Source: Eubacterium sp. 14-2 (GTDB lineage: Bacteria > Bacillota > Clostridia > Lachnospirales > Lachnospiraceae). Taken from it: a DNA stretch of 64,000 bases. The notes beneath the pieces were generated by a model. It saw only the letters and a program-made list of their open reading frames with translations. It had not been told where the DNA came from and did not search any database. The DNA lies in assembly GCF_000403845.2 (NCBI RefSeq), contig NZ_KE159568.1:248001-312000 (forward strand), given 5' to 3'. Shown here one piece after another: positions 1 through 64,000 of this stretch. The stretch's first letter is position 1. Every line of letters begins with the position of its first letter. Both the position numbers and the translations under genes were made by a program.

Positions 1-290
1 GATTTCAGAACTTCCTTAATCACCGGCACCTGCTGGCGCAGTTCTTCCGCCATGGGCTTTCTGGTCCCTTTATAATCCGCGTACATTCTGTGCCGGAATG
101 TGGGCGCGTGCACATCAAAGGCCACCGTCAGATATTCCGGCTTTTCTTCTTCCAGGATTCGGAACATGATATTCAGGAACCCATACACCGCATTGGTATG
201 GAGCCCTTCTGTGTTGGTAAGATCCGGAATTCCGAAAAAAGCCCTGTTCAGAATACTGTGTCCGTCAATTAAAACTATTTTTTTACTCAT
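1..290 (-). CDS. polA: DNA polymerase I, N-terminal part (partial, runs off the window start)
   Basis: The minus-strand frame opens with ATG at 290 and stays open to base 1, giving about 96 residues. It begins MSKKIVLIDGHSILNRAFFG and continues with YLTVAFDVHAPTFRHRMYADYK, which is the start of the 5'-3' exonuclease (FEN-like) domain of bacterial DNA polymerase I; the early Asp-Gly-His and the later FDVHAPTFR/YADYKG blocks are metal- and DNA-binding parts of that domain. The polymerase and any proofreading domain lie outside the window, so whether the gene is full length cannot be judged. The gene begins downstream of the smpB terminator and probably has its own promoter in the AT-rich gap 300-440, where I could not fix one hexamer pair. 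Confidence 0.9.
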   Translation of the reverse strand, partial: MSKKIVLIDGHSILNRAFFGIPDLTNTEGLHTNAVYGFLNIMFRILEEEKPEYLTVAFDVHAPTFRHRMYADYKGTRKPMAEELRQQVPVIKEVLK

Positions 291-444
291 AAAAACCGAT
301 TCCTCTTATTTTCCAGCATTCAAATTCATAATCATTCTCTATTTTACACCATATGGGCCTGTTTTAAAAGTTATAAATTTACAAAAAATATATTCCTTTT
401 TCTTTTTTTGTAAAATGTGTTCCTGCAGTGATTCCGTAAAACAG

Positions 445-491
445 AATCCGGTACCGTCATAAAACACTGTTTCATGGTACGGTACCGGATT
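445..491 (-). terminator. intrinsic terminator after smpB
   Basis: A 13-bp perfect inverted repeat (AATCCGGTACCGT and its complement) lies just past the smpB stop, with about 20 bases of loop and a CTGTTTTA stretch after it in the minus direction. It probably ends the rnr-smpB transcript. The U-tract is modest. Confidence 0.6.
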
Positions 492-494
492 ATC

Positions 495-962
495 TCAGTA
501 CAGGTTTTTCACCTTAAATTCCCGCTCAGATTCCCTGCGCATATCCTTCTTCGCAATATCCTGACGTTTATCGTAGAGCTTTTTGCCCCGTGCCAGGGCA
601 ATTTCCACTTTTACCAGACTTCCTTTGAAATACACCTGCAGAGGTACCACCGTGTAACCCTTTTCCGCCATTTTTCCGGCTATTTTATGGATTTCATGGC
701 GGTGCAGCAAAAGTTTCCGGGTACGAAGGGGATCCTTGTTGAAAATATTTCCTTTTTCATAGGGACTGATGTGCATCCCGTAAATATAAACTTCCCCGTT
801 TTCAACACGGATAAAGGATTCTTTGACGGAGCACTTGCCCATACGCAGGGATTTTACTTCTGTGCCTGCCAGGCTGATGCCTGCTTCATATTTATCTTCT
901 ATAAAATAATCATGATATGCTTTTTTATTATTGGCTATTAATTTTACACTTTCCCTTCCCAT
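495..962 (-). CDS. smpB: SsrA-binding protein SmpB (trans-translation)
   Basis: A 155-residue protein of usual SmpB length. SmpB binds tmRNA and carries it to ribosomes stalled on broken mRNA. The family blocks are visible: [19 protein letters not shown] near the start, [32 protein letters not shown], and the basic C-terminal tail with [17 protein letters not shown] that becomes helical in the ribosomal A site. The ATG directly follows the rnr stop codon, and its AAGGAG ribosome binding site lies inside the 3' end of rnr, so the two are translationally coupled. I saw no tmRNA gene (ssrA) beside it, although it is often close by in Clostridia. Confidence 0.97.
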
Positions 963-3155
963 CTACAACTCCTTTTCTTCCTGCTGTCCTTCTGATTCCG
1001 GCGTCACATCCAGTCCGAACTTTTCCGCATCCTGGGGCAGCACAAAATTAATGGTGCGCAGCATCCGGTCCGTGTCTGCCACCACAATCTGTATTTTCTG
1101 TCCCAGCCGGTAACGTGTTCCGGTGGCTTCCCCCACAAGCTCACAGGTATCTTCATGATAGTGGTAGTAATCGCCTTTCAGGCTGGTTACATGAATCATG
1201 CCTTCTATTGTATTGGACAGCTCCACATACATTCCCCAGGCGGTAACGCTGGAAATCACTCCTTCAAAGGTTTCCCCGATATGCTCTGACATGTATTCCA
1301 CCTTTTTCAGCTTTTCTGTCTCACGCTCTGCTTCGTCTGCCCGCCGCTCCATCTGACTGGAACGTGCCGCAACCTCCGGCAGAAGCTCTTCATAATGGGT
1401 AATCCGTTTCTCTGTCATCTTCCCTCTGAGGGTTTCCTTGATAATCCGGTGAATCTGCAAATCGGGATAACGCCGGATAGGAGAGGTAAAATGACAGTAA
1501 TACTGGGTGGCAAGTCCAAAATGCCCGGTATTGACCGTGGTGTATCTGGCCTGCTTCATGGAACGCAGCGTCAGCCGGCTGATCAGAGGTTCTTCCGGGG
1601 TATCTTCGATTTTATCCAGCAGCTTCTGGAGCTCTTTGGGATGAATATCCTCCTGGCTGATTCTGATGGAATAACCGAAATTGTTTATAAAAAGTCCCAG
1701 CTTCTGAATTTTCTCGGAATCGGGAGTATCATGGGTCCGGTATACAAAGGGAAGTTCCTGCCAGAAAAAGTCCTGGGCCACGGTTTCGTTTGCCAGCAGC
1801 ATGAAATCTTCGATAATCCTGGTGGCCACATTGCGCTCATAAGGTTTGATTTCCAGCGGCCTGCCCTGCCTGTCCAGAATAATTTTCGTCTCCGGAAAAT
1901 CAAAATCAATGGAGCCGCGTTTTCTGCGCTTTTCTCTCAGTATGGCAGCCAGTTCTTCCATTCTTTCAAACATGGGAATCAGCTCCTGGTATTCCGCCCG
2001 CTCCGCCTCATCCTGGTCTTTCAGTATTTTCCGTACACTGGTGTAGCTCATGCGGCGGTCTACCCGGACTACCGTTTCCGCCAGTTCGTGATCCACCAGG
2101 TTCCCCTTTTTGTCAATCAGCATGATACAGCTCAGGGCCAGACGGTCTTCTCCGGCATTCAGGGAACAGATACCGTTGGATAATGAATGGGGCAGCATGG
2201 GAATAACCCGGTCCACCAGATAGACGCTGGTGCCCCGATTCAGGGCTTCCCCATCCAGTGCGCTGCGCTCCTGTACATAGTTGGTCACATCCGCAATGTG
2301 CACGCCAAGACGGTAATGGTCTCCTTCTCTGGTCAGCGTAATGGCGTCGTCCAGATCTTTGGCATCTTCTCCGTCAATGGTCACCGTCTGCCAGTCCCTG
2401 ATATCCTTCCGTCCTGCCATATCTGCCGTACTCACCGGTTTTGCCACGTTTTCTGCCTGTTTCAGAACCTTTTCCGGAAATTCCATGGGCAGATCATATC
2501 CTTTTATAATAGACATAATATCTGTTCCCGGATCATTGATATGGCCGATAATCTCCACTACTTTTCCTTCCGGTTTCTTCCGGTCACTGCCATAACCGGT
2601 GAGTTCCACTACCACTTTATGGCCGTCCACCGCACCCTGGGAATGCTCCAGGGGAACAAATACATCCTGGGCCAGTTTCAGATTATCCGGCACCACAAAA
2701 CCGAAACTTTTGCTCTTCTGAAAAGTGCCCACCAGACGGGTAACGCCTCTTTGGAGTATTTTTTCCACCACGCCTTCCCGGCGTTTTCCTGAGGGTTTTC
2801 CCGGCGGCAGGGAAATCTGCACCAGATCTCCGTCCATGGCCCCGTTCACCTGAGCTTCCGGTATGAAAATATCCTTTTCTTCTCCTTCCACGCTGACAAA
2901 ACCAAAGCCCCGCACATTGCCGGCAAAAGTCCCGCACAGAAGCCTGCTTTCTGCCCTGGAATATTTCCCCCGTCTGGAGAGTTCTATTTTTCCTTCATTC
3001 AAAAGCTCTGAAAGTACCTGTTCCAGGTCGCCTCTTTCGTCTCTGGGCACATCCATCAGAATGGCCATCTCTTTGAGTTTCATGGGCACATAAAGGTCGC
3101 TGCACATGAATTCATATATCATATTTTTCCTGTTTTCCAATAATTCTTTATCCAT
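963..3155 (-). CDS. rnr: ribonuclease R (3'-5' exoribonuclease)
   Basis: About 730 residues, typical of the RNase R/VacB family that degrades structured RNA and works with SmpB-tmRNA on non-stop mRNAs. Visible in order are an N-terminal helix-turn-helix-like segment (about 10-70), two cold-shock/OB segments with GFGFV-type motifs (about 80-200), the RNB catalytic domain with the metal-binding DLDDAI motif near residue 268, and a C-terminal S1 domain (GVISSVTAWGMYVEL). I place the start at the ATG at 3155 rather than the in-frame ATG at 3167, because GGAG lies six bases before the former and nothing similar precedes the latter. The stop abuts the smpB ATG, so they form an operon. The protein ends in an acidic Glu-rich tail. 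Confidence 0.96.
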   Translation of the reverse strand: MDKELLENRKNMIYEFMCSDLYVPMKLKEMAILMDVPRDERGDLEQVLSELLNEGKIELSRRGKYSRAESRLLCGTFAGNVRGFGFVSVEGEEKDIFIPEAQVNGAMDGDLVQISLPPGKPSGKRREGVVEKILQRGVTRLVGTFQKSKSFGFVVPDNLKLAQDVFVPLEHSQGAVDGHKVVVELTGYGSDRKKPEGKVVEIIGHINDPGTDIMSIIKGYDLPMEFPEKVLKQAENVAKPVSTADMAGRKDIRDWQTVTIDGEDAKDLDDAITLTREGDHYRLGVHIADVTNYVQERSALDGEALNRGTSVYLVDRVIPMLPHSLSNGICSLNAGEDRLALSCIMLIDKKGNLVDHELAETVVRVDRRMSYTSVRKILKDQDEAERAEYQELIPMFERMEELAAILREKRRKRGSIDFDFPETKIILDRQGRPLEIKPYERNVATRIIEDFMLLANETVAQDFFWQELPFVYRTHDTPDSEKIQKLGLFINNFGYSIRISQEDIHPKELQKLLDKIEDTPEEPLISRLTLRSMKQARYTTVNTGHFGLATQYYCHFTSPIRRYPDLQIHRIIKETLRGKMTEKRITHYEELLPEVAARSSQMERRADEAERETEKLKKVEYMSEHIGETFEGVISSVTAWGMYVELSNTIEGMIHVTSLKGDYYHYHEDTCELVGEATGTRYRLGQKIQIVVADTDRMLRTINFVLPQDAEKFGLDVTPESEGQQEEKEL

Positions 3156-3196
3156 TTTCTTCTCCATCAGGAAATCCGAAAGAATTCCCCATATGA

Positions 3197-3228
3197 TAAA
3201 AAGGACTGTCGGAACAAAACCGACAGCC
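3197..3228 (-). terminator. intrinsic terminator after secG
   Basis: The minus strand shows CTGTCGG, a 7-base loop and CCGACAG, then TCCTTTTT. It sits between secG and rnr, so these are likely separate transcripts. Confidence 0.75.
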
Positions 3229-3273
3229 TCCTGTGTACCACGCTATGCTGCCTGCAAACCTGCAGACGGCTGG

Positions 3274-3513
3274 TTAAAAGCTCCCAATATTCAATACAGC
3301 TGCAATCACCAGAAACAGAATCACTAATACTCTGGTAATCTTCACCAGCATTCCTTCTCTGGAACGTCCCTTATTCCTGCCCCAGTAGGTGTCTGCCGCA
3401 CCGCTGATGGTTCCAAGTCCTGCTGATTTTCCTTCCTGCATCAAAACAATAACTGTCAGTCCAATACTTATTAAAATAAATATTACCATTAAAATCGTTT
3501 TTAATACTGCCAT
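3274..3513 (-). CDS. secG: preprotein translocase subunit SecG
   Basis: The ATG at 3513 gives 79 residues, the normal SecG size; an upstream in-frame ATG would add a polar, unsupported extension. An AGGAGGT ribosome binding site lies nine bases before it. SecG is a small accessory subunit of the SecYEG protein-export channel in the cytoplasmic membrane. The sequence shows two hydrophobic segments (about 5-25 and 56-76) joined by the conserved loop MQEGKSAGLGTISGAADTYW. A well-formed promoter lies just upstream and a terminator just downstream, so it looks monocistronic. The secG-rnr-smpB order is common in Firmicutes and supports the call. Confidence 0.95.
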   Translation of the reverse strand: MAVLKTILMVIFILISIGLTVIVLMQEGKSAGLGTISGAADTYWGRNKGRSREGMLVKITRVLVILFLVIAAVLNIGSF

Positions 3514-3555
3514 TTTTCCGTACCTCCTGTGATTATTCTGCTCACAACTTGTTTT

Positions 3556-3584
3556 ATAGTAACACATTCAGGAATATTTTTCAA
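3556..3584 (-). promoter_or_regulatory. predicted sigma-A promoter of secG
   Basis: TTGAAA and TACTAT are separated by 17 bases on the minus strand, about 45 bases before the secG start. Confidence 0.65.
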
Positions 3585-3610
3585 GAAGTTTTTCTTATAA
3601 CTGCTGCTGT

Positions 3611-5383
3611 TCAGATTACAACAACCTGATTTTTTCCATTCTTTTTGGCTTTATAGAGGGCCTCATCCACACGGGTACACAGCCTGTCCAGGGTGTCGTC
3701 TGCTCTGGCCTGGGTTACTCCAAGGCTGACGGTCTGGGGACGTATGGCCGGAAAATCTGTATTGGCGAAACACTGGCGAATCAAATCTGCAATGCAGGAA
3801 GCGGCGGAAAGATCCGTATCATAGAGCAGCATCATAAATTCTTCCCCTCCCCATCTTCCGGAAGAAACATTCCGCATATAATCTGATTTTTCGCTGTTCA
3901 GAAGATTGGCCAGCCCCATAATAACCGCATCTCCAGCCTGGTGGCCGTAAGTATCGTTCACCTGTTTGAAATTGTCTATATCAAGCATAATCAGAGAAAT
4001 TTTTCTGTCTGACCCGCCGGCAATGGCCGACGCAATCCGGTCCTGTATTTCTGTCCGGTTATAAAGGCCTGTCAGCCCGTCGATAATGGCCGCTGTCTTC
4101 AGTTTCTCATTGGCCTGCTCCAGTTTCCGGTTGATATCTTCCAGTTCCAGGGAAGTCATGCTGATAAAGGTTGCCAGCCGGGACACCAGAGGCACTTTTG
4201 ACAGAGAATTTTCTCCGGGAGAAGGTTCCGCAGGCACAGCACTTTTCTTCTCTCCCTCCCGCATGGCTGCAATCACAAGGGTTACATTGTGCTGATTCAG
4301 GTTTCCGCCGGTGCGCAGAAATTCTCCATGAGAAAAAAATCCGCTGGAAGCGGAAATTTCCCGGAAAGGATAAATTTCGTAAGTGGGTTCTTTGGTGGTC
4401 CAGAAGGTACGCCTTGCTGCGCAGGAAAAAATATGTAATAAATCAGGTGAAAATTCTGCAATTTTCCTGCTGTCCTGTTTGATGCTCTCAATAATGGTTC
4501 CCGGATCTCCATAGGAAATCCGTACCACCGAGCCAATATCCATGTCCGATGTCATAGTAATGGAGCCATCCTCATTACTTGCCACGGGAGTGCGCAGTAT
4601 GGTGGTGTCATTATGCTCGTAAAACAGCGGAAATTCCAGCGTATTATAGAAAAAATTCTCATCATTTCTGATGTTCAGATATTTACGGTACACATCGTAT
4701 GCGGGAATTCCATCCAGTTCCTGCAAAATGGAGCCGTTGGATCTGGTCACATGAAACTTTCTTCCAAGAGGCTTCCATCCTGTCACATTTATGGATTCCA
4801 CATGAAAATCTTCGCCTCCGTAAAACAGTATCACAATGGAACGTTTGGAAACGCCTGCTCCCTTTGAAAACACACAGGAATCATCACTGGTGATGTCATC
4901 GCTGCAGGCAACGCCTCCGAAAATCTGAATATCCGGCCGAATGCCCTTAAGCCCGTCGCAAAAGCGGGTAGTAGATCCTTCCGGAATGGTAAAAAACATT
5001 TCTATGGCCTTCACCCAGGGATTTTCCTCTGCTTTTTCCAGAATCTGTTCCGTAATGTGCTCCACAGGCTGCAAAGACAGATCATACTGGAACACCTTCA
5101 CCTGTGTGGAAGGAAGTTCAAACACCGTACATATTACTGTAATGTTTCCGGACATCCGGCAATCAACAATATTTCCGCTGGTGGAACATCCCATATAAGG
5201 CGTATCCGGAAAGATCTCTTCCACTGCCGCACACACGGTCTGAAGCACCTCAGGCTCCAGTTCTTCGGAATAAATCTGAAACATTTTCTTTGTAATCCGG
5301 TGCTCCTGGCACCAGCATCTGAAATCGGAAAGTTCTTCGGAAAATGTTTCTGAATCATGATATACAAATTGAAACTGTTTCAT
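3611..5383 (-). CDS. FIST sensor domain - GGDEF diguanylate cyclase
   Basis: A 590-residue protein starting MKQFQFVYHD at the ATG at 5383; the frame is open further upstream but that part belongs to the enolase region. The N-terminal half (about 20-370) has FIST and FIST_C features such as GCSTSGNI, FGGVACSD and the C-terminal FSCAARRTFW. A helical linker (LASFEDINRKLEQANEKLK-like, near 400) joins it to a GGDEF domain (about 420-585) with LDIDNFKQVNDTYGH and the active-site variant GGEEF near 512-516. No membrane segment is seen, so it is likely cytosolic. It should make c-di-GMP in response to a small ligand, by analogy amino-acid-like; the ligand is unknown. It has its own promoter at 5430-5457. 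Confidence 0.88.
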   Translation of the reverse strand: MKQFQFVYHDSETFSEELSDFRCWCQEHRITKKMFQIYSEELEPEVLQTVCAAVEEIFPDTPYMGCSTSGNIVDCRMSGNITVICTVFELPSTQVKVFQYDLSLQPVEHITEQILEKAEENPWVKAIEMFFTIPEGSTTRFCDGLKGIRPDIQIFGGVACSDDITSDDSCVFSKGAGVSKRSIVILFYGGEDFHVESINVTGWKPLGRKFHVTRSNGSILQELDGIPAYDVYRKYLNIRNDENFFYNTLEFPLFYEHNDTTILRTPVASNEDGSITMTSDMDIGSVVRISYGDPGTIIESIKQDSRKIAEFSPDLLHIFSCAARRTFWTTKEPTYEIYPFREISASSGFFSHGEFLRTGGNLNQHNVTLVIAAMREGEKKSAVPAEPSPGENSLSKVPLVSRLATFISMTSLELEDINRKLEQANEKLKTAAIIDGLTGLYNRTEIQDRIASAIAGGSDRKISLIMLDIDNFKQVNDTYGHQAGDAVIMGLANLLNSEKSDYMRNVSSGRWGGEEFMMLLYDTDLSAASCIADLIRQCFANTDFPAIRPQTVSLGVTQARADDTLDRLCTRVDEALYKAKKNGKNQVVVI

Positions 5384-5429
5384 AACTGTCCCCGTACCTT
5401 TCTGCAAATCACAGTATGCATCTGTCCTT

Positions 5430-5457
5430 ATTATAACAGATTCCGGGGCTTTTTCAA
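5430..5457 (-). promoter_or_regulatory. predicted promoter of the FIST-GGDEF gene
   Basis: TTGAAA, 16 bases, TATAAT on the minus strand. The -35 hexamer lies inside the enolase terminator hairpin, so termination and initiation share the same DNA. Confidence 0.65.
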
Positions 5458-5475
5458 TGAAAAAGCTCCGGAATC
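5439..5475 (-). terminator. hairpin terminator after enolase
   Basis: A 17-bp stem (GATTCCGG, one G-T wobble, GCTTTTTC) with a 3-base loop lies just past the enolase stop. The minus-strand sequence after the stem is TGTTATAATAAGG, so the U-tract is poor. It may act as a weak terminator or an mRNA 3' stabiliser. Confidence 0.5.
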
Positions 5476-5501
5476 CGCCGGCTGAAACAGGAGTCAGCAC
5501 A

Positions 5502-6923
<1,422 letters not shown>

Positions 6924-7964
6924 TCAGGACTCGTAAGCCTGCACCAGGGTGCCTCCTGCCTGCCGCAGAATCGTCAGGCTTCGGTACTCCCTCTGGTTCA
7001 GCAAATCCAGGGTGGTTCCATCTGTCAGGCGCAGCTGAGGCCGCAAAAGATTCCGGGGATAGTTTTCCACCACAAGGGCTTCTCTTCCGTCTGACAGTTC
7101 CACCATGGAGCCTCTGGGATATACCGGCACATAATTTAAAAATGCCTCTACCACTTCTTTATCAAACATGGTTCCGCATCCTCCCATCAGGTATTCCAAT
7201 GCTTCGGAAAAAGAACAGGCTTCTTTGTAAGGGCGTCTGGATGAAAGAGCGTCATACACATCTGTCACATGAATAATTTTTGCAAAGGGATGGATTTTTT
7301 CACCGGTCAGGCCCTTCGGATAGCCGCTGCCATCCTCATTTTCATGGTGGCATAACGCACCCAGTCGTACCCTGGCAGGTATATTCCACTTTTCCGACAG
7401 CATATCATATGAGAACTGGGGATGCTGTTTCATTGCCTCCATTTCCTGACAGTTCAGTTTTCCCGGCTTGTTCAGAATGTCTTTGTCAATCAGCATTTTT
7501 CCCAGGTCATGAAAAACCGCCGATACGCACAAATCAATCAGATCCTCTCTGCCATACCCCATTCCCATGGCGATTACAGTAGACAGCACAGCCACGTTGA
7601 CGGAATGACGGTAGGTATAGTCATCAAAAGAACGCATGTCCATTAAATCCAGGGAAACCGTTTTTGCCTCCAGGATCTGATCCACAATTTTCTCTGCAAA
7701 TTCTATCGCCTTCTCCAGGTTCAATTCCTGCAGAGAACGAACTGCAGAATTGCGAAGAGCCAGAGAAATGGCTTCCTGAATGCGTATGTCTTTGGACAGC
7801 TCATCTTCTATGTAAACGCCGGCGTAACCCAGCTCCGTCAGCCGTTCTATCAGCTCTTCTGTCAGAATTTTCCCATCTGCCAGCAAAATACGGTTGTAAA
7901 TGTCATGAATGCCCTTTCCCAGCATCATGCCTGGTTCCACTTTGCCTATTTCAATATATCTCAT
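6924..7964 (-). CDS. HD-GYP domain c-di-GMP phosphodiesterase
   Basis: A 346-residue protein. The N-terminal part (about 1-60, EPGMMLGKGIHD... YAGVYIEDE) is the small domain often found before HD-GYP. The HD-GYP domain covers about 105-290 and has all hallmarks: TYRHSVNVA, the metal-binding HD at 152-153 in FHDLGK, HHENEDGSGYPKGL near 206-219 and the DVYDALSSRRPYK block. It is therefore expected to cleave c-di-GMP, opposing the FIST-GGDEF protein encoded two genes away. It follows purB by 67 bases and ends at a terminator, so it may be the last gene of the gpmI-purC-purB transcript. A second, degenerate family member lies at 20872-22053. Confidence 0.92.
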   Translation of the reverse strand: MRYIEIGKVEPGMMLGKGIHDIYNRILLADGKILTEELIERLTELGYAGVYIEDELSKDIRIQEAISLALRNSAVRSLQELNLEKAIEFAEKIVDQILEAKTVSLDLMDMRSFDDYTYRHSVNVAVLSTVIAMGMGYGREDLIDLCVSAVFHDLGKMLIDKDILNKPGKLNCQEMEAMKQHPQFSYDMLSEKWNIPARVRLGALCHHENEDGSGYPKGLTGEKIHPFAKIIHVTDVYDALSSRRPYKEACSFSEALEYLMGGCGTMFDKEVVEAFLNYVPVYPRGSMVELSDGREALVVENYPRNLLRPQLRLTDGTTLDLLNQREYRSLTILRQAGGTLVQAYES

Positions 7965-8031
7965 TTCTGTTCCTCATACAGCAAGAATGTACCACGGCCT
8001 TTCTGCCCTGATACATTCCCTTTTCTAAAAC

Positions 8032-9483
8032 CTATACGTTAATTTCGGCTGTCATGCCAAGCATTTCTTTATTCTTCTCCAAAACCGGCTGTACTTCCTG
8101 TGCAAGGAATTTTTCCACCTGTAAGGGGGCTCTGCCCACATATCCGGAGGGTTCCATGGACTGCTTAAGCTCTTCCAGGGTCAGATTAAAGGCCGGGTCT
8201 GCTGCAATCAGCTCCAGCAGGTTATTGTCTTTTCCTTCTTCCTTTACTTGTCTGCCTGCCTCCATGGAAAGCTGACGGATTTTCTCATGCATTTCCTGGC
8301 GGTTTCCTCCGTTTTTCACAGCGTCCATCATAATATTTTCCGTTGCCATAAAAGGCAGCTCCGCCATCATATGTTTACGAATCACCTTCTCGTATACCAC
8401 AAGGCCGTCCACCACATTCAGGCACAGATCCAGAATTCCGTCCACCGCAAGAAAACCTTCCGGAACGGAAAGGCGTTTATTGGCAGAATCATCCAGTGTC
8501 CGTTCAAACCACTGGGTAGCAGAGGTAACGGCCGGATTCAGCGCGTCCACCATCACATACCGGGCCAGAGAGGCAATCCGTTCGCTGCGCATGGGATTCC
8601 GCTTGTATGCCATGGCGGAAGAACCGATCTGATTTTTCTCAAAAGGCTCCTCCACTTCCTTCAAATGCTGAAGAAGACGGATATCATTGGACATTTTATG
8701 GGCGCTGGCCGCAATTCCTGCAAGGACATTCAGCACTCTGGTATCCACTTTTCTGGAATAAGTCTGCCCGGACACTGCATAGCACTCTGAAAATCCCATT
8801 TTTTCCGCGATCATGGGGTCTATTTTGTCTATGGTTTCCTGATCTCCCGCAAACAGCTCCTGGAAACTTGCCTGTGTCCCGGTAGTTCCCTTGGAGCCCA
8901 ACAGTTTCAGGCTTCCCATCACATATTCCAGATCTTCCAGATCCATCAGAAATTCCTGCAGCCACAGCGAGGCACGTTTCCCCACAGTGGTGGGCTGGGC
9001 CGGCTGAAAATGAGTAAATGCAAGGGTGGGCAGGTCTTTGTAGGTACCGGCAAATTCCGCCAGTTCTGCAATTACGTTCACCAGTTTCCGCTGCACCAGT
9101 TTCAGCCCCTCGCTCATGACAATAATATCTGTATTGTCTCCCACATAGCAGGAGGTGGCTCCCAGATGAATAATGCCGGCGGCTTTGGGACACTGCTGTC
9201 CATAGGCATAGACATGGCTCATTACATCATGCCTTACCAGTTTCTCCCGTTCCTTTGCCACCTCATAGTTGATATCGTCTGCATGGCTTTTCAGTTCCTC
9301 TATCTGTTCCTGCGTAATGACAGGCTTTCCGTTTTCACTTAATCCCAGTTCCATCTCTGTCTCCGCAAGGGCAATCCAGAGTTTCCTCCAGGTACGGAAT
9401 TTCATATCCGGTGAAAAAATGTACTGCATTTCCTTACTGGCATAACGCTCTGATAAGGGACTGTTATATCTGTCTGTCGACAT
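8032..9483 (-). CDS. purB: adenylosuccinate lyase
   Basis: The ATG at 9483 with a GGAG site gives 483 residues. PurB carries out two purine-pathway eliminations, from SAICAR to AICAR and from adenylosuccinate to AMP, each releasing fumarate. The fumarase/aspartase superfamily signature is present as GSSAMAYKRNPMRSERI (around residue 290), along with TSCYVGDNTD, TLAFTHFQPAQPTTVGKR and KGTTGTQASF. It lies 73 bases after purC, so the two pathway steps SAICAR synthesis and cleavage are co-encoded. Length and motifs are normal for Clostridia. Confidence 0.97.
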   Translation of the reverse strand: MSTDRYNSPLSERYASKEMQYIFSPDMKFRTWRKLWIALAETEMELGLSENGKPVITQEQIEELKSHADDINYEVAKEREKLVRHDVMSHVYAYGQQCPKAAGIIHLGATSCYVGDNTDIIVMSEGLKLVQRKLVNVIAELAEFAGTYKDLPTLAFTHFQPAQPTTVGKRASLWLQEFLMDLEDLEYVMGSLKLLGSKGTTGTQASFQELFAGDQETIDKIDPMIAEKMGFSECYAVSGQTYSRKVDTRVLNVLAGIAASAHKMSNDIRLLQHLKEVEEPFEKNQIGSSAMAYKRNPMRSERIASLARYVMVDALNPAVTSATQWFERTLDDSANKRLSVPEGFLAVDGILDLCLNVVDGLVVYEKVIRKHMMAELPFMATENIMMDAVKNGGNRQEMHEKIRQLSMEAGRQVKEEGKDNNLLELIAADPAFNLTLEELKQSMEPSGYVGRAPLQVEKFLAQEVQPVLEKNKEMLGMTAEINV

Positions 9484-9556
9484 GGTATGTTCTCCTTCCT
9501 TTGTCCGATGCACTGCTATCTGCCGCAGTCTCCTCTGATATATTCTTCAGCCAGTT

Positions 9557-10435
9557 TTATACAAATTTCTCCCCGGTCAAAAGTTCATACGCTTCTTTAT
9601 ATTTGTCAACTGTCTTTGTCACAACTTCCTCCGGCAGCAGATAATCGCTGTCCGGATTCTGTTTTAACCAGTCCCTGACAAACTGTTTGTCAAAGGATGG
9701 CTGGGATTTGCCAGGCTCATATCCTTCCAGCGGCCAGAATCTGGAGCTGTCCGGCGTCAGCATTTCATCCCCCAGAACCACACGTCCATTTTCATCCAGT
9801 CCGAATTCAAATTTGGTATCGGCAATGATGATTCCTTTACTCCGTGCATATTCTGCACACTTCTCATATAACTGAATGGTACATTTCTGAATCTGCTCTG
9901 CATATTCCGCACCTTTTCCCGGATGGAGTTTTTCCAGAATCTCCACACTTTCTTCAAAGGTAATATGTTCATCATGAAGTCCCAGATCCGCCTTGGTGGT
10001 AGGGGTATAAATGGGCTCCGGCAGCCTGTCGGACTCCTTCAGTCCTTCGGGAAGCCTGATTCCGCAGACTGTGCCGTCCTTCTGATAGCTCTCCCAGCCG
10101 CTTCCTGTAATGTAGCCCCGTACAATGCACTCTACCGGCAGCATATCCAGTTTTTTGCATTTCATGCTGTTTCCGTCAAAATTCTCATTGCGGAAAAATT
10201 CAGGCATATCTGCCACTTCGGTGGAAATCATATGGTTCGGTACAATATCCCTGGTAAAATCAAACCAGAATCCTGACATTTTCGTTAAAATCGCACCTTT
10301 TTGTGTAATCTTGTTTTTTAAAATCACATCAAAGGCGGAAATTCTGTCTGTGGCCACGATAATCAGGTTATCCCCGTTGTCATAGACCTCGCGTACTTTT
10401 CCTTCTTTTATCGGTTTAAATTCCTGAATGCTCAT
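9557..10435 (-). CDS. purC: phosphoribosylaminoimidazole-succinocarboxamide (SAICAR) synthase
   Basis: PurC joins aspartate to CAIR using ATP in purine synthesis. The start is taken at the ATG at 10435 (MSIQEFKPIKEGKVREVY), because GGAGG lies directly before it inside the codons of an alternative ATG four residues upstream. The 292-residue product shows KEGKVREVYDNGDNL, the ATP-site block ATDRISAFDVIL, VECIVRGYITGSGWESY, LIIADTKFEFGLDENG and DEMLTPDSSRFWP. It is the longer PurC type. It starts 15 bases after the gpmI stop, so it is probably transcribed with gpmI. Confidence 0.97.
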   Translation of the reverse strand: MSIQEFKPIKEGKVREVYDNGDNLIIVATDRISAFDVILKNKITQKGAILTKMSGFWFDFTRDIVPNHMISTEVADMPEFFRNENFDGNSMKCKKLDMLPVECIVRGYITGSGWESYQKDGTVCGIRLPEGLKESDRLPEPIYTPTTKADLGLHDEHITFEESVEILEKLHPGKGAEYAEQIQKCTIQLYEKCAEYARSKGIIIADTKFEFGLDENGRVVLGDEMLTPDSSRFWPLEGYEPGKSQPSFDKQFVRDWLKQNPDSDYLLPEEVVTKTVDKYKEAYELLTGEKFV

Positions 10436-10450
10436 TGATTCCTCCATATA

Positions 10451-11992
10451 TTATCGTTTTACCAGCAGTGATTTACCTGTCATTTCTTCCGGCTGTTCCA
10501 TTCCCATAATCTCAATGAGCGTAGGCGCAATATCTGCCAGGCATCCGCCCTCCCGCAGGGTATATGTGTCGTCATAGTTAATCAGAATAAACGGAACGGG
10601 ATTGATGGTATGAGCGGTAAAGCTCTCCCCTGTATTGTAATCAACCAGCTGCTCGGCATTTCCGTGATCTGCGCACAGGAACATGGTGCCGTCTGCCTCT
10701 TTCAGTGCTTCCACTGCTTTTCCCACACAGGTATCCACTGCTTCCACTGCTTTGATGGCTGCCGCTTCCACACCGGTATGGCCCACCATGTCGGGATTTG
10801 CAAAGTTAATGATAATCACATCGTATTTGTCAGATTTGATGGCTTCCACCAGTTTGTCGCACACTTCATATGCGCTCATTTCCGGCTTCAGATCGTAGGT
10901 GGCTACCTTGGGAGAATTTACCAGTATACGGTCTTCTCCCTGATTGGGCTCTTCCACGCCTCCGTTGAAAAAGAACGTAACATGGGCATATTTCTCGGTC
11001 TCGGCAATTCTGGCCTGGGTTTTGCCATGAGCCGCCAGAAATTCTCCGAATGTATTTGTCAGCTCCACTTTATGGAACGCAATTGTTTTATTTGGAATAG
11101 TAACATCATACTCGGTAAAGCAGATATAGGTCACATCTTTTCTTGGGCCTCTGTCGAATCCGTCAAATTCATCCATACAGAAGGTTCTGGTAATCTCTCT
11201 TGCCCGGTCAGGACGGAAATTAAAGAAAATAATGGTATCTTTGTCATTGATGACAGCCAGGGGCTTTCCATCTTTTTCCACCACTGTGGGAACTACAAAT
11301 TCATCGGTTATATCTTCCTCGTAGGAAGCTGCCACTGCCTCCACTGCACTGGCCGCCCGGTTTCCCTCTCCCAGAACAAGGGCTTTGTATGCCTTCTCCA
11401 CTCTGTCCCAGCGGTTATCACGGTCCATGGCGTAGTAACGTCCGGATACCGTAGCAATTTCTCCCACGCCGATTTCCTTCATTTTTGCTTCCAGTTCTTC
11501 CATAAATCCTTTTCCGGAAGTGGGCGCCGTATCACGTCCATCCAGGAAACAGTGTACATATACTTTCTCAAGTCCTTCCCGTCTTGCCAGTTCCAGCAGT
11601 CCGTATAAATGGGTATTGTGGCTGTGCACGCCTCCGTCAGACAGCAATCCATAGAGATGCAGGGCTGAATTATTCTCTTTTGCGTTCTTCATCCCCTTCA
11701 GCAGAGCTTCATTTTTAAAGAAATCCCCGTCTTCAATTTCTTTGGTAATCCTGGTCAGCTCCTGATATACAATTCTTCCTGCCCCCATATTCAGATGTCC
11801 TACCTCGGAATTCCCCATCTGTCCGTCGGGAAGTCCCACGGAAAGTCCGCTGGCATATCCTCTGACAAAGGGACAGTCCTTCATCAGCCCGTCGATATTC
11901 GGTGTACTTGCCTCATACACTGCATTTGCTTCCTGCTTTTCATTTAAACCAAAACCATCCAGAATCATCAATACTGTGGGTTTCCTGCTCAT
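10451..11992 (-). CDS. gpmI: 2,3-bisphosphoglycerate-independent phosphoglycerate mutase
   Basis: The ATG at 11992 gives 513 residues, typical of the Mn-dependent alkaline-phosphatase-superfamily mutase that interconverts 3- and 2-phosphoglycerate. Seen are VLMILDGFG at the N-terminus (metal Asp), the phospho-acceptor serine in GQMGNSEVGHLNMGAGR near residue 62, HCFLDGRDTAPTSG, GRYYAMDRDNRWDR, NFRPDRAREITR, NFANPDMVGHTG and CADHGNAEQL. An upstream in-frame start would reach into the promoter and is rejected. The ribosome binding site AAGGAAG is about 12 bases from the ATG, rather far. The gene heads a run with purC and purB. Confidence 0.97.
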   Translation of the reverse strand: MSRKPTVLMILDGFGLNEKQEANAVYEASTPNIDGLMKDCPFVRGYASGLSVGLPDGQMGNSEVGHLNMGAGRIVYQELTRITKEIEDGDFFKNEALLKGMKNAKENNSALHLYGLLSDGGVHSHNTHLYGLLELARREGLEKVYVHCFLDGRDTAPTSGKGFMEELEAKMKEIGVGEIATVSGRYYAMDRDNRWDRVEKAYKALVLGEGNRAASAVEAVAASYEEDITDEFVVPTVVEKDGKPLAVINDKDTIIFFNFRPDRAREITRTFCMDEFDGFDRGPRKDVTYICFTEYDVTIPNKTIAFHKVELTNTFGEFLAAHGKTQARIAETEKYAHVTFFFNGGVEEPNQGEDRILVNSPKVATYDLKPEMSAYEVCDKLVEAIKSDKYDVIIINFANPDMVGHTGVEAAAIKAVEAVDTCVGKAVEALKEADGTMFLCADHGNAEQLVDYNTGESFTAHTINPVPFILINYDDTYTLREGGCLADIAPTLIEIMGMEQPEEMTGKSLLVKR

Positions 11993-12078
11993 AAGATTTT
12001 CATCTTCCTTTCTTCCTGATAATTTACAGATTGAAACACGGCAAATGGATTCTCCCATTTCCTCTGTTCTCAAGGCAT

Positions 12079-12108
12079 ATTATAACACACCCTGACAGGA
12101 AAATACAA
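12079..12108 (-). promoter_or_regulatory. predicted promoter of gpmI-purC-purB
   Basis: TTGTAT, 18 bases, TATAAT on the minus strand, immediately after the CapA-like gene and about 85 bases before the gpmI start. Confidence 0.6.
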
Positions 12109-12113
12109 TCAGT

Positions 12114-13541
12114 TTATCTGATAACATATCCTTCCGGGTCCACCTGGACTCCTGGTGCGGAAATCTTCTGCATAAAGTCAAGAATCCTCTGCTTTTCCTG
12201 GGGGTCTTCTGTCAGGGACGTGGTACACCCCCGCTGGATGCAGGGCAGAAACCGGACGTCCACCTGATTGTCGTCCGTGTGAATGATCACCTGGAAAATC
12301 CCTGTATCCAGCGTCCTGTTATTAAACCAGAAATTCCCAAGGCTGTATATGATCGGTTTTTCATTGTAAAAATCAAATCCCTGGAGACAGTGGGTATGGC
12401 CGCCCACCACAACATCTGCCCCGGCTTCAATAAAGGCTGATCCCAGCTCTGTCTGGTCTTTCCCGTAATAGCTGGTATTTTCCGTACCCCAGTGAACAAA
12501 AACGATGACATGGTCGCTCTGTTTCCGGGCCTTTTCAATCACCGTCAGAAATTTGTCGGGATTCCGTGTTTTGAGCACTCCCCCGCCGGTTTCTGTGGCC
12601 TCCCTGGTATAGCTGGCAGAACGTTCAATCTGGGTAGCAGATACAATGGCAATTTTCCGCCCGTTTGCAGCAAAATACACAGGTTCCATGGCTTCCTCCA
12701 GATTCCGTCCGGCTCCCACAGTGGGAATCTCTGCTTTCTTAAGTGTATCCAGGGTGTCCAGGAGCGCTTCTTCTCCAAAATCGAATACATGGTTATTTGC
12801 CAGGGACACAATATCTGCCTCCAGTTCCTGCAGCACAGATACCCGTTCCGGATTTGCCCGGAAAGTATAACGTTTCCCCGGCAGAGGCTTTCCTCTGGTA
12901 CTGAAAGTAAATTCATTGTTCAGCATAAGAATGTCTGCATGTTTCATCTCTTCCCGCAGCGCCGGAGAAATACATTCCTGAATCCCTCCTGCTCTTCCAT
13001 CCAGATATTTTGTGGTGGACCATCCTTCCGCCAGGTTAATGTCTCCGGTAAAATCCAGCACAATCCTGTCTGAAGCCCCACACTCTTTTTCATACAGCTT
13101 TATTTCTGCATACTCCGGGTACTGCCCGGTATTTTTACAATATTCTGTCCACAGGATATGAATGGATTTTCCGGTAATCTGATACCAGATTTCCGCATCC
13201 TGTTCCGGGCTATCTGCCATTTTCTTCAGAACAGATATATGTTCCTCTCCGTATTCCTCGAAAAACCATAGAAAAAATGATTTTTCTGCCGGATACCCGC
13301 CCGGAATTTCTCCCGAAACACTGTCCAGAATTTTTTCTATGGCTCTTTCCGGATCTGAAACGGTTTCTTTTCCTTCTGATATTTTCCCGGAGACTGTTTC
13401 GCCGGATATTCCCCCTTCTTTCCACAATGAACTCACAGATACTTCATAAGCGTTCCATACATTCCATGGGCCGCAGCCTGACAGCACTGCTGTCAGGAAA
13501 CACAGAATCAGAATATCCTTATATTTCTTTTGTTTTTTCAT
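12114..13541 (-). CDS. CapA-family (PGA_cap) metallophosphatase-like lipoprotein
   Basis: A 475-residue predicted lipoprotein: basic start MKKQKKYKD, hydrophobic stretch, then the lipobox LSGC with Cys at residue 23. The middle and C-terminal parts match the CapA/PGA_cap domain, which has a calcineurin-like phosphoesterase core: LDFTGDINLAEG, MLNNEFTFSTRG, VSLANNHVFDFGEEALLDTL, VFVHWGTENT and VVGGHTHCLQGFDFY, with the metal-ligand pattern D, N, NNH, H and GHTH. CapA proteins take part in poly-gamma-glutamate capsule formation in bacilli, but no capB, capC or capE gene is present, so the substrate here is unknown. The N-terminal 150 residues are not recognised. Its upstream DNA carries structured repeat copy A. 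Confidence 0.85.
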   Translation of the reverse strand: MKKQKKYKDILILCFLTAVLSGCGPWNVWNAYEVSVSSLWKEGGISGETVSGKISEGKETVSDPERAIEKILDSVSGEIPGGYPAEKSFFLWFFEEYGEEHISVLKKMADSPEQDAEIWYQITGKSIHILWTEYCKNTGQYPEYAEIKLYEKECGASDRIVLDFTGDINLAEGWSTTKYLDGRAGGIQECISPALREEMKHADILMLNNEFTFSTRGKPLPGKRYTFRANPERVSVLQELEADIVSLANNHVFDFGEEALLDTLDTLKKAEIPTVGAGRNLEEAMEPVYFAANGRKIAIVSATQIERSASYTREATETGGGVLKTRNPDKFLTVIEKARKQSDHVIVFVHWGTENTSYYGKDQTELGSAFIEAGADVVVGGHTHCLQGFDFYNEKPIIYSLGNFWFNNRTLDTGIFQVIIHTDDNQVDVRFLPCIQRGCTTSLTEDPQEKQRILDFMQKISAPGVQVDPEGYVIR

Positions 13542-13620
13542 AATCAATTCCCCGTACTGGAACAAAGTGGGCAGGCCCACTTCAGCTCCCCTGACCCCTC
13601 ACTCATGAGGGGCCTGGACA

Positions 13621-13743
13621 CTTTGCGCGCCGAGCACAGTTGCGAAGCAATATTTTACCTCTTGTGCGAGTGCGCATATTATTTTTCTTCTATAGGAAGA
13701 CACTTTCGCACGTTAGCGTGACAGGGTATTTCCTGTAGAAGAA
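13621..13743 (-). repeat. structured interspersed repeat, copy A
   Basis: This block shares an ordered set of matches with 45389-45487: CTTTGCGCGC, GAG, TTGCG-AGCAATA, GCGAG, TGCGCAT and a hairpin with arms TTCTTCTAtAGGAA / TTCCTGTAGAAGAA at 13685-13743. Copy A has an extra inner hairpin (CACG/CGTG). In the minus direction it lies between the etfA terminator and the CapA-like gene. It is followed by two perfect hairpins at 13595-13612 and 13565-13582. It may act as leader RNA or be a mobile repeat. Confidence 0.7.
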
Positions 13744-13800
13744 AAAAACAGGTGTGATTCCGACCATGAATTCTCATCATCACCGAAAATCACACCTGTT
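13742..13800 (-). terminator. intrinsic terminator after etfA
   Basis: A 13-bp stem AACAGGTGTGATT / AATCACACCTGTT with a 28-base loop, followed on the minus strand by a run of seven T. It closes the butyryl-CoA gene cluster. Its T-run touches the outer hairpin of repeat copy A. Confidence 0.85.
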
Positions 13801-13815
13801 ACAGCTTCAGATATA

Positions 13816-14862
13816 TTATTTTGCTACTTCAGCTTTCAGAGCTTCTGTCAGAGCCGGAACAACTTTATGTAAATCTCCAACTACACCGTAGTCAGCTACG
13901 TCAAAGATTGGAGCATCTTCATCTTTGTTGATTGCAATGATGATGTCTGCCTCTTCCATACCTGCCACATGCTGGATTGCTCCGGAAATACCGATTGCAA
14001 AGTATACATTCGGACGAACGGTTTTACCAGTCTGTCCTACCTGTAAATCTACCGGTTTCCATCCGTTTTCCACTACTGCACGGGAGCAGCTTACGGTTCC
14101 GCCGATTACATCTGCAAGATCCTGCAGCATTTTGAAGTTCTCTGCGCTTCCAACTCCACGTCCGCCGGAAACCAGAATCTTTGCTTCCATGATATCTTCT
14201 GTTTCTTTTACAGCTTTTACCACGTTGAGGATTTCAACGTATTTATCATTGGGAGTAAATCCGGGATTGTACTCGATCACATTTGCCTTTGCACCTTTGA
14301 TCGGGTCAATTTTCTGCATAACGCCAGGACGAACGGTTGCCATCTGAGGACGGTTATCCGGACATGCGATAGTAGCGATGGTATTGCCGCCGAAAGCAGG
14401 ACGGGTCATCAGTAACTGATTGTGCTTCTGCTCGTCTTCTTTGCCAGGAACAGGATTCAGCGGGAAATCGCCGATTTCCAGTACGGTACAGTCTGCGGTC
14501 AGACCTGTCTTTACCCTTGCAGATACGCGAGGACCAAGGTCACGTCCGATTGCGGTAGCGCCTACCAGCATGATTTCCGGTTTGTATTCATCAATAACAG
14601 ATGCAAGTGCATGGGTATAAGGCTCTGTTCTGTACTCTTTCAGTTCCGGATCGTCCACAACGATTACCTTATCAGCGCCATACTCTGCCAGCTGGTCTGC
14701 CAGACCTTTTACGTCTGAACCAATCAATACTGCTGTTACATCTGTATTCAAATCTTTTGCCAGGTCTTTTGCCTTGCCAAGCAGCTCAAAAGCAATTCCG
14801 CTTAATACGTTATCTACCTGCTGTGCAAAGACATAAACTCCTTTATATGCTTCTAAACCCAT
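13816..14862 (-). CDS. etfA: electron transfer flavoprotein, alpha subunit
   Basis: The ATG at 14862 (MGLEAYKGVYVFAQQ) gives 348 residues; a GTG four codons upstream is possible but less well spaced. EtfA pairs with EtfB and carries FAD; with Bcd it couples crotonyl-CoA reduction by NADH to ferredoxin reduction in Clostridia (flavin-based bifurcation). The C-terminal FAD-binding part is clear: VSGGRGVGS, GQTGKTVRPNVYFAIGISGAIQH and INKDEDAPIFDVADYG. The N-terminal ETF domain shows ATAIGRDLGPRVSARVKTGLTADC. It is the last gene of thlA-hbd-bcd-etfB-etfA, 34 bases after etfB and just before a strong terminator. Confidence 0.97.
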   Translation of the reverse strand: MGLEAYKGVYVFAQQVDNVLSGIAFELLGKAKDLAKDLNTDVTAVLIGSDVKGLADQLAEYGADKVIVVDDPELKEYRTEPYTHALASVIDEYKPEIMLVGATAIGRDLGPRVSARVKTGLTADCTVLEIGDFPLNPVPGKEDEQKHNQLLMTRPAFGGNTIATIACPDNRPQMATVRPGVMQKIDPIKGAKANVIEYNPGFTPNDKYVEILNVVKAVKETEDIMEAKILVSGGRGVGSAENFKMLQDLADVIGGTVSCSRAVVENGWKPVDLQVGQTGKTVRPNVYFAIGISGAIQHVAGMEEADIIIAINKDEDAPIFDVADYGVVGDLHKVVPALTEALKAEVAK

Positions 14863-14896
14863 TATTTTCACCACTTTCCTTATTTTTACGGATATA

Positions 14897-15682
14897 TTAG
14901 ATTACGTGTTTCTCTTTCAGTTTACCTGTAATATAGGCAACTGCATCTTCCGGTGTATCAGGAATAACTTTTTCTCCGGCACCTTTCTTTACTTTGTCAG
15001 ATGCTTTTGCAATCTTTGTAGGTGATCCTTTCAAACCAAGGTCAGAATCGTCTACATCTTTCAGATCTGCCCGGCCCCATACGGTTACTTCTTTGTCATA
15101 TGCGTCAAAAATTCCGCCTGGTGTCATATAACGCGGCTCGTTTAATTCGGAAAGAGCGGTTACCAGACACGGCATTTTTGCTTTTAATTCATGATATCTA
15201 TCTTCATACTGACGCTGAACTACTACATAGTCTCCGTCAATTTTGATTTCCTGTGCATAGGAAATTACAGGAATGTCCAGATGTTCGGAAATCTGCGGTC
15301 CAACCTGTGCGGTATCTCCGTCAATTGCCTGACGTCCTGTGATAATCAGGTCATATTCCAGATTCCGGATTGCTCCTGCAATTGTAGTAGAGGTAGCCCA
15401 TGTATCTGCTCCTCCCAATACTCTGTCTGTTACAAGGACACCTTTGTCGGCACCCATTGCCATTGCTTCACGAAGAACTTCGTCTGCTTTCGGAAGTCCC
15501 ATGGTAAGTACGGTAACTTCTGCACCATACTGCTCTTTTAATCTGAGTGCTGCTTCCAGTCCGGCTTTGTCGTCGGGATTCATGATGGTGAGCATTGCAC
15601 CTCTGTCCAGAGTACCATCTGGATTGAATTTCACTCCGCCTTTGGTATCTGGTACCTGTTTTATACATACAACGATTTTCAC
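14897..15682 (-). CDS. etfB: electron transfer flavoprotein, beta subunit
   Basis: A 261-residue protein of normal EtfB length, starting MKIVVCIKQVPDTKGGVKF. Other family blocks are NPDDKAGLEAALRLKEQYGAEVTVLTMG, GADKGVLVTDRVLGGADTWATS, TGRQAIDGDTAQVGPQ (flavin/nucleotide site) and the C-terminal recognition loop region SELNEPRYMTPGGIFDAY. It forms the heterodimer with EtfA and docks on butyryl-CoA dehydrogenase. It follows bcd by 34 bases, and etfA follows by a similar gap. Confidence 0.97.
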   Translation of the reverse strand: MKIVVCIKQVPDTKGGVKFNPDGTLDRGAMLTIMNPDDKAGLEAALRLKEQYGAEVTVLTMGLPKADEVLREAMAMGADKGVLVTDRVLGGADTWATSTTIAGAIRNLEYDLIITGRQAIDGDTAQVGPQISEHLDIPVISYAQEIKIDGDYVVVQRQYEDRYHELKAKMPCLVTALSELNEPRYMTPGGIFDAYDKEVTVWGRADLKDVDDSDLGLKGSPTKIAKASDKVKKGAGEKVIPDTPEDAVAYITGKLKEKHVI

Positions 15683-15716
15683 GGTAATTCACTCCTTATG
15701 TTTTGTTTTATTATTT

Positions 15717-16871
15717 TCACTTTAACAATGCGCCGGAAATAACCATACGCTGAACTTCGGAAGTTCCTTCATAAATCTCTGTAATCTTGGCGTCACGCAT
15801 CATACGCTCTACATCGTACTCTCTGATGTATCCGTATCCACCGAAAAGCTGTACGCATCTGGTAGTTACGTCCATGGCAACCTCTGCTGCAAATAATTTG
15901 GCTTTTGCTGCTTCTACAGAGTAAACCTTCTGAGTAGCTTTTGCCATAGCTGCCTTGTAAACCAGCATCTGTGCTGCTTCAATCTTAGCTGCCATATCTG
16001 CTAACTGGAACTGTGTATTCTGCTGCATTGCGATGGAGCGGCCAAACTGTTTTCTCTCTTTTGTATAGGCAACGGTTGCTTCCAGAGCGCCTTCCGCAAG
16101 ACCCAGAGCCTGAGCTGCGATACCGATACGTCCGCCATCCAGAGTATGCATTGCGATTGGGAATCCTTTTCCTTCCGGTCCTAACAGATTCTCTTTCGGA
16201 ATTCTGCAGTCTTCAAAAATCAGTTCATAGGTAGCAGATCCGCGGATACCCATTTTCTTTTCCTTTGTTCCAAAGGAGAATCCGGGTGTTCCTTTTTCTA
16301 CGATAAAGGTGGAGAAATTCTTTTTCTTTCTGCCTCTCTTATCTTCCACAACGCTTGTGATTGCGATTACGATATAGATATCAGCTTCTTTACCATTGGT
16401 GATAAAGCATTTGGAGCCGTTCAGTACCCATTCATCGCCATCCAGAACTGCTTTTGTCTGGCAGCCCTGTGCGTCTGTACCTGCACCCGGCTCTGTCAGA
16501 GCAAATGCGCCCAGCTTCTCTCCTCTTGCAAGAGGTGCAAGATATTTCTGTTTCTGCTCTTCATTACCGTATGTCATAATCGGGTCGCAGCACAGAGAGG
16601 TGTGTGCAGATACGATAACGCCGGTAGTACCGCAAACTTTGGACAGTTCCTCTACGCACATAATGTAGGTAAGAGGATCACAGCCCTGTCCGCCGTACTC
16701 TTTCGGAATCGGAATACCCATGAATCCGATTTTCTGCATTTTCTCTACGGTTCCTCTTGGGAATTTTTCTGTCTCATCAACTTCCTGAGCAAGAGGCTTT
16801 ACTTCATTTTCAGCAAACTCTCTGAACAGAGTTCTCGCCATTTCATGTTTCTTATCTAAAGAAAAATCCAT
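15717..16871 (-). CDS. bcd: butyryl-CoA dehydrogenase (short-chain acyl-CoA dehydrogenase)
   Basis: A 384-residue acyl-CoA dehydrogenase starting [23 protein letters not shown]. It reduces crotonyl-CoA to butyryl-CoA with EtfAB. The FAD/substrate blocks are [14 protein letters not shown] and [15 protein letters not shown]; the C-terminal domain has [44 protein letters not shown] and the catalytic glutamate in [13 protein letters not shown]. The cluster context points to the clostridial Bcd/Etf type. It is preceded by an intercistronic region with two hairpins (16911-16985). Confidence 0.96.
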
Positions 16872-16910
16872 GATACTTTTCCTCCAAACTTTCTTTTATT
16901 TTATGGAATG

Positions 16911-16985
16911 GGACTGCCGCATTAAGATAAACCCAATACGGCAGTTCCTCACATTCTATACGGCGCAGGCAAAAGCCTGCTGCCG
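16911..16985 (-). other. two intercistronic hairpins between hbd and bcd
   Basis: Two stem-loops lie in the 136-base gap: one with CTGCCG/CGGCAG core and flanking pairs at 16911-16948, one GCAGGC-AAAA-GCCTGC extended by CGGC/GCCG at 16961-16985. Neither has a U-tract. They probably affect mRNA processing or stability rather than ending transcription. Confidence 0.5.
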
Positions 16986-17007
16986 GCCATGCTTTCGTCA
17001 ATATGTA

Positions 17008-17847
17008 TTATTTGCTGTAATCATAGAAACCGATTCCGGTCTTCTGTCCCAGCTTACCTGCACGTACCATTTTCTTTAACAATGGATGCGGACGGTATTT
17101 CGGATCTCCTGTCTCATCATATAATACATTCATGATTGCAAGGCAGATATCCAGTCCAACCAGATCTCCCAGTGCCAGAGGTCCCATCGGATGGTTTGCA
17201 CCAAGTTTCATGGCAGTGTCGATACCTTCTACAGAAGCAACACCGTCTGCATAGATTCCAACTGCTTCATTGATCATCGGGATTAAGATTCTGTTTACAA
17301 CAAAGCCTGCTGCTTCATTTACTTCTACCGGGGTCTTGCCGATTTCTTCAGAAATCTTAACGATTTTGTCTTTCATTTCATCCGGTGTGTTCTCACCTTT
17401 GATAACCTCTACCAGTTTCATAACCGGAGCCGGGTTAAAGAAATGCATACCGATAACCGGTCTGTCAAGTCCTGCACCAATTTCTGTAATAGAAAGAGAA
17501 GATGTGTTGCTTGCGAACATGCAGTCTTTCTTTACGATATCCTGCAGTTCTTTGAATGTCTGTTTCTTAACATCCATAACTTCCAGCGCTGCTTCCACGA
17601 TTAAATCGCAGTCACCGCAGATTTCCTTTGTACCTGTGGTAATTTTTGCAAGAATTGCATCTGCTGCTGCCTGATCCATTTTGCCTTTTGCAACTCTCTT
17701 CTCAAATCCTTTTGCAATTTTTTTCTTGCCATTTGCTGCAAATTCGTCATTAATATCGCAAAGGCATACTTCATATCCTTCTGTCTGTGCAAATGCCTGT
17801 GCAATTCCGGAACCCATGGTTCCTGCTCCAATAACGCCAACTTTCAT
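17008..17847 (-). CDS. hbd: 3-hydroxybutyryl-CoA dehydrogenase
   Basis: A 279-residue protein that reduces acetoacetyl-CoA to 3-hydroxybutyryl-CoA with NAD(P)H. The N-terminal Rossmann fold shows [17 protein letters not shown] and a following acidic CDI block. Catalytic and family blocks are [30 protein letters not shown] (active-site His), and [16 protein letters not shown] with [16 protein letters not shown] in the C-terminal domain. It lies 76 bases after thlA behind an intercistronic hairpin. No crotonase gene follows, although crt is usual in this pathway cluster. Confidence 0.97.
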
Positions 17848-17872
17848 GATAGTCCTCCTTAAATTATTCTAT

Positions 17873-17904
17873 GAGATACCGAAGCGTAACCGCTTCGGTA
17901 TCTC
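17873..17904 (-). other. intercistronic hairpin between thlA and hbd
   Basis: A perfect 14-bp stem, GAGATACCGAAGCG and its complement, with a 4-base loop and no U-tract. It may protect the upstream thlA message or lower downstream expression. Confidence 0.6.
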
Positions 17905-17923
17905 AATTAATGACCAGTTAAAA

Positions 17924-19105
17924 TTAATCTCTTTCCACGATGGTGGAGCATCCCATTCCACCGCCGATACACAGAGTTGCAAGACCTTTCTTAGCGTCTC
18001 TCTTCTGCATTTCATGAAGCAGGGTAACAAGGATACGGCATCCGCTGGCTCCTACCGGATGTCCAAGTGCGATAGCGCCGCCATTTACATTTACCTTGCT
18101 CATATCAAAGTTCAGGTCACGTGCCACTGCCAGAGACTGAGCTGCAAATGCTTCATTTGCCTCTACCAGATCCATATCGTCAATGGTCAGTCCTGTTTTC
18201 TCGAATACTTTCTTTGTGGAAGCAACCGGGCCTACACCCATGATGGAAGGATCCACACCGCCAAGTGCGCCTGCTACGAAAGTTGCCATAGGCTTTACAC
18301 CCAGTTCTTTTGCTTTTTCTTCGCTCATAACAACAACTGCTGCTGCACCGTCATTGATTCCGGAAGCATTTGCTGCAGTTACAATTCCGTCCGGTTTGAA
18401 TGCAGGACGAAGTTTGGAAATGCTTTCTTTTGTTGTGCCGGGACGTGGTCCTTCATCTGTATCTACGATAACTGTTTTCTTCTTCTGTTTTACTTCTACC
18501 GGGACGATTTCGTCTTTGAATTTGCCATCGTTTATTGCTTTTTCACATTTCTGCTGTGAAGCTGCTGCAAACTCATCTAACTGATCTCTGGTCAGTTCCC
18601 ATTTCTCTGCCACGTTTTCAGCAGTGATTCCCATATGGTACTGATTGAATGCATCCCATAATGCATCGTTTACCATGGTATCTACCAGTGTGGCATTGTT
18701 CATTCTGTATCCGTAACGTCCCTGCATAGCAGCATAAGGAGCCATAGACATGTTTTCCATACCGCCTGCCACAACGATGTCAGCATCACCAGCCTGAATC
18801 ATCTGAGCAGCCATATTTACACAGTTCAGACCGGAACCGCATACTACGTTCACAGTAACTGCCGGTGTCTCAATAGGCAAACCTGCATTGATGGATGCCT
18901 GACGTGCCACGTTCTGTCCCAGACCAGCCTGGATAACGCAGCCCATGTATACATGGTCAACCTTGTCAGCCGGAACACCAGCTCTGTTCAATGCTTCTTT
19001 GATAACGATAGTTCCCAATACCGGTGCAGGAGTTGTGCTTAAAGCTCCACCCATAGTTCCGATTGCGGTACGGCATGCGCCTGCCAAAACAACTTTCTTT
19101 GCCAT
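17924..19105 (-). CDS. thlA: acetyl-CoA acetyltransferase (thiolase)
   Basis: A 393-residue biosynthetic thiolase condensing two acetyl-CoA to acetoacetyl-CoA, the first step to butyryl-CoA. It starts [20 protein letters not shown]. The three catalytic regions are present: the nucleophilic Cys in [18 protein letters not shown] (near 88), the active-site His in [16 protein letters not shown] (near 349), and the second Cys in [14 protein letters not shown] (near 384). It is the first gene of the operon. An AAAAGGAG site precedes the ATG. Its 400-base upstream region has two promoter candidates, a leader terminator and a Rex-like operator. Confidence 0.97.
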
Positions 19106-19127
19106 TTTCTTCGTCTCCTTTTAAAAT

Positions 19128-19157
19128 ATTATGTAATCGTGAAAACATTTTTGACAA
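19128..19157 (-). promoter_or_regulatory. predicted proximal promoter of thlA (P2)
   Basis: TTGTCA, 18 bases, CATAAT on the minus strand, ending about 20 bases before the thlA start. The -35 hexamer lies in one arm of an inverted repeat (TTTTTGACAAAA / TTTTGTCAAAAA) that brackets the Rex-like site. Confidence 0.45.
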
Positions 19158-19171
19158 AATCACCAAAATGC

Positions 19172-19189
19172 CTGTTATTTTTTTAACAA
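19172..19189. promoter_or_regulatory. Rex-like operator upstream of thlA
   Basis: TTGTTAAAAAAATAACAG on the minus strand fits the clostridial Rex operator TTGTTAA-N4-TTAACAA with two mismatches. Rex senses the NADH/NAD ratio and is known to repress thiolase/butyryl-CoA operons in Clostridia. Assignment is by pattern only. Confidence 0.5.
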
Positions 19190-19196
19190 TCTTTTG

Positions 19197-19280
19197 TCAA
19201 AAAAAAGGAAAACAGGTTCGCTGGCATTCATTTCTCTGCCATGCCTGCAAAATAATTCTGAAAATTCCTGTTTTTCCCAT
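19197..19280 (-). CDS. possible 27-residue leader peptide ahead of thlA
   Basis: In the leader from promoter P1 an ATG at 19280, eight bases after a GAGGG site, opens a 27-codon frame ending TGA: MGKTGIFRIILQAWQRNECQ followed by RTCFPFF. It overlaps the leader terminator almost completely, the arrangement expected of a translated attenuator, but it has no run of one regulatory codon and no known homologue that I recognise. It may be a chance frame. Confidence 0.25.
   Translation of the reverse strand: MGKTGIFRIILQAWQRNECQRTCFPFF
19199..19277 (-). terminator. leader terminator between two thlA promoters
   Basis: On the minus strand GGAAAAACAGG pairs with CCTGTTTTCC (one bulged A), with an inner GGCAT/ATGCC helix, then a run of eight T. 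It would stop transcripts from P1 before thlA, so it is either an attenuator or the end of a roughly 100-base small RNA. Confidence 0.65.
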
Positions 19281-19302
19281 GTTTTCTTCCCTCGATAAAA
19301 AT

Positions 19303-19331
19303 ATCCTAGCACATTTCACTGTAAATTGCAA
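19303..19331 (-). promoter_or_regulatory. predicted distal promoter (P1) of the thlA leader
   Basis: TTGCAA, 17 bases, TAGGAT on the minus strand. Transcription would start near 19296 and run into the terminator at 19199-19277. Confidence 0.5.
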
Positions 19332-19432
19332 GGATTATCTTCCCCTTTCCGGCCCTCCCCATTCTCCTTTTTTCTCCTGTTCTTTTTGTACATCTTTGTT
19401 ATATTTTTATCATTCTACCCGGCATTTTTTCG

Positions 19433-19480
19433 AAAAAAAAGGTCAGATTTTGTGCATATCCCACAAAAACCGACCTTTTT
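19433..19480 (-). terminator. intrinsic terminator after the coiled-coil hydrolase gene
   Basis: AAAAAGGTC-g-GTTTTTGTG pairs with CACAAAATC-t-GACCTTTTT, followed by further T on the minus strand. It separates this gene from the thlA control region; the rest of 19281-19432 carries P1 and otherwise nothing recognised. Confidence 0.75.
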
Positions 19481-19506
19481 CCTGTTTCCCGCCCTCCGGC
19501 TGTGTA

Positions 19507-20667
19507 TTAATAAAAAACATGATTTCCTATTACAGTGCCTGGTATGGTGCCGTCATTCCTCCGGAAATAGAGGCATTTTATGGTAATATTACCGCCCAGA
19601 ACCTCTGCGGCCGCCTGGGTGCAGCTCTGGTTGGCTCCCTTAGCCAGCACAGTGGCAAATCTGCCGCTTGCCACAGGGGAAAACTGTCCTCCCTGATAAA
19701 TCACCCCGGCCACCGTATTGGGAAAATGAGAGCTGCGTACCCGGTTCATTACCACACTGCCCACTGCCAGTTTTCCTTCATAGCTTTCTCCTCCGGCCTC
19801 ACACTGAATCAGTGCTGCCAGAAGCGCTGTGTCAGAAGCGCTGCCCTGATAGCTCTCTCCCCCTCCGGTCTCTTCCTTCTGGCTCATTTCCTCTTCCTGC
19901 CGTTTGATTTCCGCCATCCTTTTTGCGTCCTCTGCGGCTTTCTGCTTTTCCAGTTCCGCTTCATAGGCTTTCTGCCGGTCAATCTCAGCCTCGTAAGATT
20001 CCACATCCGCCTGGGCATCTGCAATCTGCTTTCTGGCGGCGTTCAGTTTTTCAGAGGTACTGTCCACCAGATCTGCCAGTTCCTGCTGTTTGCCTTCCTG
20101 CTGCTTCTGCAAATCTGCCAGCATTCTTTCCTGCTCCTCCAGCTTCTGTTCTTTTCCGGCAATCTCCTCTTTGGTTGCCTGGTACTCTTTCAGCATTTTT
20201 CGATCGTAACTGTGAATGCTTACAATGTATTCTCCTTTATTTAAAAAATCCGCAAAATTCTCTGCGCTCAGCAGAACCTCCAGCATACCTTCCATATTCA
20301 TTTCATACAGGAATTGAATCCGCTTTTTCATGGCTTCATACTGATCCCGTTCTTTTTTTCTTGCCGCCTCCAGCGCCTTTCCCGTCTCTTCCAGACTGAC
20401 TCTGGTACTGTTTAGCTGCTCCTCTGTGGCATTCAGTTCTTCTGTCACGGAGGCCAGACTGTTGTTGAAACTTTTCAGGTCTCCTTCCAGGCTGCCCGCC
20501 TGACCCGTAAGGCTGTCCACCTGCTCCTGCGCTTCTTTCTTCTGTTTTTCCAGATCCTCTATCCCTTCCTGTACCTGGTTGATTTTTCCCTGAGTGGCAG
20601 AAACCACTGTGCCGGATAAACAGCACAGGAATAAAATCAGGACCGTGCTTTTCCATATTTTTCTCAT
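19507..20667 (-). CDS. secreted coiled-coil protein with SleB-type cell-wall hydrolase domain
   Basis: The ATG at 20667 with a GGAGG site gives 386 residues. A signal peptide (MRKIWKSTVLILFLCCLSGTVVSA) is followed by a long charged coiled coil (about 30-250) of the PcsB/CwlO type, rich in Gln, Glu and Lys heptads. After a Gly/Ser-rich linker comes a C-terminal Hydrolase_2 (SleB-like) domain: ALIQCEAGGESYEGKLAVG, VMNRVRSSHFPNTVAGVIYQGGQFSPV. The glutamate in QCEAGGE is the expected catalytic residue. It probably cleaves peptidoglycan during growth or sporulation/germination, with the coiled coil as a regulatory or docking part. It is divergent from the HD-GYP-like gene at 20872. Confidence 0.88.
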   Translation of the reverse strand: MRKIWKSTVLILFLCCLSGTVVSATQGKINQVQEGIEDLEKQKKEAQEQVDSLTGQAGSLEGDLKSFNNSLASVTEELNATEEQLNSTRVSLEETGKALEAARKKERDQYEAMKKRIQFLYEMNMEGMLEVLLSAENFADFLNKGEYIVSIHSYDRKMLKEYQATKEEIAGKEQKLEEQERMLADLQKQQEGKQQELADLVDSTSEKLNAARKQIADAQADVESYEAEIDRQKAYEAELEKQKAAEDAKRMAEIKRQEEEMSQKEETGGGESYQGSASDTALLAALIQCEAGGESYEGKLAVGSVVMNRVRSSHFPNTVAGVIYQGGQFSPVASGRFATVLAKGANQSCTQAAAEVLGGNITIKCLYFRRNDGTIPGTVIGNHVFY

Positions 20668-20787
20668 GCTTCCCTCCACAATTTCTGTCTTCTGCTGTCC
20701 GGAACTGTCATACAGATTTTATCACACAAAGGGCTTCAGCGCAATTCCTGTCGAAAAACAGGAAAGATTTTTATCTTCTGACAGCCT

Positions 20788-20817
20788 TTGCCATTTCCTG
20801 ATTTTAACCGATATAAA
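20788..20817 (+). promoter_or_regulatory. predicted promoter of the HD-GYP-like gene
   Basis: TTGCCA, 18 bases, TATAAA on the plus strand, about 55 bases before the GTG start. Confidence 0.4.
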
Positions 20818-20871
20818 TATAGTAGTATTTAACACTCTGGTTATACAGGAATCAGATACGGAGGTGTTTTC

Positions 20872-22053
20872 GTGCAATATGTTAAAATCAGCCAGTTAAA
20901 GCCCGGCATGCGTCTTGCCCGGCCTGTTTACAATAAAATGGGAGTTATGCTGTTTGAGCGTGATACCAGACTCACACGCCAGGGAATTGCCAGCATTAAG
21001 AACTTCGGTCTCTGGGGCGTTTATATTCTGGAACCGGCAGAGCCGGTACCGCCTCTCAGTGAAGAAGATATTGAACTGGAACGTTTTCTCACCGTTTCCA
21101 CTTTTCGTTTAAAAGATGATCTCGTGCTGCTTATGAATGATATGCCGCCGCAGAATATCACTCCTCTGGCCCAGACAATTCTGCGCAGCTTCGGCTCATC
21201 TGACCACAAAATCAACTTTGCCAGAAACCTCCGCAGCAACGGAGATTATGTATACAAACACTGCCTGAACACTGCTGTTCTGGCAGCCATGATGGTAAAC
21301 CGGCTTCATTATTCCTATGCGGAACAGCTTGCCATCGTATGTGCAGCTCTGCTGCATGACGTGGGACTTCTGATGGTGCCGGATGAAATTCTGGAAAAAG
21401 GCGACCGGCTTCTTTCTCCGGATGAACGCCGGCTGATTCAGGGATATCTGGAAAAAGGCTATCAGATGCTGCACCCCGATTACAACGAATACAAACTGCC
21501 GGAACTCACCCTTCAGATTGTGGGCCAGATGGCCCGTCTGGAGCACAACGTCAAAGTCCCTCTCCAGAAAAACATCCGCTGGAAAAACGGTACCCACGTA
21601 CTCCATGTGGCGAGCATGTTCGATGAAATGACTTCCATGAATCTGGACCGGGAACCGGTATCTGAAATCCGGGCGGTACGTTTTCTGCGGGAATATCCGG
21701 ACTATTATCCTGCTGCATTTGTCACTGCCCTTACCCAGTGCATTCACATTCTTCCAAAAGGATGCTGCGTGGACTTTTCCAACGGGCAGAAAGGAATTAT
21801 TGTGGAAGAAAATCAGAAAAATTATGCCCAGCCTGTGGTTATCCTGTTTTCCGACAATCAGATGGTTGATTTTACCGATTCCAGATTCCAGAAAACCATG
21901 CATATTTCAGATGTGATGAAGACCATGGATCTGCGCCTTAAGGTAGACCATGAAACTTTAAAAAAATATGCCAGCGACCCCCATACTCAGGAAACTGCGA
22001 AACGGTACTCTGACAAACGAAACCAGATACTTGCTGCCGGAAGGTCCCTGTAA
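20872..22053 (+). CDS. degenerate HD-GYP domain protein
   Basis: A 393-residue protein starting at GTG, with GGAGGTG well spaced before it. The N-terminal domain (ISQLKPGMRLARPVYNKMG... WGVYILEP) is like that of the HD-GYP protein at 6924-7964, and the middle has KHCLNTAVLAAMM and LLHDVGLLMVPDEIL, so an HD pair exists at 162-163. However, the lysine after HDxG is replaced and neither the HHE block nor a GYP motif follows; the matching stretch reads MARLEHNVKVPLQKN. It may therefore bind c-di-GMP or a partner without cleaving it. The C-terminal 100 residues resemble those of the intact paralogue. It is one of the few plus-strand genes and ends 29 bases before a MITE-like hairpin. Confidence 0.8.
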   Translation: MQYVKISQLKPGMRLARPVYNKMGVMLFERDTRLTRQGIASIKNFGLWGVYILEPAEPVPPLSEEDIELERFLTVSTFRLKDDLVLLMNDMPPQNITPLAQTILRSFGSSDHKINFARNLRSNGDYVYKHCLNTAVLAAMMVNRLHYSYAEQLAIVCAALLHDVGLLMVPDEILEKGDRLLSPDERRLIQGYLEKGYQMLHPDYNEYKLPELTLQIVGQMARLEHNVKVPLQKNIRWKNGTHVLHVASMFDEMTSMNLDREPVSEIRAVRFLREYPDYYPAAFVTALTQCIHILPKGCCVDFSNGQKGIIVEENQKNYAQPVVILFSDNQMVDFTDSRFQKTMHISDVMKTMDLRLKVDHETLKKYASDPHTQETAKRYSDKRNQILAAGRSL

Positions 22054-22081
22054 TAAACTGTGCGGCTGCCTGCAAAACAGC

Positions 22082-22186
22082 AAAAGGGGCGTTGCAAAAT
22101 ACAGCTTATATACAATATATGCATGAGTCCCATCGGGCTTCCATACCATATCCTGTATATAGCGGCTATTTTGCAACAGCCCCTTT
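22082..22186. mobile_element. MITE-like inverted-repeat element, copy 1
   Basis: About 105 bases with near-perfect terminal inverted repeats beginning AAAGGGGCTGTTGCAAAATA, and further pairing TATACAGGATATGG / CATATATTGTATATA inwards. It is too short to code for anything. A second copy with shared ends and interior is at 58015-58114. The ends resemble termini of IS6/IS1182-type elements (CTGTTGCAAA). It follows the stop of a plus-strand gene and could also terminate transcription. Confidence 0.7.
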
Positions 22187-22204
22187 ATTATTACATATTA
22201 TAAC

Positions 22205-23221
22205 TTAACTGCGGTATCCGTCCGGATTGCTGCTCTGCCATCTCCAGGAATCCTCGCACATTCTGTCAATACCGAATTCTGCCTCCCAGCCCAGTTCTGC
22301 TTTGGCTTTGGAAGCGTCTGCATAGCAGGTGGCAATATCTCCGGCTCTTCTGGGTTTGATTTCATAAGGAATCGGCCTGCCGCAGGCTTTCTCATATGCC
22401 TTTACCACATCCAGCACGCTGTAACCGTTTCCGGTTCCCAAGTTGTAAATGCTGACGCCGGATTTGTCTTCAATCTTTTTCAGTGCTTTCACATGGCCTT
22501 TTGCCAGGTCTACCACATGAATATAATCCCGTACGCCGGTTCCGTCCGGTGTATCGTAATCGTCTCCGAATACTCCAAGACATTTTAACTTGCCCACTGC
22601 AACCTGAGCAATATAGGGTACCAGATTGTTGGGAATTCCTTTGGGATCCTCTCCGATAATTCCGCTTTCATGGGCGCCAATGGGATTAAAGTAACGAAGG
22701 AGTACCACATTCCATTCCGGATCTGCCACATGGAAATCTGTCAGAATCTGCTCTAACATTCCTTTGGTCTGGCCATAGGGATTGGTAATCTGGCCTTTGG
22801 GACACTCTTCTGTAATGGGGATAATTGCAGGATCTCCATATACTGTTGCGGAGGATGAGAAAATAATATTCTTCACTCCATGCTTACGCATAACATCACA
22901 CAAAATCAGTGTTCCGGTAATATTGTTATGATAATATTCCAGAGGTTTCTGCACAGATTCTCCTACTGCTTTCAACCCTGCAAAATGAATGACACTGTCA
23001 ATCTTTTCTTTTTCAAATACTTCTCCCAGCCCCTGGGCATCCAGAATATCCACCTGATAAAATGGTACCTTTGCTCCGGTAATCTTTTCCACCCTTTTTA
23101 CCGCTTCTTCACTGGAATTTACCAGATTATCCACTACAACCACTTCATATCCTGCATGAATCAGCTCAATACATGTGTGGCTTCCGATATAACCAGCTCC
23201 GCCTGTTACCAAAATTGCCAT
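22205..23221 (-). CDS. galE: UDP-glucose/UDP-N-acetylglucosamine 4-epimerase
   Basis: A 338-residue short-chain dehydrogenase-type epimerase. It has the NAD site [21 protein letters not shown], the conserved [29 protein letters not shown], the catalytic YGQTK (Tyr-x-x-x-Lys) and [12 protein letters not shown]. It interconverts UDP-Glc and UDP-Gal and possibly UDP-GlcNAc and UDP-GalNAc. It follows the kinase gene by 200 bases and has its own promoter with operator-like repeats, so it may be expressed both with and apart from the kinase and nucleotidyltransferase. The kinase and nucleotidyltransferase context favours N-acetylhexosamine substrates in part, which is inference. Confidence 0.95.
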
Positions 23222-23327
23222 AATTCTTTACCTCCTGTCCGCAATCTGCGCACTGTTACGCATATCCTTATTACCTGTCCGGGAAAACCGAAACTATCCG
23301 TCCTGCTATCCGGCTTTCTCAGGAATC

Positions 23328-23356
23328 AGTATACCACATTCCATTTGTTTAGTAAA
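23328..23356 (-). promoter_or_regulatory. predicted promoter of galE
   Basis: TTTACT, 17 bases, TATACT on the minus strand, about 100 bases before galE. The -35 hexamer falls within an inverted repeat. Confidence 0.5.
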
Positions 23357-23390
23357 TACTAATTTTATTTTACTATAATTTTAGTAAATA
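23348..23390. promoter_or_regulatory. operator-like repeats over the galE promoter
   Basis: Two related inverted repeats, TTTACTA-N6-TAGTAAA and TTAGTA-TT-TACTAA, give two direct copies of TATTTACTAAA about 32 bases apart. Their position over the -35 suggests repressor binding. The regulator is not identified. Confidence 0.45.
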
Positions 23391-23423
23391 TTTATCTCCT
23401 GTTTTACCGGGATAACAGAAAAC

Positions 23424-24542
23424 TTATCTCATTTTACTTTCTGCTTCCTGACATTCCCTGACAATTTCCTCCAGTTCCTTCCATTTCTTTTCCATATCTG
23501 CCACCAGTTTCATCTGTGTGCGGCACCGGTCCAGATTATGGCCTTCCCGATGAATTTTAAAATAAGTATCTCCCTGTAAATAATCTGTCAGAAAACGTAT
23601 ACCGTTTTCATAAGTCATCACTTTTGCACCCATGGGAAGCATGGCAACTTCCATATCTGTCAGATTTCCCTTACAGCCTTTTAAAAATCCCTCTGTATAA
23701 ATGCGGAACAGTCTCAAATCGCAGCTCACTTTTGACAAATCCTTTTCGTCCTCATCTCCGGTGCTGGCTCCAAACCGAATGGCGTCTCCGAAATCATTCA
23801 CTGCCAGTCCCGGCATAACTGTGTCCAGGTCAATCACACAGATGCCTTTCCTGGTCTCCTTATCCACCATAATATTGTTCAGTTTGGTATCATTGTGCGT
23901 TACCCGCAGAGGCATTTTTCCTTCTGCCAGTAAATCCCCCAGCACACAGGCTGTCTCCTTCCGGGATTTGAAAAATTCGATTTCTTCCAGGGCATTTTCT
24001 GCCCTTCCACACACATCTGCTTCCACCGCATCGAGAAATACCTGGTATCTGGCTTTCGTATCGTGAAATCCGGGAATGGTTTCATGAAGGGTTTCTGCGG
24101 GATAATCTGCCAGCAGCTGCTGAAAATTCCCGAAAGCCAGAGCGCTCTCATAGAAATCCTCATCCCGTTCCACTCTGTCATAGCTTACCGCATCTTCAAT
24201 CAGATAATACATGCGCCAGTATTCTCCCTGGCTGTCCCGGTAAAAAGGTTTTCCGTTTCTGGCAGACAGTACCGTTAATGTCTCCCGCAGTTCATCGCCT
24301 CCGGCTTCTGCAATTTTCTTTTTCAGAAAGGTGGTAACGCCCAGAATATTGTCCATTACCTCTTCCGGCTTTGTAAAAATATTTCGGTTCATCCGCTGCA
24401 GAATACAGTCCTTTTCTCCTTCCACCAGAAAGGTGTCGTTAATATGCCCGCTGCCATAAGGACGGATATTTTTCACATTCCCTGCCAGCTCAAACTCACT
24501 GGCCGCCTCTTTCGCCCATTTCAGTATTTCCTTTTCTTCCAT
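23424..24542 (-). CDS. N-acetylhexosamine 1-kinase (NahK-like aminoglycoside phosphotransferase fold)
   Basis: The ATG at 24542 with GGAGGGAG gives 372 residues. Several blocks match bifidobacterial N-acetylhexosamine 1-kinase as I remember it: YGSGHINDTFLV, ILQRMNRNIF, RVTHNDTKLNNIMVD (catalytic Asp), IDLDTVMPG with DFGDAIRFGAST, and the C-terminal FLTDYLQGDTYFKIHREGHN. That enzyme phosphorylates GlcNAc or GalNAc at C1. It lies between a sugar-1-phosphate nucleotidyltransferase and galE, which is the logical order for turning GlcNAc/GalNAc into UDP-sugars, as in the lacto-N-biose/galacto-N-biose pathway, but the phosphorylase of that pathway is absent here. Substrate is inferred. Confidence 0.8.
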   Translation of the reverse strand: MEEKEILKWAKEAASEFELAGNVKNIRPYGSGHINDTFLVEGEKDCILQRMNRNIFTKPEEVMDNILGVTTFLKKKIAEAGGDELRETLTVLSARNGKPFYRDSQGEYWRMYYLIEDAVSYDRVERDEDFYESALAFGNFQQLLADYPAETLHETIPGFHDTKARYQVFLDAVEADVCGRAENALEEIEFFKSRKETACVLGDLLAEGKMPLRVTHNDTKLNNIMVDKETRKGICVIDLDTVMPGLAVNDFGDAIRFGASTGDEDEKDLSKVSCDLRLFRIYTEGFLKGCKGNLTDMEVAMLPMGAKVMTYENGIRFLTDYLQGDTYFKIHREGHNLDRCRTQMKLVADMEKKWKELEEIVRECQEAESKMR

Positions 24543-24575
24543 ATGTTCTCCCTCCATATGCTTCCCTTCCAGCCT

Positions 24576-25490
24576 TTAAAATTCTTCCGGGTACTGTCCC
24601 TGCTGTTTCAGCTCTGCAATGGCTTTTACCACCTGCTCTTTGTCCTCTTTATAGGTAACCCCAAACCATTTGTCACGGGAATTTAATACCTGTACGCTGG
24701 CCTTGCCTTCTCTCAGTATATCTCCTACTGCCATGGGCAGGTAATACTCGGCTTTCATTGGATTATCCGGCAGTTCCTCTTTCAGGAATTTCACAAATCC
24801 TGTTTCCAGCTCCTTTAAAATGCTTTCAGAAAAGCCCCATATATTCATGGAAACCACGCTGTCCATGGGGATTTCTGTCCAGGAAGCCCCGTCATCCTCC
24901 GTATAAACCGCTGTTTCTCCCCGTTTTTCAATATGGGTGCGTTCACAGATTTCTGTTAAAAATCCTTCTTCATCTGCTTCGCAGATTCCTCTGGCCACAT
25001 GTCCGTTTTCTGTCAGGGTATTTTTCAGCTCATATCCCACCATGGCATAACGATATTTTTCATCGTCCTGATGGCTGGTCAGATAATCATAGATTGCCTG
25101 ATAGGCATGTTTGCCATAATAATCATCTGCATTAATCACTGCAAAAGGCCCGTCCAGCACGTCCCTGCAGCACAGAATGGCATGGCCTGTACCAAAAGGT
25201 TTCACCCTGCCTTCCGGCACCTGAAAACCTGCGGGAATTTTTTCCAGTTCCTGATATACATATTCCACCTGAATTTTCTCAGAAACCCGGTCTCCGATAC
25301 TCTCCTTAAATGCGGCCTCATTGGCTTTCTTGATGATAAACACTATTTTTTCAAATCCTGCCTCCAGAGCATCGTAAATGGAAAAGTCAATAATAATATG
25401 TCCCTGCTCGTCTACCGGATCAATCTGTTTTAAACCACCGTAGCGGCTTCCCATTCCTGCTGCCAAAATAACTAATACTGGTTTTTTCAT
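24576..25490 (-). CDS. sugar-1-phosphate nucleotidyltransferase
   Basis: The ATG at 25490 with AGGAGG gives 304 residues. The N-terminal signature LAAGMGSRYGGLKQIDPV is the NTP-binding loop of the GlmU/GalU/RfbA-type superfamily, and VINADDYYG holds a metal-binding Asp pair. The C-terminal part (MKAEYYLPMAVGDILREG, KWFGVTYKED) is typical of a widespread uncharacterised Firmicute group. It probably joins a nucleotide to the sugar 1-phosphate made by the kinase encoded 33 bases downstream. It is the first gene of the kinase operon and faces a divergent AraC regulator across a 205-base region. Confidence 0.82.
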   Translation of the reverse strand: MKKPVLVILAAGMGSRYGGLKQIDPVDEQGHIIIDFSIYDALEAGFEKIVFIIKKANEAAFKESIGDRVSEKIQVEYVYQELEKIPAGFQVPEGRVKPFGTGHAILCCRDVLDGPFAVINADDYYGKHAYQAIYDYLTSHQDDEKYRYAMVGYELKNTLTENGHVARGICEADEEGFLTEICERTHIEKRGETAVYTEDDGASWTEIPMDSVVSMNIWGFSESILKELETGFVKFLKEELPDNPMKAEYYLPMAVGDILREGKASVQVLNSRDKWFGVTYKEDKEQVVKAIAELKQQGQYPEEF

Positions 25491-25577
25491 ATTTTCTGTC
25501 CTCCTGAAATTCCAGTGCCTCTGCACTGCCTGTTTCTTCTTATATCTCTCATGATAATACAAAAAAAATATTCTGTA

Positions 25578-25612
25578 TTTGCACAATATTTTTACTTTTT
25601 TGCACAATTTTA
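25578..25612. promoter_or_regulatory. tandem AraC-type half-sites in the divergent promoter region
   Basis: Two direct copies of TTTGCACAATNTTT start exactly 21 bases apart, two helical turns, which is the usual spacing for a dimeric AraC-family activator. They lie between the nucleotidyltransferase gene and the AraC gene. The minus-strand promoter has a TATTAT -10 and no good -35, as expected for an activated promoter. Confidence 0.55.
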
Positions 25613-25695
25613 TGTTAAAATATACCTGTTCCAAACTCCGGCAATTTAACCCTTTCCCAGGTGTCTCCTGCCCCACAAAACAGAAAGGAATTTTT

Positions 25696-26607
25696 ATGGA
25701 ATTTTACAGGTATCCTCTGTCCCGGTTATTTGAAGTCTCTCAAATTGTGACCATCCACTATTTTGAATACGGAAAAGATTTCATTTTTGAAGGTGAATCC
25801 CATGATTTCTGGGAATTTCTCTGTGTGGACAAGGGAGAAATCACCGTCACTGCCGACCAGACTACCCACATCCTGAAGAAAGGCAGTATTATTTTCCACA
25901 AACCCGGTCAGTTTCATTCCGTGGCCACAAACGGGGTTATTGCTCCAAATCTGGTAGTGGTCTCCTTTGTGTGCCCTTCGCCGGCCATGCAGTTTTTTGA
26001 AGATAAAATTCTTCCCCTGGGAGAACTGGAACGAAGTCTGCTTGCAGCTGTCATTTCGGAAGCCGGCGATGCATTTCTGACTCCCCTGGATAATCCATAT
26101 ACCTGCCAGCTTTCCGGCAATCCCAAACAACGTCCCGGAGCAGAACAGCTGATACAGATTTCTCTGGAACATTTCCTGATCTCCCTCTACCGAAAAGGCA
26201 TCGCATCCTCCCCGGATACCCATCCTGCCAGATCTGTAAAATTAAAACAGGATGACGAGACTTTCCGCCACATTCATGCCTATATGGAAGCCCGTATTTC
26301 TCAGAGTCTCACTCTGGAACAAATCTGCCGGGACAATCTGATTGGTACTTCTCAGCTCCAGAAGCTGTTCCACAGCAGCTGCGGCAGCGGTATCATTGAA
26401 TATTTCTCCCGCATGAAAATCGGACGGGCCAAAGAAATGATTCGGGAACAGAACATGAATTTCACCCAGATTGCTGATTCTCTGGGTTATGCCTCTATTC
26501 ATTATTTTTCCCGGCAGTTTAAAAAAATAACCGGCATGACGCCTTCGGAATACTCCCTTTCTATTCGGATGCTTTCCGAAAAAAAGGCTCAGGCTCCTCA
26601 CGAATAA
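25696..26607 (+). CDS. AraC-family transcriptional regulator
   Basis: The ATG at 25696 with AAAGGA gives 303 residues; the frame is open upstream without a binding site. The N-terminal half is a cupin-type AraC ligand domain (HDFWEFLCVDKGEITV, KKGSIIFHKPGQFHSV). The C-terminal about 100 residues contain two helix-turn-helix units (SLTLEQICRDNLIGTSQLQKLF and FTQIADSLGYASIHYFSRQFKK) ending in the family pattern MTPSEYS. It most likely controls the divergent nucleotidyltransferase-kinase operon through the tandem repeats between them, in response to a sugar. Its stop codon sits in the loop of a bidirectional terminator shared with efp. Confidence 0.93.
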   Translation: MEFYRYPLSRLFEVSQIVTIHYFEYGKDFIFEGESHDFWEFLCVDKGEITVTADQTTHILKKGSIIFHKPGQFHSVATNGVIAPNLVVVSFVCPSPAMQFFEDKILPLGELERSLLAAVISEAGDAFLTPLDNPYTCQLSGNPKQRPGAEQLIQISLEHFLISLYRKGIASSPDTHPARSVKLKQDDETFRHIHAYMEARISQSLTLEQICRDNLIGTSQLQKLFHSSCGSGIIEYFSRMKIGRAKEMIREQNMNFTQIADSLGYASIHYFSRQFKKITGMTPSEYSLSIRMLSEKKAQAPHE

Positions 26608-26623
26608 GGAACCTGAGCCTTTT
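26582..26623. terminator. bidirectional terminator between the AraC gene and efp
   Basis: AAAAGGCTCAGG pairs with CCTGAGCCTTTT, with a loop holding the AraC stop codon. It gives U-rich tails on both strands and serves the two convergent genes. The 5' arm is coding sequence of the AraC gene. Confidence 0.85.
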
Positions 26624-26659
26624 ACCGGATGGGATACATGTCACAAAGCAGCAGTTTCA

Positions 26660-27217
26660 CTATACTCTGGACAGATATTCGCCGGTTCTTGTATCAATTT
26701 TAATTACGTCTTCCTGTTCCACAAACAGCGGAACATATACGGTTGCACCTGTTTCCACAACTGCCGGCTTGGTTGCGCCGGTTGCGGTATCACCTTTGAA
26801 ACCAGGCTCTGTCTCTGTAATTTTCAATTCTACGAACAGAGGCGGTTCTACTGCAAATACGCTGCCGTTGTGAGAACACATTTTTACCATTTCATTTTCT
26901 TTTACAAACTTCAGCGCATCCCCGATTGCATCCGCGTCCAGAGCGATCTGTTCATATGTTTCCACGTCCATAAAATGGAACAGATCTCCGTCTGAATATA
27001 AATACTGCATGTCCGCCCTGTCAATCCTTGCCTGGGGACATTTCTCCGTAGGACGAAATGTTTTCTCCACTACTCCACCGTTCTTAATATTTTTCAGTTT
27101 CGTTCTGACAAAGGCTGCGCCTTTTCCTGGTTTTACATGCTGAAACTCAATAATCTGGTAAATGTTATTATCTAATTCAATCGTAATACCATTTCTGAAA
27201 TCTCCTGCTGAAATCAT
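26660..27217 (-). CDS. efp: translation elongation factor P
   Basis: A 185-residue, three-domain EF-P starting [25 protein letters not shown]. The tip loop reads [17 protein letters not shown], with the lysine at the modification site of bacterial EF-P; RTFRPTEK-like and [13 protein letters not shown] blocks follow, and the C-terminal OB domain ends [18 protein letters not shown] relieves ribosome stalling at proline runs. No EpmA or EpmB modification gene is seen nearby. It is the last gene of a minus-strand run nrdR-yqeG-rpiB-efp. Confidence 0.97.
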
Positions 27218-27351
27218 CCGAATTTCCTCCTTAAACTACACTTGGGCCCATTCCGCCCCTGTATTCGTTACTATTCTATCCTATAATGGCAGATTTTTCA
27301 ACCTTTTTTTCCGGGACCACCGGGAAAATGACGGGCTGCCGCAGGAAAGCC

Positions 27352-27807
27352 TTATTCGCTCCGGCTCCAGGATTCTTCCATTCTGCTCAGCATATCCACT
27401 CTGGACTGGTGCCTTCCGCCCTGAAATTCCGCTTCCAAATAGGCTTTTACAATATCTTTCGCCTTTTCCGCGCCTACGATTCTTGCCCCAAAAGCAATTA
27501 CATTTGCATTGTTATGTTCTTTAATCAAACGGGCTGTTGTGGTGTCAGAGCAGACACCGCAGCGGATTCCTTTCACCTTGTTTGCAGCCAGAGAGACTCC
27601 CACTCCCGTTCCGCAAATCAAAATCCCGCAGTCCGCCTGTCCTTCTGCCACTGCCTGTCCCACTTTTTCACCATATATGGGATAATCGCAGCTCTCATTG
27701 TTATCCGTCCCAAAATTAATTACTTCATAGCCCAGACTTTCCACATACCTGGCAATTTCTCTTTTCAAATCTACTGCCGCGTGATCATTTCCAATCGCTA
27801 TCTTCAC
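27352..27807 (-). CDS. rpiB: ribose-5-phosphate isomerase B
   Basis: A 151-residue RpiB/LacAB-family isomerase that interconverts ribose 5-phosphate and ribulose 5-phosphate. It has GNDHAAVDLKREI at the N-terminus, the active-site Cys loop ILICGTGVGVSLAANKVKGIRCG, and DTTTARLIKEHNNANVIAFG. The family also includes sugar-phosphate isomerases for allose or galactose, but the length, motif set and isolated position favour RpiB. It follows the YqeG-like gene by about 58 bases. Confidence 0.93.
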   Translation of the reverse strand: MKIAIGNDHAAVDLKREIARYVESLGYEVINFGTDNNESCDYPIYGEKVGQAVAEGQADCGILICGTGVGVSLAANKVKGIRCGVCSDTTTARLIKEHNNANVIAFGARIVGAEKAKDIVKAYLEAEFQGGRHQSRVDMLSRMEESWSRSE

Positions 27808-27865
27808 GTTACTCCTCCCTGGTTCTTAACAAGCTGTTCAACAGTTTCTGTCAAAATGATCTTTA

Positions 27866-28381
27866 TTATATTTCCTGCTTTTTCCTTTTATGGCTTCTGT
27901 GGTAAAAAAACAGTACAATCTTTTCCAGATATCGTTTCAGTACAATCTGAATTTCTTCTTTCGGATGAATGGGTCTGGTGAGAATCGTCCGGATTCCTGC
28001 CCGGTTGGCCCCATATACATCCGTAAAAATCTGATCTCCCACAAAAAGCGTGTTTGTTCTGTGGGTTCCCATCAGTTCCATGGCCCGCTCATACCCGGAA
28101 ACTTTGGGTTTTCCTGCCTTAAAAATATACTGCACCTGCACCTGGTCATTAAACATTTTCACTCTGGGTTCCTTATTATTGGACAGAAGACAGCACTGAT
28201 AGCCCAGCTTTTTCAGCTGAGCAAAGAGCTTTTTCGCCCGCTCATCTGCCGGCGCCCCATGGGGTACCAGCGTATTGTCCACATCAAAAATAATTCCCCG
28301 ATATCCTTCCTGATACAAACGCTCAAATTCTATCTGATACGCGGAATCCAAATATTCATTCGGATAAAATTTTTTCAACAT
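27866..28381 (-). CDS. YqeG-family HAD phosphatase
   Basis: A 171-residue HAD IIIA-type hydrolase. Motif I is FDVDNTLVPHG (nucleophile and acid Asp), motif II is LLSNNKE, the motif III lysine is in KAGKPK, and motif IV is VGDQIFTDVYGANRAG. This matches the YqeG subfamily common in Firmicutes, related to phosphatidylglycerophosphate phosphatase; the substrate in this lineage is not established. The tail is basic (YHRSHKRKKQEI). It lies between nrdR and rpiB. Confidence 0.88.
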   Translation of the reverse strand: MLKKFYPNEYLDSAYQIEFERLYQEGYRGIIFDVDNTLVPHGAPADERAKKLFAQLKKLGYQCCLLSNNKEPRVKMFNDQVQVQYIFKAGKPKVSGYERAMELMGTHRTNTLFVGDQIFTDVYGANRAGIRTILTRPIHPKEEIQIVLKRYLEKIVLFFYHRSHKRKKQEI

Positions 28382-28421
28382 TCTGCCATTCTCCTGAACT
28401 CTGCAATTTTCAAATCACACC

Positions 28422-28874
28422 TTACTTGTCCAGTATCTTCTTCAGCTCGTCCATAAAGGTATTGACATCTTTAAATTCCCGATATACGGAAGCAAACCTC
28501 ACATAAGCCACCGGATCCAGTTCCTGCAGTCTGTTCATGACAATTTCTCCGATTTCCGAACTGGAGATTTCCTTTTCTTCCCGGTTGAAAATATCTACTT
28601 CCACCGTATCTACCAGCTGGTTTATCATATTTACAGGCACCGGACGTTTGTGGCACGCCCGCAGAATCCCGGCTTCCACCTTCGTCCGTTCATACTGCTC
28701 CCTGTTATTATCTTTTTTAATGACAATCAGGGGAATCGTTTCAACTTTTTCATAAGTTGTAAAACGCTTCCCACAGTCGTCACAGAGCCTTCTCCTGCGA
28801 ATGGAATTATTGTCATCCGCGGGCCTTGAATCAATCACCCGTGTATTATCACTGCTGCAAAACGGACATTTCAT
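28422..28874 (-). CDS. nrdR: transcriptional repressor NrdR
   Basis: The ATG at 28874 with GGGAGGGG gives 150 residues, the normal NrdR length; the open frame further upstream covers the promoter. NrdR is a zinc-ribbon/ATP-cone repressor of ribonucleotide reductase genes. The zinc ribbon is CPFCSSDNTRVIDSRP plus LCDDCGKRFTTYE, and the ATP-cone follows (PLIVIKKDNNREQYERTKVEAGILRACHKRPV). A very good promoter stands directly upstream. No nrd gene is in the window. Confidence 0.96.
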   Translation of the reverse strand: MKCPFCSSDNTRVIDSRPADDNNSIRRRRLCDDCGKRFTTYEKVETIPLIVIKKDNNREQYERTKVEAGILRACHKRPVPVNMINQLVDTVEVDIFNREEKEISSSEIGEIVMNRLQELDPVAYVRFASVYREFKDVNTFMDELKKILDK

Positions 28875-28920
28875 GAAACCCCTCCCAAATCTGTACACAA
28901 AAACCGCATAGTTTTCTTTC

Positions 28921-28949
28921 AGTATATTATTCTTTTTTTCTTCTGTCAA
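28921..28949 (-). promoter_or_regulatory. predicted promoter of nrdR
   Basis: TTGACA, 17 bases, TATACT on the minus strand, about 45 bases before the nrdR start. Confidence 0.75.
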
Positions 28950-28981
28950 TATCATTTCCCGAAACTTTCCGGTCCCCGAAT

Positions 28982-29230
28982 TCACCTGGGCGGAGGAGGA
29001 TCCGGAATCTCCACCAGAATAATATCCGGCCCGATTTTGACTACCTGGCTCCAGGGAATTATAATTTCACTCTCTCTGCCGAACAGCCCCCAGATTCTTC
29101 CGCAGCCTGGAATAATCAGCGCCAGAATACATCCATTGCAGGGGTCAATATCCAAATCCACCACAAACCCCAGACATCTGCAGTTGCAGATATTAATAAC
29201 TTCTTTTTCTTTTAATTCACATAAACGCAT
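28982..29230 (-). CDS. YlmC/YmxH-family PRC-barrel sporulation protein
   Basis: An 82-residue protein starting MRLCELKEKEVINICN. The blocks LGFVVDLDIDPCNGCILALIIPG and IPWSQVVKIGPDIILVEI are those of the small PRC-barrel YlmC/YmxH family found in endospore formers. Its function is not defined; expression during sporulation is reported for Bacillus relatives. The C-terminus is Pro-rich. The ribosome binding site lies in the 3' arm of a hairpin (29235-29267), so translation may be controlled. Confidence 0.85.
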   Translation of the reverse strand: MRLCELKEKEVINICNCRCLGFVVDLDIDPCNGCILALIIPGCGRIWGLFGRESEIIIPWSQVVKIGPDIILVEIPDPPPPR

Positions 29231-29234
29231 AATA

Positions 29235-29267
29235 ATCCCCCTGCTACATTATATGCTGCAGGGGGAT
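29235..29267 (-). promoter_or_regulatory. hairpin that hides the ylmC-like ribosome binding site
   Basis: A perfect 10-bp stem, ATCCCCCTGC / GCAGGGGGAT, with a 13-base loop holding TATAAT. On the minus strand the 3' arm includes AGGGGG, six bases from the ATG. There is no U-tract. Confidence 0.45.
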
Positions 29268-29317
29268 ATTCTTTACCGCACAGCGGTGAAAGATTTTGAA
29301 ATTTAGGATAGGCTTAC

Positions 29318-29677
29318 TTATAATACGTTTTTGGTTGCGATAATATCTACGCCTGTGCCTGCCACGTCGCTTACAATCACATCCCCGATATGTACCGGCG
29401 CCTGAACTTTTACACCTTTCAGGTCTTTCATAATATCAAAGATTTTTCCTTTCGGAATATCTTCTTTGGTTTTTACAGATACTGCTGCAAGGCTTCCGCC
29501 TTCTACAATCACAGAACTTGTAACGATTCTGGTGGGATTGGTTACTTCTTTTCTGGCATAGTCATCACCGCGTTTGCAGGTATTGCCGGTAACGCTTACC
29601 ACTTCACCATTGTTCATTTCCACTTTTAACGGGCAGCCCATGGGGCATCCGATACAAATTAATTCTCTTGTTTCCAT
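29318..29677 (-). CDS. DUF1667 protein, small cysteine-rich partner of the glycerol-3-phosphate oxidoreductase
   Basis: The ATG at 29677 with GAGGAGG inside the end of the upstream gene gives 119 residues. The N-terminus has IGCPMGCPLKVEM and NTCKRGDDYARKE, a Cys pattern suited to an iron-sulfur or metal site. In Clostridia and Thermotogae this family is regularly encoded after two FAD oxidoreductases as here, and replaces the GlpC-like role; the electron path is inferred. It overlaps neither neighbour but is translationally coupled to the gene before it. Confidence 0.85.
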   Translation of the reverse strand: METRELICIGCPMGCPLKVEMNNGEVVSVTGNTCKRGDDYARKEVTNPTRIVTSSVIVEGGSLAAVSVKTKEDIPKGKIFDIMKDLKGVKVQAPVHIGDVIVSDVAGTGVDIIATKNVL

Positions 29678-29681
29678 AGTT

Positions 29682-30953
29682 TTACGCCTCCTCAATCTTT
29701 ACGGTAATCTGAGACAGATTTGAAAATGCTGCTAATTCTTCTTTTTTCAGTACAACTTCTTCCATCTCTCCAGGTGCTACAACCGGACGTTTTTTGTGAA
29801 TAATACGCTCATCATTCAGATATACGGATACATAGCAGTTCTTATATACATCGCCCACACGGAAACGCACCGTATGTTTCTCATCCATTCTATCCGGATT
29901 GATGGTCTTTGGTACGGTGTAACGTGCGCCTTCTACCGCAACAATCGGAATATCCTTTGCGCTGGTATCTTTATGTTTTGCTCCGTTCAGCACATATTCA
30001 GCCGCATGTTTTCCGGCAGCGGATGCTTCCTCGGAAACAAAGTCTACCAGGTCATGTACATGAAGTACATTACCGCATGCAAATACACCTTCCACATTGG
30101 TTTCCAGACATTCATTTACCAATGGTCCGGATGTAATCGGGCTCATTTCAACATTCAGACTTCTGGAAAGCTCATTTTCCGGAATCAATCCGCAGGATAA
30201 CAGCAGGGTATCGCAGGTGTAACGCTCTTCTGTTCCGGGAACCGGTCTTCTGTCCGGTCCTACTTCTGCGATGGTAATCGCTTCCACTCTTTCCTTACCT
30301 TCGATATCTACAACAGTATGGCTTAATTTCAGCGGAATTCCGTAGTCATCCAGACACTGTACAATATTTCTCTTCAATCCGCCGGAGTAAGGCATTAACT
30401 CAGCTACCACTTTAACTTTTGCACCTTCCAGTGTCATTCTTCTTGCCATAATCAGTCCGATATCACCGGAGCCGAGAATTACTACTTCACGTCCCGGCAT
30501 ATAGCCTTCCATGTTTACAAGACGCTGTGCAGTACCTGCAGAATAGATACCTGCCGGACGATATCCGGGAATGTTTAATGCGCCTCTGGAACGCTCTCTG
30601 CAGCCCATGGCAAGTACAATTGCTTTTGCCTGGATTTCAAACATACCATCTTCACGGTTCATGGCAGTTACAACCTTGTTGGGTGCAATATCCATAACCA
30701 TGGTATTTAATTTATATTCAATCTTTTCGTCTTTTAACTGATCAATAAATCTTCCTGCGTATTCCGGGCCTGTCAGCTCTTCTTTAAATGTATGAAGTCC
30801 GAATCCGTTATGGATACACTGATTCAGGATACCACCCAGTTCTTTATCTCTTTCCAGTACTAAAATAGATTCTACTCCATTTCTTTTTGCTGATACGGCT
30901 GCTGCAAGTCCTGCAGGGCCGCCTCCTACAATAACAATATCATAATTTAACAT
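29682..30953 (-). CDS. FAD-dependent pyridine nucleotide-disulfide oxidoreductase (GlpB-like position)
   Basis: A 423-residue flavoprotein. It has an N-terminal FAD site (IVGGGPAGLAAAVSAKRNG), LGGILNQCIHNGFG, LAMGCRERSRGALNIPG, a second nucleotide site VILGSGDIGLIMARRM, and the FAD ribityl block VEGVFACGNVLHVHDLVDFV. It belongs to the group found as middle gene of glycerol-3-phosphate dehydrogenase operons in anaerobes, with GlpA-like and DUF1667 partners, and may pass electrons to NAD or quinone/ferredoxin. It follows the GlpA-like gene by 26 bases. Confidence 0.88.
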   Translation of the reverse strand: MLNYDIVIVGGGPAGLAAAVSAKRNGVESILVLERDKELGGILNQCIHNGFGLHTFKEELTGPEYAGRFIDQLKDEKIEYKLNTMVMDIAPNKVVTAMNREDGMFEIQAKAIVLAMGCRERSRGALNIPGYRPAGIYSAGTAQRLVNMEGYMPGREVVILGSGDIGLIMARRMTLEGAKVKVVAELMPYSGGLKRNIVQCLDDYGIPLKLSHTVVDIEGKERVEAITIAEVGPDRRPVPGTEERYTCDTLLLSCGLIPENELSRSLNVEMSPITSGPLVNECLETNVEGVFACGNVLHVHDLVDFVSEEASAAGKHAAEYVLNGAKHKDTSAKDIPIVAVEGARYTVPKTINPDRMDEKHTVRFRVGDVYKNCYVSVYLNDERIIHKKRPVVAPGEMEEVVLKKEELAAFSNLSQITVKIEEA

Positions 30954-30979
30954 TTTTTTCCCTCCTGATTCGTAACCAA

Positions 30980-32416
30980 CTATATTCTGTCTTTATTAAT
31001 TCCTACAATAATCTTGGATTCTCCACCTGCTTTTGTAATTTCGGATGGGTCTACTCCGCGTTCTCTGGAAAGAATCTCGATGGTTCTCGGAGAACAGAAA
31101 CCTGCCTGGCAGCGTCCCATTCCGGCTCTGGTACGACGTTTTACACCGTCCAGGGATTTTGCGCCCAGAGGACGTTTGATTGCGTCGATAATTTCGCCTT
31201 CTGTAATCATCTCACATCTGCAGATAATATTTCCATATGCGGGATTTTCCTTAATCAGAGCCGCCCGTTCTTCATTGGTCAGGGTCTTGGGATCCAGGAT
31301 TCCTTTTCTGGTTCCGTTAAAGTCAGGATTCTCTTCTGCATTTGTCAGATCTTTGATAATATTTGCTACCATTTTTCCAATTGCCGGAGCACTGGTCAGT
31401 CCAGGAGACTCGATACCTGCACAGTCAATGAATCCTTTTGCTTCTTCCAGCTCGCCGATGTAGAACTCATGTCCGTCTTCATGTGCACGGAGTCCTGCAA
31501 ATGAGGTGATTACCTGACGGATCGGAAGACCTTTTACAGTAGTTCCTGCCTTGTTAATCAGTTCGTCAATACCTTCCTGTGTGGTATTGGTTCCTTCTCT
31601 GTTCTCAATATCAATTGCAGTAGGTCCTACTAAAGTATTGCCGTGAACGGTAGGAGATACCAGAACGCCTTTTCCATATTTACCTGGAAGCTGGAAAATA
31701 GTATGTGTTACAAATCCTTCGGTAGAGCGGTCTAACAGACAGTAATCTCCACGTCTCGGTGTGATATGTAATTTTTTGTCGCTTACCATGTTGTGGAATT
31801 TATCCGCATAAACACCTGCCGCATTAACAACGTATCTGGTTTCAATTTCACCCTGGCTGGTCTTAACTACCCAGTTGTCACCTTTTTTCTCCAGGTCAGT
31901 AACTTCTGTATCAAATTTGAACTCCACGCCGTTGGTTGCAGCATTTTCAGCAAATGCAATGTTCATTCCAAAGGGGCAGACAATTCCGCCGGTAGGTGCA
32001 TACAGTGCTGCTACTGCCTCGTCTGCAATATTGGGCTCTAACTTTACGAGTTCTTCTCTGTCAATAATGCGCAAATCTTTGACACCGTTCTCCACACCTC
32101 TGTCATACAGCGCCTGCAGATTGGGTTTTTCTTCCTCGTTAATACATACAACCAGAGAACCGTTATTCTTATAGTGGAAATCCAGTTCTTTGGAAAGAGC
32201 TTCCATCATCTGGTTACCTTCCACATTCAGCTTCGCCATAAGGGAACCTGCTTCTGCGTCAAATCCGGCATGTACAATTGCACTGTTTGCCTTGGATGTT
32301 CCACAGCATACGTCTTCTTCCTTTTCCACTACACAGACATTCAGTTTGTATCTGGAAAGTTCTCTTGCGGAAGCACTTCCTGATACGCCTGCTCCAATAA
32401 TTACTACATCATACAT
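30980..32416 (-). CDS. anaerobic glycerol-3-phosphate dehydrogenase-like flavoprotein (GlpA type)
   Basis: The ATG at 32416 with AGGTGA six bases away gives 478 residues; a GTG three codons upstream is the alternative. The N-terminal FAD site reads DVVIIGAGVSGSASARELS, followed by CCGTSKANSAIVHAGFDA, typical of the DAO/GlpA family. The C-terminal part (after about 395) is a BFD-like [2Fe-2S] domain: IICRCEMITEGEIIDAI and TRAGMGRCQAGFCSPRTIEIL. It should oxidise sn-glycerol 3-phosphate to dihydroxyacetone phosphate. It is preceded by a 230-base leader with promoter and terminator. Confidence 0.9.
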   Translation of the reverse strand: MYDVVIIGAGVSGSASARELSRYKLNVCVVEKEEDVCCGTSKANSAIVHAGFDAEAGSLMAKLNVEGNQMMEALSKELDFHYKNNGSLVVCINEEEKPNLQALYDRGVENGVKDLRIIDREELVKLEPNIADEAVAALYAPTGGIVCPFGMNIAFAENAATNGVEFKFDTEVTDLEKKGDNWVVKTSQGEIETRYVVNAAGVYADKFHNMVSDKKLHITPRRGDYCLLDRSTEGFVTHTIFQLPGKYGKGVLVSPTVHGNTLVGPTAIDIENREGTNTTQEGIDELINKAGTTVKGLPIRQVITSFAGLRAHEDGHEFYIGELEEAKGFIDCAGIESPGLTSAPAIGKMVANIIKDLTNAEENPDFNGTRKGILDPKTLTNEERAALIKENPAYGNIICRCEMITEGEIIDAIKRPLGAKSLDGVKRRTRAGMGRCQAGFCSPRTIEILSRERGVDPSEITKAGGESKIIVGINKDRI

Positions 32417-32529
32417 ATTGTTCACCTATCCTTTTCTCACTCTTTCTTATTTATTTTTTACTGCCATAAGCCGGAGGTTCAGGGCAGTTAATTTACATAT
32501 TTAAAATACAAACCAGTTTCTGATACAGG

Positions 32530-32574
32530 AAAAGCAACAATCACACTCCCCATTCCGGGGAATGTAATCATTGC
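32530..32574 (-). terminator. leader terminator ahead of the glpA-like gene
   Basis: An 18-pair stem (GCAATGATTACATTCCCC with its partner GGGGAGTGTGATTGTTGC, four G-U pairs), a 5-base loop, then TTTTCC on the minus strand. It lies about 115 bases before the gene and after a TATAAT at 32628-32633. An upstream CATTGC can pair with the GCAATG foot as an antiterminator. It may also end glpKF transcripts. Confidence 0.75.
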
Positions 32575-32627
32575 CTCTCTGTTATCTCTGCAATGCCATA
32601 TTTCACATATCAGTGCTTTACACGATA

Positions 32628-32656
32628 ATTATAACATTCGAGTCATTATTTTACCA
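32628..32656 (-). promoter_or_regulatory. predicted promoter of the glpA-like operon
   Basis: A perfect TATAAT -10 on the minus strand with a poor -35 (TGGTAA at 17 bases) that overlaps the glpF stop codon. A start near 32621 gives a leader of about 205 bases containing the terminator at 32530-32574. Confidence 0.4.
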
Positions 32657-33355
32657 TGGAATGATTCCATACAGACCAACTGCCAGCAGAGCGCCGATGA
32701 TCGGTCCAACTAATGTAACGATTCCATATCCCCAGTTAGAGCTTCCTTTTCCGCTGATCGGAAGGATTGTATGTGCCAGACGAGGTCCAAGGTCACGGGC
32801 CGGGTTCATAGCGTATCCTGTTAATCCACCAAAGGACATACCGCAGGAAACGATGATTCCGAATACTAACAGGTTACCTACACCAGCAGGAGCTTCTGCC
32901 GGAAGGCCTTTGATTGCAAATACCAGTACGAAAGTTGCAACTGCTTCTGCAAGAATGTTCATTGGAAGGTTCGGAATAGATGGTCCACAGGAGAATACAC
33001 CAAGTTTGGTTCCCGGATCATCCGTTGCATCGAACTGGCCTTTGAAAGCAATCCATACGATAATCGCGCCTACAAATGCACCTGCGAACTGTGCTACAAT
33101 ATAACCAGGCACCAGATCCCATGCAAAGCTGCCGTCTACTGCTAATGCCAGAGTTAAAGCGGGGTTGAAACTTGCGCCGGATGCAGCACCAAAAATGAAT
33201 GCCGGTATCATAACTGCAAGACCCCAGGCAATGGTAATCTGGATAGAGCCTGCGCCCTTCATTCCGGATTTGTTCAGAGTTACGTTAGCAACTACGCCAT
33301 CACCTAACATGATCAACATCATTGTTCCTACAAATTCTGCTATATATGGTAACAT
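32651..33355 (-). CDS. glpF: glycerol uptake facilitator (aquaglyceroporin)
   Basis: A 234-residue MIP-family channel with six hydrophobic segments. Both NPA boxes are present, SFNPALTLAL near 65 and AMNPARDLGP near 190; the Asp after NPAR is typical of glycerol facilitators rather than pure water channels. It starts MLPYIAEFVGTMMLIMLGDG. It follows glpK by 39 bases and so is probably transcribed from the glpK promoter, supplying glycerol to the kinase at the membrane. Confidence 0.96.
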   Translation of the reverse strand: MLPYIAEFVGTMMLIMLGDGVVANVTLNKSGMKGAGSIQITIAWGLAVMIPAFIFGAASGASFNPALTLALAVDGSFAWDLVPGYIVAQFAGAFVGAIIVWIAFKGQFDATDDPGTKLGVFSCGPSIPNLPMNILAEAVATFVLVFAIKGLPAEAPAGVGNLLVFGIIVSCGMSFGGLTGYAMNPARDLGPRLAHTILPISGKGSSNWGYGIVTLVGPIIGALLAVGLYGIIPW

Positions 33356-33394
33356 TTCGTGTTCCCCTTTCTGCCTTCAATCTACTTTTGTCTT

Positions 33395-34969
<1,575 letters not shown>

Positions 34970-35035
34970 TTATTTGTACAATTTATTGAAATTTATTGTT
35001 CTTCCGTCCCAATACACGGTGTTTCTGCCGAAACT

Positions 35036-35590
35036 CTATGCTGTCATACTGCTTTTTGTTGTAGGAAGTACCAAAATATTATTTGTTGGATGATGCAGCA
35101 TGGCTCTGATATTTTCCACCGCAGCAAGCACTTCTTCCTCTCCCGGCCCTTTCTTCATGGCCACACAGTCCAGTACAAAATGACAGACAGATTTCACAAT
35201 AAAACTTTCCACCAGATAGTTCCCGTTTTTCTCTGACCAGAACCGGCCTCTGAGCTGTTCGTCCACCACCGGAAACAGCCGCTCCATCAGTCGTTCTCTG
35301 CTGATATTCTCCAGCACTTTCTTATAGAAGAAACGATTTTCCCTGATGATTCTTACAACCTTGCAAATCCAATCCTCAAATGCCTCATTCTCGTCATATG
35401 CAACCTGTTTTACAAAGTCTTCATTATAAAGCCACTCAATCACTCCATAAATATCCTGGAAATGATAATAGAAACTCTGGCGTTTCATATTTTTGCAGTC
35501 CATGATATCCTGAACGGTAATCTTCCTCAGCGGCTTTTCATGAAGCATCTCCTGTAACCCGTCTGCAATCTTTCTTTTTGTATTACCCAT
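35036..35590 (-). CDS. TetR-family regulator, DhaS-like
   Basis: A 184-residue protein. The N-terminal helix-turn-helix is KRKIADGLQEMLHEKPLRKITVQDI with MKRQSFYYHF, the TetR pattern, and the C-terminal region (FYKKVLENISRERLMERLFPVV, VESFIVKSVCHFVLDCV) resembles the TetR_C_8 domain of dihydroxyacetone-kinase activators (DhaS). It lies 15 bases after glpP and before glpK, so it probably takes part in glycerol or dihydroxyacetone control. No dhaK gene is in the window. Confidence 0.82.
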   Translation of the reverse strand: MGNTKRKIADGLQEMLHEKPLRKITVQDIMDCKNMKRQSFYYHFQDIYGVIEWLYNEDFVKQVAYDENEAFEDWICKVVRIIRENRFFYKKVLENISRERLMERLFPVVDEQLRGRFWSEKNGNYLVESFIVKSVCHFVLDCVAMKKGPGEEEVLAAVENIRAMLHHPTNNILVLPTTKSSMTA

Positions 35591-35605
35591 CTCTCTTTCT
35601 CCTCC

Positions 35606-36172
35606 TTACATAAACCATATATCCTGGTTGGTGGTTGAAACTGAAATTGCCCCGGCATTCAGTGCATCAATTACATCTTCCCTGTCACTGATCAGTCCGC
35701 CGGCAATGACAGCCTGAGAACTAAGTTTATTGATCTTCCGTATAATTTTCGGCATGACTCCCGGCAGGATTTCAATAAAATCCGCCCGGATTTGTTTCTT
35801 CTGCTTTTCTATACTCTGATAAGCTCTGGAATCCAGTACGAAGATTCGATAAACCGTATACATGGACAACTCTTTTGCACGATTAATCATATTCATCCTG
35901 GTTGAAATAATTCCATCTGCTTCTGTGTTTTTTCTAATATAATCCACCGCAATCTCATGAGCACTGAGTCCTTCAATCAAATCCAGGTGCACCAGGGCTA
36001 TTTTTTCCGCCTGTTTCATTCGTGCCACAATTTCACCGATATTACACATATCTCCGAACAGAATAAATACGATTTTTACATCAGATTTCAAACACTTTTC
36101 AATTCCCTCAAAATTCTTCACCGCCGCAACAACGGGACTGTCCGTCATCGCATCATAAAATTTCTGTTCCAT
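35606..36172 (-). CDS. glpP: glycerol-3-phosphate-responsive antiterminator GlpP
   Basis: A 188-residue GlpP-family protein with the phosphate-barrel fold. Visible blocks are DSPVVAAVKNFEGIEKCL, VFILFGDMCNIGEIV, ALVHLDLIEGLS, FVLDSRAY and the C-terminal phosphate-binding region IIRKINKLSSQAVIAGGLISDREDVIDALNAGA. In Bacillus, GlpP with glycerol 3-phosphate prevents termination in glp leaders. Here leader terminators stand before the glpA-like gene and before glpP itself. A GGGAGG site precedes the ATG. The TetR gene follows at 15 bases. Confidence 0.94.
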   Translation of the reverse strand: MEQKFYDAMTDSPVVAAVKNFEGIEKCLKSDVKIVFILFGDMCNIGEIVARMKQAEKIALVHLDLIEGLSAHEIAVDYIRKNTEADGIISTRMNMINRAKELSMYTVYRIFVLDSRAYQSIEKQKKQIRADFIEILPGVMPKIIRKINKLSSQAVIAGGLISDREDVIDALNAGAISVSTTNQDIWFM

Positions 36173-36249
36173 AAGCCTCCCATACCAGTTTCAGCCAGTT
36201 CACGTTCCATTTTATGTACTGAACCTTCACCTCCTTAATTTTTTGAAAG

Positions 36250-36301
36250 AAAAAAAGAGTAAAGCTAATAAGCAACATTTCTGCTGTCATAACCTTACTC
36301 T
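36250..36301 (-). terminator. leader terminator ahead of glpP
   Basis: AGAGTAAGGTTA pairs with TAGCTTTACTCT (two G-U pairs), with an inner CAGCA-GAAA-TGTTG helix, then a run of seven T on the minus strand. It lies 78 bases before glpP and about 35 bases after a predicted transcription start. Confidence 0.75.
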
Positions 36302-36341
36302 CCACTCTCCAGGCATCTGTTTACTTCTATCTCGTGCTATT

Positions 36342-36370
36342 ATGTTAGCATTTTTAACGGAGAAATTCAA
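36342..36370 (-). promoter_or_regulatory. predicted promoter of glpP
   Basis: TTGAAT, 17 bases, TAACAT on the minus strand. A start near 36335 places the terminator at 36250-36301 inside the leader. Confidence 0.5.
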
Positions 36371-36448
36371 GCAAACTTTCGAAAAAAATAAAATTATGGC
36401 CAATACTGTCAAATTTTATTCTGACATTTTGGTTATTTTGTCCAATGG

Positions 36449-37126
36449 CTATTTCTGTTTTTTACACTTTTTCATTACCTGATACATTTCTTCTATGGTT
36501 TTTGTTCCCATCAGCACCTCACTGTCATTTACAATGGTCATGGGAATCCGTTCAATATGATATTTTTCTGCAAGCTCCGGATACAGTCTGGCGTCAATCA
36601 TCCTGGCCTCTGTCACTTCTGACTCGGAGGCTATTTTCTGACAGGTAATTACCTGCTGTGCACAATGATGACAGGAAAGAGATACAAATATTTTGATATC
36701 CACCCGTTCTTCCAGTTTCTGCAGCTTCTTCTGCATGCGTCCGTTAATCTCCTGTCCCGGACCTGCAGTATTGTAAATGCCGAACACCAGAGAATTCATC
36801 TCCTTGCCGCCGGTAACTCCATGGTATGCTACTCCTGTATACCTGTCATTTTTATAGAGCGCTGTAACAGGCAGCAGCGAAGCGTCCAGTTCAGGCAGTT
36901 CTTTTTCAGCCTCTTCCCGGTCATAAAAGCGGCAGGAAAGTTTATCCGACAATCCTGTCATGTGACGTACCAGTTCCGCCATTTCCACAGAAGCCTTTTC
37001 TTCCGGATTTATCACGCATACCATACATACTCCCCCTGTGAGTTTTCCCAGTACGGTATTCAGCTGGCCTTCCAGTTCTTCGGTGATAAGTTCGCTTCTG
37101 GGAGATATTTTTTCGATATTAATCAT
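36449..37126 (-). CDS. AhpF-like thioredoxin-fold disulfide reductase
   Basis: The ATG at 37126 with AGGAGGGG gives 225 residues, made of two thioredoxin folds as in the N-terminal domain of AhpF. The second fold has the active site FVSLSCHHC (Cys152, Cys155) and the cis-Pro region RIPMTIVND. The first fold contains CMVC at 34-37, whereas this fold in classical AhpF lacks a redox pair. The FAD/NADH part of AhpF is absent, so it would need an external reductase. It overlaps the end region of ahpC, whose product it probably reduces. Confidence 0.85.
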   Translation of the reverse strand: MINIEKISPRSELITEELEGQLNTVLGKLTGGVCMVCVINPEEKASVEMAELVRHMTGLSDKLSCRFYDREEAEKELPELDASLLPVTALYKNDRYTGVAYHGVTGGKEMNSLVFGIYNTAGPGQEINGRMQKKLQKLEERVDIKIFVSLSCHHCAQQVITCQKIASESEVTEARMIDARLYPELAEKYHIERIPMTIVNDSEVLMGTKTIEEMYQVMKKCKKQK

Positions 37127-37136
37127 TCCGCCCCTC

Positions 37137-37703
37137 CTACAGCATTCCAACCAGATCAAGGCTTGGGCTTAAGGTCTCCTCCCCCGGCTGCCATTTTGCC
37201 GGACATACCTGATCGCCATGTTCTTCCACAAATTTCGCTGCCCGCAGTTTACGAAGCAGCTCCTCTGCATTTCTCCCGATTCCCATATCGTGAATCTCAT
37301 ATGCTTTCACTTCTCCTCTGGGGTTCAGAATAAAGGTTCCTCTCAGGGCCTGTCCCAGTTCTTCCACCAGAACGCCAAACTGTTTCGCGAGAACACCTGC
37401 CGGATCTCCCAGCATCACATACTGAATCTTTTTGATGGTATCGGACGCATCCGCCCATGCTTTATGTACAAAATGGGTATCTTCTGATACGGAATAAATC
37501 TCACATCCCTCTTCTTTGAATTCCTCGTAATGGTCTGCCAGATCTCCCAGTTCCGTAGGACATACAAAGGTAAAATCAGCGGGATAGAAAAACAGTATGG
37601 ACCAGTGTCCTTTCAGATCTTCCTGTGTCACGTCCAGAAATTCCCCTTTGCAGAATGCGGATACCTGAAATTCCTCCACCTGTTTATTAATCATATTTTC
37701 CAT
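37137..37703 (-). CDS. ahpC: alkyl hydroperoxide reductase AhpC (typical 2-Cys peroxiredoxin)
   Basis: The ATG at 37703 with AAAGGAG gives 188 residues. The peroxidatic Cys is in FYPADFTFVCPTELGDL (Cys48) and the resolving Cys in HGDQVCPAKWQPGE near the C-terminus. Other blocks are VSEDTHFVHKAW and LGQALRGTFILNPRG. It reduces peroxides using the thioredoxin-fold partner encoded directly after it. It has a strong promoter and a short leader with a GTTGCA/TGCAAC hairpin. I saw no clear PerR box. Confidence 0.97.
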   Translation of the reverse strand: MENMINKQVEEFQVSAFCKGEFLDVTQEDLKGHWSILFFYPADFTFVCPTELGDLADHYEEFKEEGCEIYSVSEDTHFVHKAWADASDTIKKIQYVMLGDPAGVLAKQFGVLVEELGQALRGTFILNPRGEVKAYEIHDMGIGRNAEELLRKLRAAKFVEEHGDQVCPAKWQPGEETLSPSLDLVGML

Positions 37704-37790
37704 TATAAAACTCCTTTCTCTCATCCATCCGTTCATTTTATAAGCGTTCCTGTTGCATTGATACCTGCAACGGTAAACCACCTGCACTTT

Positions 37791-37819
37791 ATTATATCTT
37801 TGAAAATCCGTAAAAGCAA
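37791..37819 (-). promoter_or_regulatory. predicted promoter of ahpC
   Basis: TTGCTT, 17 bases, TATAAT on the minus strand, about 90 bases before ahpC. The rest of 37820-37934 shows nothing I recognise. Confidence 0.65.
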
Positions 37820-37934
37820 CTAATATTTTCTCAAATCGGAAATGAGCTTTCCGGAATATTGCTCTCTCCCCTCATACAGTTCATTTCAAGTGTCAAAAAA
37901 CCCTGTCTATTCCGTCATTTCCAACTTTTTTGCC

Positions 37935-37963
37935 TTGCAATCCCTGTCAATTAACGTTATAAT
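37935..37963 (+). promoter_or_regulatory. predicted promoter of the repeat-peptide gene
   Basis: TTGCAA, 17 bases, TATAAT on the plus strand, 55 bases before the ATG at 38019. Confidence 0.75.
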
Positions 37964-38018
37964 ACAGTCACAGATAAGACGCAATTACATTTTTTATATT
38001 CGGTTCAGGAGGGAAACT

Positions 38019-38216
38019 ATGGAGAAAGAAAACTTAAATATTTCTAACATGAACGGTGTGACTTCAGATGACGATACCACCTGCAGTATTACAGACATGA
38101 ACTGCAACGGCAACAACGATGACACTACCTGCAGCATCACAGATATGAACTGTAACAGCGACAAAGACGATACCACCTGCAGTATTACAGATATGAACTG
38201 CAACGGGGACAACTAA
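38019..38216 (+). CDS. 65-residue peptide with three 16-residue Cys repeats, RiPP-precursor-like
   Basis: The ATG at 38019 follows AGGAGGGAAACT and gives 65 residues. A 17-residue start (MEKENLNISNMNGVTSD) is followed by three near-identical units at 18-33, 34-49 and 50-65, each DDTTCSITDMNCN plus three variable residues. Every unit has two Cys (22/29, 38/45, 54/61) and a CSITD, that is CX3D, motif. NISNMNG in the start looks like a worn unit. It has a strong promoter and its own terminator. Short leader plus repeated Cys cores suggests a ribosomally made, modified peptide; CX3D is the crosslink pattern of radical-SAM thioether peptides such as freyrasin. No maturase, protease or exporter is adjacent, so a metal-binding or secreted role is also possible. 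I do not recognise the family. Confidence 0.75.
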   Translation: MEKENLNISNMNGVTSDDDTTCSITDMNCNGNNDDTTCSITDMNCNSDKDDTTCSITDMNCNGDN

Positions 38217-38315
38217 TCAACCGTCGTTGCATACTTTTTGTTAATGCGGCAGGATTTCCATATGGAAGAAAATGACTGACTGCTGCATTATGAATGAATT
38301 TGCCCACTCTCTTTT

Positions 38316-38353
38316 AGACCAGGGTTCTGTTTCGGCAGAACTTCTGGTCTTTT
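38316..38353 (+). terminator. intrinsic terminator after the repeat-peptide gene
   Basis: AGACCAG-g-GTTCTG pairs with CAGAAC-tt-CTGGTCT, then TTTTCC on the plus strand. It limits the upstream transcript to the peptide gene and a 100-base tail that holds a further AATGC-GCAG / CTGC-GCATT helix. Confidence 0.75.
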
Positions 38354-38456
38354 CCATATCCGGTATTCCTTTCAGACCCAAAGGCCTCTCTGAGGTTATC
38401 CGGATATATCAAATATACCGGGAATCCAAAGGTTCCCGAAAGAAAGGAACACTGCC

Positions 38457-38717
38457 ATGCGTATCTGGTTTAAATTATTCAGGGATAACCGTCTGCTCCG
38501 GGATACGGTGATTACAGACGATAGCAGCGATACCCGTACCCACAAAATTTTTCATGCACTGGAACAGGTCTGCTATGAGTTTGACCTGAGCCAGCCAATC
38601 TGGCTGGACTCCACCATATCCGAATTCAAACGCCAGGGCAAAGCCCGCTTTTATCAGGATAATTTTCTGGAAGAAATTTCATTTGATTTTCTGGAAATCC
38701 ATGTGATTGAAGAATAA
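38457..38717 (+). CDS. small hypothetical protein (86 residues)
   Basis: The ATG is preceded by AAAGGAACACTGCC. The 86-residue product begins MRIWFKLFRDNRLLRDTVI and is rich in charged and aromatic residues (HALEQVCYEFDLSQPIWLDST, RFYQDNFLEEISFDFLEIHVIEE). No signal peptide, membrane segment or motif is seen; it is probably a small soluble protein. I believe similar proteins occur in other Lachnospiraceae, but I cannot give a function. It is separated from the repeat-peptide gene by a terminator and followed by a hairpin shared with the convergent methyltransferase gene. Confidence 0.7.
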   Translation: MRIWFKLFRDNRLLRDTVITDDSSDTRTHKIFHALEQVCYEFDLSQPIWLDSTISEFKRQGKARFYQDNFLEEISFDFLEIHVIEE

Positions 38718-38737
38718 GCCGGACTGCCAGAGAAAAT

Positions 38738-38779
38738 GCTTTTACCTTCTGTCACCTGTCCAGCAGAGAAGATAAAAGC
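38738..38779. terminator. hairpin between convergent genes
   Basis: GCTTTTA-(U/G)-CTTCT pairs with AGAAG-GTAAAAGC around a 14-base loop. The minus strand continues ATTTTCTC. It probably terminates both the 86-residue gene and the methyltransferase gene. Confidence 0.55.
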
Positions 38780-38804
38780 CAGATGATGTGGAACCACGTT
38801 GTTT

Positions 38805-39581
38805 TTACTTTCTCTGCCGGCTGACTTCATACATCAGCAGCGCTGCGGCCACTGCCGCATTCAGGGATTCTGTCCGTCCTTCCATGGGAATCCGAATCCG
38901 AATATCTGCCAGTTCTGCAATCTCAGGACTTAATCCATTTCCCTCATTTCCAATCAAAAACCCTGTATGTCCCCTGTAATCCGGTTCTTCGTAGGATACG
39001 GCCCCTTCCAGATGGGCTCCGTACAGGGTAACTCCTCTCTGTTTCAGGTCCCGGAGTGTTTCGGGCAGATCCGGAGTAATGTAAAAGGGCACCCGGTACA
39101 AAGCTCCCATGGTGGCGCGGATGGTTTTGGGATGGAACAGGTCCACGGTAGTCTGATTCATGACAATTCCTGTAATTCCCGCAGCTTCCCCGGTGCGTAT
39201 CATGGTACCCAGGTTTCCTGGATCCTGAATGGTATCAAGGATTAACAGATGTCCCTTCCTGTCTTTCCCCAGCAAATCATTCAGACTGTACTCCGGCATT
39301 TTTATCACACACAGAATCCCCTGGGGGGTTTTGGTATCACTGACAGCCTGAAATACCCGGTCTGACACCACTTCATAATCATATCCCTGAATCTTCCGGC
39401 ACTTTTCCGAATCCTCCAGAAAAGACTCGGAGACATACATGGCCTCAATGGATTCTCCGGGGGCTTCCAGACACATTTTCATTCCTTCCGCCACAAAAAC
39501 CCGCTGTTCATAGCGGGTTTTTGACTTTTTATTCAACTGTAAGATCTGTTTCATCTGTCTGTTTCCGGAACTTGTAATCAT
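38805..39581 (-). CDS. TrmH/SpoU-family RNA 2'-O-methyltransferase
   Basis: The ATG at 39581 with GGAGCGCAT gives 258 residues. The N-terminal part (about 1-100) is the RNA-binding domain of the RlmB/TsnR-like group; the SPOUT domain follows with motif 1 LILDTIQDPGNLGTMIRTGEAAG, motif 2 LIGNEGNGLSPEI and motif 3 IPMEGRTESLNAAVAAALLMYE forming the SAM-binding knot. The target, rRNA or tRNA, is not determined by these motifs. It begins 17 bases after the pfkA stop, so it is probably transcribed with pfkA. Confidence 0.92.
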   Translation of the reverse strand: MITSSGNRQMKQILQLNKKSKTRYEQRVFVAEGMKMCLEAPGESIEAMYVSESFLEDSEKCRKIQGYDYEVVSDRVFQAVSDTKTPQGILCVIKMPEYSLNDLLGKDRKGHLLILDTIQDPGNLGTMIRTGEAAGITGIVMNQTTVDLFHPKTIRATMGALYRVPFYITPDLPETLRDLKQRGVTLYGAHLEGAVSYEEPDYRGHTGFLIGNEGNGLSPEIAELADIRIRIPMEGRTESLNAAVAAALLMYEVSRQRK

Positions 39582-39597
39582 ATGCGCTCCAATTCTT

Positions 39598-40572
39598 CTA
39601 AACACTCAGATTTCTGCAGACTTCAAACTGATATTCCGGAAGCTGTTTCTCCATGGCCAGCGCTTCGTCAATATCAAAGTCCACAAAATCACCGTGACGG
39701 TATCCCACCACCCGGTTGGATTTTCCTTCACAGAGTAAATCCACCGCATAGGCTCCCATGGTGGATGCATAAACACGGTCTTTACAGGTAGGGCTTCCGC
39801 CGCGCTGCATGTGGCCCAGAATGGTTGCTCTTGTCTCAAGGCCGGTAGCTGCCTCGATTCTCTTTGCCATGCTTGCGGAATGTCCGATTCCCTCTGCATT
39901 TATAATAATGTGATGTTTCTTTCCCCGTTTCCGGTTGGCAATAATATTATTTACCAGTTTCTGCTCGTCATAATCATATTTTTCCGGCAGGAGGATATCC
40001 TCCGCACCGTTGGCGATGCCGCACCAGAGTGCAATATAGCCTGCTCCGCGTCCCATAACTTCTATGATAGAGCAGCGCTCATGGGAAGTGGATGTATCAC
40101 GTACCTTGTCAATGGCATCCATGGCTGTATTCACTGCTGTGTCAAATCCAATGGTGTATTCCGTACATGCAATGTCCAAATCAATGGTTCCGGGAATTGC
40201 CACGGTATTAATTCCAAGAGCAGCCAGTTTCTGAGCTCCCTTAAAGGAACCGTCGCCGCCAATTACAATAACTCCGTCAATTTCGTGCCTGCGGCACATT
40301 TCCGCACCCAGCGCCTGTCCCTCCGGAGTCCTAAATTCGCTGCACCTTGCAGTCTGCAGAATAGTACCGCCCCGCTGAATCGTATCTGAAACGCCTTTTG
40401 CTTCCATATCCACAATTTCACCCTGAAGCAGCCCGGCATATCCTCGTTTAATTCCCTTTACTTTTCTGCCCCGTGCAAGGCCCTGACGCACTACCGCACG
40501 GATTGCAGCATTCATACCCGGCGCATCACCGCCGCTGGTAAGCACGCCAATTGTCTGAACTTCTTTTGCCAT
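39598..40572 (-). CDS. pfkA: ATP-dependent 6-phosphofructokinase
   Basis: A 324-residue PfkA. Blocks are IGVLTSGGDAPGMNAAIRAVVR, VIGGDGSFKGA (GGDGS, typical of ATP rather than PPi as donor), EVMGRGAGYIALW and HMQRGGSPTCKDR. The catalytic loop reads PGTIDLDI where most bacterial enzymes have TIDND; both Asp residues remain and only the middle Asn is Leu. It converts fructose 6-phosphate to the 1,6-bisphosphate. It lies 47 bases after dnaE, the dnaE-pfkA order known in many Firmicutes. Confidence 0.97.
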   Translation of the reverse strand: MAKEVQTIGVLTSGGDAPGMNAAIRAVVRQGLARGRKVKGIKRGYAGLLQGEIVDMEAKGVSDTIQRGGTILQTARCSEFRTPEGQALGAEMCRRHEIDGVIVIGGDGSFKGAQKLAALGINTVAIPGTIDLDIACTEYTIGFDTAVNTAMDAIDKVRDTSTSHERCSIIEVMGRGAGYIALWCGIANGAEDILLPEKYDYDEQKLVNNIIANRKRGKKHHIIINAEGIGHSASMAKRIEAATGLETRATILGHMQRGGSPTCKDRVYASTMGAYAVDLLCEGKSNRVVGYRHGDFVDFDIDEALAMEKQLPEYQFEVCRNLSV

Positions 40573-40619
40573 AACCGTCCCTCCTGTTTTCCTGTCCTGA
40601 TTGTCTAATCTCTTACATT

Positions 40620-43600
40620 CTAATCTCTTTTTCCATGATTTTCAATGCTCTTTTCTACAACTTTTACATTATTTTCTCCCAAAAAGTTAGTTAATCTGTT
40701 GACAATTTCCGGTAAAATGCCGATATTCCGGTTCGGCGGCAGGCGTTTCATCAGTTTTTCATCTGCAATGTAAATCACCACCGGGTCATTCCCGTCTCCG
40801 GATTCTAACAGACGAAGGAGTTCTTCTTCTTTCCGGTTGTAGGAATCCCTGGAGGGAAACTGGAGCCAGAGTTCTTTTCTGGTATCGTCAAAGGAATAGA
40901 TTTTATCGCAGATCAGCTTTCCATTCTTTTCTTCCTCCGTCACTGCACGTCCCTTTACAAATACTTTTTCATCCAGATTCAGCAGCCGGCTGTTTTTTTC
41001 ATACACTTTGGGAAACACAATGATTTCCAGATTTCCCACCAGATCTTCCAGTGTAATAAAGGCCATGGTCTGGTTATTCCTGGTGTATTTCACCGTTTTA
41101 TCCACAATCATTCCTCCCACCATGGCAGATTCCCCGTCCCGCACCCTGGTCTGGCCGCTCTCTTCTTCCAGTATAAAATCCGTAGTCACTCTGGTTATAT
41201 TTTTTTTCCATTTTTCTTCATATTCTTCCAGCGGATGGCCGCTGATGTAGATACCCAGCACCTCTTTTTCAAACCCCAGATAAGTTTCTCTGGCATACTC
41301 TCCCACATCCGGGAGCTTCACTTCAAATTCTGCTTTTTCTTCTTCTCCTGCCAGGTCAAACAATGTCATCTGGCCAGCCATGGTATTTTTCTTATCCTGG
41401 GCAATGGCGTCCATCATTCCGGCATAGGCCATCATGCTCTGTTTTCTGGTGGCTCCCAGATTGTCCAGGGCGCCTGCCTTTATCAGATTTTCCACCACCC
41501 GTTTATTGATTTCCTGATCTGCCATACGGGTGAGGAAATCCTTCAGGCTGGTAAATCTTCCCCGTTCTTTCCGCTCCTGACAGAGATTTTTGATAAAAGC
41601 GTGGTTGACGCTTTTAATGGCGGAAAGACCATAGCGTATGGCCTGACTGCCGGCTACGGAAAAATCACTCTCTCCTTCGTTGACGCTGGGGGAAAGCACC
41701 TGAATCCCCATCTGGCGGCAGGTAAAAATATATTCAGAAATCTTGCCGATATGTCCCATTACGGAACTCATCAGGGCAGCCATATACTCCAGGGGATAGT
41801 AATATTTCAGATATGCAGTCTGATAAGCCACCACTGCATAGGCTGCCGCATGAGATTTGTTAAAGGCATATTTTGCAAAATCTGTCATGTCGTCATATAT
41901 TTTATTGGCTGTTTTTTCGTCAATTCCGTTGCTGATACAGCCCGGAACTCCTTCTTCCGGATTGCCGTATACGAAATTCTTCCGCTCCTTTTCCATCACA
42001 GAGGCTTTTTTCTTGGACATGGCCCGGCGTACCAGGTCGCTGCGGCCCAGGGTGTATCCTGCCAGATCCCGGACAATCTGCATCACCTGTTCCTGATACA
42101 CGATACAGCCGTAAGTGGGCGCCAGAATGGGTTCAAGCTGCGGACAGTCATAAGTTACGGAATCAGGATTGTTTTTCCCCCGGATATAAGCGGGAATAAA
42201 ATCCATGGGGCCCGGACGGTACAGGGAGATTCCCGCAATAATATCCTCCAGGCTTCTGGGCTTTAACTCCTTCATAAAGTTTTTCATCCCGGCGCTTTCT
42301 AACTGGAACACTCCTTCATTTTTCCCCGTTCCCAGAGCCTCCAGCACGTTTTTGTCCGCAAAGTCAATATTGTCAATATCAAGGCTGATATTTCTGCTTT
42401 CCTGAATCAGGTTTACCGCTTCCTGCAGAACGGTCAGGTTGCGCAGCCCCAGAAAATCCATTTTCAGAAGTCCCAGTTCTTCCAGAGTAGTCATGGTAAA
42501 CTGAGTGGTAACAGCTCCGTCACTTCCTCTGGAAAGAGGTACAAATTCGTCAATTTCCCTGGAACTGATCACCACTCCCGCCGCGTGCATGGAGGTATGC
42601 CGGGGCAGACCTTCCAGACGTCTGGACATGTCGATAATCCGCTTTACATTTTCATCGCTTTCATAGAGAACACGTAGCTCCCGGTTTTTCTCCATAGCCT
42701 TGTCAATGGTAATCCCCAGTTCCGTGGGAATCTGCTTTGCGATACTGTCCACAAAGGCATAAGGCTGGTCCATTACTCTTCCCACATCCCGGATGACACC
42801 TCTGGCCGCCATGGTACCGAAGGTGACAATCTGCACCACCCGGTCCTTGCCGTATTTCCCGCTTACATAGTCAATCACTTCCTGTCTGCGCTCCACACAG
42901 AAATCAATATCAATATCCGGCATGGTGACACGCTCCGGATTCAGGAAACGTTCAAAAATCAGGTTATAGCGCAGAGGGTCGATATTGGTAATTTTCAGGG
43001 TATAGGAGACCAGAGAGCCAGCAGCGCTTCCACGTCCCGGCCCTACTGCAATCCCGTTTTCTCTGGCAAAACGGATAAAATCCCATACAATCAGAAAATA
43101 ATCCACATATCCCATCTGCCTGATAATATCCAGTTCATACCGGAGCTGCTTTTTGATTTCATCCAGCAGGATATCTCCTTTTCCGGGAATGGAAACTCTG
43201 CCGTCCCTTACCGGATATCTGCCCTCCAGCCCTTCAAAACACAGCTTCTTAAGATATTCCCAGGAGGTATATCCTTTCGGCACATCGAATTTCGGCAGTT
43301 TGGTGACGCCGAATTCAATTTCCACCTTACAGCGGTCGGCAATTTTCTGTGTATTTTCCAGCGCTTCCATTGCATAGGGAAACAGCCGGGCCATCTGTTC
43401 TTCCGACTTAACGAAAAACTGCCCCCCTTCATAGCGCATCCTGTTCTCGTCTGACAGTTTTTTTCCGGTCTGAATACACAGAAGGATATCGTGGGAATCC
43501 ACGTCGCTCTCATAGGTATAATGAACATCATTGGTAACCACCAGCGGAATGCCTGTCTCCTGACTCAGCCTTAAGAGCTGCTGATTGACATTGCGCTGTT

Positions 43601-44144
43601 CCGGCAGGCCATGGTCCTGAAGTTCCAGAAAATAATTGTCATGTCCGAAGGTTTTTTCATGCCAGAGGGCCGCTTCTCTGGCTTCTTCATAAGTGCCTCT
43701 GGACAGGAGTTTCTGCACCTCCCCCGCCAGACAGGCGCTCAGCACAATAAGCCCCTCATGGTACTGCTCCAGTACCTCCCGGTCCACCCTGGGCCTGTAA
43801 TAATAACCTTCCGTGAAACCTCTGGACACAATTTTCATCAGATTGCTGTACCCCTGATTATTCTCAGCCAGAAGAACCAGGTGGAAATACCGGTCCTCCC
43901 CTTCCACTTTCTCCCGGTCAAACCGGGAACCGGGAGCCACATAGATTTCACATCCCAGAATGGGCCGGATACCTGCTTCCAGCGCCGCCCGGTAAAAATC
44001 AATGACTCCGTACATCACTCCATGGTCCGTAATGGCCGCCGCAGTCATGCCCAGTTCTTTCACTCTGGCTACATATTCGTTAATCTTGTTGGAGCCGTCC
44101 AGAAGACTGTACTCCGTATGGACATGAAGATGTGCAAATGACAT
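40620..44144 (-). CDS. dnaE: DNA polymerase III subunit alpha, DnaE type
   Basis: 1174 residues, full length for DnaE. The N-terminal PHP domain starts SFAHLHVHTEYSLLDGSNKI and keeps its His residues. The palm has GPGRGSAAGSLVSYTLKI and the catalytic PDIDIDFCVERRQEVI; the fingers hold YRPGPMDFIPAYIRGKNN and PTYGCIVYQEQVMQI. A helix-hairpin-helix region (about 840-900) and a C-terminal OB fold (VGGMIVDKTVKYTRNNQTMAFITLEDLVG) follow. Clostridia usually also have PolC, so this is the lagging-strand/accessory replicase; PolC is not in the window. pfkA follows at 47 bases. Confidence 0.97.
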   Translation of the reverse strand: MSFAHLHVHTEYSLLDGSNKINEYVARVKELGMTAAAITDHGVMYGVIDFYRAALEAGIRPILGCEIYVAPGSRFDREKVEGEDRYFHLVLLAENNQGYSNLMKIVSRGFTEGYYYRPRVDREVLEQYHEGLIVLSACLAGEVQKLLSRGTYEEAREAALWHEKTFGHDNYFLELQDHGLPEQRNVNQQLLRLSQETGIPLVVTNDVHYTYESDVDSHDILLCIQTGKKLSDENRMRYEGGQFFVKSEEQMARLFPYAMEALENTQKIADRCKVEIEFGVTKLPKFDVPKGYTSWEYLKKLCFEGLEGRYPVRDGRVSIPGKGDILLDEIKKQLRYELDIIRQMGYVDYFLIVWDFIRFARENGIAVGPGRGSAAGSLVSYTLKITNIDPLRYNLIFERFLNPERVTMPDIDIDFCVERRQEVIDYVSGKYGKDRVVQIVTFGTMAARGVIRDVGRVMDQPYAFVDSIAKQIPTELGITIDKAMEKNRELRVLYESDENVKRIIDMSRRLEGLPRHTSMHAAGVVISSREIDEFVPLSRGSDGAVTTQFTMTTLEELGLLKMDFLGLRNLTVLQEAVNLIQESRNISLDIDNIDFADKNVLEALGTGKNEGVFQLESAGMKNFMKELKPRSLEDIIAGISLYRPGPMDFIPAYIRGKNNPDSVTYDCPQLEPILAPTYGCIVYQEQVMQIVRDLAGYTLGRSDLVRRAMSKKKASVMEKERKNFVYGNPEEGVPGCISNGIDEKTANKIYDDMTDFAKYAFNKSHAAAYAVVAYQTAYLKYYYPLEYMAALMSSVMGHIGKISEYIFTCRQMGIQVLSPSVNEGESDFSVAGSQAIRYGLSAIKSVNHAFIKNLCQERKERGRFTSLKDFLTRMADQEINKRVVENLIKAGALDNLGATRKQSMMAYAGMMDAIAQDKKNTMAGQMTLFDLAGEEEKAEFEVKLPDVGEYARETYLGFEKEVLGIYISGHPLEEYEEKWKKNITRVTTDFILEEESGQTRVRDGESAMVGGMIVDKTVKYTRNNQTMAFITLEDLVGNLEIIVFPKVYEKNSRLLNLDEKVFVKGRAVTEEEKNGKLICDKIYSFDDTRKELWLQFPSRDSYNRKEEELLRLLESGDGNDPVVIYIADEKLMKRLPPNRNIGILPEIVNRLTNFLGENNVKVVEKSIENHGKRD

Positions 44145-44239
44145 AATTCTTTATCCTTCCTGTAAGGTATCATATCGCCCGATGCTATACCGCCCCAACG
44201 GGCATGGGCTGCATACCATGGATTGCAGAACAATCATGG

Positions 44240-45352
44240 TTACATATACTCCGGATTCAGGAAAGGAATCACCAGCTCTGCAGGCTGCCCTTTCTCATCC
44301 ATCCCCCAGTAACCGCTGTAGATTCCGTCTCCCATACCGCTTGCAAACATGGCTACTTTTTCTCCCGTATCCGGTATCTGCCAGAGCAGGAAATCTCCGC
44401 TCTCCCGCTGAAGGCCGGGACACATTTCATAGCTTTTCCGGAAGAGAGCGGCAAAATAGTCGTAATACTCGTTTTTATCCGGATTTTCCTGTTTCCATCT
44501 GGTGATAAACGCACGGTATTTCGCGGCCACTTCCGCGTCTGAAATACAGGCCAGACCTGCATCCACTCCGAAAAAGGCCCATACTCCGGGTTTGCCCAGA
44601 TCTTCTCTGCTGTTTCCTTTTGGCATGGCAATTTCATGATGGACTGCTGTTTTGCTGCTGACCCGAAGCCTTGCCGCCGCAACCCGAAGCCCCACTTTGT
44701 CCGAATGACAGATGGAAAGCTCCACAGGGTAGCTTCCCGCCGGAATTTTCTGCTCCAGTGTGACCATGTATTTGCTTCCCAGATATACAATGGGGTCTGC
44801 AAGAACGATTTCTCCCGTTGGAAAATCTGCCTTTCCCACCGTATAAATTTCCGTTCTGCCCCTGTTCTGAAACAGCCCCTGAAAAAAGTCTTCCGGATAT
44901 GTCTCTTTATTGAGAAATTTCAGATTTTCCTCAAACACTGCCTGCAAAGGCGTTTTTACCTGCTCTCTGATTTCTTCCCCGGTTCTGGTATCCACAAAAT
45001 AAGAACCGGAAGCATCAGACCTGAATTCCAGATCTGCTCCGCAGGGCATATGAAACACATTGACCACAGCCGGCTCCAGATTTGCCAGCACATTAAAGTC
45101 CACAACTGCCATATTGTCCGGATTATCCACATATTCCTGCGTGTCCCTGTCTCCGAAAGCTATCCAGCCGTTCCCGTGTCCGCTATTCTGACGGAAAAAC
45201 CATTTCAGCCTGGAACTGCCTTCCAGAATGGAGCGGCTCACAATAGATTCTCCCGCTCCTTCTATATATTGCTTTATTTCCGGTTTTCTGACTTCCGGTT
45301 TTACGTCTTCTGTTTCATTCTCTTTTTTCTTCTTACTGTTAAATAATCCCAT
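44240..45352 (-). CDS. DUF2185-DUF4241 fusion protein
   Basis: A 370-residue protein with a Lys/Glu-rich start. Residues about 40-115 (SRSILEGSSRLKWFFRQ, GHGNGWIAFGDRDT, VVDFNVLANLEP) look like DUF2185, a domain found among Imm33-type immunity proteins. Residues about 175-370 look like DUF4241 (ADFPTGEIVLADPIVYL, VWAFFGVDAGLACISD, DFLLWQIPDTGEKVAMFASGMGDGIYSGYWG). No signal peptide or membrane segment is seen. No toxin gene is adjacent, so an immunity role is only a family association. The gene is read through a long structured leader that ends in a terminator-like hairpin 14 bases before the ATG. Domain names are from memory. Confidence 0.7.
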   Translation of the reverse strand: MGLFNSKKKKENETEDVKPEVRKPEIKQYIEGAGESIVSRSILEGSSRLKWFFRQNSGHGNGWIAFGDRDTQEYVDNPDNMAVVDFNVLANLEPAVVNVFHMPCGADLEFRSDASGSYFVDTRTGEEIREQVKTPLQAVFEENLKFLNKETYPEDFFQGLFQNRGRTEIYTVGKADFPTGEIVLADPIVYLGSKYMVTLEQKIPAGSYPVELSICHSDKVGLRVAAARLRVSSKTAVHHEIAMPKGNSREDLGKPGVWAFFGVDAGLACISDAEVAAKYRAFITRWKQENPDKNEYYDYFAALFRKSYEMCPGLQRESGDFLLWQIPDTGEKVAMFASGMGDGIYSGYWGMDEKGQPAELVIPFLNPEYM

Positions 45353-45365
45353 ACCTGCTCCTTTT

Positions 45366-45391
45366 TAAAAAGAATGCGTCTGCGCATTCTT
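45366..45391 (-). terminator. terminator-like hairpin directly before the DUF2185-DUF4241 gene
   Basis: AAGAATGCG, a 4-base loop and CGCATTCTT, then TTTTA on the minus strand, followed within 14 bases by the AAAAAGGAG binding site and the ATG. There is no room for a promoter after it, so transcripts must read through, which suggests attenuation. Confidence 0.65.
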
Positions 45392-45487
45392 TGCGCGCGA
45401 GGGGATTGCGCAGCAATAAACTCATCTCCGCGAGCTGCGCATCTTAATTGTTCTTCTACAGGAAGACAAGGTTTCCTGTAGAAGAAC
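45389..45487 (-). repeat. structured interspersed repeat, copy B
   Basis: The partner of copy A at 13621-13743, with the same ordered blocks CTTTGCGCGC, GAG, TTGCGcAGCAATA, GCGAG, TGCGCAT, and a perfect 15-bp hairpin GTTCTTCTACAGGAA / TTCCTGTAGAAGAAC at 45450-45487. It makes up most of the leader RNA of the DUF2185-DUF4241 gene. Confidence 0.7.
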
Positions 45488-45505
45488 GACCCTCTTTTTC
45501 GTATT

Positions 45506-45534
45506 ATTCTAGCACATACGCTCAGAGGCTGCAA
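45506..45534 (-). promoter_or_regulatory. predicted promoter of the DUF2185-DUF4241 leader
   Basis: TTGCAG, 17 bases, TAGAAT on the minus strand. A start near 45499 gives a leader of about 147 bases containing repeat B and the terminator-like hairpin. Confidence 0.55.
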
Positions 45535-45557
45535 CTCTTATTCCTGTCAGCCCCGCC

Positions 45558-45586
45558 TTGATTTTTCCCTCCGGCAGCTCTATAAT
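45558..45586 (+). promoter_or_regulatory. predicted promoter of the CPBP protease gene
   Basis: TTGATT, 17 bases, TATAAT on the plus strand. The spacer begins TTTCC and contains CCGG, as in the Uma2 promoter at 57417-57445. Confidence 0.7.
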
Positions 45587-45624
45587 AACAGAAAAACATA
45601 TTTCATCAAAGAAAGGATTACATT

Positions 45625-46491
45625 ATGAAAATACTCAAAAAAACCGGAAGCATCCTGTTTTGTCTGCTTCCGTTCTTTCTGGCCCTGGGCATTCAGCTTC
45701 TTGTCACTGTTGCCGGGCTGGCTGTGAGAATTCTGTTTATGATTCAAAAAGACCCTTCCCTGGTAAATGAGCTTTCCAGTCCGGCTTTCCTCATGGAGCT
45801 GACCTCAGACAGCCAGTTTCTGGCGGGCCTGTCGGCAGCTTATGCGGTGATGGCCGCACTGATTATGGGTTTCTGGTACCGGAAACGGTTTGTCCCGAAA
45901 AACCGTCCCCGCCGGAAAATTTCCGCCATCATCAATCCCGCAATGGCAGCGGGCCTGGTGCTCCTGATGGCCGGTATGCAGTATATCTCCACTTTTCTGG
46001 TAACTATCCTGGCTGTAATCAATCCTGCCTGGTATTACACTTATGAGGAACTGCTCAAAAGCGTGGGATTCGGGGACGTCACACTGCTTCTGGCCCTGTA
46101 TTCCGTTGTGATTGCCCCCATCAGCGAAGAACTGATTTTCCGGGGCGTTACGCTGAAATACGCCGTCAGGGCAATGCCCCTTTTCCTGGCAAATACCCTT
46201 CAGGCTCTTTTATTCGGCATCTTTCATGGCAATGTGATACAGGGTGTTTATGCCTTTGCAGTGGGCCTGTTCTGCGGCTACGTCTGTCTCAAAGGCGGCA
46301 GCATTTATCTGTCCATCCTGTTCCACATCCTGTTCAACCTCTGGGGAACCTTTGCACCGGATATTCTTTTCTACAGCGGTGATTCCCCGGTGATTCATCT
46401 TGCCATTCTGGCAGGAGCGGTCTGCCTCTCGGCCACCGGCGCTTTCCTCTATCAGCGGGGAGTGGAAAACCGTTCTCTGCCGGAAGGCTGA
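45625..46491 (+). CDS. CPBP-family intramembrane metalloprotease (CAAX-like, Abi)
   Basis: A 288-residue membrane protein with about seven or eight hydrophobic segments. The CPBP motifs are present: EE at 168-169 in ISEELIFRGVTLKY (motif 1), FGIFHGN with His201 (motif 2), and HILFNLWG near 237 (motif 3), so the metal site looks intact. The family includes type II CAAX-like proteases and bacteriocin self-immunity proteins. No bacteriocin gene adjoins it; the protein next to it on the other strand carries immunity-type domains, which may or may not be meaningful. AAAGGATTACATT precedes the ATG. Confidence 0.88.
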   Translation: MKILKKTGSILFCLLPFFLALGIQLLVTVAGLAVRILFMIQKDPSLVNELSSPAFLMELTSDSQFLAGLSAAYAVMAALIMGFWYRKRFVPKNRPRRKISAIINPAMAAGLVLLMAGMQYISTFLVTILAVINPAWYYTYEELLKSVGFGDVTLLLALYSVVIAPISEELIFRGVTLKYAVRAMPLFLANTLQALLFGIFHGNVIQGVYAFAVGLFCGYVCLKGGSIYLSILFHILFNLWGTFAPDILFYSGDSPVIHLAILAGAVCLSATGAFLYQRGVENRSLPEG

Positions 46492-46505
46492 CAGAAACCG
46501 GTACC

Positions 46506-47240
46506 CTACAGGTCAGATATGCCAGAAAGGGCAGCCTCATCTCCGATGACTGTTACGTCCGGATGGAACTGCAGAATGGAAGCGGGAACTTCCGGTGTTA
46601 CCGGCCCCCGGAAGGCCTGCGCTGCTGCCTGGGCCTTATCTTCTCCGCTGACTGCCACCAGAATCTTTTTCGCCTTAAAAATAGTGCCGATCCCCATGGT
46701 ATATGCGTGGGTTGGAACCTGTGAAGGGGAATCAAAAAAACGTGCGTTGGCCTGAATGGTGCTCTCAGTCAGAGCTACCCGGTGTGTTTCTTTTTCAAAT
46801 ACAGGCCCTGGCTCATTAAATCCGATATGGCCGTTCCTTCCAAGGCCCAGAAGCTGCAGATCCAGTCCGCCCAGCGCACGGATGATTGTCTCATGTTTTT
46901 CACATGCCTCTTTTTCATCCGGATTGCTGCCGTCCGGAACATAAACTGCATTCTGACGTATATTTACATACCGGAACAGGTGCTCCTGCATAAAATAGTA
47001 ATAGCTCTGCCTGTCCCGCGGGTCCAGACCGCAGTATTCATCCAGATTGACCGTGGAAATCCCGGAAAAATCCAGCGCTCCTGACCGGTAACCTTTGGCA
47101 AGCTGTTCGTAAATCCCCACCGGCGTGGAGCCTGTGGCAAGGCCCAGCACACAGTCCGGCTTCATAATTATCTGAGCTGCAATCACTGCGGCTCCTTTCT
47201 GACTCATATCCTGATAATCTCTGGCTTTGATAATCCTCAT
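46506..47240 (-). CDS. nagB: glucosamine-6-phosphate deaminase
   Basis: The ATG at 47240 gives 244 residues beginning MRIIKARDYQDMSQKGA, like other NagB; an ATG at 47258 with AGGA six bases away is an alternative that would overlap the regulator gene by 14 bases. NagB turns glucosamine 6-phosphate into fructose 6-phosphate and ammonia. Blocks are LGLATGSTPVGIYEQL, VNLDEYCGL, LLGLGRNGHIGFNEPG (catalytic His) and VAVSGEDKAQA. It is the last gene of the chitobiose operon and gives that operon its link to glycolysis. nagA is not in the window. Confidence 0.95.
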   Translation of the reverse strand: MRIIKARDYQDMSQKGAAVIAAQIIMKPDCVLGLATGSTPVGIYEQLAKGYRSGALDFSGISTVNLDEYCGLDPRDRQSYYYFMQEHLFRYVNIRQNAVYVPDGSNPDEKEACEKHETIIRALGGLDLQLLGLGRNGHIGFNEPGPVFEKETHRVALTESTIQANARFFDSPSQVPTHAYTMGIGTIFKAKKILVAVSGEDKAQAAAQAFRGPVTPEVPASILQFHPDVTVIGDEAALSGISDL

Positions 47241-47244
47241 ATTC

Positions 47245-48072
47245 TTATTTCTCTCCATTTCTTTTCCTGCTGCTGTTTTTCTGCTTCCCCAGAATTTTAT
47301 TCCGGTATTCATTGGCTGTCACGCCCTCCTGCTTTTTGAAAACTCTGGAAAAATGGGCCATATCCAGAAATCCTACCTGTTCGGAAATAGTACCGATACG
47401 CAGAGCCGGATCTTTCAGCAGTTCTTTGGCTTTTTCCATCCGTACATGATTTAAAATATCGGAAAAACTCTGTCCCGTATGACGGTTCAGCAGTTTACTC
47501 AGATGCCACTGGCTCACATAGGTTTTTTCCGCCACTTCCCCCAGGGTCAGTTTCTGCTCATAATGTTCCTCTATATAAGCAAGGGCATGTTTCACAATAA
47601 AGCTGCCGGAAGGGCTTTCTTCTCCGCCCTCCGAAAGGTTCTCTTCCCCGCTGTCCCCCTCCGGAACCTTTTCCGGTTCTTCTCCTGTGATTCCTTTCTT
47701 TTTCAGATTTTCACACATCTTCTCTATGGCTTCTTCCAGTTCTTCCATATTAGAGGGCTTCAGCAAAAAGCGGGTCACTCCCAGACGAATTGCTTCTTTG
47801 GCAAATTCAAAATCCCGGTATCCGGTGAGTACGCACACCTCCAGATCCGGAAACTGGGAATTGATAGCTGCTATCATTGCAAGGCCATCCAGTTCCGGCA
47901 TACAGATGTCCATAAAAACAATATCCGGATTTTCTTTTTCAATAACCTGTTTTCCCTCCAGCCCGTTGTGGGCAGCTGCCACCACCCGGCAGTTCCATTT
48001 CTCCCATGGAACGCTTCTTGACAGCCCTTCCACAATAATCGGCTCATCGTCCACAAGTATGACCCTGTACAT
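47245..48072 (-). CDS. response regulator, receiver plus AraC-type HTH (YesN type)
   Basis: A 275-residue protein. The receiver domain (1-120) has the acidic pocket VDDE at 8-10, phospho-acceptor Asp55 in FMDICMPELDG and the lysine in FLLKPS. An acidic, probably flexible linker (about 125-160) leads to an AraC-type DNA-binding domain with two helix-turn-helix units (LTLGEVAEKTYVSQWHLSKLL and IGTISEQVGFLDMAHFSRVFKK). It should be phosphorylated by the histidine kinase encoded in the same operon and activate it in response to sugar. The inverted repeats at 57248-57370 are candidate targets. Confidence 0.92.
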   Translation of the reverse strand: MYRVILVDDEPIIVEGLSRSVPWEKWNCRVVAAAHNGLEGKQVIEKENPDIVFMDICMPELDGLAMIAAINSQFPDLEVCVLTGYRDFEFAKEAIRLGVTRFLLKPSNMEELEEAIEKMCENLKKKGITGEEPEKVPEGDSGEENLSEGGEESPSGSFIVKHALAYIEEHYEQKLTLGEVAEKTYVSQWHLSKLLNRHTGQSFSDILNHVRMEKAKELLKDPALRIGTISEQVGFLDMAHFSRVFKKQEGVTANEYRNKILGKQKNSSRKRNGEK

Positions 48073-48157
48073 AATTTCACACCCTTTCCATGCAACTTAT
48101 GGCCCCCACAGCCGGAACCCGGCCGGGAAGCCATAAACCCGGTCAATCAACAGAATA

Positions 48158-49021
48158 TTATCCTTTCACTGCTCCTGCTGTCAATCCTTTGATAATATTT
48201 TTCTGCAGTAATATATAGACAATCATAACCGGAATCACAATAATCGTCACAGAAGCGGCCATTAACCCGAAATCTGTTCCATACTGGGAACTGATTTCCT
48301 CCAGCAGAGAGGATATGGGGTATTTGGTAGAATCTCGTATCATAATTTTCTGTACAAACAAATCGTTATAGGACCACAGGAAGCTGAAAATGGCTACCGT
48401 AGCCAGAGAGGGCCGGCAGAGGGGAACAATGATTCTGGTAAATACCTGGAATACATTGGCTCCTTCCATATAGGCAGCCTCTTCCATTTCCAGTGGAATG
48501 CTCTGCATAAATCCCGTCATGACAATGGTGGCAAAACTCAGGTTTCCTGCAATCTGAGGCAGGATTACCGCAATATTTTTGCTCAGAAGCCCCCACTGTA
48601 CCATCATTTTAAAGACCGGAATGATGGTGGCAAATACCGGGAACATGAGACTGGCCACAATCAGGCTGCGCACGAACTGTTTTCCCTTAAAGTCATATCT
48701 GGTCAGCGCGAAGGACATCAGGGACGCCAGAATCATAACTCCTATGGTTACTGTACCGGAAATGGCAAAACTGTGTCCGTAAGCCTGCAGCACATTCAGT
48801 TTGCCAAATGCATTTTCATAATTCATCATGGTAGGAGGCGCAGGCAGTGAAAAGGAAGAACGAAGTACCTCCGCTGAGGGCTTAAAGGAATTCAGGGCCA
48901 CCCACACAAAGGGGAAGATGGTCAGAAGAGCCCACAGAATCAGTATGGTATAAATTACGATGGTACTGGTCTTTACTTTTCTCTTTTTTTCCGTCGCAGC
49001 GCTCTGTACTGCTGTATCCAT
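48158..49021 (-). CDS. sugar ABC transporter permease (MalG/carbohydrate type)
   Basis: A 287-residue inner-membrane permease with six hydrophobic segments, starting in a charged cytosolic stretch (TEKKRKVKTSTIV). The EAA loop that contacts the ATPase is EEAAYMEGANVFQVFTRIIVPLCRPSLATV. The C-terminus KNIIKGLTAGAVKG is typical of the carbohydrate CUT1 group. Its ATG directly follows the stop of the partner permease gene, so the two are coupled. No ATPase gene lies in the operon; a shared MsiK/MsmK-type ATPase elsewhere is likely. Confidence 0.92.
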   Translation of the reverse strand: MDTAVQSAATEKKRKVKTSTIVIYTILILWALLTIFPFVWVALNSFKPSAEVLRSSFSLPAPPTMMNYENAFGKLNVLQAYGHSFAISGTVTIGVMILASLMSFALTRYDFKGKQFVRSLIVASLMFPVFATIIPVFKMMVQWGLLSKNIAVILPQIAGNLSFATIVMTGFMQSIPLEMEEAAYMEGANVFQVFTRIIVPLCRPSLATVAIFSFLWSYNDLFVQKIMIRDSTKYPISSLLEEISSQYGTDFGLMAASVTIIVIPVMIVYILLQKNIIKGLTAGAVKG

Positions 49022-49957
49022 CTATGACGCCCCCTTTCTCTGTGCCTTCTCTCTGAGACGTTTTTCCTTCCGGGCCGTTCGCTCTTCCTTATCCTCTGTG
49101 AGAAATCCCACGCCCCTGGATACCAGAATTCCCAGAAGCACAATGAGCACTGCAAGGGTAGAGCCATAATCATAGTTGTTCAGTCCGAAGGTCTGCTGAT
49201 ACATGTAAGTACCCAGAAAATGAGTGGTTCCCTGCGGCGCTCCGTTGGGAACCATTACCCAGGGAAGGTCAAATACTTTCAGAGCTCCCGTAACCGCCAG
49301 TGTCACCGAGGTGAAAAATACCGGTTTCATCATGGGAAAGGTAATATAAAACACCTGCATCAGACGGTTGCATCCGTCGATGGAAGCCGCCTCGTACACG
49401 TCGTCGGGAATATCACTGACTCCCGTCAGAAGAATGACGAAATAAAATCCGATATAGCTCCACAATGTGGGAATACATACCATGATAAAGGCCAGTTCCG
49501 GTGAGAGCCAGTTCACTGGCTCTCCTCCGAAAAATTCCAGAATCTGGTTCAGCATGCCGCCATTGTAGTTGTAAAACAGCTTGAACAGCAAACCGATTGC
49601 AGTGGCGGAAATTACCACCGGAAAAAAGTACACAGTACGGAACAGCTGCTGCAGCCTTTTCACCTGAGACACCATTACTGCCAGCACAAATGCAATTCCC
49701 ACCTCGAAAATTACGGTAAGCACCATCATTTTCACAGAATTTATCAGCGCTGTTCTCACATCCGGGTCCGTGAACAGCCTTTTATAATTTTCAAACCCCA
49801 GAAATCTCCATTCTGTTCCCGGCATCTTTACTACTGCCGGCATATCGTAAAAACTGTTCTTAATATTTTCCAGAAATGGGATGTAAAGAAAAATCACCAT
49901 AAACAGTAAGCCGGGCACCAGGAACACCAGCAGGGGCCATTTTTTCTTATATAACAT
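49022..49957 (-). CDS. sugar ABC transporter permease (MalF/carbohydrate type)
   Basis: A 311-residue permease with six hydrophobic segments, starting MLYKKKWPLLVFLVPGLLFM. The EAA loop is DVYEAASIDGCNRLMQVFYITFPMMKPVF. The C-terminal cytosolic tail is highly charged (EDKEERTARKEKRLREKAQRK). It pairs with the MalG-like permease, which starts at the next base, and lies 15 bases after the binding-protein gene. The set fits CUT1 transporters for di- and oligosaccharides. Confidence 0.92.
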   Translation of the reverse strand: MLYKKKWPLLVFLVPGLLFMVIFLYIPFLENIKNSFYDMPAVVKMPGTEWRFLGFENYKRLFTDPDVRTALINSVKMMVLTVIFEVGIAFVLAVMVSQVKRLQQLFRTVYFFPVVISATAIGLLFKLFYNYNGGMLNQILEFFGGEPVNWLSPELAFIMVCIPTLWSYIGFYFVILLTGVSDIPDDVYEAASIDGCNRLMQVFYITFPMMKPVFFTSVTLAVTGALKVFDLPWVMVPNGAPQGTTHFLGTYMYQQTFGLNNYDYGSTLAVLIVLLGILVSRGVGFLTEDKEERTARKEKRLREKAQRKGAS

Positions 49958-49972
49958 CTCTCTCCCACCTTT

Positions 49973-51307
49973 TTACTGTAACTGCTGTCTGATTGAAAGC
50001 GCCTCGTTAATGGCATCTTCTGCTGAAACCGCACCTGTGGATACTTTTACAATTTCTGAAATCAGTGTCTTGTATGCATCGCCGATTCTTGCATCTGTAG
50101 GCGCCACAACCGTATTTTTGGCATCTGTGCATACCGCAATGGAATCAACCAGCGGAGTCGCACCTTCTACAGGAGTCACCTCCACTGCCGCACGGGATAC
50201 GGCGCCGGTAGCTTCCCAGTATTTCTGAACGCCTGCCTGGCAGGTATGAGCCATTACAAAATTCACTGCTGCTTCTCTCTTGTCCGGATCATCCCATGCT
50301 TTTTTGGTGATATAGAATCCGGAAGAAATGCCGCCTACCATGGTGCCTGCTTCTGCTTTCTGATCCGGAACTCCGGGGAAGGAAACGACTACCGTATTAT
50401 CCGTATCTTCAATATTTCCGGAATACCAGGAACCTTCCAGCTGCATGGCTGCTTTTTTATCCCGGAACAGCTGTCCCACATAAGCATCGTCCACGGTGTC
50501 CGTATCTTCCGGAAAAGCTCCCATATCCCGGAGGGTTTTGAACATTTCAAGACCTTTTACCCAGCCTTCCGGCGCTGTTTCCGGAACAGAAGTGTATTCT
50601 TCCACACCTGCCGAATAAAGCATTAAAAATTCCACCCAGTAATGGGGTACGTTATTCAGAGAGCAGGCAATGGGAATCACGCCATTTTCCTTAAAGGTGG
50701 TGATTGCCTTTTCCAGAGAAGCCCAGTCTGTGGGCAGCTCCAGGTTATACTGGTCAAATAAATCCTTATTGCAGAACAGCCCTTCCCAGTATCCGGTGGT
50801 AGGCACTGCTCTGGAAACGCCATCCGTATTTTTTGCCGCATCCAGTGCGTCTCCCAGTGTATCTTTGGCATAATCCGGATATTCCGCACAGATTTCTTCT
50901 ACGGTTACCAGTTTATCTGTGGCAACAATGCTGTCTGCAGTTGCGTCCGTAAAGAACTGGATGACATCCGGCTCATTTCCAACAGAAAAGTCTGCATTGA
51001 CTGCCGCTTTCCATTCTTCATCTGAAGTCTGTGAGTTATCTTCAATGGTAACATTGCTGTATTCCTTTATATATTCCGCATTGATTGCCTCATAGGCCTC
51101 TTTATTGGGGTCCGTGCCTCCAAACATGGATACCGTTTTCAGGGTAACCGCATTGTCTCCTCCTGATGATTCTGAGGATGCTTCTTTTGTATCCTTTCCT
51201 CCGTCCGTACTTCCTTTGTCCGTACCTCCTGCATTTCCCCCGCATCCTGCCAGAACAGATACTGCCATCGCCCCAACCAGCAGCATGGATAAAAGTTTTT
51301 TCTTCAT
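49973..51307 (-). CDS. sugar ABC transporter substrate-binding lipoprotein
   Basis: The ATG at 51307 with AAGGAGGA gives 444 residues. The signal peptide MKKKLLSMLLVGAMAVSVLA ends in the lipobox LAGC (Cys22), followed by a Gly/Ser/Asp-rich linker. The body is a family-1 solute-binding protein (VTIEDNSQTSDEEWKAAV, EPDVIQFFTDATADS, AAMQLEGSWYSGNI, GGISSGFYITKKAWD). The ligand is probably N,N'-diacetylchitobiose or a related GlcNAc sugar, inferred from the phosphorylase in the same operon. A weak extra promoter may lie in the 96-base gap after the kinase gene. Confidence 0.93.
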   Translation of the reverse strand: MKKKLLSMLLVGAMAVSVLAGCGGNAGGTDKGSTDGGKDTKEASSESSGGDNAVTLKTVSMFGGTDPNKEAYEAINAEYIKEYSNVTIEDNSQTSDEEWKAAVNADFSVGNEPDVIQFFTDATADSIVATDKLVTVEEICAEYPDYAKDTLGDALDAAKNTDGVSRAVPTTGYWEGLFCNKDLFDQYNLELPTDWASLEKAITTFKENGVIPIACSLNNVPHYWVEFLMLYSAGVEEYTSVPETAPEGWVKGLEMFKTLRDMGAFPEDTDTVDDAYVGQLFRDKKAAMQLEGSWYSGNIEDTDNTVVVSFPGVPDQKAEAGTMVGGISSGFYITKKAWDDPDKREAAVNFVMAHTCQAGVQKYWEATGAVSRAAVEVTPVEGATPLVDSIAVCTDAKNTVVAPTDARIGDAYKTLISEIVKVSTGAVSAEDAINEALSIRQQLQ

Positions 51308-51403
51308 AGTAAATCCTCCTTCATATGATTTCACAATTTGTTTCCGTTGTTATACTCATATTATAGGAGCAAACCGCACAAAAAGCATTAGACTGACCTG
51401 TCA

Positions 51404-53245
51404 TTATTTGTTTAATCTTGCCATGTTCTTCAGCTCTTCTTCCACACTTTCCCGTTCTTCTGCCGTTTTCTGTTCCGGCTCTTTCCGGTAGGGTATGGTA
51501 ATCCTTGATATGGTCTCCTTCCCCTGTTCCTGCGTAATGGTCAGGCCATAGGATTCTCCGTATACCAGACGGATTCTCCGGTTCACATTCTGAATGCCGA
51601 TGGAAGTGTGTCTTCCCGGTTCCTTTGGTATCTGGGCTTCGTTCCCCTCCAGAATGGCCTGTATTTTCTGCCGCGTTTCTTCTGTAATCTCTTTTCCCGT
51701 ATTCCGCACTTCCAGATAAATGCAGCAGGAGTCATGGTACACCTTTAACCCTATGGTGCCGTTGGCCATGGCTTCCACTCCGTGAACAATGGCATTTTCC
51801 ACCAGAGGCTGCAGAATCAGCGGCGGTACCATCAGCTCCAGCAGTTCCTCGTCAATATCCCGCTCAATCCGCAGCCGCTGTCCGAAACGCATGGACATAA
51901 TATAGAAATAGGCGTTTACACACTGAAGTTCCTGAGACAGATGGATTTCCCGGACATCGGCCCGGTTCATCCGGTAATCCAGTACCGTCCCCAGCGCCTC
52001 TATCATTTTGGGCACCACGGTATCTCCGGACATCCTTGCCTGCCAGTTCATCATTTCCAGCGTATTGTTCAGAAAATGCGGGTTAATCTGGGCCTGCAGC
52101 GCCTGAATCTGAGCGTCTTTGCGGACCAGTTTTTCCTCGTACACATAGTCGAACAGATATTTCACCTGGGCAGACATACTTTCAAATCCCTCTTTCATAT
52201 ACTGAAATTCCAGATTGGGCATTTCCCGGCCTTCCACTCTGACACCCATTTCTCCGTCTTCCATTTTTTTGGAAGCCGCTATAATCTGTTCAATGGGAAT
52301 CTGGATATGCCTGCGCAGAAACCAGGCGCCATAACAGAAAAAGGGCACAAACAGCACCAGCAGCATGGCAACTATGGAATAAAACTCATACAGGCTGGCA
52401 TACAGATCCCTCCTTCTGGCAAAAAGGATAATCCCCGTATGGTAATTGTCGTACTGCTCCTGATAGAGATATCCGTTGTATTCCCTGTTTGCCACCCGGT
52501 CTATCCGCCGCCGGCTGACCCCGTCATATTTCTGTGCAAGCTGAGACTGGAGTTTTTCCCTGGTGTCTCCCTCAGCCCTGTGGGTAAAATCCAGCACATC
52601 CTGTCCGTTCCCAATGCAGACCACCATATTTTCCCGAATATCCTGAGAAACATCCTGAAAAATTTTATATTTATTCAGTTCCACCACCAGGGTTCCGTAC
52701 CTTTCATAATCTGCTGTGGTATAAAGGTTCCGGATAATAAACATCCGCCCTTCCACCACCCGCACAAAGGCATAGGAAGAATCCCCTTCCATAATGTCCT
52801 CAATCGCCGGCTGAATCTCTGTCAGATAACTGTGGTAGGAAATGCCTGTCCGGGAAGAAAAACACTCCGGATTCTCATAGCCGTAACAGTAATAGGCATA
52901 CATGTTAAACCGCTCATCCAGATAAAATTTCCCCTTCAGGCTTGCATTTACCTCCTGGAGATATTCTGTCCTGGTACAGCTCCCCCTTTCGTAATCTTTC
53001 CAGGCCACCTCCCAGGTCTTTTCATAGGAAGGCCTCTGGCAGAGGGTAATGGCATCCCCTATGCGGATAGAGGCAAAAGAAGCCGCATTGTACAGCTCTT
53101 CTTCCATCAGCCCCTCGGCTTTTTCCACAATCCGCTGATGGTAAGAAAAGGTTGTAAATGCAAAAAATACTGTAACCGGCACACCCCAGCACAGTATCAG
53201 AAACAGCAGTATTTTTTTGTTCAGTGATTTCGTTTTTTTCTTCAT
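51404..53245 (-). CDS. sensor histidine kinase (YesM/LytS-like)
   Basis: The ATG at 53245 with GGAGG gives 613 residues. A first membrane segment (about 12-35) and a second (about 290-312) bracket an extracytoplasmic sensor domain of about 250 residues; a HAMP-like stretch follows. The His_kinase domain reads ALQAQINPHFLNNTLEMMNW with His391, and the ATPase part has LVENAIVHGVEAMANG and SIGIQNVNRRIRLVYGE. It partners with the AraC-type response regulator of the operon. The SBP gene lies between them, an arrangement frequent in Lachnospiraceae sugar operons. Confidence 0.93.
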   Translation of the reverse strand: MKKKTKSLNKKILLFLILCWGVPVTVFFAFTTFSYHQRIVEKAEGLMEEELYNAASFASIRIGDAITLCQRPSYEKTWEVAWKDYERGSCTRTEYLQEVNASLKGKFYLDERFNMYAYYCYGYENPECFSSRTGISYHSYLTEIQPAIEDIMEGDSSYAFVRVVEGRMFIIRNLYTTADYERYGTLVVELNKYKIFQDVSQDIRENMVVCIGNGQDVLDFTHRAEGDTREKLQSQLAQKYDGVSRRRIDRVANREYNGYLYQEQYDNYHTGIILFARRRDLYASLYEFYSIVAMLLVLFVPFFCYGAWFLRRHIQIPIEQIIAASKKMEDGEMGVRVEGREMPNLEFQYMKEGFESMSAQVKYLFDYVYEEKLVRKDAQIQALQAQINPHFLNNTLEMMNWQARMSGDTVVPKMIEALGTVLDYRMNRADVREIHLSQELQCVNAYFYIMSMRFGQRLRIERDIDEELLELMVPPLILQPLVENAIVHGVEAMANGTIGLKVYHDSCCIYLEVRNTGKEITEETRQKIQAILEGNEAQIPKEPGRHTSIGIQNVNRRIRLVYGESYGLTITQEQGKETISRITIPYRKEPEQKTAEERESVEEELKNMARLNK

Positions 53246-53364
53246 ACCTTCCTCCGGCTGCATCCATAATCCTGCATAAACTCAGAAGGGAGGAAGGCGG
53301 CTCTGGCTTCCAGCCGCCTTCTGTCCTCTGAATTCTGTCCGCAAAGAGCACTGCCCTGCAGAAA

Positions 53365-54777
53365 TTACAGCTCCAGAAACTTCTCATATATGCCGCAGAT
53401 TTCCGCTGCCTGAGAGGCCTGCGGCATTTCACAGAAAATACGAAGCAGCGGTTCCGTACCGGAGAACCGGGCAATCACCCATCCGCCGTTTTTGAAATAA
53501 ACCTTGCTTCCGTCCAGATAGGAAATATGGTCGATTTCTTCCGGCAAATCCGGCAGAAGTTTATCCTCCATCAGAAGTTTGTGCATGTTTTTCTTCTTTT
53601 CCAGTGTAAACTGATAGTCCCGTTCTTCCATATGGATGGCGCCGCATTCCCGGTAAATATCTTCCATAATCCGGGAAAGTTTTTTTCCGGTTACCGCCAT
53701 CATCTCAATCAGGAGCGCTGCCGCATAAATTCCGTCTTTTCCGTTGATATGTCCCCGCACGGTAAGCCCGCCGGAAGATTCTCCGCCGATTATGGCCCCG
53801 GATTCCTGCATTTTGGCCGATATATGCTTAAAACCTACGGGAACCTCATAACAGCTTTCTCCGAACTGCTCCGCCACCTTGTCCAGCATATGGGTGGTTG
53901 CAATATTCCGCACCACAGGCCCGCTCCAGCCCTTGAATTTTACAAGATAGTAATACAGCAGCACCAGAATATCGTTGGGATGCAGGAAATTCCCCTGGTC
54001 GTCAATAACGCCGATCCGGTCTGCGTCTCCGTCTGTGGCAATGCCGATATCGAATTTCTTTTCCACCACATAGTTCTGCAGAGAATGGAGGGTGGCTGCC
54101 GAAGGAGCCGGGAGCTTTCCGCCAAAGAGAGTGTCGTGCCTGTCGTGGATGGTTGCCACCTCACAGCGGGCAGTCATGAGAATCATCTTCAGGGACGTCT
54201 CGCTGACACCGTACATGGGATCCAGCGCAACCTTCAGCCCTGCATTCCGAATCGCCTGCATATCCACGGAATCAATAATATTGTCCAGATATTCATTCAA
54301 AGGATAGATTTCCCGGATATAACCTTCCTGTTTGCCCGTTTCGTATTCTGTTTCCTGTACATCTTCCGGCTTCAGATCTCCGATATAATCTTCGATATCC
54401 TTGGTCTGTACCTCGTCCGCATCCCGGCCTCCGGCAGTAAACACTTTAATCCCGTTATAAATAGCCGGATTGTGGCTGGCAGTAATCATCATTCCATAGG
54501 GAAACTCATGCTTCATCACATGGAACATCACCAGCGGAGTGGGGGAGGATTTGTTAATCAGGTATACGTTGATGTGAGCTGCTGCAAATACCACGGCCGC
54601 CCACTGCATGGCCTCTTTGGAAAGAAATCTCCGGTCATATCCCATAACAATGCCCTGCTCCGCCACTCCTTCACTTTTCATTTTGTTTACCAGTCCCTGT
54701 GAAAGCAACTGTATGTTTGCTTTTGTAAATTCATCTCCGATTACAGCTCTCCAGCCGCCTGTTCCAAATTTTACCAT
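53365..54777 (-). CDS. phosphohexomutase (phosphoglucomutase/phosphoacetylglucosamine mutase type)
   Basis: A 470-residue alpha-D-phosphohexomutase. It has the catalytic phosphoserine loop MMITASHNPAIYNG (Ser101), the metal loop IATDGDADRIGV, the sugar-binding GGESSGGL and the phosphate-binding RFSGTEPLLRIF. The family includes phosphoglucomutase, phosphomannomutase and GlcNAc-phosphate mutase, and motifs alone do not choose. In this operon, four bases after the GH94 phosphorylase gene, the useful reaction is GlcNAc-1-P to GlcNAc-6-P, so that activity is proposed by context. Confidence 0.9.
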   Translation of the reverse strand: MVKFGTGGWRAVIGDEFTKANIQLLSQGLVNKMKSEGVAEQGIVMGYDRRFLSKEAMQWAAVVFAAAHINVYLINKSSPTPLVMFHVMKHEFPYGMMITASHNPAIYNGIKVFTAGGRDADEVQTKDIEDYIGDLKPEDVQETEYETGKQEGYIREIYPLNEYLDNIIDSVDMQAIRNAGLKVALDPMYGVSETSLKMILMTARCEVATIHDRHDTLFGGKLPAPSAATLHSLQNYVVEKKFDIGIATDGDADRIGVIDDQGNFLHPNDILVLLYYYLVKFKGWSGPVVRNIATTHMLDKVAEQFGESCYEVPVGFKHISAKMQESGAIIGGESSGGLTVRGHINGKDGIYAAALLIEMMAVTGKKLSRIMEDIYRECGAIHMEERDYQFTLEKKKNMHKLLMEDKLLPDLPEEIDHISYLDGSKVYFKNGGWVIARFSGTEPLLRIFCEMPQASQAAEICGIYEKFLEL

Positions 54778-54781
54778 TCTT

Positions 54782-57202
54782 TTACCCTCTTTTCTGTTCG
54801 CTGCCTGTTCCCATAAGTACCTCTACCTGATGTTTCGTTCCTGCTTCCATTACCGGAATGTGTTCTACTTCCTGTCCGTCCAGCCGTATGGCCTTTACCC
54901 CTTTCATCACCCCTTCCGGATTGGTCACGGTAATCTGATATTCTGCGCCTCTCCACCTGCGCACCGCCGAAAATCCTTCCCATTCTGCGGGAATGCACGG
55001 GTCAATCACCAGTTCTTCCAGTCCGGGCTGAATGCCCAGTATGTAACGTGTGGCTGAGAAATATGCCCAGCCGCCGCTGCCTGTCATAAAAGGATGGCGG
55101 GCGCGGCCAAAGGCTGAATGGTCTTTTCCCATCACAAACTGGCAGTAGGAATAAGGCTCTGATTCCCGGACCTCAATGCTGTCGTTCTGATAACAGGGAC
55201 AGAGGGCGTCGTAAAACTTCATGGCCTTATCTCCCCGGCCCAGCATACACTCTGCCGCCCAGGCCCAGGGATTGGGATGGGAGAAAATGGAACCGTTTTC
55301 TTTCAGCCCCGGATAAACCCTGGTAACAAATCCAATGTCGTCGTCCGGCTCCGTATAGGAGGGTGCGTTCAGCATCAGCCCGTAAGGGGTAAACAGATAC
55401 TGCTCCACACTGTCCATAGCCATCCTGCCCTTGCTTTCGTCTGCCGCACCGGAAAGCACCGCCCAGGCGTTGGATTCCAGATGTACCTTTCCTTCCCGGT
55501 CCTCTGAAGTGCCGATTCTCTTCCCGTTTTTCGTTACGCCCCGGATAAACCACTCTTTATCCCAGAGCACCTGATTGCAGACTCTGTGCACCTGTCCTCT
55601 GATTTTCTTATATTTTACCACATCTTCTTCCCGATTGAAATACTCTGCCAGTGTAATAAAATGTCCCAGGGCCCAGTAATGGAGAAATGACACCATGGCG
55701 CTTTCTCCGCCGCCCAGATTCAGGCAGTCATTCCAGTCCGCCCGGAGACCTTTGCAGATTCCGGAAGCTCCCACCTGCTCCGCGGAAAAATCCAGAATAC
55801 GCTTCATATGCTCATAGACCGTTCCCTCACCTCCGTCGGCGTAAGTAACTGTCTGGTCTGCAAACTCCACCTCTCCTGTCTCCCGGATATATTCTGTAAT
55901 GGCAGGTATCAGCCAGAGGGCATCGTCAGAACAGGCGTCCTCGATTCCATGAACAATATCCGCCTGAGCTACACCGGGAATCACCGTAGGAGACTTGAAA
56001 GGTTTTTTCTTTTTCTCACGGTCCGGGTCAAACCATTCGGGCTGGAACAGGTGCAGCCCGTATCCCCTGCCGGTCAGGCCCCTTAAAAGCTCCACAATCC
56101 GCTGTCTGCATTTTTCAGGATTGGAATGGGGTATGGTCATGGCGTCCTGAGCCGTATCCCGGTAGCCAAGCCCCGTTCTTCCGCCCACCTCCACAAAGGA
56201 GGCAAACCGTGAGAACATAATGTTTACTTCCGCCTGGTAAAGGTTCCAGGTGTTAATCATAGTATTCATTCCCTGGCTGGGCGTCTGTATCTGAAGTTTT
56301 GCAAATTTATCTTCCCAGTAGTCTGCAAGCTGCCGGTAAACCTGGTTCACGACAGAAAAATCAGAATATTTTTCACGGATTTTCCTGCCTGTTTCCCGGT
56401 TTCCTTCTCCCAGCATGAAAACCAGCCGCACTTCTTCTCCCGGCGCCAGCGTCAGATCTTTCTGCAGGCTGCCGCAGTGGTTATTGCCCAGTTCCTGAGA
56501 GCCGCTGCAGCGCCCCTGCTCCACTGCAATGGGATTGTCTTCTGTCCGGTAGCCGCCCAGGAATTTATCCCGCAGACAGTCATATCCGTCCGGCTCAAAG
56601 CTGCCGGTAAAATACTGGTACCCAAATTCTTCGTAGAACAAATCGTGCTCAATAATTCCATCCTCATAAGAAGAACCGGCACAGTAAAGGCTCATCTGGA
56701 AATTCTGGTTATCAATCATCACATGGTGAAAGGAAAATTCCAGATAGGAGAACACCGAGAGCTTCCGCTCTCTGTCCGTGGTGTTTTTCAGCTTCACGTC
56801 CCACAGCTCCACCGGATCGTCCATGGGCACCACCAGCGTCTGGCTGGCCTCGATTCCCTTATAACCGCACTCATACACCGAATAGCTCATACCATGGCGG
56901 CAGGAATATTTCCCTGTGTCCAGAGGCTTTCCCACCGGCTGCCAGGAAATGCTCCAGTAATCTCCGTCTTCTGTATCCCGCAGATACACATAGTGGCCCG
57001 GACGGTCCATGGGCACCGCATTTCCCCGGAATCTGGTAACCCGGTGATATTCCGGAGACTGGTAAAACAGATAGCCTCCGGCTGTGTGGTTTACTACCAC
57101 GCACATGTCCCGGAGGCCCAGATAATTTGTCCAGGATACGGGCAAATCCACCCGGTCAATTACATATTCTCTTTTTTCATCGTCAAAATGTCCATACTGC
57201 AT
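54782..57202 (-). CDS. chbP: GH94 N,N'-diacetylchitobiose phosphorylase
   Basis: An 806-residue GH94 enzyme. The catalytic Asp lies in KGLRADWNDCLNLGGGE near residue 500. Compared from memory, long blocks agree with Vibrio chitobiose phosphorylase rather than cellobiose phosphorylase: SPEYHRVTRFRGNA, DRPGHYVYLRDTEDGDYWSI, FVEVGGRTGLGYRDTAQDA, HGIEDACSDDALWLIP, PYGLMLNAPSYTEPDDDIGF and HPFMTGSGGWAYFSATRYIL. The predicted reaction splits (GlcNAc)2 with phosphate to GlcNAc-1-P and GlcNAc in the cytosol; no signal peptide is present. It heads the operon with mutase, kinase, transporter, regulator and nagB, which independently fits amino sugars. Confidence 0.88.
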   Translation of the reverse strand: MQYGHFDDEKREYVIDRVDLPVSWTNYLGLRDMCVVVNHTAGGYLFYQSPEYHRVTRFRGNAVPMDRPGHYVYLRDTEDGDYWSISWQPVGKPLDTGKYSCRHGMSYSVYECGYKGIEASQTLVVPMDDPVELWDVKLKNTTDRERKLSVFSYLEFSFHHVMIDNQNFQMSLYCAGSSYEDGIIEHDLFYEEFGYQYFTGSFEPDGYDCLRDKFLGGYRTEDNPIAVEQGRCSGSQELGNNHCGSLQKDLTLAPGEEVRLVFMLGEGNRETGRKIREKYSDFSVVNQVYRQLADYWEDKFAKLQIQTPSQGMNTMINTWNLYQAEVNIMFSRFASFVEVGGRTGLGYRDTAQDAMTIPHSNPEKCRQRIVELLRGLTGRGYGLHLFQPEWFDPDREKKKKPFKSPTVIPGVAQADIVHGIEDACSDDALWLIPAITEYIRETGEVEFADQTVTYADGGEGTVYEHMKRILDFSAEQVGASGICKGLRADWNDCLNLGGGESAMVSFLHYWALGHFITLAEYFNREEDVVKYKKIRGQVHRVCNQVLWDKEWFIRGVTKNGKRIGTSEDREGKVHLESNAWAVLSGAADESKGRMAMDSVEQYLFTPYGLMLNAPSYTEPDDDIGFVTRVYPGLKENGSIFSHPNPWAWAAECMLGRGDKAMKFYDALCPCYQNDSIEVRESEPYSYCQFVMGKDHSAFGRARHPFMTGSGGWAYFSATRYILGIQPGLEELVIDPCIPAEWEGFSAVRRWRGAEYQITVTNPEGVMKGVKAIRLDGQEVEHIPVMEAGTKHQVEVLMGTGSEQKRG

Positions 57203-57247
57203 AAAAATACCTTCCCTTTTCCTCTGCTTCTGTTCTATAATACCCTT

Positions 57248-57370
57248 AAGGTGCTTCTGACGCCTTAAACATATTATAGAACATGAGAAAAAAGAAAGGT
57301 ATTGCCAGGTGTGGCATAATTTGTCTTATATTGGTATGAACATTTTCACCAAAGGTGCTTTTGACACCCT
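57248..57370. promoter_or_regulatory. inverted-repeat-rich control region of the chitobiose operon
   Basis: Two copies of an imperfect palindrome, AAGGTGCTTCTGACGCCTT at 57248-57266 and AAGGTGCTTTTGACACCCT at 57352-57370, flank TTGGT-N12-ACCAA (57331-57352) and TGCCA-N4-TGGCA. A minus-strand TATAAT at 57273-57278 lacks a good -35, as expected for an activated promoter. Confidence 0.45.
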
Positions 57371-57416
57371 AATCCTGTTAAGACAAAAAACAGGGAAATT
57401 CCATATCATCCGCAGC

Positions 57417-57445
57417 TTGATTTTTCCACTCCGGAATCTTATAAT
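57417..57445 (+). promoter_or_regulatory. predicted promoter of the Uma2 gene
   Basis: TTGATT, 17 bases, TATAAT on the plus strand, 56 bases before the ATG at 57502. Confidence 0.7.
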
Positions 57446-57501
57446 ATAACAAAATAACAGTTCACAATGGGCCGGAATTTTCGGGGAAAGGAGCATATAC
57501 G

Positions 57502-58002
57502 ATGAACGCTTTACCAGCAGAAGATATGCGTAACACATACCTGGAACATTCCATGGTAATTCACAACTTCGTTATAAAAATCGGAAACCAGATCAAAGAC
57601 AGCCTGTGCCGTGTATTCGGCGACAGTGTACAGTATCAGTGGCGTGAAAATGACGATAAGATCATCATACCTGACGTCTCCATCATCTGTAATATGAGAG
57701 ACCGGAAAAATATATCCTTTACAGGCATTCCCCGCTTTGTCATGGAAGTTCTTTCTGATTCCACGGAACCGTACGACAGAACTGAAAAAATGGAAATTTA
57801 CTGCAAGGCAGGAGTATCCGAATACTGGATTACAGACTGGCGTAAAAAGCAGGTTGAAATTTATATGTTTGACTGGAAAGAAGACGGTTCCTCCTATCCT
57901 TATCTTTATAAAACCATCACGGAAGCAAATAAAGAAGAACTGCAGCTTGTGATGTTTCCGGATTTTAAAATCACCTTTGATGAACTCTTTGATATGGGAT
58001 AA
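57502..58002 (+). CDS. Uma2-family PD-(D/E)XK nuclease-like protein
   Basis: A 166-residue protein with an AAAGGAG site before the ATG. The core pattern is that of Uma2/DUF820 proteins: IIIPDVSIIC (Pro57-Asp58), then FVMEVLSDSTEPYDRTEK (Glu82), KMEIYCKAGVSEYWITDW, and a C-terminal LVMFPDFKITFDELF. The usual second acidic-x-Lys is partly seen in TEKMEIY. The biological role of this family is unknown; members are often in multi-copy groups in cyanobacteria and Firmicutes. It stands alone with its own promoter and is followed within 13 bases by MITE-like copy 2. Confidence 0.87.
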   Translation: MNALPAEDMRNTYLEHSMVIHNFVIKIGNQIKDSLCRVFGDSVQYQWRENDDKIIIPDVSIICNMRDRKNISFTGIPRFVMEVLSDSTEPYDRTEKMEIYCKAGVSEYWITDWRKKQVEIYMFDWKEDGSSYPYLYKTITEANKEELQLVMFPDFKITFDELFDMG

Positions 58003-58014
58003 CCAGGATTTTTC

Positions 58015-58114
58015 AGGGGCTGTCGCAAAACAACGGCTATGTACAGGATATGGTTTCAAACTCTACAGGTTTCTTCCATATACTGTATATAATCTAAATT
58101 TTGCAACAGCCTCT
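58015..58114. mobile_element. MITE-like inverted-repeat element, copy 2
   Basis: About 100 bases with ends AGGGGCTGTCGCAAAA and TTTTGCAACAGCCTCT and the shared interior block TACAGGATATGGT / CCATATACTGTATATA. It aligns over its length with the inverted sequence of 22082-22186. Like copy 1 it lies directly after a plus-strand stop codon and may serve as a terminator. Confidence 0.7.
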
Positions 58115-58188
58115 TTTACAGTATTCACCCTTTAAATAAATTTCATAACTCTGCACCTCTGTCTTATACCGGTACAGGTTCGGTTTTC

Positions 58189-59544
58189 CTACCCCTCCCA
58201 CTCTCTGGTAATATCTTTCAGCCAACGGAAGCTCTTATAATGGCGGTACACCACAGGAATTTTCCAGAATTCATCCAGACAGAGGATAAAATACACTGCC
58301 ATGGGCGGCAGTTTCAGCACAAAAGCCGATATAAATCCCAGCGGCACGCTGATAACCCACATCACAATAATGTCGCAGATCATGCCGAACCGGGAATCCC
58401 CTCCCGCCCGGAAAATACCTGCAATCAGCAGGGTATTCATAGCCTGTCCCACCACATAATATGCGCTTATCAGAAGCATGAAATCCAGATACCCGCTGGC
58501 CCGCTCCGTCAGAGAGAAGAACATAAACACCAGAGGGCGGATCAGCAGCAACACAATCCCGGTCAGTATGCCCACTGCCAGAGTCACCAGGCAGGAGCGT
58601 CTGGCGTCCCGTTTCACTACTTCCAGTTTTCCCTCTCCAATCTCGATTCCCAGAAGTACGGAAGCCCCGGCTCCCAGAGCAAAACACAGAATGGTACAGA
58701 GATTGCGTACAGTGGAAGCCACAGAACTGGCCGCCACCACATCCGCGTTCATATGGCCCATAATAGCCGAATACAGGGAAAAAGCCACGGTCCAGGCACA
58801 GTCGTTAATCAGTGCCGGAACAGCATACTTAAAAAAGTCCTGGAACAGCAGCTTATGGCGGCCAAACATGATTTTAAGGTCTATGGAAAATACTTTTCCC
58901 CGGACAGCATCCGCAAGACACAGCAACAGTTCCGCAATACGGGCTGTCACCGTTCCGATGGCAACACCCATCACTCCCAGCTTCGGCGCACCGCCGATTC
59001 CAAAAATAAACACTGCGTTCAGTACAATATTCATAAGCAGCGCCGTGGTGCTGATAAGGGTGCTTAAAGGCGCCCGCTCCATACTGCGCAGCGCGCACAG
59101 GTATACCTGGGAAAAGCTCATACAGATATAGGAAACGCCGATAATCCTCAGATACCCCGCTCCAATGGAAATCAGCACCTCATCGTTGGTATAAATCCGC
59201 ATAAGAGCCGCCGGAACAGTCAATGCTCCCACTGCCAGAACAGTGGTAATCACAAAAGCAATTTTTATGGCAATTCCCATGACAGCCTGTATGGAATTGG
59301 TATCTTTCTTCCCCCAGTACTGAGACGCCAGCATGGTGACTCCGGAAGAAATTCCGAAAAAAACGCCGGACAGAAGAAACTGGAACTGATTGGCCAGAGA
59401 TACCGCCGACAGCTCAGTCTGCCCCACATAGCCCAGCATAAATACGTCTGCGGAGTTGACCGCATTGGTAATAAAATTCTGAATGGTAATCGGTATCACC
59501 AGCGACGCCAGTGCATGATAAAAACGCCTGCTCTCTGCTTTCAT
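58189..59544 (-). CDS. MATE-family efflux transporter
   Basis: A 451-residue membrane protein with about twelve hydrophobic segments, starting MKAESRRFYHALASLVIPITIQNFI. MATE features include the early VNSADVFMLGYVG block, SLANQFQFLLSGVFFGISSG in helix 2-3, and the mirrored second half with INDCAWTVAFSLYSAIMGHM and VVAASSVASTVRNLC. These proteins export cationic drugs or metabolites with Na+ or H+. The substrate is unknown. It starts nine bases from the ychF stop, so both are probably on one transcript. Confidence 0.92.
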   Translation of the reverse strand: MKAESRRFYHALASLVIPITIQNFITNAVNSADVFMLGYVGQTELSAVSLANQFQFLLSGVFFGISSGVTMLASQYWGKKDTNSIQAVMGIAIKIAFVITTVLAVGALTVPAALMRIYTNDEVLISIGAGYLRIIGVSYICMSFSQVYLCALRSMERAPLSTLISTTALLMNIVLNAVFIFGIGGAPKLGVMGVAIGTVTARIAELLLCLADAVRGKVFSIDLKIMFGRHKLLFQDFFKYAVPALINDCAWTVAFSLYSAIMGHMNADVVAASSVASTVRNLCTILCFALGAGASVLLGIEIGEGKLEVVKRDARRSCLVTLAVGILTGIVLLLIRPLVFMFFSLTERASGYLDFMLLISAYYVVGQAMNTLLIAGIFRAGGDSRFGMICDIIVMWVISVPLGFISAFVLKLPPMAVYFILCLDEFWKIPVVYRHYKSFRWLKDITREWEG

Positions 59545-59552
59545 GTTTCCTC

Positions 59553-60650
59553 CTATACGTTAAACCGGAACAGGATCACATCACCGTCTTTCACCACATA
59601 CTCCTTGCCTTCCAGACCTACCAGACCCTTCTCTTTTGCCGCCGCAAGAGAACCGCAGTCCAGCAAATCCTGGTAATTTACCACTTCGGCCCGGATAAAT
59701 CCACGCTCAAAATCAGAATGGATTTTCCCGGCAGCCTGAGGCGCCTTTGTGCCGTTTTTGATGGTCCATGCCCGTGTTTCGTCTTCACCTGATGTTAAGT
59801 AACTGATGAGCCCCAGAAGGCTGTAACTTGCTTTAATCAGCTTCTCCAGACCGGATTCCGCAAGGCCCAGCTCCTCCAGAAACATGGCCTTTTCCTCCTC
59901 GTCCAGTTCTGCAATTTCCTGCTCAATCTGAGCGCAGATGACAAACACCTCGCAGTGTTCTTCTTTTGCATTTTTCCGCACTTCCTGTACAAATGCATTG
60001 CCTGCTCCATCGTCAGACAGCTCATCCTCCGCCACATTTGCCGCATAAATCACAGGTTTTGCGGTAAGCAGGTTATACTCTCTGAACCAGCCTTCTTCAT
60101 CTTCGTCTTCCAGTTCAAAGGTTTTGGCCAGCTTTCCATCTTCCAGATGGGCCTTTACCCGCTCCAGCAGATTCAGCTCTTTTGCCAGGGTCTTGTCCAT
60201 CCGGGCGCCTTTGCCTGTTTTGGCAATCCTCCGCTCCAGAATCTCAATATCAGAAAAAATCAGTTCCAGATTGATGGTTTCAATATCCCGTACCGGGTTG
60301 ATGCTTCCATCCACATGGACAATATTGCTGTCTTCAAAACAGCGCACCACATGGACAATGGCGTCCACTTCACGGATGTTGGAAAGAAACTGGTTGCCCA
60401 GCCCCTCGCCTTTGCTGGCCCCTTTCACCAGTCCGGCAATATCCACAAATTCAATGACTGCCGGCGTCACCTTTCTGGATTTATACAAATCTCCCAGCTT
60501 CTTTAACCGTTCATCGGGCACAGTTACGATTCCCACATTGGGATCTATGGTACAAAAGGGGTAATTTGCGGATTCCGCTCCCGCTTTTGTCAGTGAATTA
60601 AATAATGTACTTTTTCCTACATTTGGCAAACCTACGATTCCCAGTTTCAT
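59553..60650 (-). CDS. ychF: ribosome-binding ATPase YchF
   Basis: A 365-residue Obg-related ATPase of standard length. The P-loop is GLPNVGKSTLFNSLTKAG, switch II is DIAGLVKGASKGEGLGNQF, the nucleotide-specificity segment reads YAANVAEDE (the NxxE type that favours ATP), a coiled coil covers about 130-170, and the C-terminal TGS domain has RAWTIKNGTKAPQAAGKIHSDFERGFIRAEV. It binds ribosomes and has links to redox stress. AAGGAGGT precedes the ATG. The upstream 128-base gap has no certain promoter; an extended -10 TGGTAAGAT is possible. Confidence 0.97.
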   Translation of the reverse strand: MKLGIVGLPNVGKSTLFNSLTKAGAESANYPFCTIDPNVGIVTVPDERLKKLGDLYKSRKVTPAVIEFVDIAGLVKGASKGEGLGNQFLSNIREVDAIVHVVRCFEDSNIVHVDGSINPVRDIETINLELIFSDIEILERRIAKTGKGARMDKTLAKELNLLERVKAHLEDGKLAKTFELEDEDEEGWFREYNLLTAKPVIYAANVAEDELSDDGAGNAFVQEVRKNAKEEHCEVFVICAQIEQEIAELDEEEKAMFLEELGLAESGLEKLIKASYSLLGLISYLTSGEDETRAWTIKNGTKAPQAAGKIHSDFERGFIRAEVVNYQDLLDCGSLAAAKEKGLVGLEGKEYVVKDGDVILFRFNV

Positions 60651-60778
60651 TTTTCTATATACCTCCTTGAAAATGCCTTAAACCAGGCACTTTTCGTAAT
60701 TTCTATATCTTACCACATAAGGCTTTATATCTATCATAAAAATCCGGAAAACCAGGGCGTTGTTCTTTCTGAGCACAC

Positions 60779-61510
60779 TCAGTCCCTGGATTCCACCACC
60801 AGCAGCACCCCATCCCGAAAGGATATTTCCGCCTGTTCTTCCGTAATTTCATTACTGACTCCCAGAGAATGGTAACATTCCAGTGTATACCCGTCCAGCG
60901 GATATTTAAACCCGGTGAGCGTAAGGCCTGTTACCTGAGGGGTAAAGGGCAGAAGAGACACATAATTCCCGTACTGTTCTTCTTTTTTCAGCACCAGCCC
61001 TCTGTTGATCATGCGGATTCTGTTATGCGGATCCAGCAGCATACAGTCCACGCCCTGTTCCATGGCCATCCCCAGCAGATGGATATTTCCCATCATATGA
61101 TCCACCCGGGTTCCGGTGGCTCCCAGAATATGTATGGTTGTGCAGCCCTGGCTGATAGCTGTGCGGATGGCAATTTCCGTATCTGTCTCATCCTTTTCCG
61201 GCTGAAACTGTAAGATTACAGGCTTCTTCTGTTCCTTTTCCTGCTGCTTTTTCAAATGTTCCGATTCTTCAGGCTGCAGTTCCGGAACATTTTCTGAAAC
61301 ATCCGTCTTTGGCAGCTTTTTAAAACTCAGAAGGATTTCCGGTTTCACTGAGTCAAAATCTCCTACGATAAAGTCCGGAACCTGATTCTGCCCATAAAAA
61401 AATCCCATGCCGGAATCCACAGCAATGGTAATATCACAGGAATGCTGCTGCATATAAGAAGCGGCAAACACTCTGTCCAGATACCCGCCGCTGACAATCA
61501 GTGCTTCCAT
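60779..61510 (-). CDS. thiN: thiamine diphosphokinase
   Basis: A 243-residue ThiN. It transfers pyrophosphate from ATP to thiamine, giving thiamine diphosphate. Motifs are AVDSGMGFF, VGDFDSVKPE, EKDETDTEIAI, LGATGTRVDHMMGN and the C-terminal thiamine site YHSLGVSNEITEEQAEIS. Between GDFDS and EKDETD there is a charged, Gln/Glu/Lys-rich insertion of about 30 residues (near 70-100) not usual in the family, probably a surface loop. It follows rpe by three bases, as in the conserved prkC-rsgA-rpe-thiN cluster. Confidence 0.95.
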   Translation of the reverse strand: MEALIVSGGYLDRVFAASYMQQHSCDITIAVDSGMGFFYGQNQVPDFIVGDFDSVKPEILLSFKKLPKTDVSENVPELQPEESEHLKKQQEKEQKKPVILQFQPEKDETDTEIAIRTAISQGCTTIHILGATGTRVDHMMGNIHLLGMAMEQGVDCMLLDPHNRIRMINRGLVLKKEEQYGNYVSLLPFTPQVTGLTLTGFKYPLDGYTLECYHSLGVSNEITEEQAEISFRDGVLLVVESRD

Positions 61511-61513
61511 CTC

Positions 61514-62167
61514 TTATTCTCCCATCTGTTTCAGAAATTTTCTCACATTTTCAGAGATGTCTCCCTGAAAAACTGCATTTCCGGACACCACAATATTCGC
61601 GCCGGCCTCCAGTACCTTTCCCACATTTGACAGAGTAATCCCTCCGTCCACCTCGATATCTGTATTAAGCCCTCTGCGGTCCAGAATGCGGCGCAGATTC
61701 CGGATTTTTTCAAGCACATAGGGAATAAACTGCTGACCTCCAAAGCCCGGATTTACTGCCATCAGCACCACCATATCCAGTCCGGGAAGCAGATATTCCA
61801 GCACGCTCAGATCTGTGGCCGGATTCAGCGCCACAGAAGTACGCACGCCCTGTTCCCTGATTTTCTCCAGAGTCCGGTCCAGATGGCGGCAGGCCTCTGC
61901 ATGAATGGTAATCACATCGGCTCCGCAGTCTGCGAAGTCCTGAATATAACGTATGGGCTCTTCCACCATCAGATGAACGTCAAAAACCTGTCCGGAACAG
62001 GGACGAATTGACCGGATTACCGGCATACCCACTGAAATATTTGGTACAAATGTTCCATCCATCACATCAATGTGAAGATATTCCGCTCCTGCTTCCTCCA
62101 GTTCCTTTACCTGCTGGCCCAGACGGGAAAAATCCGCTGACAGTATAGACGGCGCTAAACAGTTCAT
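61514..62167 (-). CDS. rpe: ribulose-phosphate 3-epimerase
   Basis: A 217-residue TIM-barrel enzyme of the pentose phosphate pathway that interconverts ribulose 5-phosphate and xylulose 5-phosphate. Blocks are LAPSILSADFSRLG, the metal/catalytic HIDVMDGTFVPNISVGMPV, DVHLMVEEPIRYI, VNPGFGGQQFIP and IEVDGGITLSNVGKVLEAGA. It lies 20 bases after rsgA and three before thiN, in one tight transcript. Confidence 0.97.
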   Translation of the reverse strand: MNCLAPSILSADFSRLGQQVKELEEAGAEYLHIDVMDGTFVPNISVGMPVIRSIRPCSGQVFDVHLMVEEPIRYIQDFADCGADVITIHAEACRHLDRTLEKIREQGVRTSVALNPATDLSVLEYLLPGLDMVVLMAVNPGFGGQQFIPYVLEKIRNLRRILDRRGLNTDIEVDGGITLSNVGKVLEAGANIVVSGNAVFQGDISENVRKFLKQMGE

Positions 62168-62187
62168 ACATTTTCTCCTTCGATTTT

Positions 62188-63066
62188 CTAATATTTCTTT
62201 CTGTTTTTCAGTTCTTCGTAAAGTATCGTATAATTTTCGTAACGGGAAAGGCTGATTTTCCCTTCCTCAAGAGCCTGCTTCACTCCGCAGTCCGGCTCCT
62301 TTACATGACTGCAGCCCTGAAACCTGCAGCAGGGCTCATATTCTCCAAATTCCCGAAAATAGTCTTTCAGTTCCTGTGCTTCTATTCCGGTCAGGTCCAG
62401 AGAGCTGAATCCCGGCGTATCTATCATATACGTCCGGTCCTGAATGTAAATCAGCTGGGAATGGCGGGTGGTATGCCTGCCCCGCTCAATTTTTTCACTG
62501 ATGGCCCCTGTTTCCATGGCTGCCTTTGGCTGAAGCAGGTTAATCAGGGAAGACTTTCCCACACCGGAAGGGCCTGCCACCGTAGTGGTTTTCTGATCCA
62601 GCACCTGAAAAAGCTGGTCCAGTCCCTGCCTGTTCACAGCACTGGCAAAGAGAATACGATAGCCGCAGCTCTCATACATCTGCCTGAGCCTGTGAAGTTC
62701 CTCCTCTTTTGCCAGATCCTGCTTGTTAAAACAGATTACCGTTTCCACCTGCTGCTGTTCCATCATAATCAGAAACCGGTCCAGGAGATTAAAATTGGGT
62801 TTTGGCTTATCCACCGCAAAAATCACCAGGGCCTGATCCACATTGGCCACGGCCGGACGCACAAGTGCATTGTTCCGGGGCAGAATCCTGATGATATTTC
62901 CGGTCTGCTCTTTCTGGCTGATAATATCAATTTCCACATTGTCCCCTGCCAGGGGTTTTATTTTCTCTTTTCTGAAAATTCCTTTTGCCCTGCACTCAAA
63001 GATTCCGGCTTCCCTTACATGTACATAATAGAAGCCGGCAATCCCTTTTATAATTTTTCCCTGCAT
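62188..63066 (-). CDS. rsgA: ribosome small-subunit-dependent GTPase A
   Basis: A 292-residue circularly permuted GTPase that checks late 30S assembly. An N-terminal OB fold (about 1-65) is followed by G4 CFNKQDLA, then G1 GPSGVGKSSLINLLQ, G2 RHTTRHSQL, and G3 DTPGFSSLDL; the C-terminal zinc site is EPCCRFQGCSHVKEPDCGVKQAL. It starts 15 bases after the kinase gene upstream, within the conserved Firmicute order of PASTA kinase, rsgA, rpe, thiN. Confidence 0.97.
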   Translation of the reverse strand: MQGKIIKGIAGFYYVHVREAGIFECRAKGIFRKEKIKPLAGDNVEIDIISQKEQTGNIIRILPRNNALVRPAVANVDQALVIFAVDKPKPNFNLLDRFLIMMEQQQVETVICFNKQDLAKEEELHRLRQMYESCGYRILFASAVNRQGLDQLFQVLDQKTTTVAGPSGVGKSSLINLLQPKAAMETGAISEKIERGRHTTRHSQLIYIQDRTYMIDTPGFSSLDLTGIEAQELKDYFREFGEYEPCCRFQGCSHVKEPDCGVKQALEEGKISLSRYENYTILYEELKNRKKY

Positions 63067-63081
63067 ATTCCACTTCCCGCA

Positions 63082-64000
63082 TCAATTCTGTGTAAATGCA
63101 ATACCGTCTTTCGTGGTCTGGTCTTCTTCTGTGATTTCCGCATCGTCTTCATCCAGATACGTCCATTTCCAGTCAATCACAAAATATCCCTGGCTGCAGT
63201 TTTCAATATTGGACACATTTACCGTATAGGGGAAAGAAGTGGCTTTCCAGCTGCTGATTACATCTTCTCCCTCTGATTTATACAGTGTAATTCTGGCCTC
63301 CACGCGGCTTGCATTATCCGGAATGAAATTCGGAAGCTCAATGGAATAATTATTCAGCGAATAATATGTGGTGGTTATCTTTTTGCCCAGACTGATGACC
63401 AGTGTAATCTGCGTACCTTTTTCCACTGTTTTTCCAGGGGTAAGGCTCTGGCTGATTACATTACCCTCCGGAATATCGTCTGCATAGTCGGAAGATGTGC
63501 TTACCACCTCAATGCCTGCCGCTTTCAGTTCTTCTCTGGCCTCTGCCTCCGGCTTGTTCCGCACATCCGGCACCTGGAAAGTTTCCCGGCCCTTACTGAG
63601 CATTACAGTAACCGTATCGCCTTTTTTCGCCTTTCCTCCCGCATCCGGGTTCTGGGATATTACCTGGTCATTGGGGATGGAGTCGTCAAACTGGTAATCG
63701 AACACAGGTACCAGACCGGCGCTGCGCAGGGTGGATTCCGCTTCACTTTTGGACTTTCCCTTTACATCCGGTACGTCAAATTCTCCCACACCGCTGCTGA
63801 TTATTACCCGTATGGTGGTATTCTTATCCACCATGGCTCCCTGTTCCTCGCTCTGGGACACAATCTGGCCTTCCGGATATTCCTCGGAAGATTCTTCTCC
63901 GCCTTTCTCAATGCCAAGCTGGATTTTCTTCAGCTCCTCCATTGCCTCGTCGTAAGTGTAGCCTTTCAGATCTATCATTTCCACCTTTTCGGACTCTTCT
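63082..64000 (-). CDS. PASTA-domain Ser/Thr protein kinase, C-terminal extracellular part (partial)
   Basis: The frame is open from the window end to the stop at 63082, about 305 residues. It holds three PASTA repeats: VEMIDLKGYTYDEAMEELKK, FDVPDVKGKSKSEAESTLRSAG and FQVPDVRNKPEAEAREELKAAG, each followed by the IVSQ/VISQ...G..V.KG..I.V pattern. After these a roughly 100-residue extracellular domain (YSLNNYSIELPNFIPD, CSQGYFVIDWKWTYLDED) closes the protein. PASTA repeats bind cell-wall muropeptides. The gene directly before rsgA in Firmicutes is the PrkC/Stk1 kinase, so the missing N-terminus should carry the kinase domain and a membrane segment. The kinase part lies outside the window. Confidence 0.88.
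   Translation of the reverse strand, partial: EESEKVEMIDLKGYTYDEAMEELKKIQLGIEKGGEESSEEYPEGQIVSQSEEQGAMVDKNTTIRVIISSGVGEFDVPDVKGKSKSEAESTLRSAGLVPVFDYQFDDSIPNDQVISQNPDAGGKAKKGDTVTVMLSKGRETFQVPDVRNKPEAEAREELKAAGIEVVSTSSDYADDIPEGNVISQSLTPGKTVEKGTQITLVISLGKKITTTYYSLNNYSIELPNFIPDNASRVEARITLYKSEGEDVISSWKATSFPYTVNVSNIENCSQGYFVIDWKWTYLDEDDAEITEEDQTTKDGIAFTQN

Follow-up and report, generated by a model that had tools for sequence, protein, structure and literature searches.

A 65-codon open reading frame (ORF) of Eubacterium sp. 14-2 is a real, conserved small-protein gene with expression signals, and the peptide that it encodes is probably a redox-responsive partner of peroxide-defense and glycerol genes rather than the precursor of a natural product. 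The gene lies in the 64,000-nucleotide stretch of DNA analyzed here (the window), and its translation is MEKENLNISNMNGVTSDDDTTCSITDMNCNGNNDDTTCSITDMNCNSDKDDTTCSITDMNCNGDN. The family to which it belongs, found in gut Clostridia, consists of acidic peptides with four core units of the form X-[GSAD..]-[LIFW..]-x-[DN]-M-N-X, in which a Cys pair occupies the two X positions of units 2 and 4 and usually of unit 3. No known family matches these peptides, and the window peptide is the founding member of an unnamed family. The features discussed below are listed in Table 1.

Table 1. Features of the peptide gene, its neighbors in the window, and two distant relatives (window positions unless a locus is named)
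Feature	Position	Strand	Evidence or remark
Peptide gene	38019..38216	+	65 aa; four 8-residue core units about 16 residues apart
Promoter-like TTGCAA-17-TATAAT	37935..37963	+	10/12 match
Ribosome-binding site AGGAGG	38007..38012	+	Six bases 5' of ATG, read from sequence
Unit 1, LNISNMNG	38034..38057	+	Cys in 0/58; position 5 is N in 58/58; unit present in 58/58
Unit 2, CSITDMNC	38082..38105	+	Both Cys in 58/58
Unit 3, CSITDMNC	38130..38153	+	Both Cys in 44/58, neither in 14/58
Unit 4, CSITDMNC	38178..38201	+	Both Cys in 57/57 peptides having unit 4
Terminator hairpin and T run	38317..38353	+	Hairpin 38317-38349, then TTTT; -20.8 kcal/mol, z -4.7
ahpC (peroxiredoxin), divergent neighbor	37137..37703	-	TIGR03137 AhpC, 295 bits, over cutoff; PF00578
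Stand-alone thioredoxin (Trx) piece of AhpF homolog (CHHC), without flavin domain	36449..37126	-	TIGR03143 positions 341-554 of 555; PF13192
glpP, glycerol-3-phosphate responsive antiterminator	35606..36172	-	PF04309
glpK, glycerol kinase	33395..34963	-	Presumed name, from sequence
glpF-like aquaglyceroporin	32651..33355	-	Presumed name, from sequence
FAD-dependent glycerol-3-phosphate oxidizing enzyme	30980..32425	-	NF033460, 330.9 bits (cutoff 460); PF01266, PF04324
Pyridine nucleotide/FAD oxidoreductase of glp cluster	29682..30953	-	Family search
Small protein of glp cluster	29318..29695	-	Presumed DUF1667; no NCBIfam match
G322 relative without Cys pair	L106 8539-8736		Between PF01758 transporter and ArsD (PF06953)
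G774 relative, Cys-less, free-standing gene	L124 9463-9657		Another family of the class; WRNLNG, SLTNMNG, and DINNMNG units

Conservation and expression signals of the peptide gene

We consider the ORF to be a real gene because 57 homologous loci were found among 84,980 species genomes, its pN/pS is low (0.02 to 0.23 in 16 same-length pairs chosen among close relatives), the sequence of its -10 box, TATAATA, is invariant across 12 aligned homologous intergenic regions, and a terminator hairpin follows it. All 57 homologous loci have a purine-rich site (GGAG, AGGA, or GAGG) no more than 20 nt from the start. The 65-residue frame, its three near-identical 16-residue units with two Cys and C-S-I-T-D each, the AGGAGG site, and the terminator had been described in the initial annotation, and our analysis confirmed each of them. 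The promoter had also been called strong. A promoter scan found 3 sites when 2.9 were expected, and the window site alone is not significant, but the -10 box is invariant in the aligned regions. Three 48-nt tandem copies, starting at 38070, 38118, and 38166, each encode one CSITDMNC unit; the second and third are 79% and 94% identical to the first. Between ahpC and the peptide gene, a TGTCAAAAA box (window 37891 to 37899) is kept in 9 of the 12 aligned regions and is a possible operator of some regulator. An RNA element was rejected, the sole match in an Rfam scan of positions 36000 to 40000 being below threshold and away from the gene.

The existence of homologs had been proposed as a check on the first reading of the gene, and relatives do exist, in 10 other genomes of the genus (E values of 5.8e-33 to 1.1e-16) and at the 57 loci. 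The samples overlap: at least 9 of the 57 loci are genus genome records, L041 is G253, and L049 is G332. Records carrying the loci bear the labels Lachnospiraceae, Mediterraneibacter, Lacrimispora, [Clostridium] citroniae, Roseburia, Petralouisia, Clostridiaceae, and others; three are labeled Oscillospiraceae and one Candidatus Faecousia. Lacrimispora celerecrescens is among the carriers (L050). Because the locus-search patterns accept only sequences with TC or DTTC in one or more units, these loci are biased toward Cys-bearing members. In a family-wide sample of 397 genomes from 334 genera, the peptide was present in 5 genomes, and its distribution is therefore patchy. A class-wide sample of 391 genomes gave weak matches at an E value of 0.1 or less in 9 genomes, of which only the window genome (G000) and a weak relative in G774 were credible and retained. 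The other seven were dropped (E values of 0.046 to 0.079; L118 to L120 were inspected among L117 to L123), as were five weak matches from other families of the order in the relatives search (E values of 0.2 to 0.6), an extra match in G024 (E value of 0.66), and, within the genus, a second weak match in G002 (E value of 0.2) and a match of 9 residues at a contig start in G005 (E value of 0.99).

None of the 58 members matched an NCBIfam model. Pfam searches of the same 58 at an E value of 0.01 returned only isolated matches, to PF09869 in one peptide and to PF08115 (Toxin_28, the spider SFI toxins) in three. The likeness to PF08115 is weak, extending over 14 residues with a best E value of 0.0003, and its score of 20.9 is below the gathering threshold of 25; we rejected membership and read the match as a chance result of local Cys spacing. 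A PDB search gave one unconvincing match, at an E value of 0.72, which was not CP12. The repeat strings CGLNDMNC, CSITDMNC, TCGLNDMN, and GLNDMNC were not found in the papers searched, and the gene was absent from the titles and abstract openings of the matches listed in literature searches on AhpC, AhpF, and glycerol, on Enterococcus AhpF, on microbiome small proteins, on Cp34/Cp9, and on glycerol-3-phosphate oxidase.

Cysteines occur in pairs within repeated units

Units were counted in the 58 peptides with the pattern X1-[GSADETNQ]-[LIFWYVM]-[NTSDQAGE]-[DNS]-[MTLQ]-N-X8. Four units were present in 57 peptides and three in the shortened peptide of L081; the L075 peptide has one further Cys unit outside the counting pattern. 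The first Cys of the peptides is preceded by 19 to 25 residues, and a copy of the repeat lies within them. What had been described as a 17-residue start followed by three units hides a fourth, Cys-less unit at residues 6 to 13, which is present in all 58 peptides.

Within each unit, the two Cys are equally conserved and change together. Because not one of the 231 counted units has a single Cys, the cysteines appear to work as CX6C pairs, and this pairing was not built into the sample, since neither locus-search pattern demanded the second Cys. On an AhpC tree of 40 rows, the state of the unit 3 pair changed at least three times, at least two of these changes being forced by well-supported branches, with gain and loss indistinguishable on this tree. 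The Asp of the CX3D spacing is less constant; of 159 Cys units, 16 have Asn in its place. Acidic residues are in excess, by a mean of 11.5 per 65 residues over the 58 members, and AlphaFold on the 58 sequences gave no structure (pLDDT 59.6, pTM 0.17), the result being too poor for a fold search. The poor prediction and the acidic excess are as expected of a disordered peptide.

The peptide gene recurs beside peroxide-defense and glycerol genes

Reading outward from the peptide gene, the window contains the divergent ahpC, the Trx-like gene, glpP, a gene that we take to be TetR-like, glpK, the glpF-like gene, the glycerol-3-phosphate enzyme, the FAD/NAD oxidoreductase, and the DUF1667-like gene; the names glpK, glpF, and DUF1667 are likewise our assumptions from the sequences. 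At other loci (e.g., L048, L051, L055, and L076), the order is ahpC, trx, glpP, glpK, glpF, glpA, FAD oxidoreductase, DUF1667, and peptide, and loci of this type often have genes after the peptide that we presume to encode dihydroxyacetone kinase. AhpC or Trx was seen at 46 of the 57 loci, glp genes at 42, and at least one of the two modules at 53. AhpC/Trx occurred without glp at 11 loci and glp without AhpC/Trx at 7, in examined flanks that vary, extending up to 8 kb with some contigs ending sooner. In three of the four loci having neither module (L049, L070, and L077), the sequence begins under 1 kb ahead of the peptide, which leaves L081 as the genuine exception. Neighboring ORFs were taken by a longest-ORF heuristic and were named by Pfam or NCBIfam for selected proteins only, otherwise by clustering with these or, presumptively, from their sequence. 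An 86-residue ORF at window positions 38457 to 38717, with no Pfam match, is conserved beside the peptide in the window, L030, L052, and L056.

This neighborhood bears on two statements of the initial annotation. The gene had been called an orphan, which does not hold insofar as its neighbors recur at 53 of 57 loci. It had also been placed back to back with ahpC and a partner gene, which is confirmed, the partner being the Trx piece of an AhpF homolog without the flavin part. The window AhpC scores over its model cutoff, as a member of an AhpC/AhpF reductase would, and the Trx piece corresponds to the C-terminal 214 positions of the AhpF homolog (TIGR03143). It scores 192 bits against a cutoff of 688, and the FAD/NAD(P)H domain is absent; by comparison, the AhpF-type protein of G218 matches the whole model over the cutoff. 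The locus therefore differs from the known reductase in that the flavin/NAD(P)H half of AhpF is missing beside the window peptide and the peptide is an extra component without a known counterpart. The nearest solved chains to the Trx piece are 5h29 and 6il7. Its motif could be read in 44 of 45 rows (the window and loci; one row does not reach it), as CHHC in 39, CHYC in 3, and CQHC in 2. Fused or broken AhpF proteins have CTMC, CHFC, or CGMC, and the stand-alone Trx of G067 has CAFC.

The glycerol-3-phosphate enzyme is closest to type 2 glycerol-3-phosphate oxidase, below the cutoff, and carries a BFD [2Fe-2S] domain. Lying beside ahpC, it is a possible source of peroxide. Peroxide production, which would be expected of such an oxidase, is a guess, because its score is well under the cutoff.

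The peptide is distributed with AhpC and a stand-alone thioredoxin

Among 29 genomes of the genus, AhpC (E value of 1e-40) is found in 11, exactly those with the intact peptide (Fisher P = 3e-8, kinship ignored). This identical distribution, together with AhpC or Trx nearby at 46 of 57 loci, supports the redox link at which the initial annotation had hinted. In the family sample, AhpC (E value of 1e-50) is found in 75 of 397 genomes, and the four genomes with a Cys-type peptide hold the four AhpC proteins nearest to that of the window (100, 75, 74, and 74% identity; Fisher P = 0.001, kinship ignored). The next five in rank (G185, G218, G236, G080, and G278) lack the peptide and have AhpC followed by a full-length AhpF of 535 to 566 residues. 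The Trx query matched 66 of the 397 genomes, with short frames in seven: four with the peptide, G067 with a true stand-alone Trx and no peptide, and G256 and G269 with a broken and a split AhpF. The peptide is thus present in 4 of 5 genomes with a stand-alone Trx versus 0 of 61 other Trx-domain genomes (Fisher P = 7e-6, kinship ignored). AhpF was counted as fused when its open frame had at least 486 residues (59 genomes, five of which were opened). The Fisher tests share genomes, the sets overlap, and phylogeny is uncorrected; physical linkage and common descent account for part of the co-occurrence.

There are also counterexamples. In the genomes of L054 and L075, the peptide lies beside glp genes only, and an AhpC is encoded elsewhere together with a fused AhpF of full length; the stand-alone Trx may therefore be dispensable. 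L069 combines the peptide with a stand-alone Trx, but its AhpC sits on a long branch among those of the fused type; the remaining 39 AhpC proteins linked to the peptide all fall on one side of a supported branch. At L081, the genome with the shortened peptide has no AhpC match at an E value of 1e-20. Neither the stand-alone Trx nor the glp cluster is therefore always present, although one or the other is found at 53 of 57 loci.

The missing reductase half could mean that the peptide is an electron relay, passing reducing equivalents from a flavoprotein (thioredoxin reductase or the glp flavoenzymes) to an AhpF-type Trx that lacks its own flavin reductase. Both the truncation of the Trx to positions 341 to 554 of the 555-position AhpF homolog family and the presence of the peptide in 4 of 5 stand-alone-Trx genomes but 0 of 61 others would fit. 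We nevertheless regard a relay as improbable, given that a thioredoxin reductase scoring over the curated cutoff, present in 22 of the 29 genus genomes and 9 of the 11 with the peptide, could serve the Trx directly, that the peptide also occurs with fused AhpF, and that G067 has the stand-alone Trx alone.

Two distant relatives lack Cys pairs

The relative in G322, a genome of the same family, contains MTEKLSINNMNG...YGLNNMNG...YRLNNING...YSIDNMCG, that is, four units with one Cys in all. Its gene sits in an operon with genes that we take to be ArsR-, ArsA-, and ArsC-like, next to arsD; by context, we read the adjacent PF01758 transporter as an arsenite permease. The ArsD protein matches the thioredoxin model PF13192 weakly, below the cutoff. 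The free-standing G774 gene has promoter-like and terminator-like sequences when read by eye. Neither genome has an AhpC match at an E value of 1e-20. Though two genomes are few, they point to the N-M-N core as the older element and to Cys pairs as companions of the AhpC/Glp context. A DNA pattern yielded one further Cys-less candidate in 226 genomes of the order, a low-complexity Asn-Met-Gly stretch that we judged to be a nonmember. A mobile or phage gene was rejected as well: the G322 relative had no match in plasmids or phages, and in viral contigs searched with alignment A3 no relative was found, none of 18 pattern matches being confirmed.

The peptide could instead be a docking or scaffold peptide, in which the [LI]xxMN cores are short linear motifs binding several copies of one partner and the Cys pairs are secondary or serve only as structural disulfides that stiffen the loop. 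Unit 1 lacks Cys in all 58 peptides yet is always present, unit 3 keeps its core in the 14 peptides in which it lacks Cys, and both distant relatives, one in an ars operon and one free-standing, have repeats without Cys pairs. Units 2 and 4, on the other hand, keep both Cys in 115 of 115 cases, and the reducing cytoplasm disfavors structural disulfides. We consider docking alone unlikely, though worth keeping in view.

The same relatives count against a small metal-binding peptide, metallothionein-like or acting as an iron or zinc buffer through its Cys pairs and acidic residues. With six Cys and many Asp in 65 residues, the window peptide has a suitable composition, and the paired presence and absence of Cys would fit bidentate binding. 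Metallothioneins are marked by clustered CXC or CXXC thiols, however, and the window peptide has only CX6C spacing; a Cys-less unit and Cys-less members exist; the arsenic operon relative is among those without Cys pairs; and no metal transporter was recognized among the named neighbor clusters (minor clusters, of up to 10 loci, are partly unnamed). Metal binding accordingly seems to us a doubtful reading.

A thioether precursor is an unlikely reading

The initial annotation had proposed that the CX3D units mark a precursor of a radical S-adenosylmethionine (radical-SAM) thioether peptide of the freyrasin/PapA type, a multicore precursor that would have to mature in trans. Passages of PMC9413430 describe PapB as joining Cys to Asp or Glu, and as thought to recognize the leader through an RRE domain. 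The window copy resembles freyrasin/PapA precursors in its tandem CX3D units, five SPASM radical-SAM genes lie elsewhere in the window genome (G000), and a short leader is conceivable in the 19 to 25 residues ahead of the first Cys. Those residues, however, include a repeat copy. In ranthipeptides, whose thioether crosslinks each lower the mass by 2 Da, every crosslinked unit has Cys-X3-Asp/Glu and a radical-SAM/SPASM maturase is encoded with the precursor; here, Asn stands in 16 of 159 Cys units, it is the CX6C pair rather than CX3D that is conserved, the second Cys as strictly as the first, and no maturase was recognized in the neighborhood, as the initial annotation had itself observed.

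A radical-SAM-like CX3CX2C motif (with an aromatic residue, His, or Leu before the last Cys) occurred in none of 534 neighbor ORFs longer than 200 residues and, with ORFs of all lengths counted, in 1 of 875, a 90-residue ORF at L059; a looser CX3CX2C occurred in 3 of the 875, none radical-SAM-like by eye. SPASM genes are present in 28 of the 29 genomes of the genus, independently of the peptide, and 1 of the 11 peptide-bearing genus genomes (G024, at 10 kb) has one within 20 kb on the same contig, several of these contigs ending within a few kilobases of the gene. No recurrent protease was recognized among the neighbors, and ABC-type ATPases (cluster 13) appear at 8 loci in varying places. Because of the Asp-to-Asn replacements, the lack of a radical-SAM motif in the neighbors, and the two relatives without Cys pairs, we find the thioether proposal unsupported and very unlikely to be correct. 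With no invariant Asp, no neighboring maturase, and SPASM genes independent of the peptide, it was rejected as the main reading.

A proposed thiol switch model

We tentatively propose, in the knowledge that this may well be wrong, that the peptide is a disordered adaptor, a thiol switch that connects AhpC/AhpF with the oxidation of glycerol-3-phosphate. It would remain in the cytoplasm as a disordered multisite switch. Peroxide, probably via AhpC, would close CX6C disulfides within units, and the AhpF-type thioredoxin, or thioredoxin, would reopen them. Closed and open units would alter the docking of the [LI]xxMN core on a partner in the AhpC/Glp module, and peroxide load would thereby be matched to glycerol-3-phosphate oxidation. 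We favor a thiol switch because Cys occurs only in pairs and the unit 3 pair switches state, because AhpC/Trx and/or glp genes lie at 53 of 57 loci and the peptide and AhpC share the same 11 of 29 genus genomes, and because no AhpC match was found in the genomes of the two relatives that lack Cys pairs. The stand-alone Trx of G067 without the peptide, the fused AhpF of L054 and L075, and the lack of both modules at L081 argue against it. More speculatively, and with little expectation that every part is right, the family could represent a new class of redox-switched multivalent linker peptides with four near-identical docking cores, whose CX6C pairs peroxide would write and a detached AhpF thioredoxin would erase, so that peroxide defense is tied to glycerol catabolism in gut anaerobes; relatives without Cys pairs would then dock on other partners, one of them being encoded between a PF01758 transporter and arsD.

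A comparable system is CP12, a photosynthetic redox-switch protein that passages in PMC3906501, PMC8151241, and PMC9406205 describe as small, rich in charged residues, (conditionally) disordered, and equipped with four redox Cys, acting in thioredoxin-mediated control of sugar-phosphate enzymes. As CP12 is characterized there, the peptide would resemble it in size, charge, disorder, and redox Cys, of which the Cys pairing and the lack of a predicted structure are seen in the peptide. The organisms and enzymes are different, and no CP12 family was among the Pfam and NCBIfam matches of the 58 members. To our knowledge, CP12 has no four-fold repeat. Because the Pfam, NCBIfam, and PDB searches found no homology, we suggest only hypothetically that the peptide works like CP12.

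If the thiol switch model is correct, one group of anaerobic gut bacteria has divided its AhpF reductase in two and gained a tiny repeat peptide, unnamed in the libraries searched. The peptide would then be a compact example of a disordered thiol switch outside photosynthesis and might connect glycerol use to oxygen tolerance in the gut. Even with a wrong mechanism, the family (58 sequences with strict Cys pairing and a recurrent neighborhood) is a clear target among the uncharacterized small proteins of the microbiome.

Signs of transfer and rearrangement at individual loci

The AhpC proteins of the Oscillospiraceae and Faecousia loci (L067, L071, L073, and L077) group, on a long branch, within the clade formed by those of the window genus. 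Judged by this placement, horizontal transfer is possible. A second copy of the peptide start and promoter was observed in G014 (L017 1501 to 1587), where about 19 homologous residues are followed by an ORF that we take to be transposase-like. The intact copy of the same genome (L006) lies 2.4 kb downstream of the partial one, an arrangement as after a local duplication and insertion.
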